From Zarea fungicola (lineage: Eukaryota > Ascomycota > Sordariomycetes > Hypocreales > Cordycipitaceae): a stretch of 64,000 bases of DNA. The position numbers and the translations under genes were made by a program. Below, in pieces: positions 1 through 64,000 of the stretch (position 1 is its first letter; every line of letters starts with the position of its first letter). Under the pieces are notes generated by a model. That model saw only the letters and a program-made list of their open reading frames with translations, was not told where the DNA came from and did not search any database. The stretch lies in contig FWCC01000327.1 of NCBI GenBank assembly GCA_900169235.1, positions 62,001 through 126,000 of the forward strand, written 5' to 3'.

Positions 1-1803
1 AGTTTAAGGAGCTGCTTATTTGCTAGATTGTATGCTGTTATATTGCCTTTTTTTAATTGGAGAATTAATATTTTTGGGAGCTTCTCTTCTTTTTGAGCCT
101 TGCATTGATGAATTACTTGCCTAAGGCGGCATGGATAATTTGAAGTTGGGTAATGAATGCCTTTGTGTTAAAGAAATAGTAACTTAAGGAGGAGCTCTAT
201 TAAATATGCAGTAGAATCTTAATCTCTTTTGATCTCTGGACCTTACCTAATGCCTATGCTGTTCTTGGTGTTGTAGTAATGTGGATTGATGCCACTGGTA
301 GGCGATGATCTATTGTGTTAGGTATGCGGCGTGTGTATGGCGAATATAGCGGCGAGACTATTGGATCTGTTGTCCTTGAGTTGCTAAAAGAGTATAATAT
401 TAGTGGGGATTTGGTTGGATATTTTATGTTAGATAATGCATTGTTGAATGACACTGCTGTGGAGGTTATCCTTAAAGACCATTGCCTGTGGATGAGCCCT
501 TAATAGTGTTGCTATTGGCGGCTTTGCTGCTTAGGTTATATTATTAATCTCTGCTGCTAGGCATTTCTTATGGGCAAAAATTGTGAGAAGTATCTTGTAA
601 AGCTAGAGAAGCATTATCTATGTGGTGACTATGTAAAGGTGGAGGAGCTGTGGAAAAAGTTTGGGTGCTTGGGTCGCCTCTATAACCTGGTATGATATAT
701 TAGGCTTACTTTGTAGCGTTGTGAGGAGTTTGCTTTAGTAGTGATAGGTGGGGATCTATCTGTATTTGATGGGCTTGATCTAATCTAGAATAACTTGATA
801 TGTTGGAACTTGTGGTTTTATTTTATTATAAGAGCATTGAATGTATGTGAGCGTTTAGAGCTATTTTCTGCCTGTTATGTGCCTGCTAAAGGAAGCTAAG
901 GGGTTGCTAATTTTAAGTTAGATGGGCAGTATTGGTTTGAGCTTGAAAAAATCGAGCTTGCCCTGAAGGACTTTTACGCTGTAACTTTGCTTATGGAAGG
1001 GAAAAGGTTGTCTTTGGCTGATTGGTTTTTGATACTAGACTGCCTCCTTTGAGAGATTAGCGAGATAAAGGATTACTATTATGATATCTATATTGAAGAC
1101 GACAATAATTTTACTTGGACCTATCTTTAAAGCTGTGTAGATGCCGCTTGGTCGAAATGTGCTGAGTACTACAATAACCAGTAACTGAATTGGCGATATT
1201 GTTTTCTGACCGATATTGATCTTCTATTGGCATATTATGCGGCATAAGTACTCAACCCATATTGAAAGTGGGCATGGTTTAGATAGGAGTGGGTTCTTTT
1301 AGGGGATAGTGATAAGTATAAGTGGTTTTAGAACGCATAATTGGCAGTGAAATAGCTTTGGGAGGTAGAGTACAAGGGAAGGTACCCTACTGAGATAAAC
1401 CTACCGCTAGTTTTTAAGGGAAGAGATCTAGATCTAGTATTTGATTGATAAAGAGAGTATAAGTGTATTTGTGTAGACGCTCTGGACTCTGCTGCTGATT
1501 TATATGAGCAATATCTGTCTATTGATTGGCTTTATGACGATGAGGTAGGCTATAAAGAGGCAATTGCTTTTTGGCTGTGCTGATATGACTCTTAAAGAGA
1601 TCTTGCTTGTTTTGCTCTAGATATGTTTGCTATATTACCTATGTTAGATGAATGTGAATGTCTGTTTAGTAGCGCAAAGCTTACTGTTGTTGATTGTTGG
1701 GGTAGGATGAAAGTAGATATAATAGAGGCGTGTGAGTGTCTATGAGCTTGGTATGGGAAGCCTTCCTGTGAAGATGATAGTGATGATGAGAGCTGTGAGG
1801 CAT
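1..1803 (+). pseudogene. Decayed hAT-family transposase (partial at window edge)
   Basis: One plus-strand frame reads through many stops as a fungal hAT transposase. Around 300-500 it gives a DDE-region block with the signature GYFMLDNALLNDTAVE; the following bases still read as the INL..AFL helix. Near 1620-1745 it ends with the hAT dimerisation block (ILPMLDECE.LFSSAKLT, then GRMKVDIIEACECL). The frame closes at a natural-looking TGA near 1803. Many breaks are TGA or TAG where the family expects Arg, Gln or Trp, as expected from C-to-T decay (RIP-like). It cannot encode a transposase. The left end lies outside the window. The family call is firm; the mutational cause is inference. Confidence 0.85.
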
Positions 1804-1904
1804 GAATGAAATAAAATAGTTAAAAGACATAGTTCCCTTATTTTGCTTGCGCTCTTGGTTATTATTTTGAGCGTATTGTAGAAATTGCTAAATTGGGTTA
1901 GCTT

Positions 1905-2002
1905 TATTGGTCTTGTTGGTCTAACTGGTCTGTCAATTTGGCAGACCGGTTTGGCTTGGTCTGGTCTGGTCTGACTCCCCAGACCAACCATACCAGACCA
2001 TT
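1905..2002. repeat. GGTCTG-rich segment after the hAT relic, with inverted halves
   Basis: Directly 3' of the transposase, GGTCTG/GGTCT units repeat on the plus strand and are then answered by CAGACC units around 1970-2000. The two halves form an imperfect inverted repeat. Fungal hAT elements often carry such GGTC/GGTT-rich subterminal repeats, so this may be the right end of the element. No target duplication could be defined because the left end is off the window. Confidence 0.4.
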
Positions 2003-3378
2003 CCGATCACTGGCTGCATCAGGCCTACGATGCGTTGCTTGACGAACAAGTCAACAGTTACAACAATGGGGCTACTGAGGGTGATCACACATGCTGAGGC
2101 GAGAGAAGGCCGGCCATTGTTGGCGTTGGATGTGTAATAGGAAGCCTGAAGATAATTGCGTGGGCCAAGTAGGCATTCGATTGCTGGCTGTAGCAGTAAA
2201 ATGCTTATTCGTATTGGTAGTATATCGTGGGTAGTATGTCGTGGGGCCACAAAATGCAGCAGGGGTATTAAGCTGCTAGCCTTATACTTCACTCCCGAGT
2301 CAAGCAAATGGGGTTTTACCGGAGCTAGTTTTGTGTCGCCACTGGTGAGCTACAATATCTAGATGATTGCTGATAACATAATTTCAGATATTTTGGTGGC
2401 TTAGTCAATCGCTGATGAGAAATGACTCTTTCGTAGATAATTCAAGTATTCAAAAGCGAGGATTTCCTAGACTGGGGCTGCATCAATCTTAACTGCATCA
2501 CAAAGAAAGAGCCAAAACACGAAACTGACAGAGAGACTCAACGCAAAACCGCAGAGGTCAGATAATTGACCTAGGAACGTTTACTTAGCGCTGACAGGTC
2601 TACGGATACGACTCCATTGTTTTGGCAGTAATGGTGGTTCTGCAGATTTTTCCAATCTGCAGGTTTCGTTGATCATGAGATTGTCGGATGAAATTTTTTA
2701 ATCCGCAGGCTTCTCTGCTCTCCGTAAGGGTCCATAGTTCCGGTACCAGGACATAGCTATGAGGTTGAGATTCTAGTAAGCTATCTATATTAGCTCTTTC
2801 TTAATTTGTCTGTTCTGAAAACAAAGGAAACTAATCCAACATAGGGAACTGCCTCTTGCTATGTCGATACAGACGATCACTTCACCCGTATTACGGATAG
2901 TGAGACTGAGAGAAATGCAAAAGAAATATGAAGCCTGCCATCTTGTAAAATTGAACTAAAGTAGCCCTATGGATTGCTTGAGGAGGTTCACAGAGCTCTG
3001 CAAAGTTTCTGTTCTAGCGGTGTGGCGTATAACCTATCCACAGTAAGACTAGGTTTACTACGGCCCGATTACCGTTCTTTCACGGGCCTAACCGTAAAAG
3101 CTTAAGATTTCGGATAAGAAAAGGTTAATTTACTGCTTTCTTATAGCAACATCCGCAATTGGCTGGGCAGCTGCGATGAAGCTTCTGTGAAGGCTTCCAT
3201 GACAACAGTCGGTATCGACATGACTCGCTTGCCTCGGTGATTTCTCGTAGTTGGTAGAGGCATAAGGAACTTACTTGATTGAAGCAGATTTTGCTAGTGC
3301 TTACCGCGAGAGCTTGAATTGTGAAGCTTGCTGGAGGTTGGATATCCCGCAGAATATAGAAAAGCAGCTGGCGACGAG
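2003..3378. other. Intergenic, no gene recognised
   Basis: Open frames here are short and match nothing I know. The stretch contains a perfect hairpin at 2640-2662 (9-bp arms CTGCAGATT, 5-nt loop). The last few hundred bases are probably the promoter of the secreted-protein gene that follows. Confidence 0.5.
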
Positions 3379-3385
3379 TATAAAG
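3379..3385 (+). promoter_or_regulatory. TATA box of the 3484 gene
   Basis: TATAAAG lies about 100 bp upstream of the ATG at 3484, the usual spacing for a fungal gene with a short leader. It supports 3484 as the real start. Confidence 0.5.
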
Positions 3386-3483
3386 ACGACGGTCGGTAGC
3401 CAAACAGTGAAACAAGAGGAAACTGGCATCCAACCTGCTACATTCACACATCACTACTTCCATTACAACGCTGGTCAGCGACA

Positions 3484-4053
3484 ATGAGATTCTCAGGACT
3501 TATTGTTACTCTTTTGTCTACCACTCTCGTGGGTGCAGTTCCGCTAGTTGAGAACGCGGTGCCTGTAACAACAGAGTTGGGAAAGCGAACCGCCCAGAAG
3601 CAATTGAAACCCGGTGTTACAACAGTCTTCCAGGGTCTTGCGTCAAAGGTCTTTGTTGGGCTCGTCAGTTTCATTCACGAACCAGCAGGTCTTGCTGGTA
3701 CTGGCGACCTCAGCATCAACGCTATTTTCGCCGATGGCATGACGGATGCCATCAAGAAAGAGAATACCGGTGTCCTGTTCAAGGGACAGGAAACCACCTA
3801 CAATGCTTTCTTCAGTGCACGCGACTTCTTTTTATCGGTTTCAACAAGTTCAACCAACAACAATGCGGCCTTTGACACCAAAATGTTCCAGTTTGATCCG
3901 GTATTTGAGGACGTGTGGGCATCTATTAGTAATTCACTCAACGGTCATCTCAATGAAGCAATTCAATTTACCATGACCGTTCAGAATCAAGGCACAAAGG
4001 GTATGCAGCAGTGCGAGGTCATCAGTGGGTTTCTATTTGAGCCCTCTACGTGA
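3484..4053 (+). CDS. Small secreted protein, unknown function
   Basis: Intronless gene for 189 residues. The start carries a clear signal peptide: a basic residue at position 2, then a hydrophobic core to about residue 18, ending in LVGAVP. A short pro-segment ends in the Lys-Arg pair (KR) near residue 35, a likely Kex2 site, so the mature chain would be about 155 residues. The mature part has almost no cysteine (one, near the C-terminus) and is rich in Phe, Ser and Asn. I recognise no family. It is isolated between a transposon relic and a repeat-rich gap and has its own TATA box. Secretion is well supported; an effector-like role is only a possibility. Confidence 0.7.
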   Translation: MRFSGLIVTLLSTTLVGAVPLVENAVPVTTELGKRTAQKQLKPGVTTVFQGLASKVFVGLVSFIHEPAGLAGTGDLSINAIFADGMTDAIKKENTGVLFKGQETTYNAFFSARDFFLSVSTSSTNNNAAFDTKMFQFDPVFEDVWASISNSLNGHLNEAIQFTMTVQNQGTKGMQQCEVISGFLFEPST

Positions 4054-4526
4054 TCTTCAACCAGGCGCGGAGAAGTCGGGAATGGGAAAGACAAAGCATG
4101 ACCAATGTTTATTTAGACTTGGATAGGGATATCGTTACATGTAACAGTCGCCACTTCTGGTAGTCGCACGGACACCAATATCTAGGAAGATACCATCATT
4201 AATAGACACGCTTTTCACTCCCGCACACAGCAACACTGACAATGGTGGTAACAAAGAATCCAAAGTGAGTGGCGATAATAATAAATTGAGACCTTGTGTA
4301 CTCTTCCAAGTTCCATACGTCTAAAGGGCGAAAAGTTCTGGCTGTCACGATGGACATAATTGCGAAGCAGATATGTAAGATTGATTTGTATTGACTTGCT
4401 AGTTAAAACTTCGAAAAAGAACTTGTCCCTTTGTACTACGAAAAGGACAGGAACAAAGGGAAAATGAGCTAGCTATAATGCAATGGGCATATTATTGATA
4501 CAACCTTCGGACAAAATCCTAGTTTT

Positions 4527-4581
4527 GGCTCGACTTGCTTAACAGTCTACAGATGAAACTCGGCTACCATTGAGCTACCCT
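4527..4581 (-). repeat. tRNA-like fragment, possible SINE head
   Basis: The minus strand reads GGTAGCTCAATGGTAG, a good pol III A box (TAGCTCAATGG). It is followed by CTGTAGA, like a tRNA-Tyr (GTA) anticodon loop, and then a weak B-box remnant, GTCGAGCC. No paired acceptor stem is visible, so it is not a functional tRNA. A tRNA-derived SINE relic is possible. Confidence 0.25.
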
Positions 4582-5006
4582 ATATGACTAGTGCACACTA
4601 GGCTGACGAACTTGCTAACTTATTATATTCCAATCAGCTTCTTACCGTAGATAAACTCCGCCTATGTAGTTTTATCGGGAAAAATTAAGCAGGTCTACTG
4701 TAGAATTTTCAGTTTCGAGGCAATTGCCGTACTCGTACAGCAGCTTCAATTGCGATACATCCTTTGGCTTTTTCGACTGGGAATTTACGCTCTAGCGAAC
4801 AAACAAGTGGCAATGTATTGCTACATTGTCAAGCATAACGTGGCTACCCCGAGGAAGAAAAAGTCGTAGATAAGAAGAGGGCAGCTGGGATCTAGCTGGA
4901 GTGTATCAACAACGACTTTACGATCACTGGACAGGAGGTCTGTTGGTTCAAGACAACCCGCGGGCGCCACACTTGCCCCTCTCTAAGAGGTGGTGTTCTC
5001 AGCGGC

Positions 5007-5080
5007 TATGCAATTGGTGACTTGGTAGTATACAAATGTAGCTACCGCTGCAGGAGGAATTCCTCCTGTATACACAAACT
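5007..5080. repeat. LTR-like dispersed repeat, copy 1
   Basis: It aligns by eye with 18447-18530 and 43497-43575. The shared order is TATGC, a 'TTGGTAACTT'-like run, TAGCT, GAGGAATTCC/CCCC, then TATATACA. No paired end or coding part is seen, so it is probably a relic of a solo LTR or similar element. Confidence 0.45.
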
Positions 5081-6019
5081 GCCGTCATCAGGCTGCCCTG
5101 CATAGGTTGATTTATGAGTCAAGTCAGCAGTAGCAACAAACCCATCTCCAGTTCTCTCTACGCGACTGAAACTTGCCCTTGACTCGTCGCGTTCTAACAC
5201 GTGCTGCGGCATGAGTTGGGGCATCGTGTAAGCGCTAGCGGCCTTTTCTCTGTTATATCCGTTAAGGCTTGTCACGCCAACATCTGCTCGTGGCTTATGT
5301 ACGGAAGCGGTTAATTTTGGTCCGTGGCTTTTGAAAAAAAGAATAAAAACCGCCATTCAAGCCATAGCTAATTAAGCCGAGTTTTTAGTTCACCCCAGTG
5401 TGTATTTTACTGCGCTTCTGCACAGTCGCAAACTTGAAGTCAGCGCCGCATGTAATATAACCAACAATAAAGCGAGCGATAACACTACTAGCACAGCCCA
5501 TGCAGACAGCAGCCGAGTTAGCAATTGGGCACAGTTTTGAAGCGCGCCATTGGGCAATATCTTCTGTAAAGATGTAAGTGGACAGGTATTCCTTCAACCT
5601 AGCTGTTACGGACTTTCTGGATCTGATTGGCTAAAAATGTGTTTTTTTGCATCTAAAGATAGCATGTGTAGTCGTTTTTGAAAAACAGCATGGCAAAATA
5701 TCCACTTCTCATGTAGCAAGCCAGACCGTCCCGATGCTGCTAGGAAGCCGCTAGCTACTGGTAAGTGTGTCGGGTTATTTCTCGAGAGGTTTGGACCTTA
5801 GTGGCATGTTAGCGCTGACAAGACAAACCCCATCTCCGAATTGACGTTTTGCTTACAAAACCAATTTGTCTGGCCCTGAGCTACAGTCAAGTTTATCGCA
5901 AATCAGCCAATTCTTTCCAGTCAACGGTCTAATATCCCTGGGTTTTATTTATCTTAGTTGCCTTACTCCTTCGCCAACAACCAAAAATTGACGTTCGAAT
6001 TCACAATCTATAACCACAA

Positions 6020-6850
6020 ATGGCTGCCAAAACGACCTTTTTCGACATCCCTGCCGGCAATGGTGGCTGCGTTGCACTGAATCCATGGAAGAGTAAGTCT
6101 AACTCCAATGCTCCAATGAGCTGCTGGGATCCATGATGCTCGGGCTAAACCAAATCCACTTGTGATTGACTTGTGATTGCAGTTCGAATAGCCCTCAATT
6201 ACAAGGGCATGGACTACGATACGGTCTGGGTTGAGTATGTTGAGCTTGAAAAGAAACTGAGCAGCTTGGGCATACCACCCAATCCAAGTGTAGCACCCTT
6301 CAATCCAAAATACTACTCGCCTGCACTTCAACTCCCCGACGGTGCGAATTTTATGGGCACTCTCGAGTGTGCCGCCGCCCTGGACAAGCTACAGCCCGAG
6401 CCCTCGCTCCGCCTTGACAACGGCTACGTAGAAAAGGCAAGCCAGGCAGCCATGGCAGTTGTTCTTGGCAACATTGGCGACTCTTTTCCGGCATTTGCAG
6501 CAAAGTGCCTTACCCCTCGTGACCGGGAATATTTTGAGCGTACGAGAAGTGAGTGGATGGGCGTTGGCTCATTTGCTGAATTGGCAAAAGATCCTTTAAG
6601 AACAGGGGAGAAAGGTTGGGTGGCATGCCAGGAAGGGCTGAAAGCTTGTGCAGAATTGCTTGCTGAGCACCCGGATGGACCGTTTGTGGAAGGAAAACAG
6701 TTTAGCTATGCGGACTGCATTTTTGGATCACTTTGGATGACGTACAAGAGGGTGGATGAAGCATTGTTTGCCAAGATTCTCGCGTATGATGAGCGTCTGC
6801 AGAAGCACTACGATGCCTGCGAGCCATACCTTAAGCGAAGCCGCGACTGA
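6020..6850 (+). CDS. Glutathione S-transferase-like protein (etherase-type)
   Basis: Two exons, 6020-6092 and 6183-6850, with a 90-nt intron (GTAAGT..TTGCAG), give 246 residues. The first exon supplies the start of the N-terminal thioredoxin fold and runs into ALNPWKIRIALNYKG. With the later LPDG and 'GTLECAAALDKL' stretches this is the pattern of fungal etherase-type GSTs (LigE/FuA-like): NPWK..LNYKG, then WVEY, then LPDG before the Ser/Thr-Xaa-Glu-like glutathione contact. Residues from about 100 form the all-helical C-terminal domain. The likely role is cytosolic glutathione conjugation or reductive cleavage of an aromatic or ether compound; the substrate is unknown. It runs parallel to the GMC and GNAT genes downstream, which could suggest a detoxification neighbourhood, but nothing ties them into one pathway. 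Confidence 0.8.
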
Positions 6851-7440
6851 GAAATTCTTGTCGTTTCGTTCTGTCAGGGTCATTCCAAGAAGGCAACACA
6901 GCACAGGCAGCTTGGGCAAAATGGAGAATATCGCTATCTGCACAATGGAAACCTTACTCTCTCGATAAGAATGAAGTGTGTTTAAAATATTCAGCGACTG
7001 AGTAGGTGGCAAAATAGTAACTTGGATTTTCCAACGTACTAGTTTTTAAACAATCGCCTTGTTGGGGTACTTATAGTAACCATAACTCTAAGACGCTGGT
7101 TACGAATCAATAAACGGCTTAATTGCCACAAACTGGCCCTCTCTCGGCTGCTCCCGCTCTTATTATCGATTAATAATATGACGAGTCTATCCGCCGTCTC
7201 TATCTCGAACTCTATCCCGCTTAAAATTCGTTGAGTTAGCTGGCTATAGCGGGTGTTGACATCAGACATATCACATGTCTCAAATTACTAATCCCAAGCC
7301 ACTAGATGCGCTGCTTACTTTTCAGCGCAGGGATACCAGAAGACAAATTTCGCAGCCAGCCCGCAGACGAATTTGTCTTTACCGGTGTGTGGGGCGATCT
7401 GCCGAAAAGTATCTTGACGGGTAGAAATCTATTTAAGATC
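6851..7440. other. Intergenic between GST and GMC genes
   Basis: A minus-strand open frame (7039-7269) has no recognisable features. The segment before 7440 is the GMC promoter. I see nothing else. Confidence 0.5.
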
Positions 7441-7447
7441 TATATAG
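7441..7447 (+). promoter_or_regulatory. TATA box of the GMC gene
   Basis: TATATAG lies 83 bp upstream of the ATG at 7524, preceded by a second AT-rich run, ATTTAAG. Confidence 0.4.
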
Positions 7448-7523
7448 ATGCGCCACTCTGATGAGGAAATAGTGTGCCATTAACCCATGGTTTCTCATCA
7501 AGTACAGGTTATAGTGTGAAATA

Positions 7524-9280
7524 ATGGAGGTTTTCGATTTCATCGTCGTCGGCAGTGAGTCATAATCTTCTTGCGCCGAAAAATTGAAATTATTTCAAGC
7601 CTAACATCTTAATTAGGCGGTCCGGCTGGAGCATTGCTCGCCTCTCGCCTTGCAGAGGCTCGCTCAAAACCATCCGTACTGCTTGTCGAAGCAGGAGCCC
7701 CGCAGCCAACCGAAGATGATTTGGCTATATCAAACCGGTTTACACTTTTTGCCACACAAAAAGATTTGAACTGGGGCTATGCATCTGCACCCGAGAAGAA
7801 TCTCAACAAACGAAACATCGATATAAGCAGAGGCAGAGGACTCGGTGGTAGTACCAATATCAACTACCAGTGTTGGACGCCACCAAACAAAGCTGCCATC
7901 GACCAATGGCAGCATCGCGTCGGCGGTGATGGCTTCTTCAGCTGGGAAGCGTCGCAGCGCATCATGGGTAGAATCGCCAAATACAGTGTCCGTGATCTAA
8001 AGGGGGACTTTGGCACTTCTGTACAGGGAATGACTGATCGGCTTGTGACTGAATATGTGGCAAACCCTGTTCACCAGGGAAATGGATCCTTTGGAGTCGA
8101 GTATAGCTCACACCTAAAACAAGGAGACGCAAGACTTCTGGACGGTATGGCTAAACACGGCTTTGCCAGGAATCCCGACATGCTTTCAGGAAACACCATT
8201 GGTTTTGGTATTATGCCAGCTTCTTCCTATGATGGACGCTTTCGACAGACTGCATCTACCGCATTCCTTACCGACCCGCCGCCAAACTTGACAATAAGAG
8301 CTGGCGCACAAGTTACACGAATTCTATTCAAAGACAAGACAGCCAAAGCAGTTGAAGTTGCTGGTAGTGAGATAACTTTTGAGGCGAGGCACTCTATCGT
8401 CTTATCTGCCGGTGCTATCGACACACCTAAGCTACTGATGCTTTCTGGCGTTGGTCCGCAGGATCACCTCGCTGCGCACAACATTCCATTGATCGCCCAC
8501 GCACCCGCCGTTGGACAGCATCTGAAAGACCATTCGGCGTTACTGCTTTCCTGGAAGGTGGACGAAGAATTTGCTGGCTTACCATTGCTGCCCTCAGTTA
8601 GCCCAGTGCCGAACCAAGATATGCTCAACGTTGTAGTTGACTTTGATCACGACGAAACTATGATTAATCAGCCTGGATTCACAAAGCTGGCACAAGAAGA
8701 CCAGGAATTTCTGCGACGAGCGGACACGGCAACTCTCGAAATATTGGCCGTTGCTAATTGGGTGGTCAGTCCTGAGAAGACACGTCCAAGCGTTACTCTT
8801 GTGCCAGTGCACTTGACACCACAATCGAGTGGTAGTATAACGCTTTCTTCGTCAGACTGGAAAGACCCGGCTGATATTAACCTCAGCTTCTTTAGCGATG
8901 CTGGCGGATTGGATCTTGCCAGCGCGGTGGCCCACGTTCGCAAGTGTTTTGATTTCATGGAAAAAACAGAGTCTCTGTCGCGGCACATCATCTCGCGCAT
9001 CAGCGGGCCAAAATCAGATCAAGAAGAAGATGTCGTTGCGTTTGTGCGCAAGGAAACAAATACACTCTGGCACCCCTCTTGCACAGCTCGAATGGGTCCA
9101 GAGAATGACAGCAACGAGGATAGCGCCATTGATACGCACTTTAAAGTACGTGGGGTGGAGAATCTTAGAGTTGCGGACTTGAGCGTTGCTCCAATAATTC
9201 CGAATTTCCATCCTGTGTCAATGGCCCTCTTGATTGGTGCATGGGCAGCTGAAAGGATGATTGCAGAGTATGGTTTATGA
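7524..9280 (+). CDS. GMC-family FAD oxidoreductase (1)
   Basis: Two exons (7524-7554, 7617-9280; 62-nt intron GTGAGT..AATTAG) give 564 residues. The tiny first exon encodes the first strand of the FAD-binding fold and the join restores FIVVGSGPAGALLASRLAE, the GxGxxG dinucleotide site; this decides the start. Further GMC marks are the GRGLGGSTNINYQ flavin segment near residue 90, the LSAGAIDTPKLLMLSGVGP signature 2 in the middle, and two C-terminal active-site histidines (H496 in HPSCTARMG, H542 in NFHPVSM). Length fits choline dehydrogenase or glucose/aryl-alcohol oxidase relatives. It has no signal peptide, so it is probably intracellular and oxidises an alcohol of unknown identity. A second, diverged GMC gene lies at 31137-32909. 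Confidence 0.9.
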
Positions 9281-9734
9281 GAAACAAGTTGGTTGGTGTT
9301 CTGGCTAGTCAGTCTCAGAATTATCTTGTGAGCAAAATGCGAAGCAACTTTATTTACTAGCGGAAAGATGCTTGAGTCGAAAAGGTCAGCTTGCCTACTT
9401 GGGCCTACATTAGCATGGTGTCTATTGTCAAGCAAAATTAACAGTACACTCCAAAGTAGAAATGATCTGCATTTAAATGCCGCTTGCAGACACTACCTCC
9501 AAATGATCCGTCAACATGGATCACGCTGGGCTGACAATTTGTCTTGTTTCGGGCTAGTGATTCCGTAGCTCTGCTTACGAACAACTGCTGGCACGCTGAA
9601 GTGACTAACACGGGCGACAGCCTGAATCTTTTTAAAGGCTGGCCGAGCCAATCAATATCCCTACCGTGCCGCTGGTCTTGCACTCATCCATTTTCATCTC
9701 TACCTTTCACTACAAAAAGTTGCGACTCTTGGGC
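9281..9734. other. Intergenic, 5' region of GNAT gene
   Basis: The frame of the acetyltransferase extends upstream to 9666, but that extension (positions 9666-9734) looks like untranslated leader. No other feature is recognised. Confidence 0.5.
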
Positions 9735-10346
9735 ATGTATATTGCACAGCATGCTGCACCGGTGCCGCTCAATGGCCTGGACAACATCTTCAAGTCTGAG
9801 AGGCTAGTCTATCGCCCTTTGGAAGACAATTCCGATCATAGGAACTTTCTGGAAAAGGAAATATGGAGCGATCCAGCTACAATGGCCTACGGAACACCAT
9901 TCATGCTTGGGCCAACATCGAAACAAAGAGGCGAGGAGCGCGTCCACGGCATGACAAATGCAAAGAACTGGTTAGTGTGTCTAGTGTGCTTGCCACCTCT
10001 CCATGAGAACCAAGCGCCTACTCCCATTGGTTTTGTTGCGCTCTCGAATAGCAGCTCCCAACACATTCGCGTTGCGACTTTGTCAATTTGCATCATCTCT
10101 AGCTATCAAAGCAAGGGATACGGAACCGAGACATTGAACTGGGTGACGGATTGGGCGTTTTCATTTGCCAATGTACATCGACTAGACCTAAGCGTAAACT
10201 CATTCAACTCGCGAGCCATTCAGTTATACAAGCGCCTTGGGTACAAGGAAGAGGGCCGAAGAAGAGAGTTGGTGTTTTTGGGCAATCAGTATTATGACTT
10301 GATTGACATGTCCATCTTGCGGAGGGAGTGGTCGGCCAAGAAGTAG
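9735..10346 (+). CDS. GNAT-family N-acetyltransferase
   Basis: Single exon of 203 residues if the ATG at 9735 is used; the frame is open 69 nt further upstream (9666), but those residues precede the family's usual beginning. The domain starts with the RimJ/RimL-like opening SERLVYRPLE. It contains a central PIGFVALSN strand, the acetyl-CoA pyrophosphate loop YQSKGYGTE (Q/R-x-x-G-x-G) and the closing NSRAIQLYKRLGYKEEG..RE motif. It therefore transfers acetyl from acetyl-CoA to an amine or protein N-terminus; the acceptor cannot be inferred. It is probably cytosolic. Both gene neighbours on the left are enzymes on the same strand. Confidence 0.85.
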   Translation: MYIAQHAAPVPLNGLDNIFKSERLVYRPLEDNSDHRNFLEKEIWSDPATMAYGTPFMLGPTSKQRGEERVHGMTNAKNWLVCLVCLPPLHENQAPTPIGFVALSNSSSQHIRVATLSICIISSYQSKGYGTETLNWVTDWAFSFANVHRLDLSVNSFNSRAIQLYKRLGYKEEGRRRELVFLGNQYYDLIDMSILRREWSAKK

Positions 10347-10446
10347 AAGCTTTGACTATTAGATGGTGATGGAATCAGCTGAGATCTGTAGTATGACAAT
10401 ACTGAGAACTATGGCAATAGAACAAGGCGCTTACCAGAGCTTGGTT

Positions 10447-10543
10447 GCATTTACGCCTTCACTTTGCGCTACAGGAAGTCTTTGTGCACTTTTCCAGTTT
10501 ACAAATTCTCTTGCGGCAAGTCCATTATTCCCTCACGTCAGTA
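10447..10543. repeat. Dispersed block, copy 1 (pairs with 18048-18132)
   Basis: The order of words (ACGC..T, TGCGCTA, GAAGTCTTTGT, CACTT/ACTTC, TTGCGGC/TTGTGGC, TCCAT..T, CCTCACGTCA) is shared in the same orientation with 18048-18132. No coding function is seen. It may be a relic of a mobile element or a duplicated 3' flank. Confidence 0.4.
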
Positions 10544-10755
10544 TTTTGCAGGGAGCTTCGAGACAAGTTTTTTCCTATGTCGGCCAAGTCAGCCTTGTTC
10601 AACTGGAACTGCTTAGTATGCCAAGTTGAGCGTCATTCAGGAATAGATTGGGGCTGATGAGTAGAAATAAATACATTGGACCATGGCTGTGTTTGATGCT
10701 CCGAGCTCAAGATCAAGGCGCTTCCAATGGAAAAATTGACTTTTATCACTGATTA

Positions 10756-10975
10756 CACTACGAACCCTGAAAGATCGTAGTGAGAGTACTTGCCCCAGTT
10801 TTCATAAAATAATACCTTAGGGTACATATAAATACACTAATCCCCACCTTATTTGATTAGTGACACATGTACTAATTTGTACTGAAATCTCCACTACTGC
10901 ATAACTTCAGATCATTTTATTGGTCTATTAGGCGTTGCTAGGTACCTTCACTACGATCCTTCAGGGTACGTAGTG
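10756..10975. mobile_element. 220-bp MITE with about 37-bp terminal inverted repeats, copy 1
   Basis: The left end CACTACGAACCCTGAAAGAT and the reverse complement of the right end (CACTACGTACCCTGAAGGAT) match at 18 of 20 positions, with similarity continuing to about 37 bp. TA dinucleotides flank both ends (10754-10755 and 10976-10977), the target duplication typical of Tc1/mariner-derived elements. The interior is AT-rich and noncoding. A second, inverted copy lies at 16027-16247. Confidence 0.8.
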
Positions 10976-11385
10976 TATGTGTCCAGGCCGAAGCAGAGGC
11001 CCACCAGAAGCCAGCAAATGTGGCCCCTCCTTTTTATCCTCCATCCACCCCAGCTTTACTATTGTTTTTCTAAAGGCACACCCAACCCCACTGGCCCTAC
11101 CCCCCAGCCTGCCTCGCTGCACCATATCGATTGTCGTAAAGTCGCCCCTCCCAGGAACATGCCTACATATATATACACACAAGACTCACGGGAAATTTTG
11201 CTGCTTAAATGGGCAGAACACCAAGAAAGTTGCCATGTCATGTATTCGCGAACCTTTAGCTCCTCCGCGTACAGCTTTTTGTAGTTCATGTTTGCTCTAT
11301 ACCATGTATACTCCGTACCACAGGTCGAGCTGATGAGGAAGCTACCCTACATACACAACGTCGTCCTTTGATTCACCCCAATTAT

Positions 11386-14300
11386 TCACCACTTGAAAGC
11401 TGCCTCTCTCACCCGATCCTCTACTTCGGCACTGCCATCGCGCCATTCCTCAATCAGCAGACTGAATGCCTCACATTGGCTAGATGAAGATTCGGCATGT
11501 AAAAGACCCTGTTCAACCGCCGCACCCAGTCGCGTCTTCATGTACTGAAATTCCATCTCGCTGCACCGCTCTACCGTGTCAAATAGGTCCACACCCGGTC
11601 CTGTAAATTTGAATCGAAATCCCTTGGCCTCGGAGCACAAGGTCAAAGGAACTTGATCTTTAAACTGTTCGAGCGTCAACTGCTGGAAGCTGCCCTGGAG
11701 CCGCCATTTAACCTCCTTGTACTTGGGCGTTCTCGTTTTGATGACTGAATAAAGCATAAGCACCGCTGGTTCACTCCGAGAGATGACTGGTTCACTCCGA
11801 GAGATGACTGGTTCACTCTGAGAAATGGTCGGTTCACTCTCGCCGTCGACTCTCCCTGCCGTGCTACCTGGAGCGTTTATAGTTGGCCTGGCTGAGCCGA
11901 TACCCGGAGACGATGAGCGATGCGAGGACAAGACGACCTCCTCGTCAGCCCCGGTATCCTCTGATACATACGCCTGGTATTTTCGTTTGGGTACCCTAGT
12001 AGCCCCATCATCGTTTGCTTGAACAGCAGGCATCGCTCGTGTCTGATCGGCCAGCAGCGGAGAAGCTTCCACGCGGGCAGATCCTGCACGTGTCTCAGGA
12101 CCATGGCTGTGAAGAAACTGTGGTTGAGGGAGCACATCGGCCTGTGGATGAGTAGCCTCCCTCTCTTGTATCCAGTAAGCCTGAGTGCTTGTTGGCAGAG
12201 CCGCTGGCCTGGCCGCTGGCCGAGCCGCATCCACATTTGCATCTGCCCACATCTGGAGAGTCGGTTCATGGGTACCCCTTGACTGCGCAGCCCTGTGCTC
12301 GGCAATCTGTGACCGAAATTGACAATCGTCTTGCTCAGCAGCACGGAAACGATTTCCTAGTAGCCAAGGGGTCTCAATCTCAGCAAACTGAATCTGAGAA
12401 TCCTGTGGAAAAGAAACCTGTCCATGAGAACTCTGCAGGGGACGACCTCTGACGTGTGGAACCTGTACAGGATATCCATGAATATGGTTAGGCTGGGTCT
12501 GGGGAGTCGTGTTCGGCTGGGTATTGGCATCTGGTGCCCAGGAAAAGGGCGCCTGAGGAACGTGGGGAGGGATGGCCTGCCAAGGGGGAGTCTGTGACCT
12601 AGGGTGCTGTGCCTGTAAAGTATGCAGCAGAGGAGCTCGCGACTGAGGTTCTTGTGGGTAGAACGTCTGCAAATGAGGGGCTTGAAAATAGGGAGCCGGT
12701 GTATGGGAGTCTTGCATTTGCACAGCTGGAGGATGGGCCGTCTGCAAATGAATATTTTGTAACGGTGGGACCGCCATATGTGGACTCTGTTTCTGGGGAC
12801 CTTGCGTCTGGCGAGCCTGAGTATGGGGAGTTTGTATATGAGCATGTGTCGTTTCAAAAAGCTGCATTCGGGGGAGTTGTATTGGCGGAACTTGTGCCTG
12901 CGCACCCTGCACTTGAGATGTTTGTGTCTGAGGATCTTGTGATTGAGCACCTGGAACATGAGCAATGGGACCATCAAGTACCGATGCAACACGACCTTCT
13001 GTCAAAGGACCTTGCGTCTGCGGAGCTAGAAAATCGTGGCCTGGAGACTGAAAAGCCTGTATCCGAGAACCCTGCGTCCGAGCTGCCTGTTGTCGTGGAT
13101 CTTGTGTCGGAGCAGCCACCTCCGGTGTTTGGCACGCTTCAGTCGTCTGTACCTGAGCAGGCTTGGCAGCCTGTGTCTGAGGGTATCGTGTCGGTGCATA
13201 TGAATTCTGCGGGGTTTGCAACTCTCCAGTGGTTAGCATCTCAGAAGCTTCGATTGCACATGTCTGGACAGTCTTGGCAGACAGCGTCTGAGCAGTCACA
13301 TCCACCCCTCGAGGCTGAGAATTCACAGCCGTCCATGTCGGCGTGGCTACCTCCGCTCGGATTTGTCTTGTGATGCATTCATTCACTGGCGCAGCAGGCG
13401 TATCGTCTTCATTCTCAACATCGGAGCAGTTTTGCGAGCCACCGCCTCGATTTTCTTGTTCCTCTGCCACTGTACAAGCCGCTGATACGGCAGCATCAAC
13501 GTCCACCTCACTTGAGCCGCCAGGGACCGCTCCATGACATCCTTGACGATTCCATTCGCAGTTGCCACATCGTGGAAAAAGCGACCCTCCGAGTACTGTG
13601 CACTCAGCAAAAGCGCCTTGGTTCTTTTGACAACAATGGCACCGCCGTGTTTGAACGACGCCGGTAGCTTGGATCATGACGCTCAGCCATCGTATTCCCT
13701 TTGTCTTGTTGACCTTGTAAATAGCGGCCAAGTCTCCGTCAGTAAACTTCCGACCTTGCCGAATCTTGACATTTCTCTGGATTGGTTTTGCAAGAATTGC
13801 CTCGACCGAGTCATTCCAGAGTTTAATCCTTCGCATGGAGCCGATGTTATGGCCCTCAGCATCAATGATTTTCACGACTGGCATAATCAAGTCGTCATTA
13901 GGCTCATGACCTGCCGGTTCCAGGGATTCAGAGGTATTTTGGCCTTGAAAAAGGTCATCATGAGAATCTAGCCTGGTGTAGGCCGCCGTATCTGCAACTG
14001 TTTCACCCAAGGTAACAGACCGCGCCGAGACAGTCTTTTGCTTCTGAGCACCTCGCGGTTCCTCAATGGACGAATGTGAAGCTGTCTCCGAATCTAACGG
14101 CCGTGAAGTTTGTACCCGTATCGTGTCTCCTATCGCCTCCTCCTCGTGAGTGTTGGCAGGCATACGCCCGGCACTTGCTGCCATGGTGGCCTGGCTGCTG
14201 CCCGCCGTCGAAGGGACGTCGCCATCGTCATCTGAAGCATCGGAACCTTTAGCTCTTGCATGCTCTGCCATCCCAACATGTTTGCGTTTTCGCAACAGTT

Positions 14301-15211
14301 GGCCGCCGGCTGCTATTCCGTCGTTGGTTGTCGACTCGTCCTCGGGGCGGTTACGCTCCACTGGCAAACCTGAGATGTTTGTGCCAGCCAATGAACCACA
14401 GTCTCTACTCTACGTTTTGATCAGCCAGTTGACACAAAATGGAAGAGTCTGAGACGGTACTCACCTGAGACGATGGAAGCTGGGGAGCTTTTCCGATCCT
14501 GCCAGGATCAAAACCTGATGGCTGTTGATTTGCTTCGTCAGGCTGCACTTCCCGTACTTCGGCATCGCACTCGTATTTCACAGATTTCTTATCGTTCTGG
14601 ATGAATGTCTGACCATGGTGGGTAGGAGCAGACTCCTGAGAGCCTTGATGGGAGGGGATCTCAATGGGATTCTCGCTAGATCCTAATGGACGGTCCGTTG
14701 TCGATGGCATTCCTTGTGGACGTTGATAGTTGTAGCGCTGGTTCCGGTTTGCTCTGATATTGATCCTATAGAAGAACTGCATCATGAGTCCGATAATGCT
14801 ATGCAAAGTCAGAATATGCCAAGGCAGCAACAGGAGAGGAATCATTACACACCGTATCATGTCTACTGTAAACTGGAGTTTGTTGTGGTTGGGATGCGTC
14901 GGGTCATTTGGCCAGTAGGTGCTGCCACCATCATGGTTTGGAAAGAACCAGGCTTCAGTTAGTTCGGCAAGTCCTGCTCTATGTTCCGCACTCTCCCAGC
15001 ACAGGAGCTCGGTGCCTTTGACGCCAGATCTGGAGATGAAGTCGCGTAAAAAGATTCGAGTATCCATTCCGAACGCCAAAACGCGCTCTAAAGTAGTGTC
15101 ATGATAGTCAAGCGCTCTTCGCAGCTTATCAAGACTGAGCACGCGAGACGCAGCCTCTGGAACCGCGACGGCAGAGAGATTTGGCTTGGGACATATGTTG
15201 GAGATATCCAT
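11386..15211 (-). CDS. Large Gln/Pro-repeat protein with Cys-rich (DUF3716-like) module
   Basis: Three exons on the minus strand (15211-14853, 14798-14465, 14409-11386) give 1,238 residues. The first intron is 54 nt and in frame (CTGAC branch). If retained it would add a false hydrophobic segment. The second intron is 55 nt, GTGAGT..CGTAG, and joins two long open frames. Order: an N-terminal domain of about 120 residues; a linker; a globular part ending in a C-x2-C...C...C-x2-C...C cluster (CHCCQK..CGNCEW..GC), resembling DUF3716 of fungal proteins; about 285 residues of pentapeptide repeat rich in Gln and Pro; four 7-residue SEPVISR units; and a charged C-terminal domain. No signal peptide or membrane helix remains after splicing. 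It may be a nuclear or chromatin-associated protein, but function is unknown. It sits between two inverted MITEs. Confidence 0.7.
11766..11849 (-). repeat. 21-bp tandem repeat, four units
   Basis: Units starting at 11766, 11787, 11808 and 11829 encode SEPAV.., SEPVISR, SEPVISR and SEPTISQ in the gene above. The middle two are identical, so the expansion is recent. Confidence 0.85.
12440..13300 (-). repeat. Degenerate 15-bp (pentapeptide) minisatellite
   Basis: In the protein the units fall into pentads with consensus x-P-x-x-Q (examples GAQAQ, VPPIQ, LPRMQ, TPHTQ, GPQKQ, APHLQ, TFYPQ). The 15-nt period keeps other frames open, which is why long open frames appear on the opposite strand (12609-13373) and in a second minus frame (12357-12992). 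Confidence 0.8.
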
Positions 15212-16026
15212 GGCGTATATGGGGGAGATTTTTTTTGATCAATCTTTGCATTGTTATGGTTTTTTTTTGTCCTCAACTGCTGGCCAACAACTATACCAGC
15301 ACTGGATATCACGTTGGCGCGATGCGAGGGCGGCTGACGGTCCATTGACTGGCAATTCACCAGGAACTTGGAGTGCCAGAGACTTCCCAGCTGAAAGCTG
15401 CATTGTTTTAGGGGTATGCAAGTTGTGCTGAATCTGGCAATAGGTGCGTGCATAGCTGAGTGCCCAGGCAGCACTTGCAGAATCATTGGACAAGGCTGGT
15501 CCAGTTCTGGCCGCCACAGTCTGCACAAGCACGGGGTCGAACATGGGTTGGCAACCCTCCTGTTGAAATTATTGGACCAAAACAACAATAAAGTACATGG
15601 GAAGGAGAAAAGAGGAAAGAGAGGAAAGAAAGTACTCATGCAAAACAGAAAAGTCAACACCATGATTAATCTAGCCCTGAAACTGCGGGCTTTTTCCACG
15701 GGCCATGTCGAGTCCAAGTGGCTAGCGAGTGAGGCTGGGCATGGCGATGAGAGTTGAAGGTTTATCCGTAGACCACTATAGCAGACCTGCCTGATTATAG
15801 GGCGGGGCATGATTCTCAGTCTTTCTGGGTACATTGACGCGCTTTTCCGCGACGGACGAGGCGAACAGCCCCTCTACCACAATCCAGGCGAGCATGGGCA
15901 ACAAGTACAAACTTGACTGGGATCGCTGAGCCAGAACCGGTCCCACAAATCTCAGCTTTACACTCGTGGGGTATCATTCTGAAGAGCTGGGTGGGGTTAT
16001 TACGGGCCATTGTACCTGCCTTTGTC
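15212..16026. other. 5' flank of the repeat-protein gene
   Basis: A minus-strand frame at 15254-15544 (96 codons) could be leader or a small exon, but no family, signal or convincing splice site supports it. No other gene is recognised. Confidence 0.4.
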
Positions 16027-16247
16027 CACTGCGACCCCTGAAAGATCGCAGTGAAGGTACCTAACAAGGGCCTAATAGACCAATAAAATGATCTGAAGTT
16101 ATGCAATAATGGAGAATTTAGTACAGATTAGTACATGTCTCACTGATCAAACAAGGTGGAGATTAGTGTATTTATATGTACCTTACGGTATTATTTTATG
16201 AAAACTGGGGCAAGTACTCTCACTACGATCTTCCAGTGTTTGTAGTG
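16027..16247. mobile_element. 221-bp MITE, copy 2 (inverted relative to copy 1)
   Basis: It matches copy 1 (10756-10975) along its length in reverse complement, including the CCTGAAAGATCG end, the GATCATTTTATTGGTC stretch and the TAATACC/GGTATTATTTTATG segment. The ends have drifted (CACTGCG on the left, GTAGTG on the right). TA is seen only on the right side. Confidence 0.8.
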
Positions 16248-16499
16248 TACAGATAGGAATCAGCCGAAGCCATCACTTTCTCCAATTAAGGGCACCAAGA
16301 CAAGCTGCTGCTTTACAGCGCCGAGAAAGAAGCGAGATGAAATCGTCCATTCTACAAAAACAACACAACACAAGCTTTTAACGTCACATCTTCTATTTGA
16401 GAGAGCTCATTTTAACATGAGATGCTGCTGCCTGCCTTTACGGCGTGGTATGTCTGCTGCCATCTTCTGAAACGGTGGCGTCGAGATGAAGTGGAGACG
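16248..16499. other. Intergenic between MITE and repeat block
   Basis: No gene recognised. The stretch leads into the repeat block at 16500. Confidence 0.4.
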
Positions 16500-16700
16500 C
16501 GAAATTTTACCAACACAGCCGTGCTGGTATTTAGAACAGGATCCTGGCTAGTGGAGGCAACGACGCCAACCTTTGTGCGAGTGCTGGTGGTGGGTTCCGT
16601 GTTGTTTTGCTGGAATTACGGGGCTCCCCAACCTTCCTGTACAAGGCAGATTTGTACGGGAGGGTTAAAGTTTCTATTGAGCATGATATTACGCAGCTAA
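16500..16700. repeat. Dispersed block A, left part (pairs with 23086-23287)
   Basis: Shared words in order: GAATTTC/GAAATTTT, CCTGG/CCCTG, TTGTGCGAGTGC, GTGGGTTCCGTG, CTGTTTTG/TTGTTTTG, TTGTACG, GCATGAT, CAGCTAA. No open frame covers it. Confidence 0.55.
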
Positions 16701-17745
16701 CTACGCTTCACATCGGACATCGACACCTCTCGCGCAGGATATAGCGCCAGCGGTGTTATATGATCTCAAGCCTTGTCTTACAAAAACGTAGGGATTTTAA
16801 TATAGAACGCTGTCATTGCTGAGGCTAAAATATTAGGTTTTCTCTATATGCAAGTTCTAGCAGTAAATGCAGGTCAAGGCGCGCTACCTTGAAGATTCTA
16901 AAAATCAAGAAAAGGGAACGCAGCTACAAGTTCCGAGCCAGAGTCCACGTTCCCATACTTGGTTATCCTGACGCCCCTCCCACTCAAATCTGAGCGGCCC
17001 CGGCATGCACAGTGTCGCAGTAATTGCTATTAATACTGGCAAGAGAAGCCCGAGTTTCTGCTCCCTTAAATTTTGACATGCTAGCGAGCCCTATTGTCAT
17101 TCAAGTCTAGGAAGCGGTCAGTCGCTCCCGCCCTTCAAGAAGCAAATAGCGTAGGTTTGTGTAGGGGAAAAGGTCTATAAGTAGGGTGAATATGGCTTGT
17201 AATAAATATCTTCCCATTACCTTTTATAACTACCAAATGTCTCGTTCCCAGGAATCTGGCTGCCTAGGAGCAATAAGTTCTGGCACTGCCATGTAAGTTC
17301 GCCTGCCAAAACCTAATGGCTACCTGCTACATATGCCAAGCAAAGACAAAGACGTCCACAGAGCAAAAAATACTGACGAGCTTGAATTTAATTACTACAG
17401 GCAGAGCCCCATGGAGCGGTTTCTAGGAGAGCTTTACGATGACCATGTCGCCAACATAGCGCCGTCCACCACAACCGAAGATGACAGCTGGAGCACGGCT
17501 GCTGTGGCTGATAACGAGGACTTGGAGCAGCGATAGTTAAAGTTATAGCAGCTGAAATGTCTCTGGCAGCTCATAATACTACCTCGACTTCAAAACAATA
17601 CTCTTTTGCATTACTTACTGAATCTGGTCGTGCCTGTTGTAGATCGTCATTTGTCGTTGTAAGATCTATCCATTCTTCTCATAGTGTCGCATCTGTCTTC
17701 CTTGGCCCCTAGTTGCCATGGATAGGCAAAACTTAAGATGTGTTG
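16701..17745. mobile_element. 1.04-kb segment inserted in block A relative to block B
   Basis: Block B (23086-23448) is continuous across this point, with only about 8 nt between the two matching parts, whereas block A is interrupted by 1,045 nt. The inserted DNA carries the small spliced open frame at 17237-17536. No terminal repeats are obvious, so it is either an insertion here or a deletion in B. Confidence 0.4.
17237..17536 (+). CDS. Possible small hypothetical protein, spliced
   Basis: Two exons, 17237-17292 and 17341-17536, with a 48-nt candidate intron (GTAAGT, CTAAT branch, CCAAG end) would give 83 residues. The splice keeps the frame: the join reads through GTAIKDKDVHRAKN into an acidic C-terminus. 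No domain, signal peptide or membrane segment is visible. The frame lies inside the 1.04-kb insertion. It may be noise; the consensus donor and branch are the only support. Confidence 0.3.
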
Positions 17746-17899
17746 GCATCCGCAACTTCGTATAGCTAATTGATGCTTACGGAAAGGGGGTCAGTCAATG
17801 AGTGGCTGGCATTCCTTGCTCAGTTACGCAGAGAAAGCACTGGAAGCGACGCAAATAGTGAAAGCCAATATCTACGCTAAAGAATGATCAAGATAGGTG
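17746..17899. repeat. Dispersed block A, right part (pairs with 23296-23448)
   Basis: Shared words in order: GCATCC, GTATA, AATGAG, CGGCTGGC/TGGCTGGC, AAAGC, GAAGCGAC, AATAG, GAGCCAA/AAGCCAA, TATCTACGCTAAAG/GATCTACGCTAAAG, GATTAGGACAGG/GATCAAGATAGG. Confidence 0.55.
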
Positions 17900-18047
17900 A
17901 ACCTCTACTTGTGGAGGCAACTTCATCGTCTCCGTGAATAACTTGTTTAGACACCAATAGTTCTCTTTCTAGCAAGCGGGGTGCGCTACGAGGTTTGCTG
18001 CCCAGATACCATATTTCTTCGTAGTTTCAGATGGAGTGTAACAGTAC

Positions 18048-18132
18048 CATTACGCATTGCGCTAAATGAAGTCTTTGTAAACTTCTTTATTTATACATTT
18101 CCTTGTGGCTTGTCCATCATTGCCTCACGTCA
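18048..18132. repeat. Dispersed block, copy 2 (pairs with 10447-10543)
   Basis: See 10447-10543. Both copies have the same orientation, are diverged and are noncoding. Confidence 0.4.
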
Positions 18133-18446
18133 CTCGATAGTGGACTGGCCGGTAATGGTGAAACGTTTCGTAAAAGTCGAAATCTAGAATCATTTATAAT
18201 TTGCCGAAAAGTTGTTACCTAGTTCCAGGCCTAATTTCTGACGATGGTGCGGCTTCTGTCTATATGGCTATCAAATATGAGCGCCCAACCCTCAGTTCAG
18301 GCCGCTGTACGCTACATGCTATAATCGCCGCTTGCAGGCTACCTATAATAATATATTATATGTTGGCTCATACTTTGTTTTCTGTAGTCTCTATTTTTTG
18401 GTAACGATCACTAATAGTTACAAAGCACGGTAATAAATGGAGTAGG

Positions 18447-18700
18447 TATGCTGTTGGTAACTTGATGATATTAAAAATCTAGCTGCGGCAGGGCAAGGAA
18501 CTCCCCCTCTATATACAGTAAATCAGAAGGCATGAAAAGATGACAACAAACAGGTAAAATTCTCTACAGCTGCCGTGATGACCTTGAATCCAGGGTAGGG
18601 CAGGCTGCCGTCGGTCACTGTGTTGACCAACGGAAGCCTGCAGTAGGAATCAGGCTTCGCTAGATACTCTGCTTGACTTGAGTCAGCAGTCACAACACTA
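18447..18700 (-). repeat. LTR-like dispersed repeat, copy 2 (longest)
   Basis: Read on the minus strand it starts near TGTTGTGACTGC. It passes a CCGTTGGTC..GACCGACGGCAGC segment shared with 36082-36115, then a TGTATATAGAGGGGGAGTTCC promoter-like run shared with 5007-5080 and 43497-43575. The layout is that of a solo LTR, but no clear CA end or target duplication was found. Confidence 0.45.
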
Positions 18701-19895
18701 TTTCTATAAATAGAGTTACTACGGATTATAACGAGAAGAAGAAGAACTCCTATAGCTCAATATTAGGCTGACCGACTATCAGTAAGACCGACCAGCTGGA
18801 TTCTCCCATGACCTTAGATAGAGACAACAATCAAATCACCAGCACCAGCCCTGGACCAACGTGAAATGCGACATTGGCTACAGCCACTAATAATTGTATC
18901 TTGACACATTTAGAAGATGTAGCTGCTAATAAGTCTACTTCTATAGAGGCAGCAAATCAAGCGACCACCAGTTCTCCCCTATGCGCTAAATCCACCACTG
19001 TAAAGTTCAATGAAAGAGAAATGTACGGGTTGCCTAGCGGAAAGGAATTATCGCTGGCTGGTCAAAGGTAACTCCCAGACAGCGAGCTGCTATATACATC
19101 ATTCCCCCCATGTGACTGCCTTGTCTTCCGCCTCTTCCTAGCTAGGCACCTGACAACCACTCTTGCTGGGCATTTAACGATTTCCGCGGCTACTTGTACT
19201 AGAAGCACTCCTAGGACTGGCTTAGCACCCGGTACCACGAGCGATATCTTTGCAAACAGTGGTGAGCAATAGACTGCCAAAGAAAAAGCAACAGTAACTG
19301 GTACTACTATTTGTGTCCTTAGCGGCAGCACACTGTGAGGTGTGGCAATGTCCGTGGTCTCTGCTGTCGATATGGAAGATGGCGGCGCTGCTAAAGGGCT
19401 CATTAAACAAGCAGCAGCTATAGTTGTATGAAGATTCGGTGTGTTGGGTTATAATACATTTGATACCCTAAATGAGCCTCCATTGGCCTTGCTATGCTTA
19501 GTGTTGGACGCGTGACGCCCAACACACGTGGTGATGCACCCGAGCGTGGCGTCACATTATTGAAAGGCCAAGGCTCTATTCTTGCGACTGTTCCGGGTAT
19601 TCTGGAAAATCGTTCGCTTGAACGGGGATTTAGGTGGAGGTCGGCTTAAATGACGGTTCTAGTTGGTTTATGGAAGAACACATAGGGGTATAAACAGATG
19701 CTTTTTATATAGTATGTATATAGTAATTGCAGAAATTAATTAAGACATCATTTTCCGCATTCCATATGTATGGAATAGGAGTATCATACGCGGAAAGTTT
19801 CGTAAAAATACACGCTTCCTTTCGTACGGTATGTGGCGTATGAATGAAAGCCTAGGTTCATCGATGGGTCCTCGCAGTCAGCGAGCTGCGCAAAT
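18701..19895. other. Repeat-rich intergenic DNA, no gene recognised
   Basis: Plus-strand frames at 18874-19071 and minus-strand frames at 19062-19410 have no family features. The stretch includes the small inverted-repeat unit at 19442-19524. The last 300 bp are AT-rich. Confidence 0.4.
19442..19524. repeat. 83-bp unit with TGTTGGG/CCCAACA ends
   Basis: The unit begins TGTTGGG and ends CCCAACA; including flanking bases the inverted arms extend to GTGTGTTGGG. The right end also folds on itself (GTGTTGG..CCAACAC). It could be a tiny TIR element or LTR ends brought together. Confidence 0.35.
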
Positions 19896-21050
19896 CTAAG
19901 AGAGATCCTCCGAACTCAAAAAACCTCGTCGATATAGTGCCTCTGCCACTGGATAAACAGCTCGAGCAAAGTTACTGCCCCGCTGCAGGACATATCGTGG
20001 AGTAATATCTTCGAATCCATTGGGCTGCGCCCCCGAGCGGCCTGGCTTAAAGGCGTGGAGAAGATATGTCCTTGACCAGTCTGTAGCCCATGGAAAGTGA
20101 GTAATTGCGTTGCGCAGGCTTGCCGGGGAGGGCAAAGAACTTTCTTCAAGACTCTCTGTCAAATTTAACGCGGCCTCATTGTGAACCTCAAATAGGCTAT
20201 TACAATCTGCCGCATTCCAACTGCCTGGTGCAAATGCGTGTCGTTCCATTATTAAAATCTCCCCTGCTTCCGGAACCAGTCGCTCAGACACCCGTGTAAG
20301 AACTTGGTTGCTATGAGTGGTCCAAGCACCATCATACACAATGTTCATTTCTTCAGACCATGCTTTAATCATTTTACTCCCACTGCTCGATAGGAAAGTA
20401 CCGCTGTTGAGTTCCCCTTCAAACTGGCGGCCAGCGACAGCTTGAAATCCACTTTGGCGAAGCACGGCCATGTCTCGTAGTGCGTAAGCATCGAAGTCAA
20501 TATAAACTCCTCCATACCTGCGTATGGCCTCAACTCTGATAAAGTCGGACTTGTGCTCCATAAGCGTGATTGGCTGGCCGTTCCCAGCATGTGTCGGTAC
20601 GATAACTGGGATTATTTGAATCTCCGGTAAGGTGAATATCATGCGGCTCCATTTCCCTGATGCCCCGCGACGGGCTCGGTTGATCGTCTCTTCCGCAGCA
20701 TTCGTGTGCAGATATATCGCATCGGGATGCCAGTAGTACAACGCCGAGTATATGGACAGGAAGTCGGCGAAGTGGAATTTTATCTCGTTCGTAGGGTCTT
20801 CGAGAATATAGACAAAGTTTGCAAGGTTTGGAATGGAGACCCCAATCGGAAGTGAGGGTTCTTTTGGAATCGAGGGCTCTTGGTGGCTTGAAGTCATAAA
20901 CTTTCGATCGGTGAAACCAAGAGATTTGGTGCCAAGTTCATTATGGAAGATGTACCAAATGAGTAATAACGTAAGCACCGTACAAGCAAAGGTGTACTGC
21001 CATGCTCGGCGGAACAAAAAACCCCAAGACCACCCCATAGCCTTGGACAT
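19896..21050 (-). CDS. Glycosyltransferase family 32-like type II membrane protein
   Basis: Intronless, 384 residues. A short basic N-terminus is followed by one membrane helix at about residues 17-36 (FACTVLTLLLIWYIF), the signal-anchor layout of Golgi glycosyltransferases. The catalytic region has the DXD sugar-nucleotide/metal motif: HKSDFIRVEAIRRYGGVYID with D185-F-D187, the hallmark of GT32 proteins such as Och1-type mannosyltransferases and their capsule/sphingolipid relatives. A later WTTHSNQVL stretch and a His-rich region complete the domain. The likely role is transfer of mannose or another hexose in the Golgi lumen; donor and acceptor are unknown. It stands alone between repeat-rich flanks. 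Confidence 0.85.
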   Translation of the reverse strand: MSKAMGWSWGFLFRRAWQYTFACTVLTLLLIWYIFHNELGTKSLGFTDRKFMTSSHQEPSIPKEPSLPIGVSIPNLANFVYILEDPTNEIKFHFADFLSIYSALYYWHPDAIYLHTNAAEETINRARRGASGKWSRMIFTLPEIQIIPVIVPTHAGNGQPITLMEHKSDFIRVEAIRRYGGVYIDFDAYALRDMAVLRQSGFQAVAGRQFEGELNSGTFLSSSGSKMIKAWSEEMNIVYDGAWTTHSNQVLTRVSERLVPEAGEILIMERHAFAPGSWNAADCNSLFEVHNEAALNLTESLEESSLPSPASLRNAITHFPWATDWSRTYLLHAFKPGRSGAQPNGFEDITPRYVLQRGSNFARAVYPVAEALYRRGFLSSEDLS

Positions 21051-23085
21051 CGAATGTCTACGGGCTGGAAGAGTGTTGCTGTCAACGTAGAACAGCTTCT
21101 AACGTTGTAGGAACTGGAGAGAAAGACATTGACATTATAGTGCGATTATTTGCGGTTATACCTTCCCACGTTGTCCTGTTTAAAGGGATTTTTTTACGGA
21201 TCCGCACCCACTTTCGTATTGTACATGATAAGGCGGGTTCACGAAAATGTATATTTCTGATTACTCGAATCATGTTCCGCTGGCACCGCCACATTGTCAG
21301 CACCTTAATACATTTTATTCTCTTGGCCATGATACAGCATATAGCCTTATCGTGTGTGGTTCGAGCTGTAGTATCAAAATTTGAGATTTGGAACGAAAGT
21401 AGAAGAGTGAAGACATTTCCAGTTGTCTATCATTTCTTTTCTCAAGTGCAGTCAACGTGAGACTCGTTGAGAAACAGATTCACTAGGCGAGATTACTGGC
21501 AGATCAGCCACTCCGTCGGGACGCATTTTAGCACCAAAGTACGTACGTAATGTGCGGCAATTCCGCCCTAAATGGCAAATGAAAGATGGGTAAACACTGC
21601 CGGCTTAGTTTCCACGACATGCTACTGGTGTAATGTCTCCCAAATGCCGCTAGGCAGTATATAAAAGCGCGCGGTCATCTAGGCTGTATGAATTGCAAGC
21701 CACAAGTCGGAATCTCTCTTGTAATTTTGTTCAGTTCCCAAATAGGCCATTAACAACTAACTGAGTCTCGCTGACGACTCAGGAACACGTCATCGTGAAA
21801 TTAATTGCGAGTTAATTTTGCGACCACCTAGGCAACGTGTGAGGCTATTATGCCTTTTACTGTGGAGGAGAAGCAAGCAGGTGCTCCATACAATAGCAGA
21901 AGAACACAGAAGCGCACGATGACTAGCCCTAAGACGGCAATAATATGCCTAAGAAGGGAAGGGTTAGCAGAAGTAGCCCCTGCCCGAGTTTTCGACTACT
22001 CCACAGTACGATGTAGCAAATTTGCACACTAATAATGTAAAACCAAAACATGCTTTCAAGGTTAGCTTCCAAACTCAACACCTAAAGTACAACGGCGAGT
22101 CCATCGGACAAGGTGTAAAGGCACCAAATAAATAAATTACCAAGAAAGCAATCAAGTTAGCAAGTACATAAGCCAGCAGGTAGGCTATCAGGTTAACTAT
22201 CTAGCAAGTGCTTTTAAAAACAAGAGGCTGCGATAGGCTAGATTTATGAGCTAAGCTTAAAAGCGTAAATACGCGCTACATTCATTCTCCTAAAACGTGG
22301 ACTGCAAATCCCAGGGCTCTGTTTCTTGCTACTTAACTCGATATAATCCCTGGAAATTTACCCCTTGCTCCTCCTCCACAGTCCAAGATGGGCTACGCCC
22401 TATTATGCCATTCAACGGGCTGCGGGTCTACATAGAGTGGCTACTGAGTAGTAGTCTACGGTTTTAATTTTTGGCTTCGCACTCGCCTAGCACGTCGAGG
22501 CCCACAGACAGCCAAACAGGGGTGCTTGTCGCATAGTTGACAGTGCCGGCTATAGAGAGATTATGACGGTGGAAACAGTCACGGCCAGATGCGAAAGGCT
22601 TGAAAGCATCCGCCGAGTCCTTTTACGGAACTTACTCCTGAAAGCTTCATCTAACGACATTCCGGGCTTAAACCGCATTTCTTATCGGACACCGTGCCGG
22701 TATTGCCGGGCTATGGAATCTCACTCGTGTGAGATATACGTAAGCGCTCTAGCAGCATCCACTCGGCTTATACAGAGTTAACCCATAGCTAGCCTTGGCG
22801 ACAATTGAGCTACGGCTACTGGCCAGGTCGCCGAGCTCCCCGCCGTGCACTTGAGTCAAGCACAACACCGAGCTTAAAATAGGAGTAAAATAGCTGTGGC
22901 TCACATAACAAAGATCTTGCACGTGGTGTTACTGCGTGGTTACTTGTCGATGCAACAATGGGTTCGCCTCGAGCGAAGCCTGCGCTTTTGCAGGTAAACC
23001 ACATAGTAAATTAAGCATGATGCTCAGGGCTCACACTCCTTCTCGAAGCCTCCTTTTCCAAGCCAAGCAACCAAGTCACACCCAA
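21051..23085. other. Intergenic, no gene recognised; one strong TATA box
   Basis: Apart from the TATA box at 21658 I see only short frames without features (for example 21850-22032, 22563-22781). The base composition and scattered stops suggest decayed repeats. Confidence 0.4.
21658..21666 (+). promoter_or_regulatory. Strong TATA box without an assigned gene
   Basis: TATATAAAAG is followed by a GC-rich initiator-like stretch, as in a strong fungal promoter. The first downstream ATG (near 21689) opens only about 22 codons, and the next frame (21850-22032) has 60 codons with no features. It may serve a noncoding transcript or be a relic. Confidence 0.35.
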
Positions 23086-23448
23086 GAGAATTTCCTGCTC
23101 TGCGTGGCAGGAACAGAACCCTGCCCAGAGGCGGCGACGCTAACATTGTGCGAGTGCATTTAGTGGGTTCCGTGAATATGTTAATGGTTTAGACATCGGC
23201 TGTTTTGTTCCAGGAACAATGTTACTTGTACGAGGCAACTTGCATGGGAGTGTTGCCATTTGTATTAGCATGATGCTGCACAGCTAATAGGTTTCGCATC
23301 CAACTCGGTATACCGACATAAGTATGATACTGAAGTCAGGAATGAGCTACTCAGCGGCTGGCGTTGTTTGCTCGGCTAAACAAAGAAAGCGTCAGAAGCG
23401 ACACCAATAGCGAGAGCCAAGATCTACGCTAAAGGGTGATTAGGACAG
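23086..23448. repeat. Dispersed block B, uninterrupted copy
   Basis: Collinear with 16500-16700 plus 17746-17899 in the same orientation, but without the 1.04-kb intervening segment. Confidence 0.55.
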
Positions 23449-23655
23449 GCGTATACGGCAGGTCGCTGGCTGGGAACTACCGTCAACCAGCTAGCGATAA
23501 TTGCAATCAGCTTAGGAAATCGTACATTTGTGAATTCAGGCACTCCCTTCCATTGAGCCTTGCATTACTCTGTAATTTTGGATGATGTAGAACGATCAAC
23601 AAATATTTCATTGCGATTTGCAGATATTCTAGATTACCACATTATCCTCCGTAAT

Positions 23656-24388
23656 CTATGCATCTGGCACCACTTCTGTAGGTTCACCCAAGGACGGATA
23701 TACGTTCTCGGCATATGCTCCCTCCAAGTTCCCTAGTCTGGCTGTTAGAACAAAATATCAAATTGCAGTAGTGTATCATAGTCTCTGATAGTAGGGTGTA
23801 CCACGTACCTGCAGGATCGTAATTGCACACCGTGTACCATGAGGAATAGTCTGCTGCTATCGTCCCGGCTTTGCAGAGCATGGTGCCACAGCCAACCTTT
23901 GTGGTTGCTGCCCATACTACCTGCGTAAAATGACCATAGTCACCAAAGTTACCTCCTGGATTAGCCTGTCCATAGTAGGGGACGAAACTATTCACTTCGC
24001 CATTATACCACTGATTGGTTATGGCACCGCGCACGGCGTTGAGCTTTCCGGCGTCAGTTGTGCCACTGGCCCCCGCTGAGGCGAGATTTTCTCCGTACGG
24101 GGAATTCCTATTCTTGTGTTGGCTTAGTAGTTCTCACACTGATCGGGGCGGGGAATATTACTGTGTATGTTCAAAATCACACAGCTGCGCGTGTTTTTGC
24201 GCAATGCTCGCGAGGCTAGAATCCCACAATAGATCAGGCGCGGAGTGATTAGCACGGTGTAGATTGTGCTGCTCGATGACAGCACCTATGTACGCATTTT
24301 GGACCGGAACAGTAGCCGCTTTGGAAAACGAGACAGTGAAGATAAAGGCTGCCACTAGCGCGCCGCAGAGGTGGTTTTGTGCTGGCAT
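23656..24388 (-). CDS. Secreted CAP (PR-1/SCP-like) protein
   Basis: Three exons (24388-24162, 24107-23809, 23732-23656) give 200 residues with frame kept at both joins. The first intron has a TACTAAG branch; the second has CTAAC and ends at the AG that restores NYDPAGNLEG. A signal peptide covers residues 1 to about 24 (cleavage after SKA). The CAP domain shows H41 in QHNLHR, E82 in YGEN, E113 and H135 (the four cavity residues), the CAP1 signature GHFTQVVWAATTKVGCG and the CAP2 signature YTVCNYDPAGN. Such proteins act outside the cell; yeast and some pathogen relatives bind sterols or fatty acids, and others function at the host interface. The sequence supports secretion and an intact fold; the ligand is not known. 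Confidence 0.92.
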
Positions 24389-24510
24389 GGTGCAATTGAG
24401 GAGATCCTTGAAGTTGTGCAGTTTGGTCAGAAGGTAAAGTGATAAAGAAAGTATCGGGCAGAGTAAAGTTATGTGACAGGGCACCAATATGAAAATCCGG
24501 AGCGGCTTCA

Positions 24511-24520
24511 CTTTATATAT
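24511..24520 (-). promoter_or_regulatory. TATA box of the CAP gene
   Basis: The minus strand reads ATATATAAAG about 123 bp upstream of the CAP start codon. Confidence 0.5.
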
Positions 24521-25571
24521 AGCCAGAAGGATATGGATGTCACGAATCAAGCGCACTGTTCAATGACGTCGTAATGGTACAAATAGACGAACAGCTTTTA
24601 CTGCTTTCGCTGCGAAACGGTATCTTTAGTAATTGAGGCATTTTTTTTCACCTGCGATCTAACATAAGTGTAAGGCAAACTCTAAATTTTGCGTGTTGGA
24701 TTAGTTTATGAGACAGACAATCCATTGTCAAAAAAATATCAAGTGAAGCCTAATCGGCCGCTTGCGGAGGGTTACTCCGTCTTGTCCAAAAACCATGGAC
24801 AAAACCCTACGCGGTCTAGACTTTAACCTCGGTCCTTTTTTCAGACTCTTTAAGCTTTACAAAATGTAGAGAATTATACTGGCCACTGGGCTGGGACACG
24901 GGTCGGCTCAAAAAAACTTACGCCAGGCACTGAACCTTGTTTCCAGAAGGGGCTGTTTTAGGAATCGTCAGAGTTTAATGAAGGGAGGGTGCTGCATCCA
25001 CGAGATTTGAGCCTCTAACAAAGGTACACAGTCATTGCTGTGCTATAACTCCATTGCTGGTTAAAACGGTGGTCTGAATTCTCCTGTCCTTCTTGTCTAA
25101 GCAAAATAATTCGAATTCGAATAAAAACCCCACGATTTGCCATTCAGTCCATGTCCCACGCGCTATTTTGCGACGCGTTTGTGCAAATATATTCCAAAGT
25201 CTGCGTAAATTATTCCGCATTGCTGCGCTGACACCTTTACCTTATTCTCTCTAGATCATAAGATTCGGCAAGATACGTTGCGGAGTACTCCGAGAGAGCA
25301 TTCCAGACGAGTAGCAGCTAGGGCACGGGAAACGGCCCAGTTAAATCAAAACTTTATTATTAATCTCAACATTCCCTGCTCCATTTCGGTGGAAGCATAG
25401 TCTTCTCGACTTGAACGCTTTGATGTTCAATTCAGCCTTGCGTGGATCCCAGGGTTTGGCTATAACATACGATCAAGAATTGGTATTGTTCCTGTTTACA
25501 ATGCTTTATTTTTGAGTTGGCTTTCAATCTAAACTCAATTCTATTAAAATACAATTCCAAGAGATCGGCCC
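24521..25571. other. Intergenic, no gene recognised
   Basis: Only short frames. It includes a small palindrome near 24785-24805 (TTGTCC..GGACAA). I assign nothing else. Confidence 0.5.
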
Positions 25572-26417
25572 CTAAACCATAACGTGCTGACTCGCAGCAA
25601 CATGGTCCGAGGTCTTGAAGTCGTCGCCGAGACCCGACGCCTCGGTTCTTGAGAACGGACCCCACCGCGGGTCTATATGACGTTCATACTCCATACTCTC
25701 GGAAATTTGATTTGCCACCGCCTCGCCGTAGATGCATTCAACAAATTCAAGTGAGATGTCGATGCCTGCACTGATGCCTGATGATGTCCAGACCTTGCCG
25801 TCCACTACCCATCGTGCTTTTGGCTCCCACTTAACACCTGGAACCATATCCTTGACTTGATCAAACGCTCTTTTGTTTGTCGTCGCTCGCCTTCCATCAA
25901 GTAAGCCTGCTCTACCCACTAATAATGAGCCAGTGCATACGGTAATCAGGTATTTGAGTTGAGGGAAGGTGTTTCTGAGATATTTAAAGTATGGCTCAAG
26001 CTCCTGATCCGATGCTCGGGTTCCGCCGCCGCCAGGAACAATCAGTACATCCAAGTCTTTAGGAGCCGTCTCCAGGGTGTGAGAGGGGAGAGCTTCTGGG
26101 AAGAAAGTAGAGTTGAGACGATTGAATGCCGGTAGTCTGGGCTCCGGTGATACAGGCTCAAGTGTTGTTGAAATAAGAGCCAGCTCAAGGTGGTACCGGC
26201 TTGCAAGCGTCTTGAATACCTGTAGGGGACCGAATACATCTAGAATTTCGAACGATGGGAAAAGTATCATGCCATAGGTAGTGGCAATCTGTGTCGAGTT
26301 ATTGCTTGCGATGTCTTGGATACCTGTACTAGAGTGTAAGGAAATATTCTTAGAAAGGCAACCACTGTGACTCACATTGCTGCTTGTATGCAAAGTTCTC
26401 CCTGTTCCAGGCTTCAA
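25572..26417 (-). CDS. DJ-1/PfpI-family protein, isonitrile hydratase-like
   Basis: Single open frame of 281 residues. The glutamine-amidotransferase-like fold starts near residue 47 (ATTYGMILFPSFEILDVFGP). The nucleophile elbow is at C161 in ITVCTGSLLVGRAG, and the acidic partner position is D60 in LDVFGP; together with T162 this matches the pattern of isonitrile hydratase and of the sensor half of GlxA/AraC regulators. There is no DNA-binding domain. The first 46 residues are low-complexity and lack support. The true start may lie further in, since an intron there (GTGAGT donor) would break the frame. It is probably cytosolic; substrate unknown. Confidence 0.8.
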   Translation of the reverse strand: MKPGTGRTLHTSSNVSHSGCLSKNISLHSSTGIQDIASNNSTQIATTYGMILFPSFEILDVFGPLQVFKTLASRYHLELALISTTLEPVSPEPRLPAFNRLNSTFFPEALPSHTLETAPKDLDVLIVPGGGGTRASDQELEPYFKYLRNTFPQLKYLITVCTGSLLVGRAGLLDGRRATTNKRAFDQVKDMVPGVKWEPKARWVVDGKVWTSSGISAGIDISLEFVECIYGEAVANQISESMEYERHIDPRWGPFSRTEASGLGDDFKTSDHVAASQHVMV

Positions 26418-26815
26418 CTACAAAGGGAAACCTCAAGGATAGAATAAATAATTGAAGGTATATGGAGTAGTACATAGTGCTGCTGAAAAATGGTTGATTG
26501 AGGATGCACATCTGGCTATGTTACCCAACATAAATACGCGCGTGCTAATCTTTTCACCGAATAGGCTATTCGTTTCGTCTTCTATAAAGATGGGATTAAG
26601 TGACCCACAAATCCGGTCCAGGTTGTGGTAGGTACCATGCAGAATTGTGTGGCGGACATGAGCAAGTTTTCGGAGCCATTTGGAAGCGAGCTAATTTACC
26701 TGACAGTAACCCTCTATGCCGAGGGGCTTCTAGAATTTCTCGACTATGGAAAAAAAGTTTCCTGTCGCCTTTCTAGCAAGTATCTGTTGTCTTTAACTCG
26801 ACTAGCCTTGATAAC
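26418..26815. other. Intergenic, no gene recognised
   Basis: Upstream flank of the DJ-1/PfpI gene and left flank of the LINE relic. Confidence 0.4.
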
Positions 26816-27433
26816 ATGGAAACCGTTAAACCATTCACCCTTGCTCCATGGCAAAAGAGAGTACAGGCTATAATGGATGATGCTGGGGGAGAATCAGTAC
26901 AAAGCACGGCCGAAGCAGTGCAAGTGGTAGTCAGTAGTTCCGCCAGAAACGATGTAGTTGGTGTTGGAGGAGCAGTCTATAGCCCAAGAATCTGTCACAA
27001 AACCTTTGCATTTACGTTTGGTGCGAGACACCAGCACAACCCATACCCTGGACAGCTGGCAGTGATTGTATATGCTCTGCGATGTGCGCTGTCTGAGGCT
27101 TGGGACCAATGAGTGGTTGTGCTCACCAGCAACAGGGCGGCAGCACTTGCGATACATCGGCCGCAACAGCAATCAGGCCAGGCGCTGATTCGCTCAATTT
27201 ATGACTCAGCCGATATATTGCGAGCTTGTGGGAACAGGATCCTGGTGCAATGATTGCCAGCAAGCCAGGAGAATAATCTGCTATAGAAAACGAAGCAATG
27301 GGCGAAAGCCATGACTCAAGAGGGGGCTATCACGGAGCGGCCATAGAGACAAACTGATCAGCAGCCGCCAACTTCGATGCACAAGAAAACTGCCGACAGG
27401 AGACGATCAAACAATGTCCTACTCTCTGAGTGC
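26816..27433 (+). pseudogene. Non-LTR retrotransposon (LINE) relic: RNase H region
   Basis: One plus frame reads AVQVVVSSSARNDVVGVGGA, then NPYPGQLAVIVYALRCAL, then VVVLTSNRAAALAIHRPQQQ and SIYDSADILRACGNRILVQ. This is the RNase H domain found at the C-terminus of fungal Tad/I-type LINE polyproteins. The frame is broken by TGA at the expected Trp/Arg codons near 27110 and 27241 and by TAG further on. No reverse transcriptase is present upstream, so only the 3' part survives, as usual for 5'-truncated LINEs. Confidence 0.75.
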
Positions 27434-27811
27434 ATGTCTCGCCTCTTTCCCCCAAACATCTACCTAGTGTGGCCGACGGTCGTTCAAATCCAGAGTCGGA
27501 GATCGAGCCCAGTCACGGGTGAAAATGACCTCACGGGTAGCTTAGGGCATGCTGCGGCTGCCACCCAAGGGTTAGCAACTGGTGTCCAAGCAGGAGCTCA
27601 ATCCGCTGCACCTGCTCTTGGGGAAGGGTTCAGTGCGCTTGCTCAGGCAAGTGCAGCGCTGAGCAATGCTGTTGGAGCGCTGACCCAAGGGACTGTTGCC
27701 GGGACTTCACAAACAGTTGGTGCAGCGCCTAAGCAAGCTTACCTTGCTCTGCTTCACCTTCTAACTGGAGGGTTTGCTGGCGCGTTGGGAGGTTCTCTAT
27801 TTGGTCAATAA
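27434..27811 (+). CDS. Ala/Gly-rich open frame continuing from the LINE relic
   Basis: The last open run of the relic's frame continues without a stop for 125 codons from the ATG at 27434. From about 27530 it becomes Ala/Gly/Gln/Thr-rich with small hydrophobic heptads (GLATGVQAGAQSAAPALGEG and so on) and ends in a glycine-rich hydrophobic tail. This composition is unlike a LINE. It looks like the end of an unrelated gene, perhaps a secreted or cell-wall protein, cut off from its own start. No domain is recognised. It may be a fragment. Confidence 0.3.
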   Translation: MSRLFPPNIYLVWPTVVQIQSRRSSPVTGENDLTGSLGHAAAATQGLATGVQAGAQSAAPALGEGFSALAQASAALSNAVGALTQGTVAGTSQTVGAAPKQAYLALLHLLTGGFAGALGGSLFGQ

Positions 27812-28440
27812 GTAGATAAAATGAACAATATACCAGAGTAAGCCAGTCAATATTATAGCTGCTTTTCCTTGCAGCTTACTGAGGTTGACGGCAAGTTGCT
27901 GGGCACTGGTCCAATCAGAGCGTGTCATGTACTAGGGACCGTCTCTGCCTCGCCTGATGCTTGTCGTCCTCGCCAGCCCGGTCCAAGGGATCGCTCCCAC
28001 CGCCGTGATCGCCTTCATCCTCTTCACTTTCATCTCCGTCCCGTCAATATGCGGTCCTGCCCTTGATATCAACTCCTTGCACCTCCTTGTCGTAATACAG
28101 AGGCTTTTGCTCGGCCACTTCCCTATTGAGCTCGGTAAGCCTGATCGTAAGCCCAATTCTCGCTCAAAAATGACTCATTCGAGAGCAAATAACGTCACCA
28201 GGGGATCATCAAAAGTTCTTGGCGCAGACGGGATGAGTTTGGCGCTCCTTGGCACACCCAGAACGCACAGCTCTTAACCTAAGTTGTCGATTTCATCGTT
28301 CTCAAACCTGCTCAGAATAGATATCACAGTGAAATAAATGCGTTTTTACATATTCGCAAGGAGAATATGGGCCACACAAGACTGTAACAAGTCCGCAGCC
28401 TCGCCCTCAATACTGCACGGGTGGGAAGACCCTATTGAAG
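27812..28440. other. Intergenic, no gene recognised
   Basis: Frames at 27932-28277 on both strands are mutual shadows in a GC-richer stretch with no features. Confidence 0.45.
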
Positions 28441-28448
28441 TATATAAG
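28441..28448 (+). promoter_or_regulatory. TATA box of the 28543 gene
   Basis: TATATAAG lies 95-102 bp upstream of the ATG at 28543. Confidence 0.5.
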
Positions 28449-28542
28449 AGGCGTGCTGTCGCCTTGATTCAAGTGAGACAGCACTGCTTTTACCCAGAAA
28501 ACATATCAAACTTTCTATTGAGCAGCCCTTAACTTGAGAAAA

Positions 28543-29089
28543 ATGAATTCCGACACTGCATCAACCTATTCTGTTGACCAGAAGTTCGACAACAAGCCAG
28601 AAACACCACCGTCGCCGTACCTAAATGTTATTCGCATCATTCAATATATTTTTTCCACTATAGCTCTTGTGTTTGTCGCATGTGCCATCGACAGAAACAT
28701 TCTCGTACCCGGCGTCACCACTGAAGAAATTGTTCTCTGTGCATCGGTAAGTGCACAAGATACCGCTGCCATGCTGAGACCGACACGCGCTAACGCTGTT
28801 CTAGTCTATCACGGCTCTGCTCGCCGTATTTTATAACATTGTGCGGCCGAAGCATAAGGCTAGTAGTATTGGTGTCGACATAATTGCCGCTCTATTCCTT
28901 CTCGCTGCAACCATCTTTGGCTCCGTTCAGGCTGGCCAACAAAATGGGGCCTGTGCCTTGCCCGGCAAGATGGGCGTCTGGGACAACACTCGAGGTTGCA
29001 AGCGCATGACCATCGCGACAGTCTTTACTGCGCTCAACGTACTAAGCTTCTGTGGCTCGGCAATTCTGTCCTTTATATTGATGCGATAA
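28543..29089 (+). CDS. Small four-helix membrane protein, MARVEL-like
   Basis: Two exons (28543-28746 and 28805-29089; 58-nt intron GTAAGT..TTCTAG, phase 0) give 162 residues. A polar N-terminus of about 27 residues is followed by four hydrophobic segments at about 29-48, 66-82, 94-111 and 137-160. The short loop between the third and fourth holds two cysteines. Size and layout fit fungal MARVEL-domain proteins of membrane subdomains, but there is no strict signature to prove it. It is probably in the plasma membrane or an endomembrane. It has its own TATA box and no functional link to its neighbours is evident. Confidence 0.65.
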
Positions 29090-29625
29090 GTGCGAAGCAT
29101 GGGGTCGCTTGCGCCGTCGCCACCAATACTAGCCTGCCGGACGGGATACTCGCCGCAGATAAGATTTACGGGGACATTTCAAACCTAGGTCAATCTATTA
29201 AATTGAATATCATTAAGCTTATCCCATTATCAATTTTTCTGTTCTTGTCCCGTCGTGAAAGAAAATCTAGAAGCAGTGAAAAGCCGTATTATGCATAAAT
29301 ATTGTAGTAATCAAAGCAAGACTTGACAGCCTTCGACGGTAACAGGAACCTAATATGGAACTCATTATGGCGGAAGCTAGAAGCCTTTATTCATTATTTA
29401 TTCAGTACTTATTACCCTATCCTTTGAATTAAAACGGCTTTTCTTTGGTCGAAAATGATCCCTGAGGTCGCCACTGTCAGTGATGTGATTAAACTGGTAT
29501 CTCGATAAACTACAAATGCCAGGATCCAGCTTCGTGTTTTGCTTTTCAATTTTAGTTCTGGAAGCCATACATTTTCTGTTTATGCTTTCAAGAATGAAGG
29601 TTCAGCCACTCTACCTTCATCCGTT
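29090..29625. other. Intergenic, no gene recognised
   Basis: The short frames at 28996-29298 and 29516-29737 are overlapping or featureless. Confidence 0.4.
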
Positions 29626-29664
29626 GCAGTCGGGGAACCGAAAGCATGCCCGACTACCGACTGC
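29626..29664. promoter_or_regulatory. Inverted CGG repeat upstream of the dioxygenase gene
   Basis: GCAGTCGG and CCGACTGC form a perfect 8-bp inverted pair 23 nt apart, with an extra CCCGAC inside. CGG..CCG pairs are typical Zn2Cys6 regulator sites. It lies about 280 bp upstream of the ATG at 29945. Confidence 0.35.
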
Positions 29665-29731
29665 ATCCCCGCTTCCCGAGAGCATACCCGATGACCACTA
29701 CAGCCGAATGCGGGGAAGTACGTCCTATCTC

Positions 29732-29740
29732 ATATAAAGG
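29732..29740 (+). promoter_or_regulatory. Possible TATA box of the dioxygenase gene
   Basis: ATATAAAGG lies about 205 bp upstream of the ATG, somewhat far but the only candidate. Confidence 0.3.
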
Positions 29741-29944
29741 GCCGGCAAAGCTTGAAGCTAACTAATGAGGCAGTTGTTTCGGAGCCTCGGCAGGCAGATG
29801 AGGTAATCCACATCCGCTAATTAACCATTCTCAGCTATTGCCGAAGAGGAGCAATAAAAAAATATCAGAATAAGAATCTGATAAGCAGAGTCTGCTGCTT
29901 CAGCGCCAGCAGATTAACCGCCCTCCAGCAGGACCATTCTAGCC

Positions 29945-30845
29945 ATGAGCAGCGACCACAAGCGACAAGAAGCCAGGGAAAAAGTTGGGCCGCTCATCGA
30001 CCATACTCTCGAGCATGGCTATGTGATTATTCCCAATGCTTTCAGCAAACAAGAGATTGAGGAAGCCAAGTTGGAGCTACAGCGCCTATCACGCGACGGT
30101 TCCCCAGGTCCCGCTAGCGCTGGCGGGAGGAATCCCTTTGAAGGATACCGGACGAATCGTATCTACGCCCTGCTGAACAAGTCGCGCGTCTTTGACAAGT
30201 TTGCTTTGCATCCGGATGTTTTAGCGCTAAACGATTACTTTCTCGATGATGGATTTTTGGTGACGGCATTCCACAGCATCAGCATCCAGCCAAATGAGGA
30301 TGCGCAAGCACTACATCACGACGATGCGTACATCAAGGTGCCACGGCCACATCCTCCATATGGAACGGTAAGCTGTGAACTTGTAGGCTAAAGATTTCAG
30401 AGTTGTGTGCTAAGCTGCATAGGCAATCATGGTCGCCCTCGATGACTACACTGCGACAAACGGGTCGACGGTTATTGTCCCCGGCTCCCACAAATGGGAC
30501 AGTGAGCGGCGGCCAGAGCGCAGCGAAGCGGTGCCCGTTCAAATGTCTGCAGGCAGTATTGTGTACTTTATTGGTACGCTATGGCACGGCGGAGGTGAAA
30601 ACACCAGCCAGGCAGAGCGGCTAGCGTTGACAGTGCAGTACTGCATGTCGTGGATGCGGCAGCTGGAGAACCAACAGCTGGCAGTAGACTGGGAAAAGCT
30701 TACCCAGATTCCACCTAAACTGGTTGATATGATGGGATATAAAGTTGGTAATCCCTTTTTGGGGTATTGTGATGGACGAAGTTTGAGAACGAGGGTGGTA
30801 CAATTATTAGAGAAGTGGGGGCCGAGGCTGGAATCCAAGATTTAA
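29945..30845 (+). CDS. Phytanoyl-CoA dioxygenase (PhyH)-family Fe(II)/2-oxoglutarate enzyme
   Basis: Two exons (29945-30367, 30423-30845; 55-nt intron GTAAGC..GCATAG, phase 0) give 281 residues. The facial triad is visible: H124-x-D126 in LHHDDAYIK and the distal H196 in LWHGGGEN, with R207 eleven residues later as the 2-oxoglutarate anchor. GYVIIPNAFS near the N-terminus and TVIVPGSHKW are further PhyH marks. Relatives hydroxylate fatty acyl-CoAs or tailor fungal metabolites. The gene converges on the second GMC oxidoreductase and an MDR reductase, so a small oxidative pathway is plausible, but no synthase gene is near and the substrate is unknown. It has no targeting signal. Confidence 0.9.
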
Positions 30846-31136
30846 CAGGATTTTTCATAATATTTAAAGAATTGAACGGAATGATGGCGGTTTGCTACAC
30901 TAGCTCTAAATGTTGAGCAGGGGCATACAGCACATGCTGCACGTGAGGCTGGCGGAATCATGCTGATAGGCAAGGGCAGCTTCCCGCACGTAATCAGTTT
31001 GCAGTCTACAACAATGAGAATGTCGCAGATTTCTCCCAATACTATGATTAGCCAAGTCCAAGCCTGTGCTAACAGCTGTCATGTCTCGCAAAGGCCAATT
31101 GTCGGGCAGCTTCAGAAGCCGAGGCTGAAGCCGCTA

Positions 31137-32909
31137 TTATAGGCTATACTCATTCAGTAGCTTCTCAGATAGAATTTCTCCAATCAAATAAGCCACAGCT
31201 TGAAGATGACATTGTGGTAGAAAGGGCAGTGCACTGGTATCTGCGACCCGCAAATTTTGAATGCCAAATATTTGAAAATCCTGATTCAGACAAGACATTC
31301 CGTCGTCTGACGTCCCCATTCTAACAGAACAGCCGTAGTGATATGCGGAGATGACAGACTCTTTAATATATTGGAGAATTGCTTCATCCGAGTCACTTAG
31401 CGGACCCATAGCCAACTGATGCACCCGATTTGAGAGAGATGAACGTTGTAGAACATCTTCAACCGCACGTACTAAGCAAATAGCATTTTGAACGTCGAAA
31501 TTCGCCGAGAGATATTGAGGGTCCACGAGCGGTTTGTCTTTGATTGATGCCGAGCGAAGTTTAATTGAGCCGACTGACTGGGTAGCCATTGGAAACGCAC
31601 TAACCCTGAGATAAGTTTTAGATCCGTCAGGTCCAAAGCTTGGGAGAACCGGACAAATTTCAGCGAGCGGCAGGCTTGAATCAGCTAGATGGCGTCGAGC
31701 GGTCGGTGGCAGTTCATTCATCGCCTCCGAATTGGCAACACTTGTATCGCGAAGAAACACGATTGGCATAGGAGAATAAAAATTCTTCATAGGACCGGTT
31801 CCTGACTTCAAAAACTCTTGGCGGTGGCGGGCGACAACTGCCTCGTCAAAAAGCCAATTGATGTTGTCACCCAGTGAGGGGTCTACCTCCCACAATAACG
31901 GAATGCATAAATGGTCCCGTAATGTCTGACCAACCGGTAGATTCTTGATACATTCGATGCCGACGGATTGTAGTATATCCTTCGGCCCTATTCCGGAAAC
32001 CATCAGTAGCTGGGGAGTTCGGAGAGCGCCCGCTGATACGACCACCTCCTTGCTTGCATAATCTATTAATATTAGAACCAATTGTCGTAGCCATGAACGT
32101 GTACAACGGATTCAACTCACAAACCGTCTCTCCCACTACAACTCCAGTGGCCCTTTCATCTTCCACCATTATTCGGCTGACTGCTGCGCCCGTCCGAATT
32201 TCCAGATTCGACGGAATATCGGTCAGATGGGCAGTGGCTGCGCTAACCCTCCAAGAGTCCCGGGTTGTAATCGGTACCACACCGACTCCGAGAGATTGAC
32301 CGGAATTAACGTCTGGGTTGACAGCATGACCGCTTTCAACAAAGGCGGAGAGAATGGGAGCAGCCTTTGCCAAATCATCACCGGAGAATTCAACCCGAAC
32401 TTCCCCTGACCTCCCATGCCACGTCTCCGGCTGAGAATATTCATCAAGGACAGGCGAGATGTCAGACCCATAGTTCTCAAGCCGCTGCAGATGCTGACGT
32501 ATTCTTGGCCAAGAAAAGGATTCGTCATCCACTAGACGGGCCCATTCGTTGTAATCGGCCTCATGCCCAACAGTCCACATTCCAACATTGATGGCCGAGC
32601 TTCCGCCAAGTGCTCTACCAGACGGGAGAGGAATCTCTCGGCCATTAAGATGGGGCTGCGGCGTGGACACCATCCCCGCATTCAATGGCGACGAGTCCAA
32701 TGCAAGAGGCCATCTGTCAAAGCCAACTAACCACTCATCTTCGAGATATTTCTCACCGGCCTCCAGTAACAATACGTTTGGTTTCGCTGGGCTGTTTGCC
32801 AATCTTTTGGCCACAGTAGCACCGGATGGGCCGCCTCGCGTGGAAGATTAGCTGTACCCGCACCTGTAAGAGCTATATACCTACTACCGATAATAATGAA
32901 ATCGAACAT
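31137..32909 (-). CDS. GMC-family FAD oxidoreductase (2)
   Basis: Three exons (32909-32888, 32834-32121, 32062-31137; introns 53 and 58 nt) give 553 residues with frame kept. The 22-nt first exon and the next one together restore FIIIGGGPSGATVAKRLAN, the FAD site. The second join restores VGETVYYASKEVVVSAGALR, signature 2. LPSGRALGGSSAINVGMW is the flavin-attachment segment. Likely active-site histidines are H487 (AYHYGCSVRMG) and H531 (QCHLQAVAYL). Organisation matches the 7524 gene (tiny first exon cut at the same Gly codon), so the two are distant paralogues. No signal peptide. It converges on the PhyH gene 291 bp away. Confidence 0.9.
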
Positions 32910-33563
32910 CCTATAGGTAATAGGAGCTCGTTAAATGGAAATGTTTGCTATTTTTATATCGCGAGAATTTGGCGGGCTGCTGATTTTAAGAAATATCGTA
33001 TGAAGGACGATATGCAGGTGGTGCTTTTATCACAAAAAGCGATATCGCTGCATATTTGTGCTGCTAAGAGTGGAAATTCACCGGGCTGTACGGATGCGCC
33101 GGTAAGGCAGCGGTGAGAACCATAAGCTCTAACGGCTATCATGAGTATAAAGGCTATATTCCTTATTCCTCTGTATAGGAACTAGCATGCTTACTTGTAC
33201 TATTTCGTCCCTAGGGGTCAACCTGTGGTTATAGACTAGCCTGAATCTAATGTGCTTCGCAAACTTTTGCGTTTAAATATCTATTTTGCCCCGTGGATGA
33301 ATCTGACCCATGCGTAGCCGCCTAGTGCTACCCCACGAAGTGGCGGGTGTTTACGTGTAGCTGAGCTTCAGTGACTGCCCGGGCCACCGGGCTGACTGGC
33401 TTCTTGAGCTGGCAACTATCAAGTCGCTAGTATACTAGGTACGGGAGTCTGTGTTATTAGCTAACTAAATGCATCATTGTACTGAGTTGAGATATCCTGA
33501 AGCATAAAACGCAGAAATGGAACGCTCGAGAAACGAAAAAATGACAATGAAAACGGTTGCCCC
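32910..33563. other. Intergenic, no gene recognised
   Basis: 5' flank of the GMC gene and 3' flank of the MDR gene. Short frames only. Confidence 0.5.
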
Positions 33564-34827
33564 TCAGGTCTGATCGTCTCCAATGTCCGGATTCACCTTG
33601 ACAAGAACTTTACCCCTAGCATGCAATCCGCCAAGATGCCCATACGCAGCCTGCGCATCCTCAAATTTCCACACACTGTCCCGAACCACCCTAACTTGAC
33701 CTGCGCCGAGCATCTCCACGATGCGCTGCCTGTCTTGCAGGGTCGGCTCCATCATGGACACGCCGCGCCAGAGCCGGCCGACGCCCCCGAGCCAGGTGCT
33801 GACAGGCCACCACTCGTTGAGCTTCATCTGCCACACCGCGCGCAAGAAGTTGGGCACGGAAAAGTTGGGTGGCTTGATGCCCACGGAAGAGTAGGCGCCT
33901 GTGGGGATGAGGTAGGCTGGTGAGCCGAGGTAGAGCGACTGGTGGCCCAAGGTGTCGATGATGGTGTCGAACGGCTTGCTGCCAAAGACGTCTTTGAGAT
34001 ATGCTGGCAAGTTGTCGTGCTTTGTATAATCAATGACCTGTGTTGCTATGTCAGTATACACCTCTTCGCTTTTTTTTCTGAAGCAAAGGAGAGGAGCCAA
34101 AATTTGGATCATCGATAATCAGGAGTGGAAGAAATCTTACCTCGTTGGCGCCCAGGCTCTTTACCATTTCGACATTCTTTCCGCTGCAAATTCCAACCAC
34201 ATGGCCCGAATCGCCAACAATATTCCGCACCATCTGCACCACCATGGTACCAATGCCGCCGCTCGCTGCATTCACCAGTACCCGGTCGCCCTCCTTGGCG
34301 CCCGACTCAAGCACCTGCTGCCGCGCCGTCATGCCCGCGAGCAGACACCCCGCCGCATCGCCAAAGCTCACGCTCTCCGGCTTGTGCGCGACATACTTGG
34401 CCGGAATCGCAATGTACTCGGCCAGCGCGCCCGTCCCCGTCGCCAGCGAATGGCTGGCCGGCAGCATCGCGACGACCTTGTCGCCCTTGTTGAAGCGAAA
34501 CGATGATGATGCCGCGGAACCAGATTCCGGCTCGGGATGCCACACATCCTCCACGACGCCGGACAGATCCATTTCGGGGATGCACGTCTTGGTGCGAATG
34601 CGCTGTGGAATCAGCGTCATCTGGAAAATGGCACCGACGTTGAGCCCGGCAAAGGCCGTTTTGATGAGCACCCATTCCTCGGGCGCGGGTGCGTCGCGCG
34701 GCAGAGGCAGCTTTGGAGGCAGCGACGGCTTCTCGCGCGTGGTGAATTGCAGCACTTTGGAGGGATCGCCGCGGTCTGAGAAGACCCAGGCTCGCATGGT
34801 CTCGGGTTGTGTTGTTACTTCCGCCAT
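33564..34827 (-). CDS. Medium-chain dehydrogenase/reductase, quinone-oxidoreductase-like
   Basis: Two exons (34827-34141, 34037-33564; 103-nt intron GTAAGA..ACACAG, phase 0) give 386 residues. The N-terminal GroES-like domain includes MRAWVFSDRGDPSKVLQF and PEMDLSGVVEDV. The Rossmann part has VNAASGGIGTMVVQMVRN (NADPH loop) and GICSGKNVEMVKSLGANEVI; the last two residues are joined by the splice. The C-terminus restores the catalytic fold (RGKVLVKV). No zinc ligands are seen, so it is a non-zinc NADPH reductase of the quinone oxidoreductase/trans-enoyl reductase kind. It shares orientation with the GMC gene upstream in the cassette. Confidence 0.88.
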
Positions 34828-35979
34828 TCTGTGTCAATAAACTATTCTGAAAGCTGCGTCCAGGTGTATACGTCAATGAAAGTATCGTGCGATGACCCGA
34901 GTCGTCTTTTATGAGTCTGTAGCTTCGATGTGGTGGAGAAAGCGGCTGAAGGCTGCCTTGCTGGAGGTAGCTTTGCTGGATTTTCACGATCTGGCCTTTT
35001 TCACGCGCCACAGCTTGCGACTGGGCGATACGAAAATGTGTCAAATACTTTAATTCAGCCCGCTGGGCGCTTTCAGCTTTCAATTTAGCTTGTCCGATTG
35101 GGCATGTTGCTCCGGGTGGGCCAAGGCGCAGCTTCAAAACAAGCAATGCCAAGCCAAGACTAAATTAGTTATAGCTTGGAGTCATATGAACCCTGCCGAC
35201 AGCAAAAAGACCCTTTGCACTAGGACGTTCGCAGCTGGAATGCGAGGCCGGGCATGTGGCTGGAAACTACCCTATTCTACTCGCCTGGCTCCTCAGTATT
35301 TCTATTTGTATCAATCACAATAAATCTCAAGCCAGTACGGCCACTACTACCTTGCAACCAAACTAAAGAGCCAAAAAGAAGAACCCAAGTGCGGGTGGGA
35401 GCTGGCACCCTGCAGGGGAACCACGGCCACGATCACAGTTCCCACTTACTTGGGCAGCAGTGGAGCATATAACGGCAAAATGCATTATGAGAGTTGACAA
35501 CATTGTCTGATTACCGAATGCTACGGGCACTTGCCGAAACTTTCATGGGGCCAATCACCGACTTCTATGGCGCAAATTGCCGAGGGCTAGTTGTACCCAG
35601 TCTGCTGGCTCATAATAATCACCTTCCAAAGGTCTTCCACTAGCCATACAGGTTTTACTTGTATAACAGGTCAAGTATACAACTATAGCTTAGCTCAAGT
35701 CAAAGTAATAATCTACTTCTTAAGAAGAGTCCGGGCTGTCATCAGGTAGTTATACTATAGCTCAATATTATTAATAAGAGAACGGGTAACTATCAATAGT
35801 AATTTTTATTTTTTTATTTTGTTTTATTTCATAAGTTGAGATTCTTACATGCTTTCGCTGGCTAGGGGGAAATCGAGTAGGATTATTACAGGACGATACG
35901 TACATTTTCCTCTGCATGAGAGCCGAACGGCATCAGCCCAAGTGGTCAATGTCAGATGTGCAGTAACTCGATTTCTTTT
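34828..35979. other. Intergenic, AT-rich toward the right, no gene recognised
   Basis: The first 300 bp are the MDR promoter. From 35640 the DNA is AT-rich with short direct words (CTATAGCTCAATATTA also occurs at 18751), suggesting decayed repeats. Confidence 0.4.
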
Positions 35980-36115
35980 CTAGCTATTAACGAGGAGTTC
36001 CTCCTATATGCTATGGACTTTACAAGGAAAAAAGAAATAGAGTAACCATCTTTTGCAAGGTACCTCTGGAATCTGAGGTTCGCTGCCGTCGGTCAATGAG
36101 TTGGTCGACGGAGCT
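35980..36115 (-). repeat. LTR-like dispersed repeat, copy 3
   Basis: GAGGAGTTCCTCCTATAT (35990-36010) and GCTGCCGTCGGTCA..GTTGGTCGACGGA (36082-36115) match the two conserved parts of the 18447-18700 copy in the same order and orientation, with the middle diverged. Confidence 0.4.
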
Positions 36116-36192
36116 TTACATCCAGGCATCGAAGTCTTCGTAGCTCAATCAGCTACTCCATCGGCCGCCGAATCAGTTACCGTAGTGTAGCT

Positions 36193-37425
36193 TTACAATT
36201 GTGACCAGACAGTGTACCCAGCCCAGTTATTATACTTGTCGCATCTGACATGCGAGGAACCGGCGCTGCAGCCAAACTGGGAAACTCTGTTACCAGGAGC
36301 ACCCATATAGTTGGGGCCTTGCCGACCGCCGCAAACAATGCCGCAAGCACCGTGGTTAATGCAATCTGTTTTATAGGCATATCCGTAACCGTTGAGATTT
36401 TGGAACCAGACCTGTCCAACACTATTTCCCGGTACGTTGCATCCGTAGGTGTTGGAGTTGCTGTACGCCTCCGTAATCGAAAACCCAAAGTTGGGGAATA
36501 TGGGGATAATCTTGGATCCGTCCCAACCAAAGCTTTGAGCGAATGACATGGAGTAGCCGTATGTGAAGCTCACACTACCACCGTTGGGGCTGAGGCCAGT
36601 GTAAAGACAGTTTGAAATGGGCAGCCAGCTGCCCCAGTTGGACCAGGCACCATCAATCGAATAACTGCTGTAAGAGGAGGTGGGACAAAACTGGCGGCTA
36701 TGAAGTTTGTTCTCGTCCTCTATCTTGACGGTCGACGTATCTACAATCGAATTGCTATCCTCGAGATAGACAAACTCGGGAAGCGTCGCGTTGCTCATGA
36801 TCAGTTGGTGGAAGCTCGTGCCGTTGTATGTTGGGAAATTGATGGAGTTTTTCACGGCCTCTGCATCACTCCAGTCCAATCCTGGCCCGACACTGTATTC
36901 GGATTCCTGGCCGCGTGCCTTGACGGATGGCTTCTCGCAGGGCTTGAGCACACCAGAACATGCCGCATCGCCATACACGGCCAGAGTAAGGCTGTGGGCT
37001 CCGCCAAGGGTGTTGACAAACTCGGCAGTGATGATGGACTCGTTTCGGCCATGATCTCCAACTACGAGCATGTCGTTGATGAGCTTGCTCCAAACTCCCG
37101 CACTCAATACTTCAGAGTGGACAAAGTCCTCTGAGAAGCTTCCGGACAAGGTGTAATCACTTCCACCAACTGAGTGGGAGCTCAGTTTGATGTCTCCACT
37201 CGCCTTCTTCTCCTGGATGGCTTGAGCAAGTTCAGCACCAAAGTGGTTTGAAATGTCGGCAAACACACTGCTATCCCACGTGCCGCTGCATCCACAGTTC
37301 TTCTCAGTCGCCACGTTCTTGGTGAGAAGCTTGCTCTGGCCATTCTTGCCGTAGAAGAGTTCCGTACCCTGCGCCGAGGCGGTTGCGGCGAGGCCGATCA
37401 GCTGCAAGGCCAAAGAGATGTACAT
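36193..37425 (-). CDS. Secreted two-part protein, unknown function
   Basis: Intronless, 410 residues. A clean signal peptide (MYISLALQLIGLAATASAQ) ends at about residue 19. The first part (to about residue 240) has an NCGCSGTWD motif and predicted glycosylation sites (NGT, NAT, NES). A basic HSR step follows, a possible processing site. The second part begins QFCPTSS and is rich in Ser, Tyr, Asn and Gly with about nine cysteines, aromatic repeats (WSNWGSW, NWAGYTVW) and the segment CINHGACGIVCGGRQG. The tail resembles a disulfide-stabilised beta-rich domain. I recognise no family. Secretion is firm; function is unknown. Confidence 0.8.
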   Translation of the reverse strand: MYISLALQLIGLAATASAQGTELFYGKNGQSKLLTKNVATEKNCGCSGTWDSSVFADISNHFGAELAQAIQEKKASGDIKLSSHSVGGSDYTLSGSFSEDFVHSEVLSAGVWSKLINDMLVVGDHGRNESIITAEFVNTLGGAHSLTLAVYGDAACSGVLKPCEKPSVKARGQESEYSVGPGLDWSDAEAVKNSINFPTYNGTSFHQLIMSNATLPEFVYLEDSNSIVDTSTVKIEDENKLHSRQFCPTSSYSSYSIDGAWSNWGSWLPISNCLYTGLSPNGGSVSFTYGYSMSFAQSFGWDGSKIIPIFPNFGFSITEAYSNSNTYGCNVPGNSVGQVWFQNLNGYGYAYKTDCINHGACGIVCGGRQGPNYMGAPGNRVSQFGCSAGSSHVRCDKYNNWAGYTVWSQL

Positions 37426-37610
37426 GATGAGAATGGTCCGGAAGTTGCTAGACTTGGTGTCAGAATCTGTAGAGTAGAGCTGGTTTGGCTTGTAATACCT
37501 AGCTAAGAGACAGATTGATACCCTAGTAATCAGGCAAGTATACCCAGACAGTGAAAGCTGTGTGTCTGATGAACTGAGCTCAACTCAACCTCAAGACGGG
37601 GACCCTGTAC

Positions 37611-37620
37611 CATTTAAATA
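37611..37620 (-). promoter_or_regulatory. AT-rich TATA-like element of the 37425 gene
   Basis: TATTTAAATG on the minus strand lies about 190 bp upstream of the start. This is a moderate match only. Confidence 0.3.
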
Positions 37621-39744
37621 CCAGAGCAGTGGATAAAGCAGAGCGTCTGAATGAGTTTTGAATCTCCCGAACCCAACATAACTGGGAATCATTAACGGTG
37701 TGGTTAGAAAACTAACATCACACATGATGGCATCCGCTTCAGCTGCTTATCTTACATGGCGGTGTAACCAGTAACATATCCATATTTCTAAGCCTACAAT
37801 TAAACTCAACGCTAAGAAGTCTACTAAACCCAGTCCACACTCTGAACTAGAAGTTCTAGGTATAGTACCTTGATTATTCTATGGGGTAATAAGATGATGT
37901 CAAAGGAAGCTAATACTATAATTGTTTGCTGAGCATGGTGACTCTTGTTGCAGGGCAGGGACAGTTCTAAGCCTACTTGCGGAGTAGTGCTTACGGCAAT
38001 AGTGCAGCCACCTGGCACTCGGGATATTACGGTTTTAAGGTTCGAGGGAACAATGCCCCTGGCAGATTTCACGCGCCGCCACAGTTTGCCCGGGTAACTA
38101 TGTAGGCGGAACTTGCAGGCGGTGATTTACGGGTCCAAGTCCGCATATTTGAATATTTGAGCCCAAGAGGTATGAGCGGGGTGGTCCATATGATACGCCT
38201 CGTGCCATTAGTGCGGGATGAGCGGGAGCCCAAGTGCATCGTGACAGGGTCCTGCGTAGCAGATTGTCGAGCTAGAAACTGATTTGTACATGTTGTTTGT
38301 TCTCTCCGACGTTCTAGTCTGGTGGAGATCAATTCTCGACGCTTACACCTTGTGCCTGTTTGGGAACTAGCGCGCGAGGTGTCCCTAGGGTTAATCCACC
38401 TGCAAACTGGAAAACGGTCCAGGGAAGTCGCAGATCTTGGTAGGAACGCCACAGAACTCGTGTTGGTGGACCTTGGACTTTGTCGAATCAAAGCTGGCTG
38501 ATTTGGGTGCCCTACTCTACCATGTTAGCCGATGGTGTAATCGACCATTACACAGCCCATAGCTGTCCAGCAATCGATGCTTCCGCCCTGGAGGTTCAAC
38601 TGCCGGCTCGTTGAAAACGCTAGAAAAAGAGGGGGGAAAGTAAGAGAACTAAACCGTTTACGCACGCGGGGAATTTTCTAACCCAGATAGCGTGGCACGT
38701 TGGCAGGGGCGTTGAAAGAGCATACCTCCAACGCTTCGAGTCCACGCTTCTAGAACTCGATTGCGTCCAGTCAATGCCAGGAGCCAGTGGGGTTACATGG
38801 TTCCCGACAGGGAACGATGTTGTCCAGTCAGATCGCAATCCATGTGGTGGACGCCCGGCCAATGTGACTGCAAGTGTGCCAAGAAACTAAGCTTCCCTTT
38901 TTTTTCCTCAGAAATGAATAGTAGTGTGCCTGTCAGCCGTAACAATGCTATTTGACATTTAACGGACCATGATGGCTCGGCAGTTTGTGAGCCACAGCCT
39001 GTTCGGAGTTTCCAACAGTATTCTCTGACGTACTCCGTACTCTTCGGCAAACTAATATCGCGACACAATAATATGGGACCCGCCAGCGGGGCACATTACA
39101 CAGTATTCATTGTGGCTCACTGGCTATTCAAGGCATGGTTAGAGGTCACAGCTCCCGGAAAGGATGTAACCGTAGCTCTCCAATGGGAAGTAATCGGCGG
39201 TGTCACCGAGTCGCCTTGCAGGCGGCGTGTCGCAGTTCGGACACAATGCAATATTCGGCCTCGTCACGCCAAGGCCAATGTAGCAGCACACGGCTGTCTG
39301 TAGATCAGAAGCTGCCAATCGAGAAATCTTCTTTACAAGGCACTGAGCTCTATGCGACCGACCCCGATAGCCGCACTTATGGAAGTCGAAAATCGATTTG
39401 TTTATCTGCAACATGAGGTTTCCAATGGGATAAATTGACCTTGCATCAAAATGATCGCTCGGATTGCTTAGAGCAGTGCCTGGCCAATCTTCCTTCTTCG
39501 TCGTTGGAATTAGAATTTCCCAAGTGAAGTCTGAAATGGCTTTTTTTAAAACTCGCCATGTTCCTACGAATGTTGCAATGGCTGACCTTGAACACCACGG
39601 TTCCACGGACACTTAGATCCACATTGTCACAAAACATTAGGTTGGCACTATATATACGCTATTATGCCTACTATTATTGCTAGAATCGCTTCAATAGCCT
39701 AAACCTTTTGCTCCGTAGCCTGACGGCATAGGCATTCGTCACAG
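37621..39744. other. Intergenic, no gene recognised
   Basis: Minus-strand frames of 140 codons (38069-38491) and 157 codons (39139-39612) lack signal peptides, domains or supporting splice sites, and I do not call them genes. The rest has short frames only. Confidence 0.4.
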
Positions 39745-39924
39745 CTACTATACCTGGCTGCCTTGGCCTAATGCGCCTTACTTGATTTCTTTATTTGTAA
39801 TATATAACCCTTCCCTCTATTCCATATAGTGTACGCTGCCTTTCTTTGTGCTATGCCCTTAGGTCGCTGTACCTAGCCGTCTTAGCCTAATGCGCCTTAC
39901 TTGGCTTCTTCGTTTATAATATAT
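39745..39924. repeat. Imperfect direct repeat, about 60 bp, spaced 119 bp
   Basis: Both copies contain TACCT(G/A)GC, then CCTAATGCGCCTTACTTG, TTCTT, and TATAATATAT or TGTAATATAT; the identical core begins at 39767 and 39886. No coding function. Confidence 0.6.
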
Positions 39925-40118
39925 TGTCGCCAGTTTATCTACTAATATAGCGGCAAAAGGGTTAGGGTTTGAGAGGTGGAAGATTGTCGACAAACACAGC
40001 TGTCGTCCGCCGGCCGTTTGTGCAAATTAACTCAACGGGAGAGGATACCCACGTGATATAACAACTAATAATTTTCTTTTGAATTTATCATAATTTATCA
40101 GTAATTAATATCTTGCTT

Positions 40119-40182
40119 GGAGAAGGGCTGTTTAAGGTCACCAACCACGTGGGGCCATTAGAGGCCAGCATGTAGATTTCCA
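40119..40182. repeat. Direct repeat, copy 1 (pairs with 40505-40565)
   Basis: About 62 bp, beginning GGAGAAGGG, with TTCAAGGTCA/TTTAAGGTCA, GGGGCCATT and GAGGCCAGCATGTAG shared with the second copy 386 bp downstream. Confidence 0.7.
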
Positions 40183-40504
40183 AAAATTACACTCAAGTCT
40201 ACCTCTGCGAGTCCGCTCAATTCGTAGTGTCCGATTCCTACCAGTCGAGGAGGCATCATAGACTGGTAGAGAAATAAGATGGACATTATAAAAAGCAATT
40301 AGTTTTCCTATCCTGGCCTCATTATAAGAGGTGTATCTGTAGGATCGGCCGAGTGACTGCTATTGCAGTATTCGTATGGCGAGGCGCCATGCTTCCATCG
40401 GGTGATAATTTTTCATGGGTTATGAGGTTCTTTGCAACTTTTGTTGATACTTGTGTTGAATTTATCTATCTAAAAAAAAAAAGCACTTATCACACACTAG
40501 TGCT

Positions 40505-40565
40505 GGAGAAGGGTTGTTCAAGGTCAACCACATGGGGCCATTGGAGGCCAGCATGTAGCTTTCCA
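40505..40565. repeat. Direct repeat, copy 2
   Basis: See 40119-40182. This copy lies about 90 bp beyond the 3' end of the Cys-rich secreted gene. Between the copies is a hairpin at 40239-40270 (CTACCAGTC/GACTGGTAG). Confidence 0.7.
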
Positions 40566-40653
40566 CACACCAAATGGTGCTGGCACCAGGCGATGCCACC
40601 AACATTGGCGGTTGATTAACCATGACCTGTCACACGTCCCACCACAAGCCCCT

Positions 40654-41263
40654 CTATGAACATCCACCAGGGCGGTTTGACAAGCACTGCGTTGTACAAG
40701 TCCTTCCGATGAGGGTATTTCTCGTGAGTCCAGAAACATAGTGGTTTATACGGGTTGAAACGCAATGATCAAAGGTCTTTTCAGCTGCGTCAACCAATTC
40801 TCCCCTTACCGCATTGACAACCGGATTTGCCCAGCTGATACAACAGACTCCACAGCAATCGGCGCGGCAAATTGACCTGGGTGAGGCTGGTATGGTAATA
40901 CCAGATTCATAAATGTCGCCGATGAGGAGATTGCAGTGATCCTCGGGAGCAAAGTGTGAGCGGCCGCACTCGACGTCGTTGGTGCCACAACTACGTTCTG
41001 TTATCTGATGGTCCTCTGGCACAGAATCATCATCACCGTATCTATATTCTGGTTAGCCATCTACTCAGACAGGTGCTATTTCAAACCACCTACACGGTGA
41101 GCGTGACGGTGTTATTATCCGTTTGGCTAATGATCTGGTGCTGAAGAATGACGAGTCCCTCAGGAGTGTCTGGTAGGGCAGAGAGAGTGTTGTTCACGCT
41201 CTCGCCGCTGTCAGCCAAAACAGTGCCCAACAGGCATGTTAACAAGAGCGTCGGATACAACAT
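40654..41263 (-). CDS. Cys-rich secreted protein, paralogue A
   Basis: Two exons (41263-41094, 41041-40654; 52-nt intron GTAGGT, CTAAC branch, ATATAG) give 185 residues. A signal peptide covers about residues 1-17 (LLGTVLADS). The mature C-terminal domain has paired cysteines in fixed motifs: CGTNDVEC, SPRSIC, CCISW, SGLTRNT and QCLSNRPGGC. The same motifs, and an intron at the same codon, occur in the gene at 42489, so they are paralogues. From memory some fungal proteomes annotate relatives as 'WD-like domain' proteins; I cannot verify that. Secreted, disulfide-rich, function unknown. Confidence 0.85.
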
Positions 41264-42488
41264 GGCGAGAAGGAGAAGATGGCGTTTGCAGGAATGGTGC
41301 CAGGCGTTGTGAGAGGTTAGGAAAAGCTCTAATAACTTGGAGGATTAGGCACCATATTATACTGTCATCATTTTGGTATTTGTTGCCTGCTTCTCTAGCA
41401 TCCGACGTCCCGGATATGCAGGGCGCATTCTGGGGAGCATAGGGGTCCTATTTTACGCCATTAGGCTTAGCTTTAACAAGGTGCTCGGCGAATGAACCGA
41501 ACCGCGAATTCAACTCACGCCACGCTGACGCCTCGCTGACTCGCTATGCTGCAAGATGGCGTGCGTGCGTGGAGCATTTGACCGCGAAGCTTATTAACCC
41601 GGGACCGTTGAATAAGAAACTGTAGTCGCTAAAAGGCGGCCGGAACATACCGACTTCGGGGAACTAAACTTTAAAAGCGTAAGATGACCATGTCTTCAGC
41701 GTTGGCCGCACCGTGGCCTTTGTTGTCAACTTCACTGCTCTTATTCTGCTTGATTCTATGCTGAGTTTGGCCACAGAAGAATATTGCGCTGCGCAATGGA
41801 GAGACTCTGGGAGGCCTCATCAAGGTGTTTGTCGAATTTATCAAAGCATGTCCAAAGTATGTCCAAAGCGGGGGCAGTTTTCGCCATATAAAAGCGCCAT
41901 GTAATCAAAATTGGAAACGGAACATCCGGACAAAATAGTATGATAAAAGTCTGACTCATGTAACTAACTGCATTGGCATTATTGACTCGGTTATTGCTCA
42001 ATTACCGAAACTATCTACTTACAACATCCGGTGAAATCGTTGAGGCACGCGCCCACCGCCATCTTCCGCTTCGACCCGATAAATAAAGAGGTTCCTTCTT
42101 ATTAATGATTCTCATTTAGGCTAATAGAAGTCCTGTTGGCACGACAAGTTGCCAGTTGTCGCCCATCTCAACCAAACTCCAAAGCGGACATTGGCGGACT
42201 CACCTCGGCTTACAAGTTGCCGAACCCTGATAGAGCATTTATAATTACCATGGTTCTTGAGGCGTATGTTATTTTTTAGTGCTTATGTTGCTTACATATT
42301 GAGTCTTACATAGTGCCAGCCTTCTTCTCCATTTACCGATTTTTCAACCGCGCACACCTACCTATCAAAGGCAACGACCAACAGTCAGCTATATAGAACG
42401 GAAAGCAATTCTTTCAAGCTCAAAAGTCCTATGCCACTATCTCAAGTTCAACGCTTTCATTCAGCAAGGCTTTATACTTTTATTCATC
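41264..42488. promoter_or_regulatory. Divergent intergenic region between the Cys-rich paralogues
   Basis: About 1.2 kb separates the two start codons. A TATA-like ATATAG at 42391 lies about 95 bp before the plus-strand start. No gene is recognised inside. Confidence 0.4.
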
Positions 42489-43089
42489 ATGTTTTCTCCT
42501 GCCAGCATAATACTCACCCTAGGTGGCCTTGGCTATGTACTAGGTGGGATCGTTTCTCCTACGTCTGATGCTCCCATTCTACAGCAATATGATATAACGG
42601 GGTCAGACGGCAGTACATCCGCCATCACCATGTAAGTTTATTTGATTATGTAGTTCTTTCTTCTAACAGTATCGATTCTGACCATTACAAATCAGCTACG
42701 GCTGGGACAACGATACCTCTATCGAAACACCTGACGATGCCAGCGACTTGGCCGCACGTGGGTGTGGAACCGAGACTGTTCAGTGTTCCGGAAGCCACCT
42801 CGCGTCAAACACGGCATGTACAGCCCTGATCCGCGGCATTGGCACTGGAATCTCCCTCCCCCCATCGCCCCGATCAATCTGTCTCTCCAACTCTGGCGGT
42901 CAATGCTGCATTTCTTGGTCCAACAAGGTCAGCGGCGCCATTGAAGCCTACCTGCGAAATGCGGCGGACAGGGTGGTGAGACAATGCATCAGGCCGGATT
43001 TGTCGGTTTCGGGCCTGACGCGCAACACGCAGCTCGGCAACACTTGTGTTTCACAGTGCTTGTCAAACCGACCCGACGGCTGTTCTTAA
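42489..43089 (+). CDS. Cys-rich secreted protein, paralogue B
   Basis: Two exons (42489-42631, 42696-43089; 64-nt intron GTAAGT..AATCAG) give 178 residues. The signal peptide spans about residues 1-20 (SIILTLGGLGYVLGG). The splice joins AIT to IYGWDNDT, at the same codon and phase as the join in paralogue A. The mature domain repeats the family motifs CGTETVQC, SPRSIC, QCCISW, SGLTRNT and QCLSNRPDGC, with ten cysteines that could pair fully. The two genes are head to head, consistent with an inverted local duplication. Secretion is well supported; role unknown. Confidence 0.87.
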
Positions 43090-44104
43090 ACCCATCATGA
43101 CTGGTAAATGAAAGAACGGGGTTAGTGTGTTTGGAAACCAAAATGTATGCAAAACAGAGGGCGTAGGTCATGGCTAGACTATTTTTCTGTAGCACCAACT
43201 GAAGCCCCAGGCTTGCAATCAAATAAGATTGTTTTCAGACATGTTCAAAACAAAGGTCGTGATTTTCGCAAGTAAAATGAAACCAAATTCAACGAGGTCA
43301 GAAGAGCTCACAATCGTCCAACCGATCCGTCCAAGATCCTCAGACAGGGGACTTTCAGTGCGTCTAGCAAAGGGAATAGTTCAGTGCTACGGGGTGTTGT
43401 CCTGGTTCTTCTCCCATCCAGAGTAAGTACTGGTATATCACAGGTAGTTACGCGGCACGGTACTGAGAGAGGCGTCTCTCAGTAGGTATGCTAATTGTAA
43501 CTTAATTGTGATTGAAAAACTAGCTATGGATAGAGGAGGAATTCCACTTCTATATACACGAATTCAGTAACAGGAAATGCAAACAACTATAGTGCAAGTA
43601 CCGTCCTCTGGCGACTCGGCGCATGTAGGTCCTCAACTCTAGGGTACGTTTTGTCTGCATACTTCTTTTTACGCTTGTTTGAGCGCCAAAGAATATCCCC
43701 ACACAACATCTTGGCCAACAAATCGATGATGCCTTTTTTTAATCAAAAAGAGGGTCCATTAACTTGAGATTTATACTGATGCAGCCGCTGCTCGTCTATT
43801 CAAGATGTGTGTGGTGCAAATTTGGTTGCCAAGACCGTCTTCTCCACTTCCTCTTGGACGACATCATCAGCCAAGACAGCCTTGTTGACTTGTTTAAATG
43901 GGTAGTCTTTCTTGAAAATTGTTCCCGCGCCAGTTTGGCAAGAAATTGGACGCATGGGTTTCAATAACATTCGCGTCTCCGTTTCGACATATCCCACCGT
44001 TTGCGAGGCTACCAGGTCACACATGAAAGACATACGAAAACAAGACCAGAAACATATAGACACAAAAATACCTTACTCCAGAATACCTCGCGGCATTTTA
44101 CAAT
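43090..44104. other. Intergenic with LTR-like fragment, no gene recognised
   Basis: Contains the repeat at 43497-43575. The last 400 bp are the transporter's promoter and leader. Confidence 0.45.
43497..43575. repeat. LTR-like dispersed repeat, copy 4
   Basis: Matches 18447-18530 (AGTAGGTATGCT, TGTAACTT, AAAACTAGCT, GAGGAATTCC, TTCTATATACA) in the same orientation. Confidence 0.45.
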
Positions 44105-46129
44105 ATGGGAGGATTCACAAAGATGATGGACATGGTTGTCCCCAAAGCGCGCAAGTCTGCGGATGGGCGAGACCAGTGGCCGTCTCGGGCCGCGTTTCTG
44201 CTGGCGTCGATGGGAGGCTGCGCGGGCATGGGAAACCTGCTGCGCTACCCGAGCCAGACATTCAATAACAACGGTTTACAGTGGTTCATCCCATATCTCA
44301 TGTGCGTCTTTCTCATCGCCATCCCCGTGCTGGTGCTTGAAATCGCTATCGGCCAGGCCTACCGCGGCGGCTGCGTCGTGGCCTACAACAACATCCACCA
44401 CCGGCTCAAGGGCACGGGCCTGTCTCTCCTCTTCGTGGGCACCGTGGTCAGTCCATATTTCGTGGTCAACTTGGCGTGGATCATGATTTACTTTCGGCAC
44501 TCCTTCCAGAGTCCGCTCCCCTGGACAGGACGCAGCGAGGAGTTTTACATGCAAGACGTGGTGGCCAATGTCGATCCCATACCGGGCTCGTTTTCCGGCG
44601 ATGGTTCGACCGTGACAAAATACGTCGCGTATCCCGGCGTGGCGCTCATCGGTGAGACGGTCGGGTGGGCCGTCTTTACCTGGTTTCTCGTGTGGCTGTC
44701 CATCTTTCGCGGCGTGGGCTTGACAGGGCGCGTCGTGTACTTTACCATGGGCCTCCCAATTGTCATTACCATTATACTGATTGGGCGATCGCTCTCGTTG
44801 GAGAATGCGGCCCGGGGTGTGCGGCTGTTTTGGGCCAGCTGGAACGGCGACCAGCTCGGCAAGGGCACCATCTGGCAGACGGCGTGCGGGCAAGTCTTCT
44901 TTTCGACGGGCGTTGGGTTTGGCTACTTTACGTCGTACGCATCGTACAACCAAAAGTATTCCAACGCGGTCATGGACGCGATTTTGATTGTGAGCAGCAA
45001 TGTCCTGTTTGAGAATGTCGCCGCGTTTATCGTGTACGGCGTGATTGGGTTTCTTGGCATCACACCTGGGGGTGGTGAGCGGTTGGGTAGCTTTGCAGTC
45101 GGCTTCATCACTCTGCCCACTGCGGTGACGCAGATGCCGGCAGCCAACTTTTGGGCCGTCATGCTGTTTTTTACGCTCATGGTCCTGGGGTACAGCTCGG
45201 CGTTTGCCATGGTGGACGCCATTGTTACTCTGATTATGGATGCCCACCCGCGGTTTAGTAGGCCATTGGTGGTGACCGGGGTGGTGGTGGGTTTCTTTTG
45301 CCTGACGTTGCCGTACTGCACAGAGTTTGGTTTCTACCTGCTAGACGGCATTGATCGCTGGATCAACGACGTGGGACTGGTGTTTGTTGTCTGGGCGGAA
45401 TGTGTCACGTCGACAACCTTGTACCGCTGGCGCGACGTTGCTGGGCAGGTTGGGCCGCCAGCGGTGTTCACTTTTAATGGAGGATACTTTGGGGGCATGG
45501 TCATTGGTGTTGCGATTGCTCAGAGCGTTTCGCCAATGGCCGGAGCGTGTGTTGGATTTGGCCTCTTCATCGCTGGTCTTGTGACATCCGCGTTGCTGAG
45601 CAAGACGCCTGATGCTGCGGCGCCCAAGTGGTGGAATAGGAACATTATCGGTGCCCGCGTCTGGTTTCTGGCGCTTTACTCGGTAGGCGGTTCGGTTTAA
45701 ATCACGGCAGCAAACACTGACGTGCATGTCTAGGGTAACCAGCTCAGACGTGACTTGAATGAAATTGTCGGGCAGGGTAGAAACTGGAAGATACCGGCGT
45801 TCTGGGCGCCACTAGTGCGGTATATTGCAGCACCGACGCTCTCCATTGTCTACAGTTTCTCATACCCTTCATTCTATGAGCTGAGAAACGACCCGCTGCA
45901 TATTCTGGGGTTTGGGGTAGGCCACATGGCGCTGGTTCTCATTGGGGGTGGGTTGATTGTACCGCGATGGTTTGATATTTTGATTCCGCCAGGCCGCCGA
46001 AACGAGGGCCAGCATGATGAGGGCGCGAATGTAACTCTTGTACCTACTGACGCCGTAGGGTCAGCCAGCAGTGTAGAGGCGGGAGGGGGCAGTGACAAGG
46101 AAGCGCGGAGGCGAGAGTTGAATCGGTAA
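44105..46129 (+). CDS. SLC6/SNF-type sodium-coupled amino-acid transporter
   Basis: Two exons (44105-45682, 45734-46129; 51-nt intron GTAGGC..TCTAG, phase 0) give 657 residues. The first helix carries the SNF signature, fungal version: SRAAFLLASMGGCAGMGNLLRYPSQ at about residues 27-50, around the Na+ and substrate site. About 12 hydrophobic helices follow, with the conserved IPVLVLEIAIGQ in helix 2 and FFSTGVGFGYFTSYASYN in helix 6. The last helix, on exon 2, is followed by a polar C-terminal tail. Family members couple Na+ entry to uptake of neutral or other amino acids at the plasma membrane; the fungal substrate is not inferable. The codon-third-position GC is high, like a core gene. Confidence 0.92.
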
Positions 46130-46872
46130 GAGGTAAATGGCGGCAAAAAGAAGAAGATACACTGGCAACCTGAGCCACTGAGTTGGGCGTTATGAATGGG
46201 CGTCACGAGAGAGACCTGCTGATTATTGAATGCAGTGGGTGGATGGACCGAGTTGGCCTGTCTATGCATGCTGGCTATGCATGCACGCTCCTAATCCTTG
46301 CTCCAATCCTTGCTGCAATCCTTACTCCCAAGCCTTGGACGAGATAGAGAGACGTGATTTAATGCCTCTACCGTACGATGTGTTCTGTAATTCTTTCATT
46401 GATGCCTGTTGATGGCATTGCCCAAGCCAGTTTGTCGGCGAGTGGCGTGATCTGTTTGGTGACAAATCCTCACATAAAAGAATCCCCACAAAACAGCCAA
46501 TTTGTGACTAATGCTGAGGCTGTGATTGGCTCGGCGGAAACAGGACTTGCAGGTCACGCCAGCCCTCGATAACCGCTGAGCCGAGCTGCTGTACACCACT
46601 GCACACCCACTGTAGAGGTACCTGGCCTCCACCAACAGCGCTGAACTGGCACCACACAGCGCTGTAGCTCTGCCGCACCAACGTCCCGACCACTGCCGAC
46701 GCACCCCAACCAAAGCTTCCGTCTCCATCATCAATCCTGACTTCCCAATTCGACATCTCCGACATGCGCAAGACCTCTACATGATAAACCATCGTCCTTC
46801 CTGCAGCTACCGACATTGATTTGCACCTCCAGCTTCATTTTTTCTGCTGCTCCTCCACATGGTCCAGCTACA
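46130..46872. promoter_or_regulatory. Intergenic, 5' region of ISA1
   Basis: Contains the 12-bp tandem repeat at 46293-46328 and a pyrimidine-rich stretch before the ISA1 start. The frames here are overlapping shadows. Confidence 0.45.
46293..46328. repeat. 12-bp tandem repeat, three units
   Basis: AATCCTTGCTCC, AATCCTTGCTGC and AATCCTTACTCC follow one another. Confidence 0.8.
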
Positions 46873-47687
46873 ATGAACGCCCACCTAGTCATTGGCCGTG
46901 TCGCCGCCGCCCGCCACCAGTGCACCCGTCTGGCTGCTCGACAATTTTCCACATCCAGAGCCGTCCGCGCCGCCTACCAGCCCTACTCCCTACCCTCACG
47001 CACTACATCCGACACACACGGCAGCGATCTGACAGAGACGTCGCTGGCATACCCCGAGCCTCTGCCCAAGGTTCACGAGACGCGGCCGCCCCTGTCCTCG
47101 CCCTCCTCGCCGGCACCCGCCGCCGCCGCCGCCAAGGCCCAACAACCAGCAACACAGGCTGCCGCCGCCACCACGCCGGCATCATCAACAACGACACAGC
47201 AACCGGCTGCCGTCAAGGCTGCCGCTTCCGACAAGGAGACGCAAAAGACAGCCGCCGCCGCCACGACCGCCAAGTCTGCAAGACCCCGATCCAAGCTGCG
47301 CGCGCGCAAGGCCGCCATGAAGCTGACGCCCGCCGCCGTCGAGCAGCTCCGCAACATGCTGGACCAGCCCGAGCCCAAGCTCATCAAGGTCGGTGTGCGC
47401 AACCGCGGCTGCAGCGGCCTGGCCTACCACCTCGAGTACGTCGACAAGCCCGGCGCCTTTGACGAGACGGTCGAGCAGGACGGTGTCCGCGTCCTCATTG
47501 ACTCCAAGGCCCTCTTTAGCATCATTGGCAGCGAGATGGACTGGGCCGAGGATAAGCTGAGCCAGCGCTTTGTTTTCCGGAATCCAAACATTAGTACGTC
47601 CATGGATTTTTTAGACAAGAATATACTGCGGTACTAATCAACCAAATAGAGGAGGAATGCGGCTGCGGCGAGTCTTTTATGGTATAG
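46873..47687 (+). CDS. ISA1: Mitochondrial iron-sulfur assembly protein ISA1 (HesB/IscA family)
   Basis: Two exons (46873-47593, 47650-47687; 56-nt intron GTACGT, TACTAAT branch) give 252 residues. The 38-nt last exon supplies KEECGCGESFMV, the hallmark C-terminus, without which the frame would run into a wrong tail. The A-type scaffold domain spans about residues 148-252 with the three metal ligands C180 (RGCSGLAYHLEY), C244 and C246. The first 35 residues are basic and Ser/Arg/Ala-rich, a mitochondrial presequence. Residues 75-135 are an unusually long Ala/Pro/Thr/Ser linker. It acts in the matrix in [4Fe-4S] cluster maturation, e.g. for aconitase-type and radical-SAM enzymes. Confidence 0.95.
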
Positions 47688-48077
47688 AACGACACCATAC
47701 ACTTCACTGTACATGTACACCACGATCCTACAGAATGCGAGATGCGAGAATGCTATTGAAAGCTTACATATCATACATGGTATTGCTGATGGAACAGAGC
47801 TCATACCAGAGCTCACACTGAACTGTTCCGACCGGGACGACACCGCGGAGGACAACATTTGAAATGGCGTAATGCGGCGTTTGGGCTAGAATCATTTGCA
47901 CTCATAAACTACTACTTTTATTCACCTTAAAATTAAACAAAGCAAAATATTAACACATTCATACCTATCAAAGGTGCGAAGCAAAAAGAAAAGACATACA
48001 GATCCTGCTGTGACGTCACCCCCCTCCCCCATGACGAATCGTACGCCGAACGTCTTCCATCTCGGCCTCCGACTGCA
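47688..48077. other. Convergent 3' region between ISA1 and the regulator
   Basis: No gene recognised. Contains AT-rich runs suitable for both polyadenylation regions. Confidence 0.5.
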
Positions 48078-50201
48078 TTAGACAAAGAACAACCCAGGCA
48101 ATACATCCAAAGGAAGCTCCCCCAGCCACGCAGACCTCTCTGCCTTTCCCGCACCCTCCTCCCACGTATGCTGCATCGCCCAAATCGCGTCCTTGTACGC
48201 CATGCTGCCCATGTGGTGGCCCAGCCGCAGCAGCGACCGGCACACAAAGTCCCTCGTCGCCGCCGGCGCCCGCACGGGGTCGATGCTCATGCCCAGCATG
48301 AAGAGCGGCCACACGGTAAACTTGCCGAACCAGTCCGGCGCCGCCCCCTCGGTGGCCCAGATGCGCCGCAGCGAGGCGTGGAGCACCTCGATGGCCGTCG
48401 CCTCTGCCTGTCGTAGGTCTATTATACCACCACCGCCGCCGCTGCTGTCAGGACTGGAACCTTCCGACGCCGGTTGACGATGTGGCAGCAGTGTCTCGTG
48501 GTGTTGCTCCATTTCGTCGCCGCCGATGAGCGCAAAGAGGCCATTGTCGAGAAACAGCGTGCGGATCGCGTAGAGCATGGTGCACATCTGAAACGCCTGG
48601 ATGAGGTCCAGCAGCGCGGACCGCACGCTGTCCCGCCGCATGTCCTCCGCGCGCGCCCTAAACACCGTCGCGAGCTGCCCCATGCGGCTCTCGAGCCACT
48701 CGGCCGGGGAGAAGTTGACAATGCTCTCCAGGAGGGAGCGCCGCTTCGCCACCTTGGTCACAATGGTGCTGGGGTCCTGGTAGTCTTCGTACCGCGCGAG
48801 GTTGATGCGGATCAGGCACGTCATGAGGAAGTTGGTGCACGGGAAGCCGGCGAGCCAGCCCTCCTTGTACACGGGGACAATGTAGGTCAGGTAGTCGTCA
48901 AACATGGCGGCTTTGCAGCGGAGCAGGCATGACGGTGAGCCAAAGTCGCGCATTACCTCGACCCTGATTCCACATGTCAGTACAAACTGCACATCTTTGA
49001 TGCTATTTTTGGGATTCAACTTACTGCATGACTGTGCAAATGTCAAAGTTGACGGGATTCACCTCGTCGACGGCCAGGGTCTTGATGCCACCTCGAGCAG
49101 CAATGATGGCCTGCGCACCGTTGAGATGCTTGTCCCAGTCACCAAACAATGACTGTTGAACCTAGAGCGTCTTGTCAGCAGGCCAACTCTACAGTGGAAA
49201 ATGTACACACAAATAAAGATACATGTGTGTCTTACCTCGCATAAAATCATAGTGGTAATCGCCTCGAGAAGACCCCTGTTCCCACACAGCTCCGGATCCG
49301 CCACCATGGCCGCCAGCGCACCCGCCATCCGCTGCTGATGCCGAAACACGACGGGCACGAGCGGGTGCTTGACCGACAGGAGCCTGTTCCTCTGAAAGCC
49401 CACCCTGTACCCTGGCACGTACGCGGCGAGCGCGAGGTCCGACTGCGTCTTGCTGATGCGGTGCACGGCGGCGACGGAGACGAGGGGGTCCGCGACGAGG
49501 TCGGGCACGTAGCTCCAGAATTCGACGGGGAGCCGAAACGGGTTGTCGGGGGTGTCAAAGAGGACCAGGTCCGAGCTGACGTGGTCGTCATCTACACAGC
49601 ATGTTAGTCGACGGATGAAAAATTGCTTCCGACGAGGAAAGAAGAGACAGAGACAGAGAGAAAACCTACAGTACTGAAGCGAGTCGATTATCAACCGCTG
49701 CAGCTGATACCCCGCCGGATCCAAGGCTGGACTCACGACAACACTCCGACGCTGCAGCAGGTGCGTATGGAACCCCCGCGCCTTCATCTCCCGCATGTAC
49801 GCATTCAGATCTGCCGTCTCTGGCCGCTGCCTCAGCGCCAGCGCTTGTCCGTTGGGCATGGCGAGCTCCGATTCGGTGCGCTCCATCAACACCAGCTTTG
49901 GTCGGCCTTTCTTCCTCCCCTGCTGTTGTTGTGTGTCTGTCGGTGTCGCCGCCGATATGTCGTCCGCCGCCACTGCTGTCGTCGTCGTCTGCTCATTCTC
50001 TGTTCTCGACGACTGCCCAGGCTGAGCCGACTGCGGCTGCACCCAGAGCAGAGCCTGCGTGCCGTAACCGAGGCAATCTACCCCCCGCGCGACGCACTTA
50101 TTACACGTCGGACGGACGCCATCACACCGAAGCCGCTGACGGCGACACGTGTGACAGTGCTGCGCTTTGTCGACAGCGTCTCTTTGTTGTTTCTGGACCA
50201 T
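48078..50201 (-). CDS. Zn(II)2Cys6 transcription factor with fungal trans domain
   Basis: Four exons (50201-49670, 49591-49236, 49161-49025, 48963-48078; introns 78, 74 and 61 nt) give 636 residues with frame kept throughout. The binuclear zinc cluster is C16-x2-C19-x6-C26-x6-C33-x2-C36-x6-C43 (HCHTCRRQRLRCDGVRPTC), followed by a basic and Gln-rich linker with a KKGRPK patch. The rest is the fungal_trans_2-type helical domain: FDTPDNPFR, then DWDKHLNGAQAIIAARGG, then VMRDFGSPSCLL. It should bind CGG-containing sites in the nucleus. Its target genes are unknown, but CGG inverted repeats occur nearby (51123-51144). Confidence 0.92.
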
Positions 50202-51915
50202 GGCAAATCTCTACAAAGCTGCGGCAAGGGCCCTTGACACGATTCAGCCTTACCTGACATCTTTAAAGAAGAAAAAGAAGAGGAGAGAAGGCGCCCCTCC
50301 TGTCTTTGTTTTTGAACTGCATGTGTCGAGTAATCCTCAAGTCACAAAACTTGGCGCAGCAACAAACATGTAGTGGCTGAGGTGTACTGCGCCTTATTAA
50401 GGTTCCCCTTTGAAGCAGGTGGGAAGCATAGGGTTTAATAGGGCCCGGACGGATCTTAAAATTACGCTATAGCCGCTGGCGTCCGAAGTAGTAATAAGTT
50501 TATTATCTACCCTCCAATCGAATTGGACAAGTGCCTGGGGCCATTGTCGGCAGTGCTGGTAAGGCTGAGTCGAAATGGGCAATTTGAAAATGGGCCACAA
50601 GGGTACGCTTCCCAGGTCTACCACACAGCCTCAGCTGAGCACGGAGCATCTTTTCAAACAAGGAAATGTGACGAGAAAATGGGCAACGTCATTTTAAAAT
50701 GCCAATGCTGCTTGGCATAATTACGCGCCGCATCATCTGCGATTGGACATTGTCTCGTCATGCCCCCTTTCACAGCCCTTTTACGACTGAGAAGGGGGTG
50801 GCTTTCGGCTCCGAACTCCGCCATGTAAGCCACTGCACACGGGAGTAATTGCCTCATTCTTTGCCTGCGAACGAATGCTGTACGGAAGCGTTGGGCGGCT
50901 CAGCCCTAAAAATCGCGCGACAAACCACTAGCACCCGACGACGATGCTAGTGCTTACCAGGCCCCGGACGTTGTAGATAGGGGAACGGCAAATACATTCA
51001 AAACAGTCTTTGAGTGGAATTACAAATATCCAACTGACCGATGGCGTGTAACTTTAATTATTAATTGGTAGTCAGACCCGTTGACTTGGTTCCTCGCACA
51101 AGGAGCGGCAATAGAATTAACCGGCGGATGGACATTCATCCGCCAAAGACACCCTCCGAGTCATGAGTCATGTTACACAACCGGGCTGGTGTATAAGTGA
51201 GCCTGAACAGTATAAGCTGCCGATCAGAAGTCTTTTGGCAATCTTTTTTCATGCGCACATTCTCAAATGAGACAAAGGCGACGCTGAGTAATACCGCCAC
51301 ACCGCAAAGGTCAGGGCTGTCGCACGACACGGTGATTCTGGCAACTGCGTGTCAAACTACGCGAAACATCCTGTTATTATCGCTAAGACCTACAAACAGA
51401 AACAGTGCTACTTGGCGTGACCCAATCTACTACGGAGCAATGACTTCCTGAATGTAGTCTTGGGACTGGTCAGAAATTTAGTGCAGCAGCGCTATAGCGG
51501 CTGCAGTTAAGTGCCTGCCGGCCAGCGAGCTAGTAGGTTCGCAACTGCTGCTGTCCTCACTGTCAAAATATACAGCCAGAATAGATGACTATATTATCAT
51601 TGTTGATCTAACGAATTAGGAATAGGCCACTGGTAGTTACGGCCTTGTGGCGGCCTGCCACATGTGACATTATTCTTTTGAGATCTCCTGCTACTTTATA
51701 TATACATATGCAATAAAATTCATGTGAATTCATGTGTTGCCTGCACTGTGTATATAGGACATGAAAGAAGTAGCCAATTCTTTTATGAGAGTTTTTGCCT
51801 GTCAATAAGAACATGTTAAGAATCCAAACAAGCAACAAATAAAATAAAGTGCAGGTTGTGCAAAATTGGCAAGTCCTGCGCGGTCCATTTTTCTAGGTCT
51901 TCATATACTCTCAAT
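50202..51915. other. Intergenic between regulator and NLR pseudogene
   Basis: The frames here are below 90 codons and featureless. The one notable site is the CGG palindrome at 51123-51144. Confidence 0.45.
51123..51144. promoter_or_regulatory. Perfect CGG inverted repeat
   Basis: GGCGGATG and CATCCGCC are exact reverse complements separated by 6 nt (CGG-N12-CCG). This fits a Zn2Cys6 dimer site. It lies about 920 bp upstream of the regulator gene at 50201. Confidence 0.35.
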
Positions 51916-54900
51916 TCAATCTAATTTGATCGTCACCCACCATACCTGACCCGATTGGGAACCTATGTACAAAGTTGAGCCCTCAACTGCGTATTCTTGG
52001 GGACGAAAGTTTGGGGGAATCCAGAGAACTTTCATTCCGTGGTGTAAAATCCAGCCGTGACCGCGACTTATTCCATATTGCGGAAGAGACTGTAAACAAT
52101 CCATAGGCTGTGACGGCTTTGATATTGCCAAAGAAGTCCATTCAAGCGCCCCTGCATCTGTGACGAGCTGTGTAGTGCTGTGCGGATTGAAGGAAAGGCG
52201 GTAGATGAATTTGCCAACAAAAAAGCTCTTCACACAATTTCGAGTACTTATATCCCATATTTTAACACAATTTCGAGTACTTGTATCCCATATTTTAAAA
52301 CAAGGGTCCTCTGCATAGGATGCAATCTGTTTTCCATCGCTGGAAAACGCTACCGATGTGACAGTTCCCATGTGGCCCACGAAACTGGAGAGGCACTCGG
52401 CGGACTTGATATCCCAGAGTTTGATGGTTGAATCTCTGGATCCGGAAGCAACTTTTTGTCCGTCAAAGGAGAACGACAAGGAAGAAACACTTTCCTGATG
52501 ACCTTCTAAAGACACTAGACCATTACCGGAGCTGGCACACCAGATATTCGTCGTCTTTTGGTTCCCACATGCGACTAGTTCTTCATCTGGAGAGAATGCC
52601 AATGGTGTCGCAAAGGAAAGAACAGAGGAACGGGCAGAATCCAGCTTGAAAGTTGCCAAGCAACCACCAGACTTCACGTTCCAGAGTTTCACGACTCCTT
52701 TCATATCTGCTGACACTGCTTTCTGGCCAGTGAGAGAAAGTGCGACACATGTTATAGAAACCTCATGGCCAGCCAAAATTGTTGGCTCGTAGCTAGTATC
52801 TGGGTTAATATCGACGATATCCCACACTATAACATTTTTCCTAGATCCAGAAGCCACCTGTCTGTCGAGTGTAAAAGGCCGGCGACATCGTAGAAAGTCA
52901 CCTTCATAGGTATGCAGACAATCACCAGATGCTACATCCCAAAACTTTGCGGTGTCATAACTCACTGTCAAGAGAGTCTGCCCATTATTCAAAACGGAAA
53001 CTACATTCACTGAGTCTTTCTTTTTCCTGATGTTCGACGGACCAGCGACAGCTAAACGAACATCCCAGATTTGGAGCCTGCCAGATATGACTGTCGCCAG
53101 TTTTTGACCGTCATGGGAAAACATCAGTTCCTCGGCGTATATTCCGAAGCAGTGAGCTGATTGCAAGCAAATCCCGGAGGCAGTGTCCCATATTTTAACA
53201 TCTCCATCATGAGTGACCGAAGTCAGCCTGTCCCCGTCCTGTGAAAATGCAAGTGCTCCTGTCCCGAGAAAAGGATCCACACAGATAGCCAGACATTTCC
53301 CAGTGCTAGTAGACCATATCTTGACCTCATACACGGAACTAGAAGCGAGACGCAGGCCATCGTGCGAGAAAGATAGTGATGTCGCGGAAAAATGGTGCGG
53401 CGCGTTGATTGCTAAAGTGGTGCCAGTGTTTATTTTGTAAATGTGAATTCCCGACGAATCTTGCGAAGCGAGATGATGACCTTGATGCGAGAAAGCCATT
53501 GGCTCTGTTATTCCACCGTTCTGAAATGTTTGAATCTCATTGCCCGTGTTTGTATCCCATATTGTAAGGCATTCCTCAGACGCTGTGGCGAATCGCTGAT
53601 TGTCATGCGAGAGAAGAGCTAGTTTAGCTTGTCCAGTCCGACTTTGGACGCTTTTCAAACAAATTCGTTCTTTGGTATCCCATACCTATATATTTACGGT
53701 TGGATTATGATTTTCTGAGATGCAAAACAGCTGCTGGCTGTCGCGCGAGAGGCCAATTGACATGAGCCCTCCAGCGCCAGTATCAATCGTTTGCAGACAC
53801 ACCCCTGAATTTACATCCCAGATCTGAATAGCTCCATCATGATTGGCCGAAATTAGACGTTGACAATCATATGAAAATGCAATACATTGGACAACCCATG
53901 GCTCTGTTTGTATATTCAAGACAGACGTATCCCAATGCTCTGTGACCTGTGCTTTTATCGTTAACCATTCGGGCAGCTGTTCTTTATTTCTTGCAATCTC
54001 CCCGATTAAGCTTTCCGAAGGGCTAAACAGGAGTACGGACGCGTAGATTTGCAGTGGTGCGGCTTCGATCACACTCCTGAATTCTAGTAAAAACCGCCAG
54101 GCATCCTGCAGCAATTTCTGGTCATCTGTCCGACCGAGGCTGTCCTATGAACTGTAAGCACGTTTTCAGCAACCTTGGTCATGTCAGAGGCTAACCATGA
54201 ATTGAGCCATCTTTTGTACAGGCACCAGTACGTTAGATAGCCTATTTAGAAGGCTGAGCGCCTCTAACCAGTATAGAAACTTTTCGCGAAGAAATTTAGA
54301 TATTGAGTTAGCGGCTTCCTCCCTTTGTGCCAAGACAAACGACTCTTGAAATGCCGAACTTTCGAAGTGGTCGACCCAGAAAACTGTAGAGTAGCCTATT
54401 GAGTCTAGCGGCTCCAAATTGGGTTTTGTTTTACGTTCATTAAAGGGCCCGAAAAAGTTGAGGTCGCATATATCGCGTCGCAGTGTCAATGACAGTTGCT
54501 CAAGGGACCTCAAAAATATATCATAATTCCGTGCTGCCCAGCCGGATGGTGCGATAAAATCGGTTTTCTCCTGGACTAAGTAGTCCTTCGCCGATTTGTG
54601 TACGAAGCTAATCACCTGATCTCGGATCGCAAGAAACGAACCACACCTCACAACTAACTTTGTTATATCCTCGAAATCATAATTCTTGGGCAATTCAGTA
54701 GCGAGAGTTCGCAACTCGCCTAGTTTGACTGGACGAGCCACTATCGAGGCGATTGCCAAAATCTCCTTGCAGATTCTCTCATGCTCGGAATCTTGGATTA
54801 CCTTCCACATTTCCGAATAGAAGGCATCCAGTCCTTTCGGAAGAGCCTTGAGCTTCGATTCCAGGTCACCTTTCAGAACCTTTGGGTCTACCAGTACTTG

Positions 54901-57039
54901 GCAGACCAAGGAGACCCATAGAAAGGTTCCCTCGGAATTTTCAATGAGGTGGTTTTTGATGCGGGCGGCGACGTCTTCATTGAGTCCCCTATTACTCTGG
55001 AGTTTACCGACTGCATTATCGATGTAGGCTCCTATAGACTTCAATATTTCATTTTGTTTCTCTTCAAGCTGAAATTCGACGCGTCTTGACACAACACCAC
55101 TGCATTGGGGGGCAGAGAGAGAGTCATTGACTAGACCATTGAAGCCGGAAGCCGGCCAAACCAGGTCTTTGCGACTGGTGACAAGCCATTTTGCATTTGA
55201 GGAAGACGGGGAGCCCAGAATGAGCTCAAGAAGCTTATCCTGTTCTTCATCGCACTCATCTAAAGCATCAACAATGAAGTAGGTGTTGTGGGTCTGCAAA
55301 TCACCCTAAGACTTTTGTGAAGAGATTGGAGAGAGCCTCCCATGCATTAGCACCCTCAAATGGCCTTGTTCCTGATCCATCGTTGCAGCTGTTATGTATG
55401 TGGGAAACAAGGGCGTGCTGTTGCTTGACGAGCATCCAGAGGAGCCCACGCAAAACTGCGGTGCCCTTGTTTAGCTTATCGTTGGTGGCTTGACAGAAGA
55501 AGTAACAAACATTGAAGCTTTGCAATTGCTTGCCAGTCGCTTTTGTCAGCTCATCGACAATACCACACACGAGCATTGTCTTGCCCTTGCCGGGATCTCC
55601 GCTTATCCAGAACACACCTGCGTCTTCCCCTTCTCTCCACTGCCTGAAATCATCGTCTTCAAGAATCCAAGAGTACGATTCTGGGAGCGGACTCCCCTTA
55701 GATCTTTCTAGACATTTTTTCTCCAAAACCTGGTTAGTAGCCCCCAGAGCCTCGAAACAAAGTTGATCTTCTTTATTCGAAATGTGTTGTTCCATCCGCT
55801 GCGTAAAGTCAACCAAGCTATTGATCTTGTCAAAGATGTCATCGAGATTTTTGCGTATATTTCTTGCTTCCTCCCCAAGCGAATGAAGCTCTTGCTTGCT
55901 CTCAATGGAGATATGTAGACTGAGCTTTTTCTGTATCTCTGCTTCTGATTCCCGAATCTTATTCAGCTTGCCCTTCCAGTCTCGAAAAAGAATGGATCCC
56001 TCGATAAATCTTTTGAATCTGCTGCTGAAAAAGTGTAAAATACTTCTTATTTCAAACTCGATAAACATTTGGTAAAGATTAATCATCTCCTCCCTGAGAT
56101 GGTCCTTGGCTTCGTCCGACAGGCGGCTATCATAGCTCGCAGTCACATCAAGGACTACTGCTTCCATCTTAATATAGTAGTGTGTCTGTGTCGTAACGTA
56201 GTCAAATCCTTGTCGCTGATCAGATTCGGCAGTGGCCGGATTAAAAAAGAGAGGGAGAACCAGTGAGACACCAGCCATAACCACGGCGGTGTTAGGGAGA
56301 TCCTTGACGGCCTGTTTGATAATATTCTGAATCGGCTCAACGATCCCTGCAGTCTTTGCCATGATGCTAGTCACACTAGGTTCATGCCCCCAAAGTCTCA
56401 TACAAAGTTCCTTATCTTTCATTTGTTGAAGACCGAGGTCAGCGATGGTTTGAACGAGCTGTCGCTGCTCGTCCGTGTCAGACTGGAGAGCAGGGTTCAT
56501 CATCTCATTAGTGCTGCTACTGTCTGTTACAGCAGACGAGTCTTTATAGGTATGTAAGTTTAAGAATGAAGATGAAAGAAATTGGACTTTAACTCACTTT
56601 CCCTGTAAACCCTTTCTAAAATATCGGCATATGCCGTCATAATGCGATCAGGGTTTTGCTTCACAATCTTATTGTAGGCTTGGTTCCAGAGCGAACCATC
56701 ATTCTTTGACGGAATTGCTGCAGTGCCACCGCTAATGCGATTTTCAACAGACGCGGGCTCAGGAACAGCACCTGGTGTCACCATATTTGGGCTAGTTAAA
56801 TTCTAGATCGTAGGGACTGATTCATCATTACGGTTCGAGGCTCTCGAGGAAGCTCCACTACGTCGAAACGCGTCCCAACGATTGGCCACACTCTTCCGGA
56901 ATGAACTCTTTTCTTTTGCGGACATTTTGCGCGGAATGGTATGTATTGGCCGGGCTGTGGAGTGTTTCGAGGACGAGGAGTAAAGAAAAGAAGATCGTTT
57001 GTGTGAGACGGCACTGGTGCGATGATGACGCTGCCTCAC
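51916..57039 (-). pseudogene. NWD-NACHT-WD40 NOD-like receptor, broken
   Basis: Minus-strand gene with introns at 56542-56597 (56 nt) and 54145-54195 (51 nt). Order: an N-terminal NWD segment (SLWNQAYNKIVKQNPDRI), a helical signalling region, a NACHT domain with P-loop SGDPGKGKTML and Walker B VDALDECDEEQ, a helical arm, and about 14 WD40 blades. Three breaks are seen. A 1-nt surplus (GGG for GG) near 55304 shifts the frame just before Walker B. A 6-nt insertion at about 53684-53689 puts TAG inside the second blade, where NIWD is expected. A TAG at 56803 separates 78 in-phase upstream codons from the ATG at 56784. If intact it would be about 1,590 residues. Such proteins are allorecognition/immune receptors (HNWD, HET-E type). 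Sequencing error cannot be excluded for the frameshift. Confidence 0.85.
52232..52297 (-). repeat. 33-bp in-frame tandem duplication inside a WD40 blade
   Basis: Two copies starting at 52232 and 52265 differ at one base and encode KIWDTSTRNCV then KIWDISTRNCV. The extra 11 residues lengthen one blade. Confidence 0.85.
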
Positions 57040-58029
57040 GGCGGAAAGCTTGGTCGCGTAATACAGCCCTCTAGCATAGATAAATAAGATAAATAAACCG
57101 ATAGAGGTTCCTGGATGCTCTTGATGCCTAAATTTTACTACTCGTGCGGGGTTTGGGCCGTTTCCAATAGGTTACACGACAGCGTGGCGTTTTTATGCAT
57201 CTCTTACTGGCTTTGAACACATGATCATTTCTACAGAGCCAGCAGGCGGTTAATAATAAACAGGAACCTCGGTCCAATAGCTAATTAATAGTTTAACATA
57301 TTTTTTTTACAACACTTAAACTTTTTCCAGGCCTCGAAACTTTATTTATTCTACAAATATAGGCTAATGGACCTGTTCAAAGTTGAGACAAGGTACCAGG
57401 CTACCTCGGCCGTCTAACTGTCACCGACGACACGTCGGGTCGAACAGTAACTTTTGGAATCACAATGTTTTCAATTATTCAAGTGATACCAAAGCGCTAA
57501 ATGTGCGTGCGTATCACTTCGTGTATTGATTATTGTGTAGAATAGCCAGCTGGCTAGGCTTTTGCTCACAGCCGCTTTTACTTGTAATAATGCTTACATA
57601 AAGGCAGAATGAGCTAACTAAAGGCCAAAATTTTCTGCTAAATTGAGCTGGGAGGCGCTGGAAGCCACACTCTGCATTTGTGACTGCCTTGGTGTTCGTA
57701 ACTACTGAAACAGAACAACGAAACCACCGACATAATTGTAATAAAGTAGAACGGTATTATGAATTTCTTCTCATCGTTTCATAAAATATCTGTTTAGTTG
57801 TATTTCGATGAAAAGTACCCCGCTAGGGCAGGCGTCTATGTTTTGTTCCAATACCCGCGCGAATCCTTGCCAGCGTGGTCCAGATTCTACAGAAATGCTA
57901 CCAAGATCCTGTTCGGCACACATGCGATATTATCGAGACAGCTGTCTTGTACTTTTTGAGTTGTTGGCTTTATGATCATGACATAAAAAAATGCATTTCA
58001 GTGCCAATGAATAACGGCAGGCACGAGCG
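57040..58029. other. Intergenic, AT-rich in places, no gene recognised
   Basis: 5' flank of the NLR and 3' flank of the kinase-ankyrin gene. A plus-strand frame at 57875-58180 overlaps the real gene and is featureless. Confidence 0.45.
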
Positions 58030-61000
58030 TTATAATAGCTTCAGCTTCGCCTCTAATCCGCGCTCGGATCTTTCTTGCTCCATCACCCTTAGCTTCTCCA
58101 AGACCCAGGGCATCTCGCGGTATGCAGGGTCAGTCTCGTGCCAGGAAGGCCACTCAAAAAGGATAGTCTCCGCCTGGTAGCCCAACAACAGCGACAAAAT
58201 CTCAGCTGTATTCCCATTTATGAACGTGAGGGCGCGCCTGACTGCCAGCATATCCCCGACGTCTATCCAACGAAAAGCAGTACAGTCCTCAGGGTAGCAA
58301 TATCGGTTATATGCTATGTCCAACGGAGTCTGTCCTTGCTTGTCAGCGGTATCAACGGAAGCTCCCGCTTCAAGAAGTGTGCGGACGACCTTGTAGTTCC
58401 CGATCAAGGTGGCCATGCTCAGCGGCGAGGCCCAAGTGCTCGACTGGCAAAGGTTGAGCTGATCAGGCTGGTTGTATTTTTGCAAAAGCGTAAACACAAT
58501 CAGTTTTGTGGTCTCGGCCTCCTCTGGATCTTCGTTCGAAACGTGAATCGCGCAATGAAAGGCAGAGAACTCCTCATCAGGATCGTGGTGGCGGAGTACG
58601 ATGAATCCATCGCTTCCTCGGTCAGGAAGGCTGAGAAGGAAACGGATACGCTTCTCTGAGCCTCTAGTGTGATTCCTGAGCAAAAGGCCAAGAGTTGTAT
58701 AAGACTCCCGCCCTTTACCCGGATGGAATTCATCTCTGTCAAAGCCTTGGTCATACAGCCACCGTGCAGTCTTGAGGTTGCCATTCTGCACGGCCACCAT
58801 GAACGCCTCTCTTGGACGTGTCCCCGTCTCCGTCAACGAAGCTCCCGCCTCAACTAGCATTTGGATGTAGAACAAATCATCGGTTTCCTCACACGCTCGT
58901 AGTACTGCATCACAGCCAGCCGTGTCGATCGCGCGAACATTCACACCGTGTTTAAGCAGCAGTTCAAACTGGCCACGATTCTGGTGAGTGATTGCAAGTA
59001 GGAGCGCTGTGCCGCCGGACGTGGCCGTACCCCAGATACTTTCTAGATGGTCTCCAAAGCCAAATTCAAGACCGGATCGCAGGACGTCAGGATTGCAGTC
59101 ATGGTAAGCGACGGCAAAAGTCGCGCTCATTGTATGATTCGGCATCACCATCATAACAGCGTCTGTGGACGCACCATGATAGACAAGGAGCTCAATCACT
59201 CGTCTAGTCTCGGCCTCCCATGACAACCCATTGCGCATGAGGCACTTCCATCGTCTGTCGCCAGTTACCACCCAGAATAGTGGTTGAACAAAGACTTGCG
59301 AGCCTCCCTGAAGCTTTACCCAGGAAGCGAATGAGGCCCTGACTGCTTCGTAACCGAGAAACAGTTCAACTGCTGGCGCATAACTGAGGCAACATGCGTA
59401 CACGAACGCCGATTTTCCGTAGTTCAATCGATACAGCGGGTCAGCCCCATTGTCTAGGAGTATGCGAAGTGTCGTCACACTTTGGGCATCAATCGCCCAG
59501 TGGAGGGGGGTTCCTTGGACAGGGTGGTTCGAAAAACAATTGAACCAAGCTGGTTTGCCGTAACTGTTGTCGTCCCATGCATTCACATCATTTCCAGCTC
59601 CTTTTAGTAATTCAAGTGTTTGCGTCTGCTCCTGCTCCGGAAATCGGTGGAGCCAGTGTAGAGGCGTTGTCCGCTGCCATGCATCGCCATTCAGGGTCGC
59701 GCCTTGAGAGAGAAGCATCTTGATCATCCGGAAATTGCCATGGCGGCTTGCAAGAAGCATAGGCGTCTCTCCGTCCACGACGTTATCTTTCAAGGCTGAA
59801 TCGTTCTTGAGAACCATCTGGGCCAGCTCCAGTTCTTCGTTGATAATGGCATAGCGCAGAAACTGGTCTTGCCAGCCCCTCGAGTAACAAAAGCTGACTG
59901 GGTTATCCTGAAAATTATACCTGTAGGTGTGGTCAAGCCCCTGGCTTTCATGGAATTTGAAGGATTCTTTCAGCCGCGCATGGGCCCGTGCTCGTATAGC
60001 CTCTCCTGACGTGCCGGAAAATGCATGCACGGGTCTAGAGATGCCCGCCTCAATGATATTTTTGAGCCAAATCTCTCTCAGCATAGGGTTAAAGGTGGTG
60101 GTATCCGAGGCTGGGTATAGATCCACGAGTAGTTGCTGTGCAAGGGTATTTCCAAGATGCGCACTCTGGTGTAGCATGTCTAGTCCCCTCTGTAAGTCGT
60201 ACCTGGAATCTACATCATCAATGGTAAGGCAAGCAAGATTGAGAAGAGCCCAGCTCTTTCGTTCAGGATCTGACGGCTGTGTTGAATACGCTAGAGTTTC
60301 CAGGTCCAGAGCAATCTTTTCCTTTACCATGGCGGGTATCCGCCTGAGAGAGGCGCCAAGGCGATGCAGCTAAAGCAAGAGCAGTTTGTCAGCTTCATCT
60401 TAGACAGTCTTGAAAGCAACTCACGTCGGGAGTAGTATTTTTTGAGAATTGGAGCGGTAAAAAATCTGGCTTCGCCCTGTGAAGATTAGAAAATGGCTAG
60501 ATGGATGGAATGCACAAGACAAGGCGATACCTACGACTCTGAAGGTGCTTGGGTAGCGCCAATTCGCAGTATCGATGCGAAATCCGAGAGTAAAGAACCA
60601 AATGAGTCCATATTTGGTACGAGACCACATAATGCCCTTGTAGCTGTCGTGGTAGAAACGCAGAATGTCTGAAAATCCTTCCAGTCGCTGTGAGATTTGC
60701 ACCAGTATTCCACTTCATGCCGAGCTCTCATATCCAAAAGTTGACGAGTTGCCGCGTTTGGCATTTCATCTGGAGAGAGACCGGCTAGAAGTGATCTCAA
60801 TGCGAGATTTTGTATGTTTTGAAATTGGTTCCTTGTAAGACAATAAAACGATTCGGATAACGGCGGAGACTCTAGGGAATCGCTATGCGTCACAGAGGTG
60901 TCGGCATAACGCAGTATTGACAGGATATCCGCCATGCTATTAAAACGCTTTTTTGGTACCGTATGAAGGCAGAAGAATAGTATTCTGCAAATAAGCAGTG

Positions 61001-61967
61001 CTGGACACTCATCATGCTCCAGTTTATGGAGGAAGTCGGTAAGGACGACGCCTGCAAGCAATCCCGCTTGCTTGAGTCTCTGCACTTCAGCATCGCGGGT
61101 ATCCTCTGGGAGAGACTCATGGTAGGATAATCCGTTCCTAAACACAGTATGAACAAGTAGCCCGTAGGAAAATATATCCAGTTGTCGTTGATAGCGCAGG
61201 TCAATTGTACTGTTTGCCTCTGGGGCTGCGAAATACTTGGTGTAGCCAATGAGACGGTCATCGTTCTCGGCCAGTGCGAAACCAAAGTCTGTGAGCTTGA
61301 CAATGAACCGTCGACTCGGATGTTTGAACAAGAGAAGGTTGGATGGCTTAACATCACCGTGTATGATTCCGCAGGAGTGGAGCACTTCGATCCCTTTTGC
61401 GGTGTCTCCCACAATGTCAAGCTTGTCTGCATATGAAGTTCCGTATCCGGCTTGCTGGTAGTCTTTGACACTTCCGAGCTCTGCAAACTCTAGAACAAGG
61501 GCTGGAATGATATTCGGTTTATCCATATCTCCGGCGTCGTGGAAAATCACTCCGAGAAGATCAATTATGTTCTCGTGCTTTTGGAACGGCATATGTCGGA
61601 GTACCTGTAGCTCTGTCGCCAGCTCTGAATAAATATCTTCGACTGGCACACTGTCGATTTCCACACGCGGATGTTTAACGGCAACAAATTCTCTACCTTT
61701 GAAACAATTGTCATCCAAGCCCGTAGGAAAAGTCGAGAACCGTACCTTGCGAACCTCGAACGATACGCCGCCCATGGTCACATCTGCCCATTTGAAGGAT
61801 CTGGTAGTGAGAACTGGCAGAAATTTAAGATGCTGCCATCTCTCATCTTCCAGCAAGATCGCAAGAAATGCAATAAAGTCTGGACAGCGTGATTTGGCGG
61901 GATGGCAGGCTAAGTCTTGGACCAGGCCATGAGGCGTCGTCAGTGGACGGCCGAAGAAGGAAGACAT
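58030..61967 (-). CDS. Protein kinase with C-terminal ankyrin repeats
   Basis: Three exons (61967-60535, 60476-60425, 60369-58030; introns 58 and 55 nt with CTAAT/CTGAC branches) give 1,274 residues in one frame. Taken alone, the two large open frames look like separate genes. Kinase domain at about 65-360: K98 in FVAVKHP, catalytic H203-G204-D205 with K207 and N210 (HGDVKPSNLLL), D227-F-G, APE at 248-250, and DIFSYG. All catalytic residues are present, but the Arg of HRD is Gly (non-RD type). After a linker, the last 600-700 residues hold an array of ankyrin repeats (GETPMLLASRHGNFRMIKML, GTPLHWAIDAQSVTTLRILL, and others), in the middle interrupted by non-repeat stretches. Likely a cytosolic signalling kinase. 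It is head to head with the HeLo pseudokinase. Confidence 0.9.
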
Positions 61968-62320
61968 TGTTTATTGTATAGACTGCCCAAGCCAGCTTGT
62001 ATACTGCAGATGCTCCTGATGTTTGATATGGCCTCCGAAGTTGAGATTGTAAACATACTATTGATGCGGAGCTGATTTGGTTTGATTGGCCAGCTGCATG
62101 GAGTAACCCCTCAATTGATGATCAACGGGCCGCATGTTTCAAGATTGTGGCGTAAAGACTATTTACGCATGTGACAAGATATTGCCTACGCCAATTGGAG
62201 TTAAGTGCTTAAAGCTGAAAAAATTGGCGCGGTATGGCATTGCTGCTCGCTGCCCAATTGTCAGGGTCTGCACGTTGTCAAGCTGCACAATAAATTCCGG
62301 TAATCATTCATCTGTAAAAC
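61968..62320. promoter_or_regulatory. Shared divergent promoter, kinase-ankyrin and HeLo genes
   Basis: Only 353 bp separate the two start codons, so both genes must share upstream DNA. No strong TATA box is seen in either direction. Confidence 0.6.
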
Positions 62321-63895
62321 ATGGCCGACGAACTCTCCCTGGTCGGATTCCGTATCGGTGCAGCAGGCATCGGGTTGGGGGTATTCAGCACCACACTCGA
62401 CCTCCTTCACACTTGCAAGCGGGGCTACGATGCATGGAGAGGCTTGGAAGGGCTCGATCGAGATCTCAGCATGCTCAGAGCGCAATTAGTTTTACAACAA
62501 GATCTTCTAGAGCAATGGCAACGAGACTGGTACGGATTCGCAGTAACGGATAGTGTCTCTGTCACAAAGCTTCGGCTGCTCAAAGAGCACAACGAAACCG
62601 TGGAACTTGTCCTCGGGTCTGTTCAGAGTCACATTGATGGCATGGTATCTCTCAGAGATTTTGCGCAGTCCGGTCGAACACCGAGCGGAATTGAGAAGGC
62701 GAAATGGATTTTGAGCGAGCTGGACACGAGCAGAAAATCATTGAGTGAGATCACATCACTGCTAGAAGGTCTCTATCGATTGCTTCCACCGCGAAGCCCG
62801 AACCCTGCGGCCGCTCAGGCCATCATTTCTCTCAACGACCGTGAAGAGGGATTGGGCGAAATTGAGACTGTCCTCCGGTCAACATCAAGTCAAGCCGTAA
62901 TTTACAGGACACTGGATTTACGTCGAGCCGAGAAATCCTTACAGGAGGAGCTTGAACGACGTGTTTCTGAGATGAACAACGGCCCGTCGGCGCTCGAGTT
63001 GGTGATTACGCCCGCGAGATGTCAAGTGGGTGAGGAGGACAAAATTTCTGCGGGCTTCCGTCGCTTCGGCAGGTTAGATGGGCGGCCTGCAATAATAGAG
63101 TGGAAGAGGTACGACAGGAGATGGCAAGGCGTTGAACGAACTAAGCTGGATGGCCGCATTAAGAATCTGGCGCAGCTTCTGCACAATGAAAGCAAACCGG
63201 AGGAGCTCAGAGTTCTCCGATGCGACGGCTATTTTGACAACCCTACAGACAGTCGGTACGGCTTCGTCTTCACGCTGCCCCAACCATCGGACGGGTATCC
63301 AACCTCGCTCAGGGAAGTGATTGGGGACAAGAGCTATGATCACCTACCCACGCTTGAGGAACGCTACCAAATCGCATACTCTCTTGGGCTGTCTGTTGCT
63401 ATCCTGCACACCACCGGCTGGCTCCACAAGAGCATCCGTAGCCACAACGTGCTCCTGTTAAAGCAAAACCAGCGCCCGGTCTGGTGTCGGCCCTATCTAG
63501 TCGGCTTCGACTACTCGAGGCCTGAAGGGCGGGACGAGTCGTCAGAGAAACCTGAACAAAGCAGGCGCTTTGACATATACCGCCATCCACTGAGTCAAGG
63601 CACGCCAAATGAGCGGTACAGGAAGGAATTTGACTACTACAGCTTTGGTGTTATCCTTGTTGAGATTGCCGGGTGGAGGCCAATATGGGATATGTGGGCA
63701 GATGGAACGCCACCAGAGACCTTTAGAGCACAGTTAATTGCGACGGTAGAGCAGAAGGTGCCGCATCGGATGGGTCGAGACTATGCGGATGCAACGTTGA
63801 AGTGTTTGAGCGGAGATCTGGCCAGACGAGATTCCTCGGAGCTCAAGGCGTTCTTCATCGAAGTAGTTGAGGTGCTCGGGAGGCTGATTACCTGA
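62321..63895 (+). CDS. HeLo-domain pseudokinase
   Basis: Intronless, 524 residues. Residues 1 to about 220 are a HeLo (prion-inhibition) helical domain: FRIGAAGIGLGVFSTTLDLL, then YDAWRGLEGLDRDLSMLRAQ and LLEQWQRDW. From about 230 a kinase-like fold follows. The beta-3 Lys is kept (K262 in IIEWKRY). The catalytic loop HRDLKPEN reads H369-K-S-I-R-S-H-N, losing the Asp. The DFG position reads G395-F-D, so it should be inactive. HYYSFGV-type helix F is present (EFDYYSFGVILVEI). HeLo domains of HET-S and HELLP insert in membranes to kill the cell, and animal MLKL has the same layout: a four-helix bundle followed by a pseudokinase. A cell-death or allorecognition role is inferred, not shown. Confidence 0.88.
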   Translation: MADELSLVGFRIGAAGIGLGVFSTTLDLLHTCKRGYDAWRGLEGLDRDLSMLRAQLVLQQDLLEQWQRDWYGFAVTDSVSVTKLRLLKEHNETVELVLGSVQSHIDGMVSLRDFAQSGRTPSGIEKAKWILSELDTSRKSLSEITSLLEGLYRLLPPRSPNPAAAQAIISLNDREEGLGEIETVLRSTSSQAVIYRTLDLRRAEKSLQEELERRVSEMNNGPSALELVITPARCQVGEEDKISAGFRRFGRLDGRPAIIEWKRYDRRWQGVERTKLDGRIKNLAQLLHNESKPEELRVLRCDGYFDNPTDSRYGFVFTLPQPSDGYPTSLREVIGDKSYDHLPTLEERYQIAYSLGLSVAILHTTGWLHKSIRSHNVLLLKQNQRPVWCRPYLVGFDYSRPEGRDESSEKPEQSRRFDIYRHPLSQGTPNERYRKEFDYYSFGVILVEIAGWRPIWDMWADGTPPETFRAQLIATVEQKVPHRMGRDYADATLKCLSGDLARRDSSELKAFFIEVVEVLGRLIT

Positions 63896-64000
63896 AGCTT
63901 TAGATCAAGATTAGTACTTGTGACATTATGCCCAAGTTATTGTTCCCAGCAGTTTCAGAACATCGTGGCCCTGGTGATGCGTTTTTGCTTCTCAACAGAG
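63896..64000. other. 3' flank to window edge
   Basis: No feature recognised in the last 105 bp. Confidence 0.5.

Follow-up and report, generated by a model that had tools for sequence, protein, structure and literature searches.

A kinase-ankyrin gene linked to a HeLo-pseudokinase gene in Zarea fungicola and other fungi: a candidate two-gene cell-death module

In the window, the 64-kb stretch of Zarea fungicola DNA to which all positions below refer, a kinase-ankyrin gene (hereafter LEFT) lies head to head with a HeLo-pseudokinase gene (hereafter RIGHT, the putative executioner), and the two appear to form a conserved two-gene module, an assignment that has good support by the standards of a sequence study. 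The best reading of this pair is that of a cell-death module in which the LEFT kinase would switch the RIGHT executioner by phosphorylation, a proposal that we consider to be close to an even call.

The kinase-ankyrin gene

The features of LEFT and of the region that separates it from RIGHT are as follows.

58030..61967, minus strand: LEFT kinase-ankyrin gene, three exons, 1274 aa (splice model and P0060 coverage)
60535..61967, minus strand: LEFT exon 1, with the ATG at 61967 and the kinase domain at residues 92-343 (Pfam Pkinase)
60477..60534, minus strand: LEFT intron 1, 58 nt, GT..AG, frame continues
60425..60476, minus strand: LEFT exon 2
60370..60424, minus strand: LEFT intron 2, 55 nt, GT..AG, frame continues
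58033..60369, minus strand: LEFT exon 3, with about 150 residues that match no Pfam family and then ankyrin repeats (Pfam Ank_2)
58032-58030, minus strand: LEFT stop codon
61968..62320, no strand: intergenic region common to the divergent LEFT and RIGHT, 353 bp between the start codons

The splicing is supported by P0060, a 1275-aa protein from Pseudogymnoascus, which spans 100% of the LEFT model with 77% identity. In the Pfam search, exon 1 matches Pkinase with 91.9 bits (cut-off 31.7) and exon 3 matches Ank_2 with 112 bits (cut-off 27.3) over four stretches, the best of which covers exon residues 172-263; kinase and ankyrin are the only matches, with neither NACHT nor NB-ARC among them. The catalytic residues K98 (VAVKHP), E119, H203-G204-D205 (HGDVKPSN), N210 and D227 (LTDFG) are all present, and LEFT is apparently a working protein kinase. 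The LEFT kinase is without a close paralogue in its own genome, where the runner-up scores 39 bits.

The LEFT family was assembled from P0060-P0080 (21 proteins), retained from 69 matches, and P0130-P0140 (11 proteins), added from the best 120 of 158 matches, the rest of which were treated as generic ankyrin proteins. The HGD motif and N210 are invariant in all 23 aligned kinases of this family, K98 and E119 are present in all 21 ungapped rows, and the DFG aspartate (D227) is found in 21 of the 23 rows, with Gly in its place in P0072 and P0078. Because the Arg of the canonical HRD is Gly in all 23 rows, these are non-RD kinases, a class that is frequently associated with innate immunity.

The HeLo-pseudokinase gene

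RIGHT encodes a helical bundle followed by a kinase fold.

62321..63895, plus strand: RIGHT HeLo-pseudokinase gene, intronless single open frame, 524 aa
62321..62965, plus strand: RIGHT residues 1-215, comprising the bundle of HeLo helices and the linker helices (PF14479, column counts, structure models)
62981..63892, plus strand: RIGHT residues ~221-524, pseudokinase fold, with HRD changed to HKS and DFG changed to GFD
63533..63571, plus strand: RIGHT activation-loop stretch, residues 405-417 (DESSEKPEQSRRF), with conserved Ser/Thr and for the most part disordered by prediction

The HeLo domain (PF14479) is recognized at residues 16-106 with 28.7 bits, above the curated cut-off of 23.2, and also in the relatives P0028 (25.8 bits), P0022 (44.0 bits) and P0002 (34.0 bits). 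The N-terminal helix (residues 11-29) is rich in Gly and Ala. The matches to Pkinase (21.6 bits) and DUF7580 (26.4 bits) fall under the respective cut-offs of 31.7 and 27, the latter rising marginally above the threshold (27.2) in the genome-wide search. The AlphaFold2 model of the whole protein (pLDDT 83.7, pTM 0.87) is helical up to residue 217 and adopts a kinase fold from there on. Modelled alone, the HeLo half is only fair (pLDDT 69.5, pTM 0.60), the match of its bundle to that of HET-S or MLKL is weak, and the search of this half against PDB by sequence yielded no matches up to E = 10.

For the family alignment, 41 of the 59 matches to RIGHT were used, leaving out the partial P0030, P0043 and P0044 and the distant P0045-P0059. 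The catalytic Asp of HRD, Ser in RIGHT itself, is Ser in 36 and Gly in 6 of the 42 aligned rows, and all 42 have Gly in place of the DFG Asp; the loss of both residues throughout indicates that the RIGHT family has conserved a dead active site. The beta-3 Lys (K262) and the catalytic-loop Asn (N376) are retained in all 42 rows, and 42 columns across the protein are invariant.

The sequence-only reading had described LEFT as a kinase with intact K98, D205 and D227 and C-terminal ankyrin repeats, set head to head across 353 bp with a protein in which, as in MLKL, a HeLo bundle precedes a kinase fold devoid of the catalytic Asp. The splice model and the domain scores given above bear out this anatomy, and the structure prediction that it called for returned the same order of a helical N-terminal part and a kinase fold. 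The split between an active and a dead kinase that it drew from this single locus holds across both families.

The activation loop and a possible phospho-switch

Residues 405-414 of RIGHT (DESSEKPEQS) belong to the activation segment, and residues 399-412 are predicted to be disordered in the AlphaFold2 model. Position 408 is Ser in 36 and Thr in 6 rows, that is, a hydroxyl residue in the entire family (42/42); position 407 is Ser or Thr in 32 and position 414 is Ser in 41 of the 42 rows, and E409 is invariant (42/42). The [ST]EK motif is present in 38 of the 40 readable family rows, with SER in the remaining two, compared to none of the 8 readable outgroup rows (the pattern could not read 4 of the 44 family rows and 7 of the 15 outgroup rows). 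Both HeLo-pseudokinase paralogues in the same genome lack [ST]EK, and among the kinase candidates scored none was matched on either of their contigs. S407, S408 and S414 are candidate phospho-sites. The parallel with Thr357/Ser358 of MLKL extends to position and chemistry and suggests phosphorylation by analogy; however, rather than being phosphorylated, the conserved loop may serve for docking.

From these observations we infer the following chain, in which sensing, phosphorylation and its activating direction, membrane attack and death are all conditional. LEFT would be a sensor-kinase whose ankyrin repeats perceive a signal, such as a non-self, pathogen or stress product, and might then release or cluster the kinase domain. 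The active LEFT kinase would then phosphorylate the activation loop of the RIGHT pseudokinase at one or more of the candidate serines, and the resulting change in the loop could cause the pseudokinase to release the HeLo bundle. Once freed, the bundle would attack the plasma membrane through its hydrophobic N-terminal helix and thus might kill the cell.

Linkage in other fungi

The best protein matches for both LEFT (77% identity) and RIGHT (86%) come from Pseudogymnoascus. Linkage outside Zarea fungicola was called from an identical contig size in bases together with the same source label, supplemented by locus tags, and accordingly concerns co-occurrence on a contig rather than gene order or orientation; rows without a stated contig size were excluded from the count. 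On this basis, 5 of 30 LEFT-family rows share a contig with one of 43 RIGHT-family rows, compared to none of 103 unrelated ankyrin rows. The search in other fungi that the sequence-only reading had proposed, here run in part, thus places relatives of both genes together on five further contigs, distantly related fungi among them, contrary to the refuting outcome that it had named, namely homologues that are nowhere else neighbours. In particular, the two genes carry consecutive tags in Fusarium decemcellulare (NM208_g6413/NM208_g6414, contig of 18841 bases) and tags two apart in Ophiocordyceps australis (CDD81_1468/CDD81_1466, contig of 269024 bases), and in both species the Pfam search likewise matched kinase and ankyrin in one protein and HeLo in the other. 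The remaining three linked pairs are located on contigs of only 11843, 12295 and 19933 bases, so that the two genes must be close to each other there.

Identity of the linked proteins to those of Zarea fungicola ranges from 31 to 77% for LEFT and from 42 to 81% for RIGHT. The two families diverge in parallel (r = 0.993 over 6 linked pairs, Zarea fungicola included), a value that is attained by only one of the 720 relabellings, namely the true one. Such parallel divergence fits long joint inheritance and is not by itself proof of interaction, being equally expected for any two jointly inherited genes.

Among the matches listed, RIGHT is found in 9 and LEFT in 10 named genera, with both in 5 (Pseudogymnoascus, Ophiocordyceps, Fusarium, Colletotrichum and Verticillium); RIGHT is the only one of the two listed for Leptodophora, Tricladium, Elaphomyces and Dactylonectria, and LEFT for Cenococcum, Rhizodiscina, Rachicladosporium, Cylindrodendrum and Pochonia. 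These counts come from searches in which at most about 8000 candidates were scored and one contig was shown per cluster, and the absences accordingly carry little weight.

Tight divergent linkage and co-inheritance are as compatible with an antidote as with a trigger. LEFT might hold RIGHT inactive, by binding or by inhibitory phosphorylation, such that loss of LEFT or tampering with it would free RIGHT in the manner of a guard/guardee or poison-antidote pair, and the conserved loop of RIGHT could then serve as the binding site. The catalytic residues kept in LEFT, however, would be unneeded for pure binding, and the executioner-only genera among the matches listed are awkward for an essential antidote, if less so in view of the limit on the candidates scored. 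We regard restraint of this kind as unlikely, although it is the strongest of the alternatives to activation by phosphorylation.

The pair in its own genome

An NLR-type gene with NACHT_N, NACHT and WD40 domains adjoins the LEFT-RIGHT pair.

In the 43.1 Mb genome of Zarea fungicola, the search produced 10 HeLo matches on 9 contigs and 10 DUF7580 matches on 10 contigs, together 16 contigs. With 125 of the 202 kinase candidates scored, a kinase was found within 5 kb on only one of the 16, which is the LEFT-RIGHT locus itself (672 bp between the matches); on two others the kinase lies at 6.5 kb (C169) and 41 kb (C115), and on the remaining 13 no kinase was matched, although kinases may have been missed at this coverage. 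As far as the scored candidates go, a general tendency of HeLo-type genes to cluster with kinases is thus rejected for this genome. Of the two HeLo-pseudokinase paralogues, the one on C112 has a sugar transporter and a beta-galactosidase in its surroundings and the one on C315 a dual-specificity phosphatase.

These data also bear on whether the two genes are neighbours without a joint mechanism, as members of a cluster of immune-type genes around the NLR or through shared regulation only. The adjoining NLR-type gene is what such a cluster would contain, and for several genera only one of the two genes is found among the matches listed. Against this, both families share contigs in Fusarium, Ophiocordyceps and three further cases across the wide range of identities given above, and within the kinase candidates scored the close proximity to a kinase is peculiar to this locus among the HeLo/DUF7580 contigs. 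Plain neighbourhood ranks third, as another improbable account. The least probable, that the RIGHT pseudokinase is a sensor which binds kinases of foreign or upstream origin or is modified by them, LEFT being a scaffold or co-receptor, after the fashion of plant pseudokinase decoys, would agree with the strongly conserved pseudokinase surface, invariant columns included, and the retained beta-3 Lys and HRDxxxxN Asn, but variation rather than such uniformity would be expected of a decoy, and the ankyrin-bearing LEFT looks more like the sensing side. The phospho-switch from LEFT to RIGHT ranks first.

Comparison with known systems

In animals, RIPK4 and ANKK1 combine an N-terminal kinase with C-terminal ankyrin repeats. 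LEFT shares this order, including the catalytic residues, and differs in its length (1274 aa) and its extended middle part; the likeness is one of domain order only. The sequence-only reading had likened LEFT to these proteins in architecture; the layout stands, and no sequence support for kinship was found: no RIPK is among the best 60 of 77 PDB matches to the LEFT kinase, which are MAP kinases, MAPKAPK3 and ULK2, and the RHIM core is missing. The PDB sequence search is generic, with MAPK12 as the best match at 49.5 bits, and gives no support for LEFT as a RIPK; LEFT is RIPK-like in layout only. We know of no role of RIPK4 or ANKK1 in the activation of MLKL.

With RIPK3-MLKL the pair shares an active kinase, predicted to be so in the fungal case, and an executioner in which a helical bundle at the N-terminus precedes a pseudokinase at the C-terminus, with candidate phospho-sites within the activation loop; the RIPK3 sites Thr357/Ser358 of human MLKL sit in its pseudokinase domain, according to the available part of the source (PMC11476962). 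The fungal genes differ in being adjacent and divergent and in the ankyrin repeats of the kinase. The RIGHT pseudokinase profile matches MLKL (E 6.9e-4 to 2.9e-3) at the same level as IRAK4 (3.4e-4) and LIMK1 (7.7e-4), and for a 121-aa piece of RIGHT, LIMK1 is best (2.5e-7) with MLKL at 0.042. The absence of MLKL from the best 50 structure matches of the whole RIGHT model is no evidence against kinship with MLKL. A pattern search found no RHIM core [IV]Q[ILV]G in either protein, so that amyloid templating is unsupported as far as RHIM-type cores are concerned.

The individual steps have precedents in the killing by HET-S, in fungal death clusters of two genes and in the phosphorylation of MLKL at Thr357/Ser358, as covered in the available parts of the sources (PMC12881547, PMC11476962). 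Fungal necroptosis-like pathways are often encoded in two- or three-gene clusters (PMC12881547, in part). Like the NLR-HeLo clusters nwd2/het-S and pnt1/hellp, the pair described here joins a sensor, in our case a candidate one, to a HeLo-type executioner (PMC12881547, PMC7885112, both in part); unlike in those clusters, the candidate sensor LEFT is a kinase without NACHT or NB-ARC, and the NLR gene is separate, next door. Plant MLKLs and wheat Pm13, which act in immune cell death, likewise join a HeLo/4HB domain to a kinase or pseudokinase, with the difference that Pm13 carries its own kinase, predicted to be active, and that the available part of the source (PMC10951266) mentions no kinase gene next to them as a dedicated partner.

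Some HELL domains occur in proteins that also carry a kinase or pseudokinase domain (PMC12881547, in part), and RIGHT is a member of this group of fungal HeLo/HELL proteins, with the [ST]EK loop motif as the mark of its clade. The available portions of the reviews, including PMC12881547, describe HeLo executioners that are triggered through amyloid templating or joined to NLRs, and name neither a regulator nor a dedicated kinase partner for HELL-pseudokinases. Among the titles, abstract openings and passages listed from one open-licence library, we found none that describes the pairing of a kinase-ankyrin gene and a HeLo-pseudokinase. More tentatively than for the locus itself, we propose that fungi may possess, as a dedicated and conserved two-gene module, a phospho-switch from kinase to pseudokinase that controls a HeLo executioner, either as an old cousin or as an independent invention of the RIPK3-MLKL logic. 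If so, this would be a third route to fire fungal HeLo proteins, beside amyloid templating and direct NLR fusion; if LEFT phosphorylates the loop, the necroptosis logic that runs from a kinase through a pseudokinase to the membrane would be no animal speciality, and the two-gene version might be rebuilt in yeast to ask how a pseudokinase frees its killer domain. For the HELL-pseudokinase class, the conserved partner kinase is a concrete, testable candidate regulator. HeLo-type pseudokinase executioners were known already; for a dedicated kinase partner we found no earlier description in that library.

Genomic context of the gene pair

An NLR-type gene, spread over several frames, is located past the stop of the kinase-ankyrin gene, at a distance of more than 1.4 kb, and may belong to the cluster as a third gene alongside the kinase-ankyrin and HeLo-pseudokinase (executioner) genes.

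51916-56593 of the window, minus strand: NLR-type gene, with matches to NACHT_N (136.8 bits), NPHP3_N/NACHT and WD40

Exon 3 of the kinase-ankyrin gene shows 82% identity, across 47% of its length, to a 428 aa protein of Pochonia chlamydosporia (P0137), where a Pseudogymnoascus protein reaches 79% and Ophiocordyceps 33%; this similarity is a candidate case of transfer between distant fungi.

Executioner family and other HeLo loci

In the executioner-family subgroup consisting of P0035 and P0037-P0042, a HeLo match is absent from the precomputed Pfam list; the activation loop motif, wherever readable, is the same as in the remainder of the family. Elsewhere in the genome, a HeLo gene (L008, C115:101439-102026) is flanked on both sides by ankyrin-repeat matches, each within 4 kb, and the HeLo-pseudokinase gene of L046 (C315) lies near a gene for a dual-specificity phosphatase, which has matches to DSPn and DSPc.

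Catalytic loop of the kinase

61340-61370 region, exon 1 of the kinase-ankyrin gene: HGD, residues 203-205

HGD is present in all 23 aligned kinases of this family, which accordingly is non-RD. The homologue from Rhizodiscina lignyota (P0072) retains HGD and contains RGFDYS in the DFG region, a sequence that resembles the inactive site seen in executioner-family proteins.
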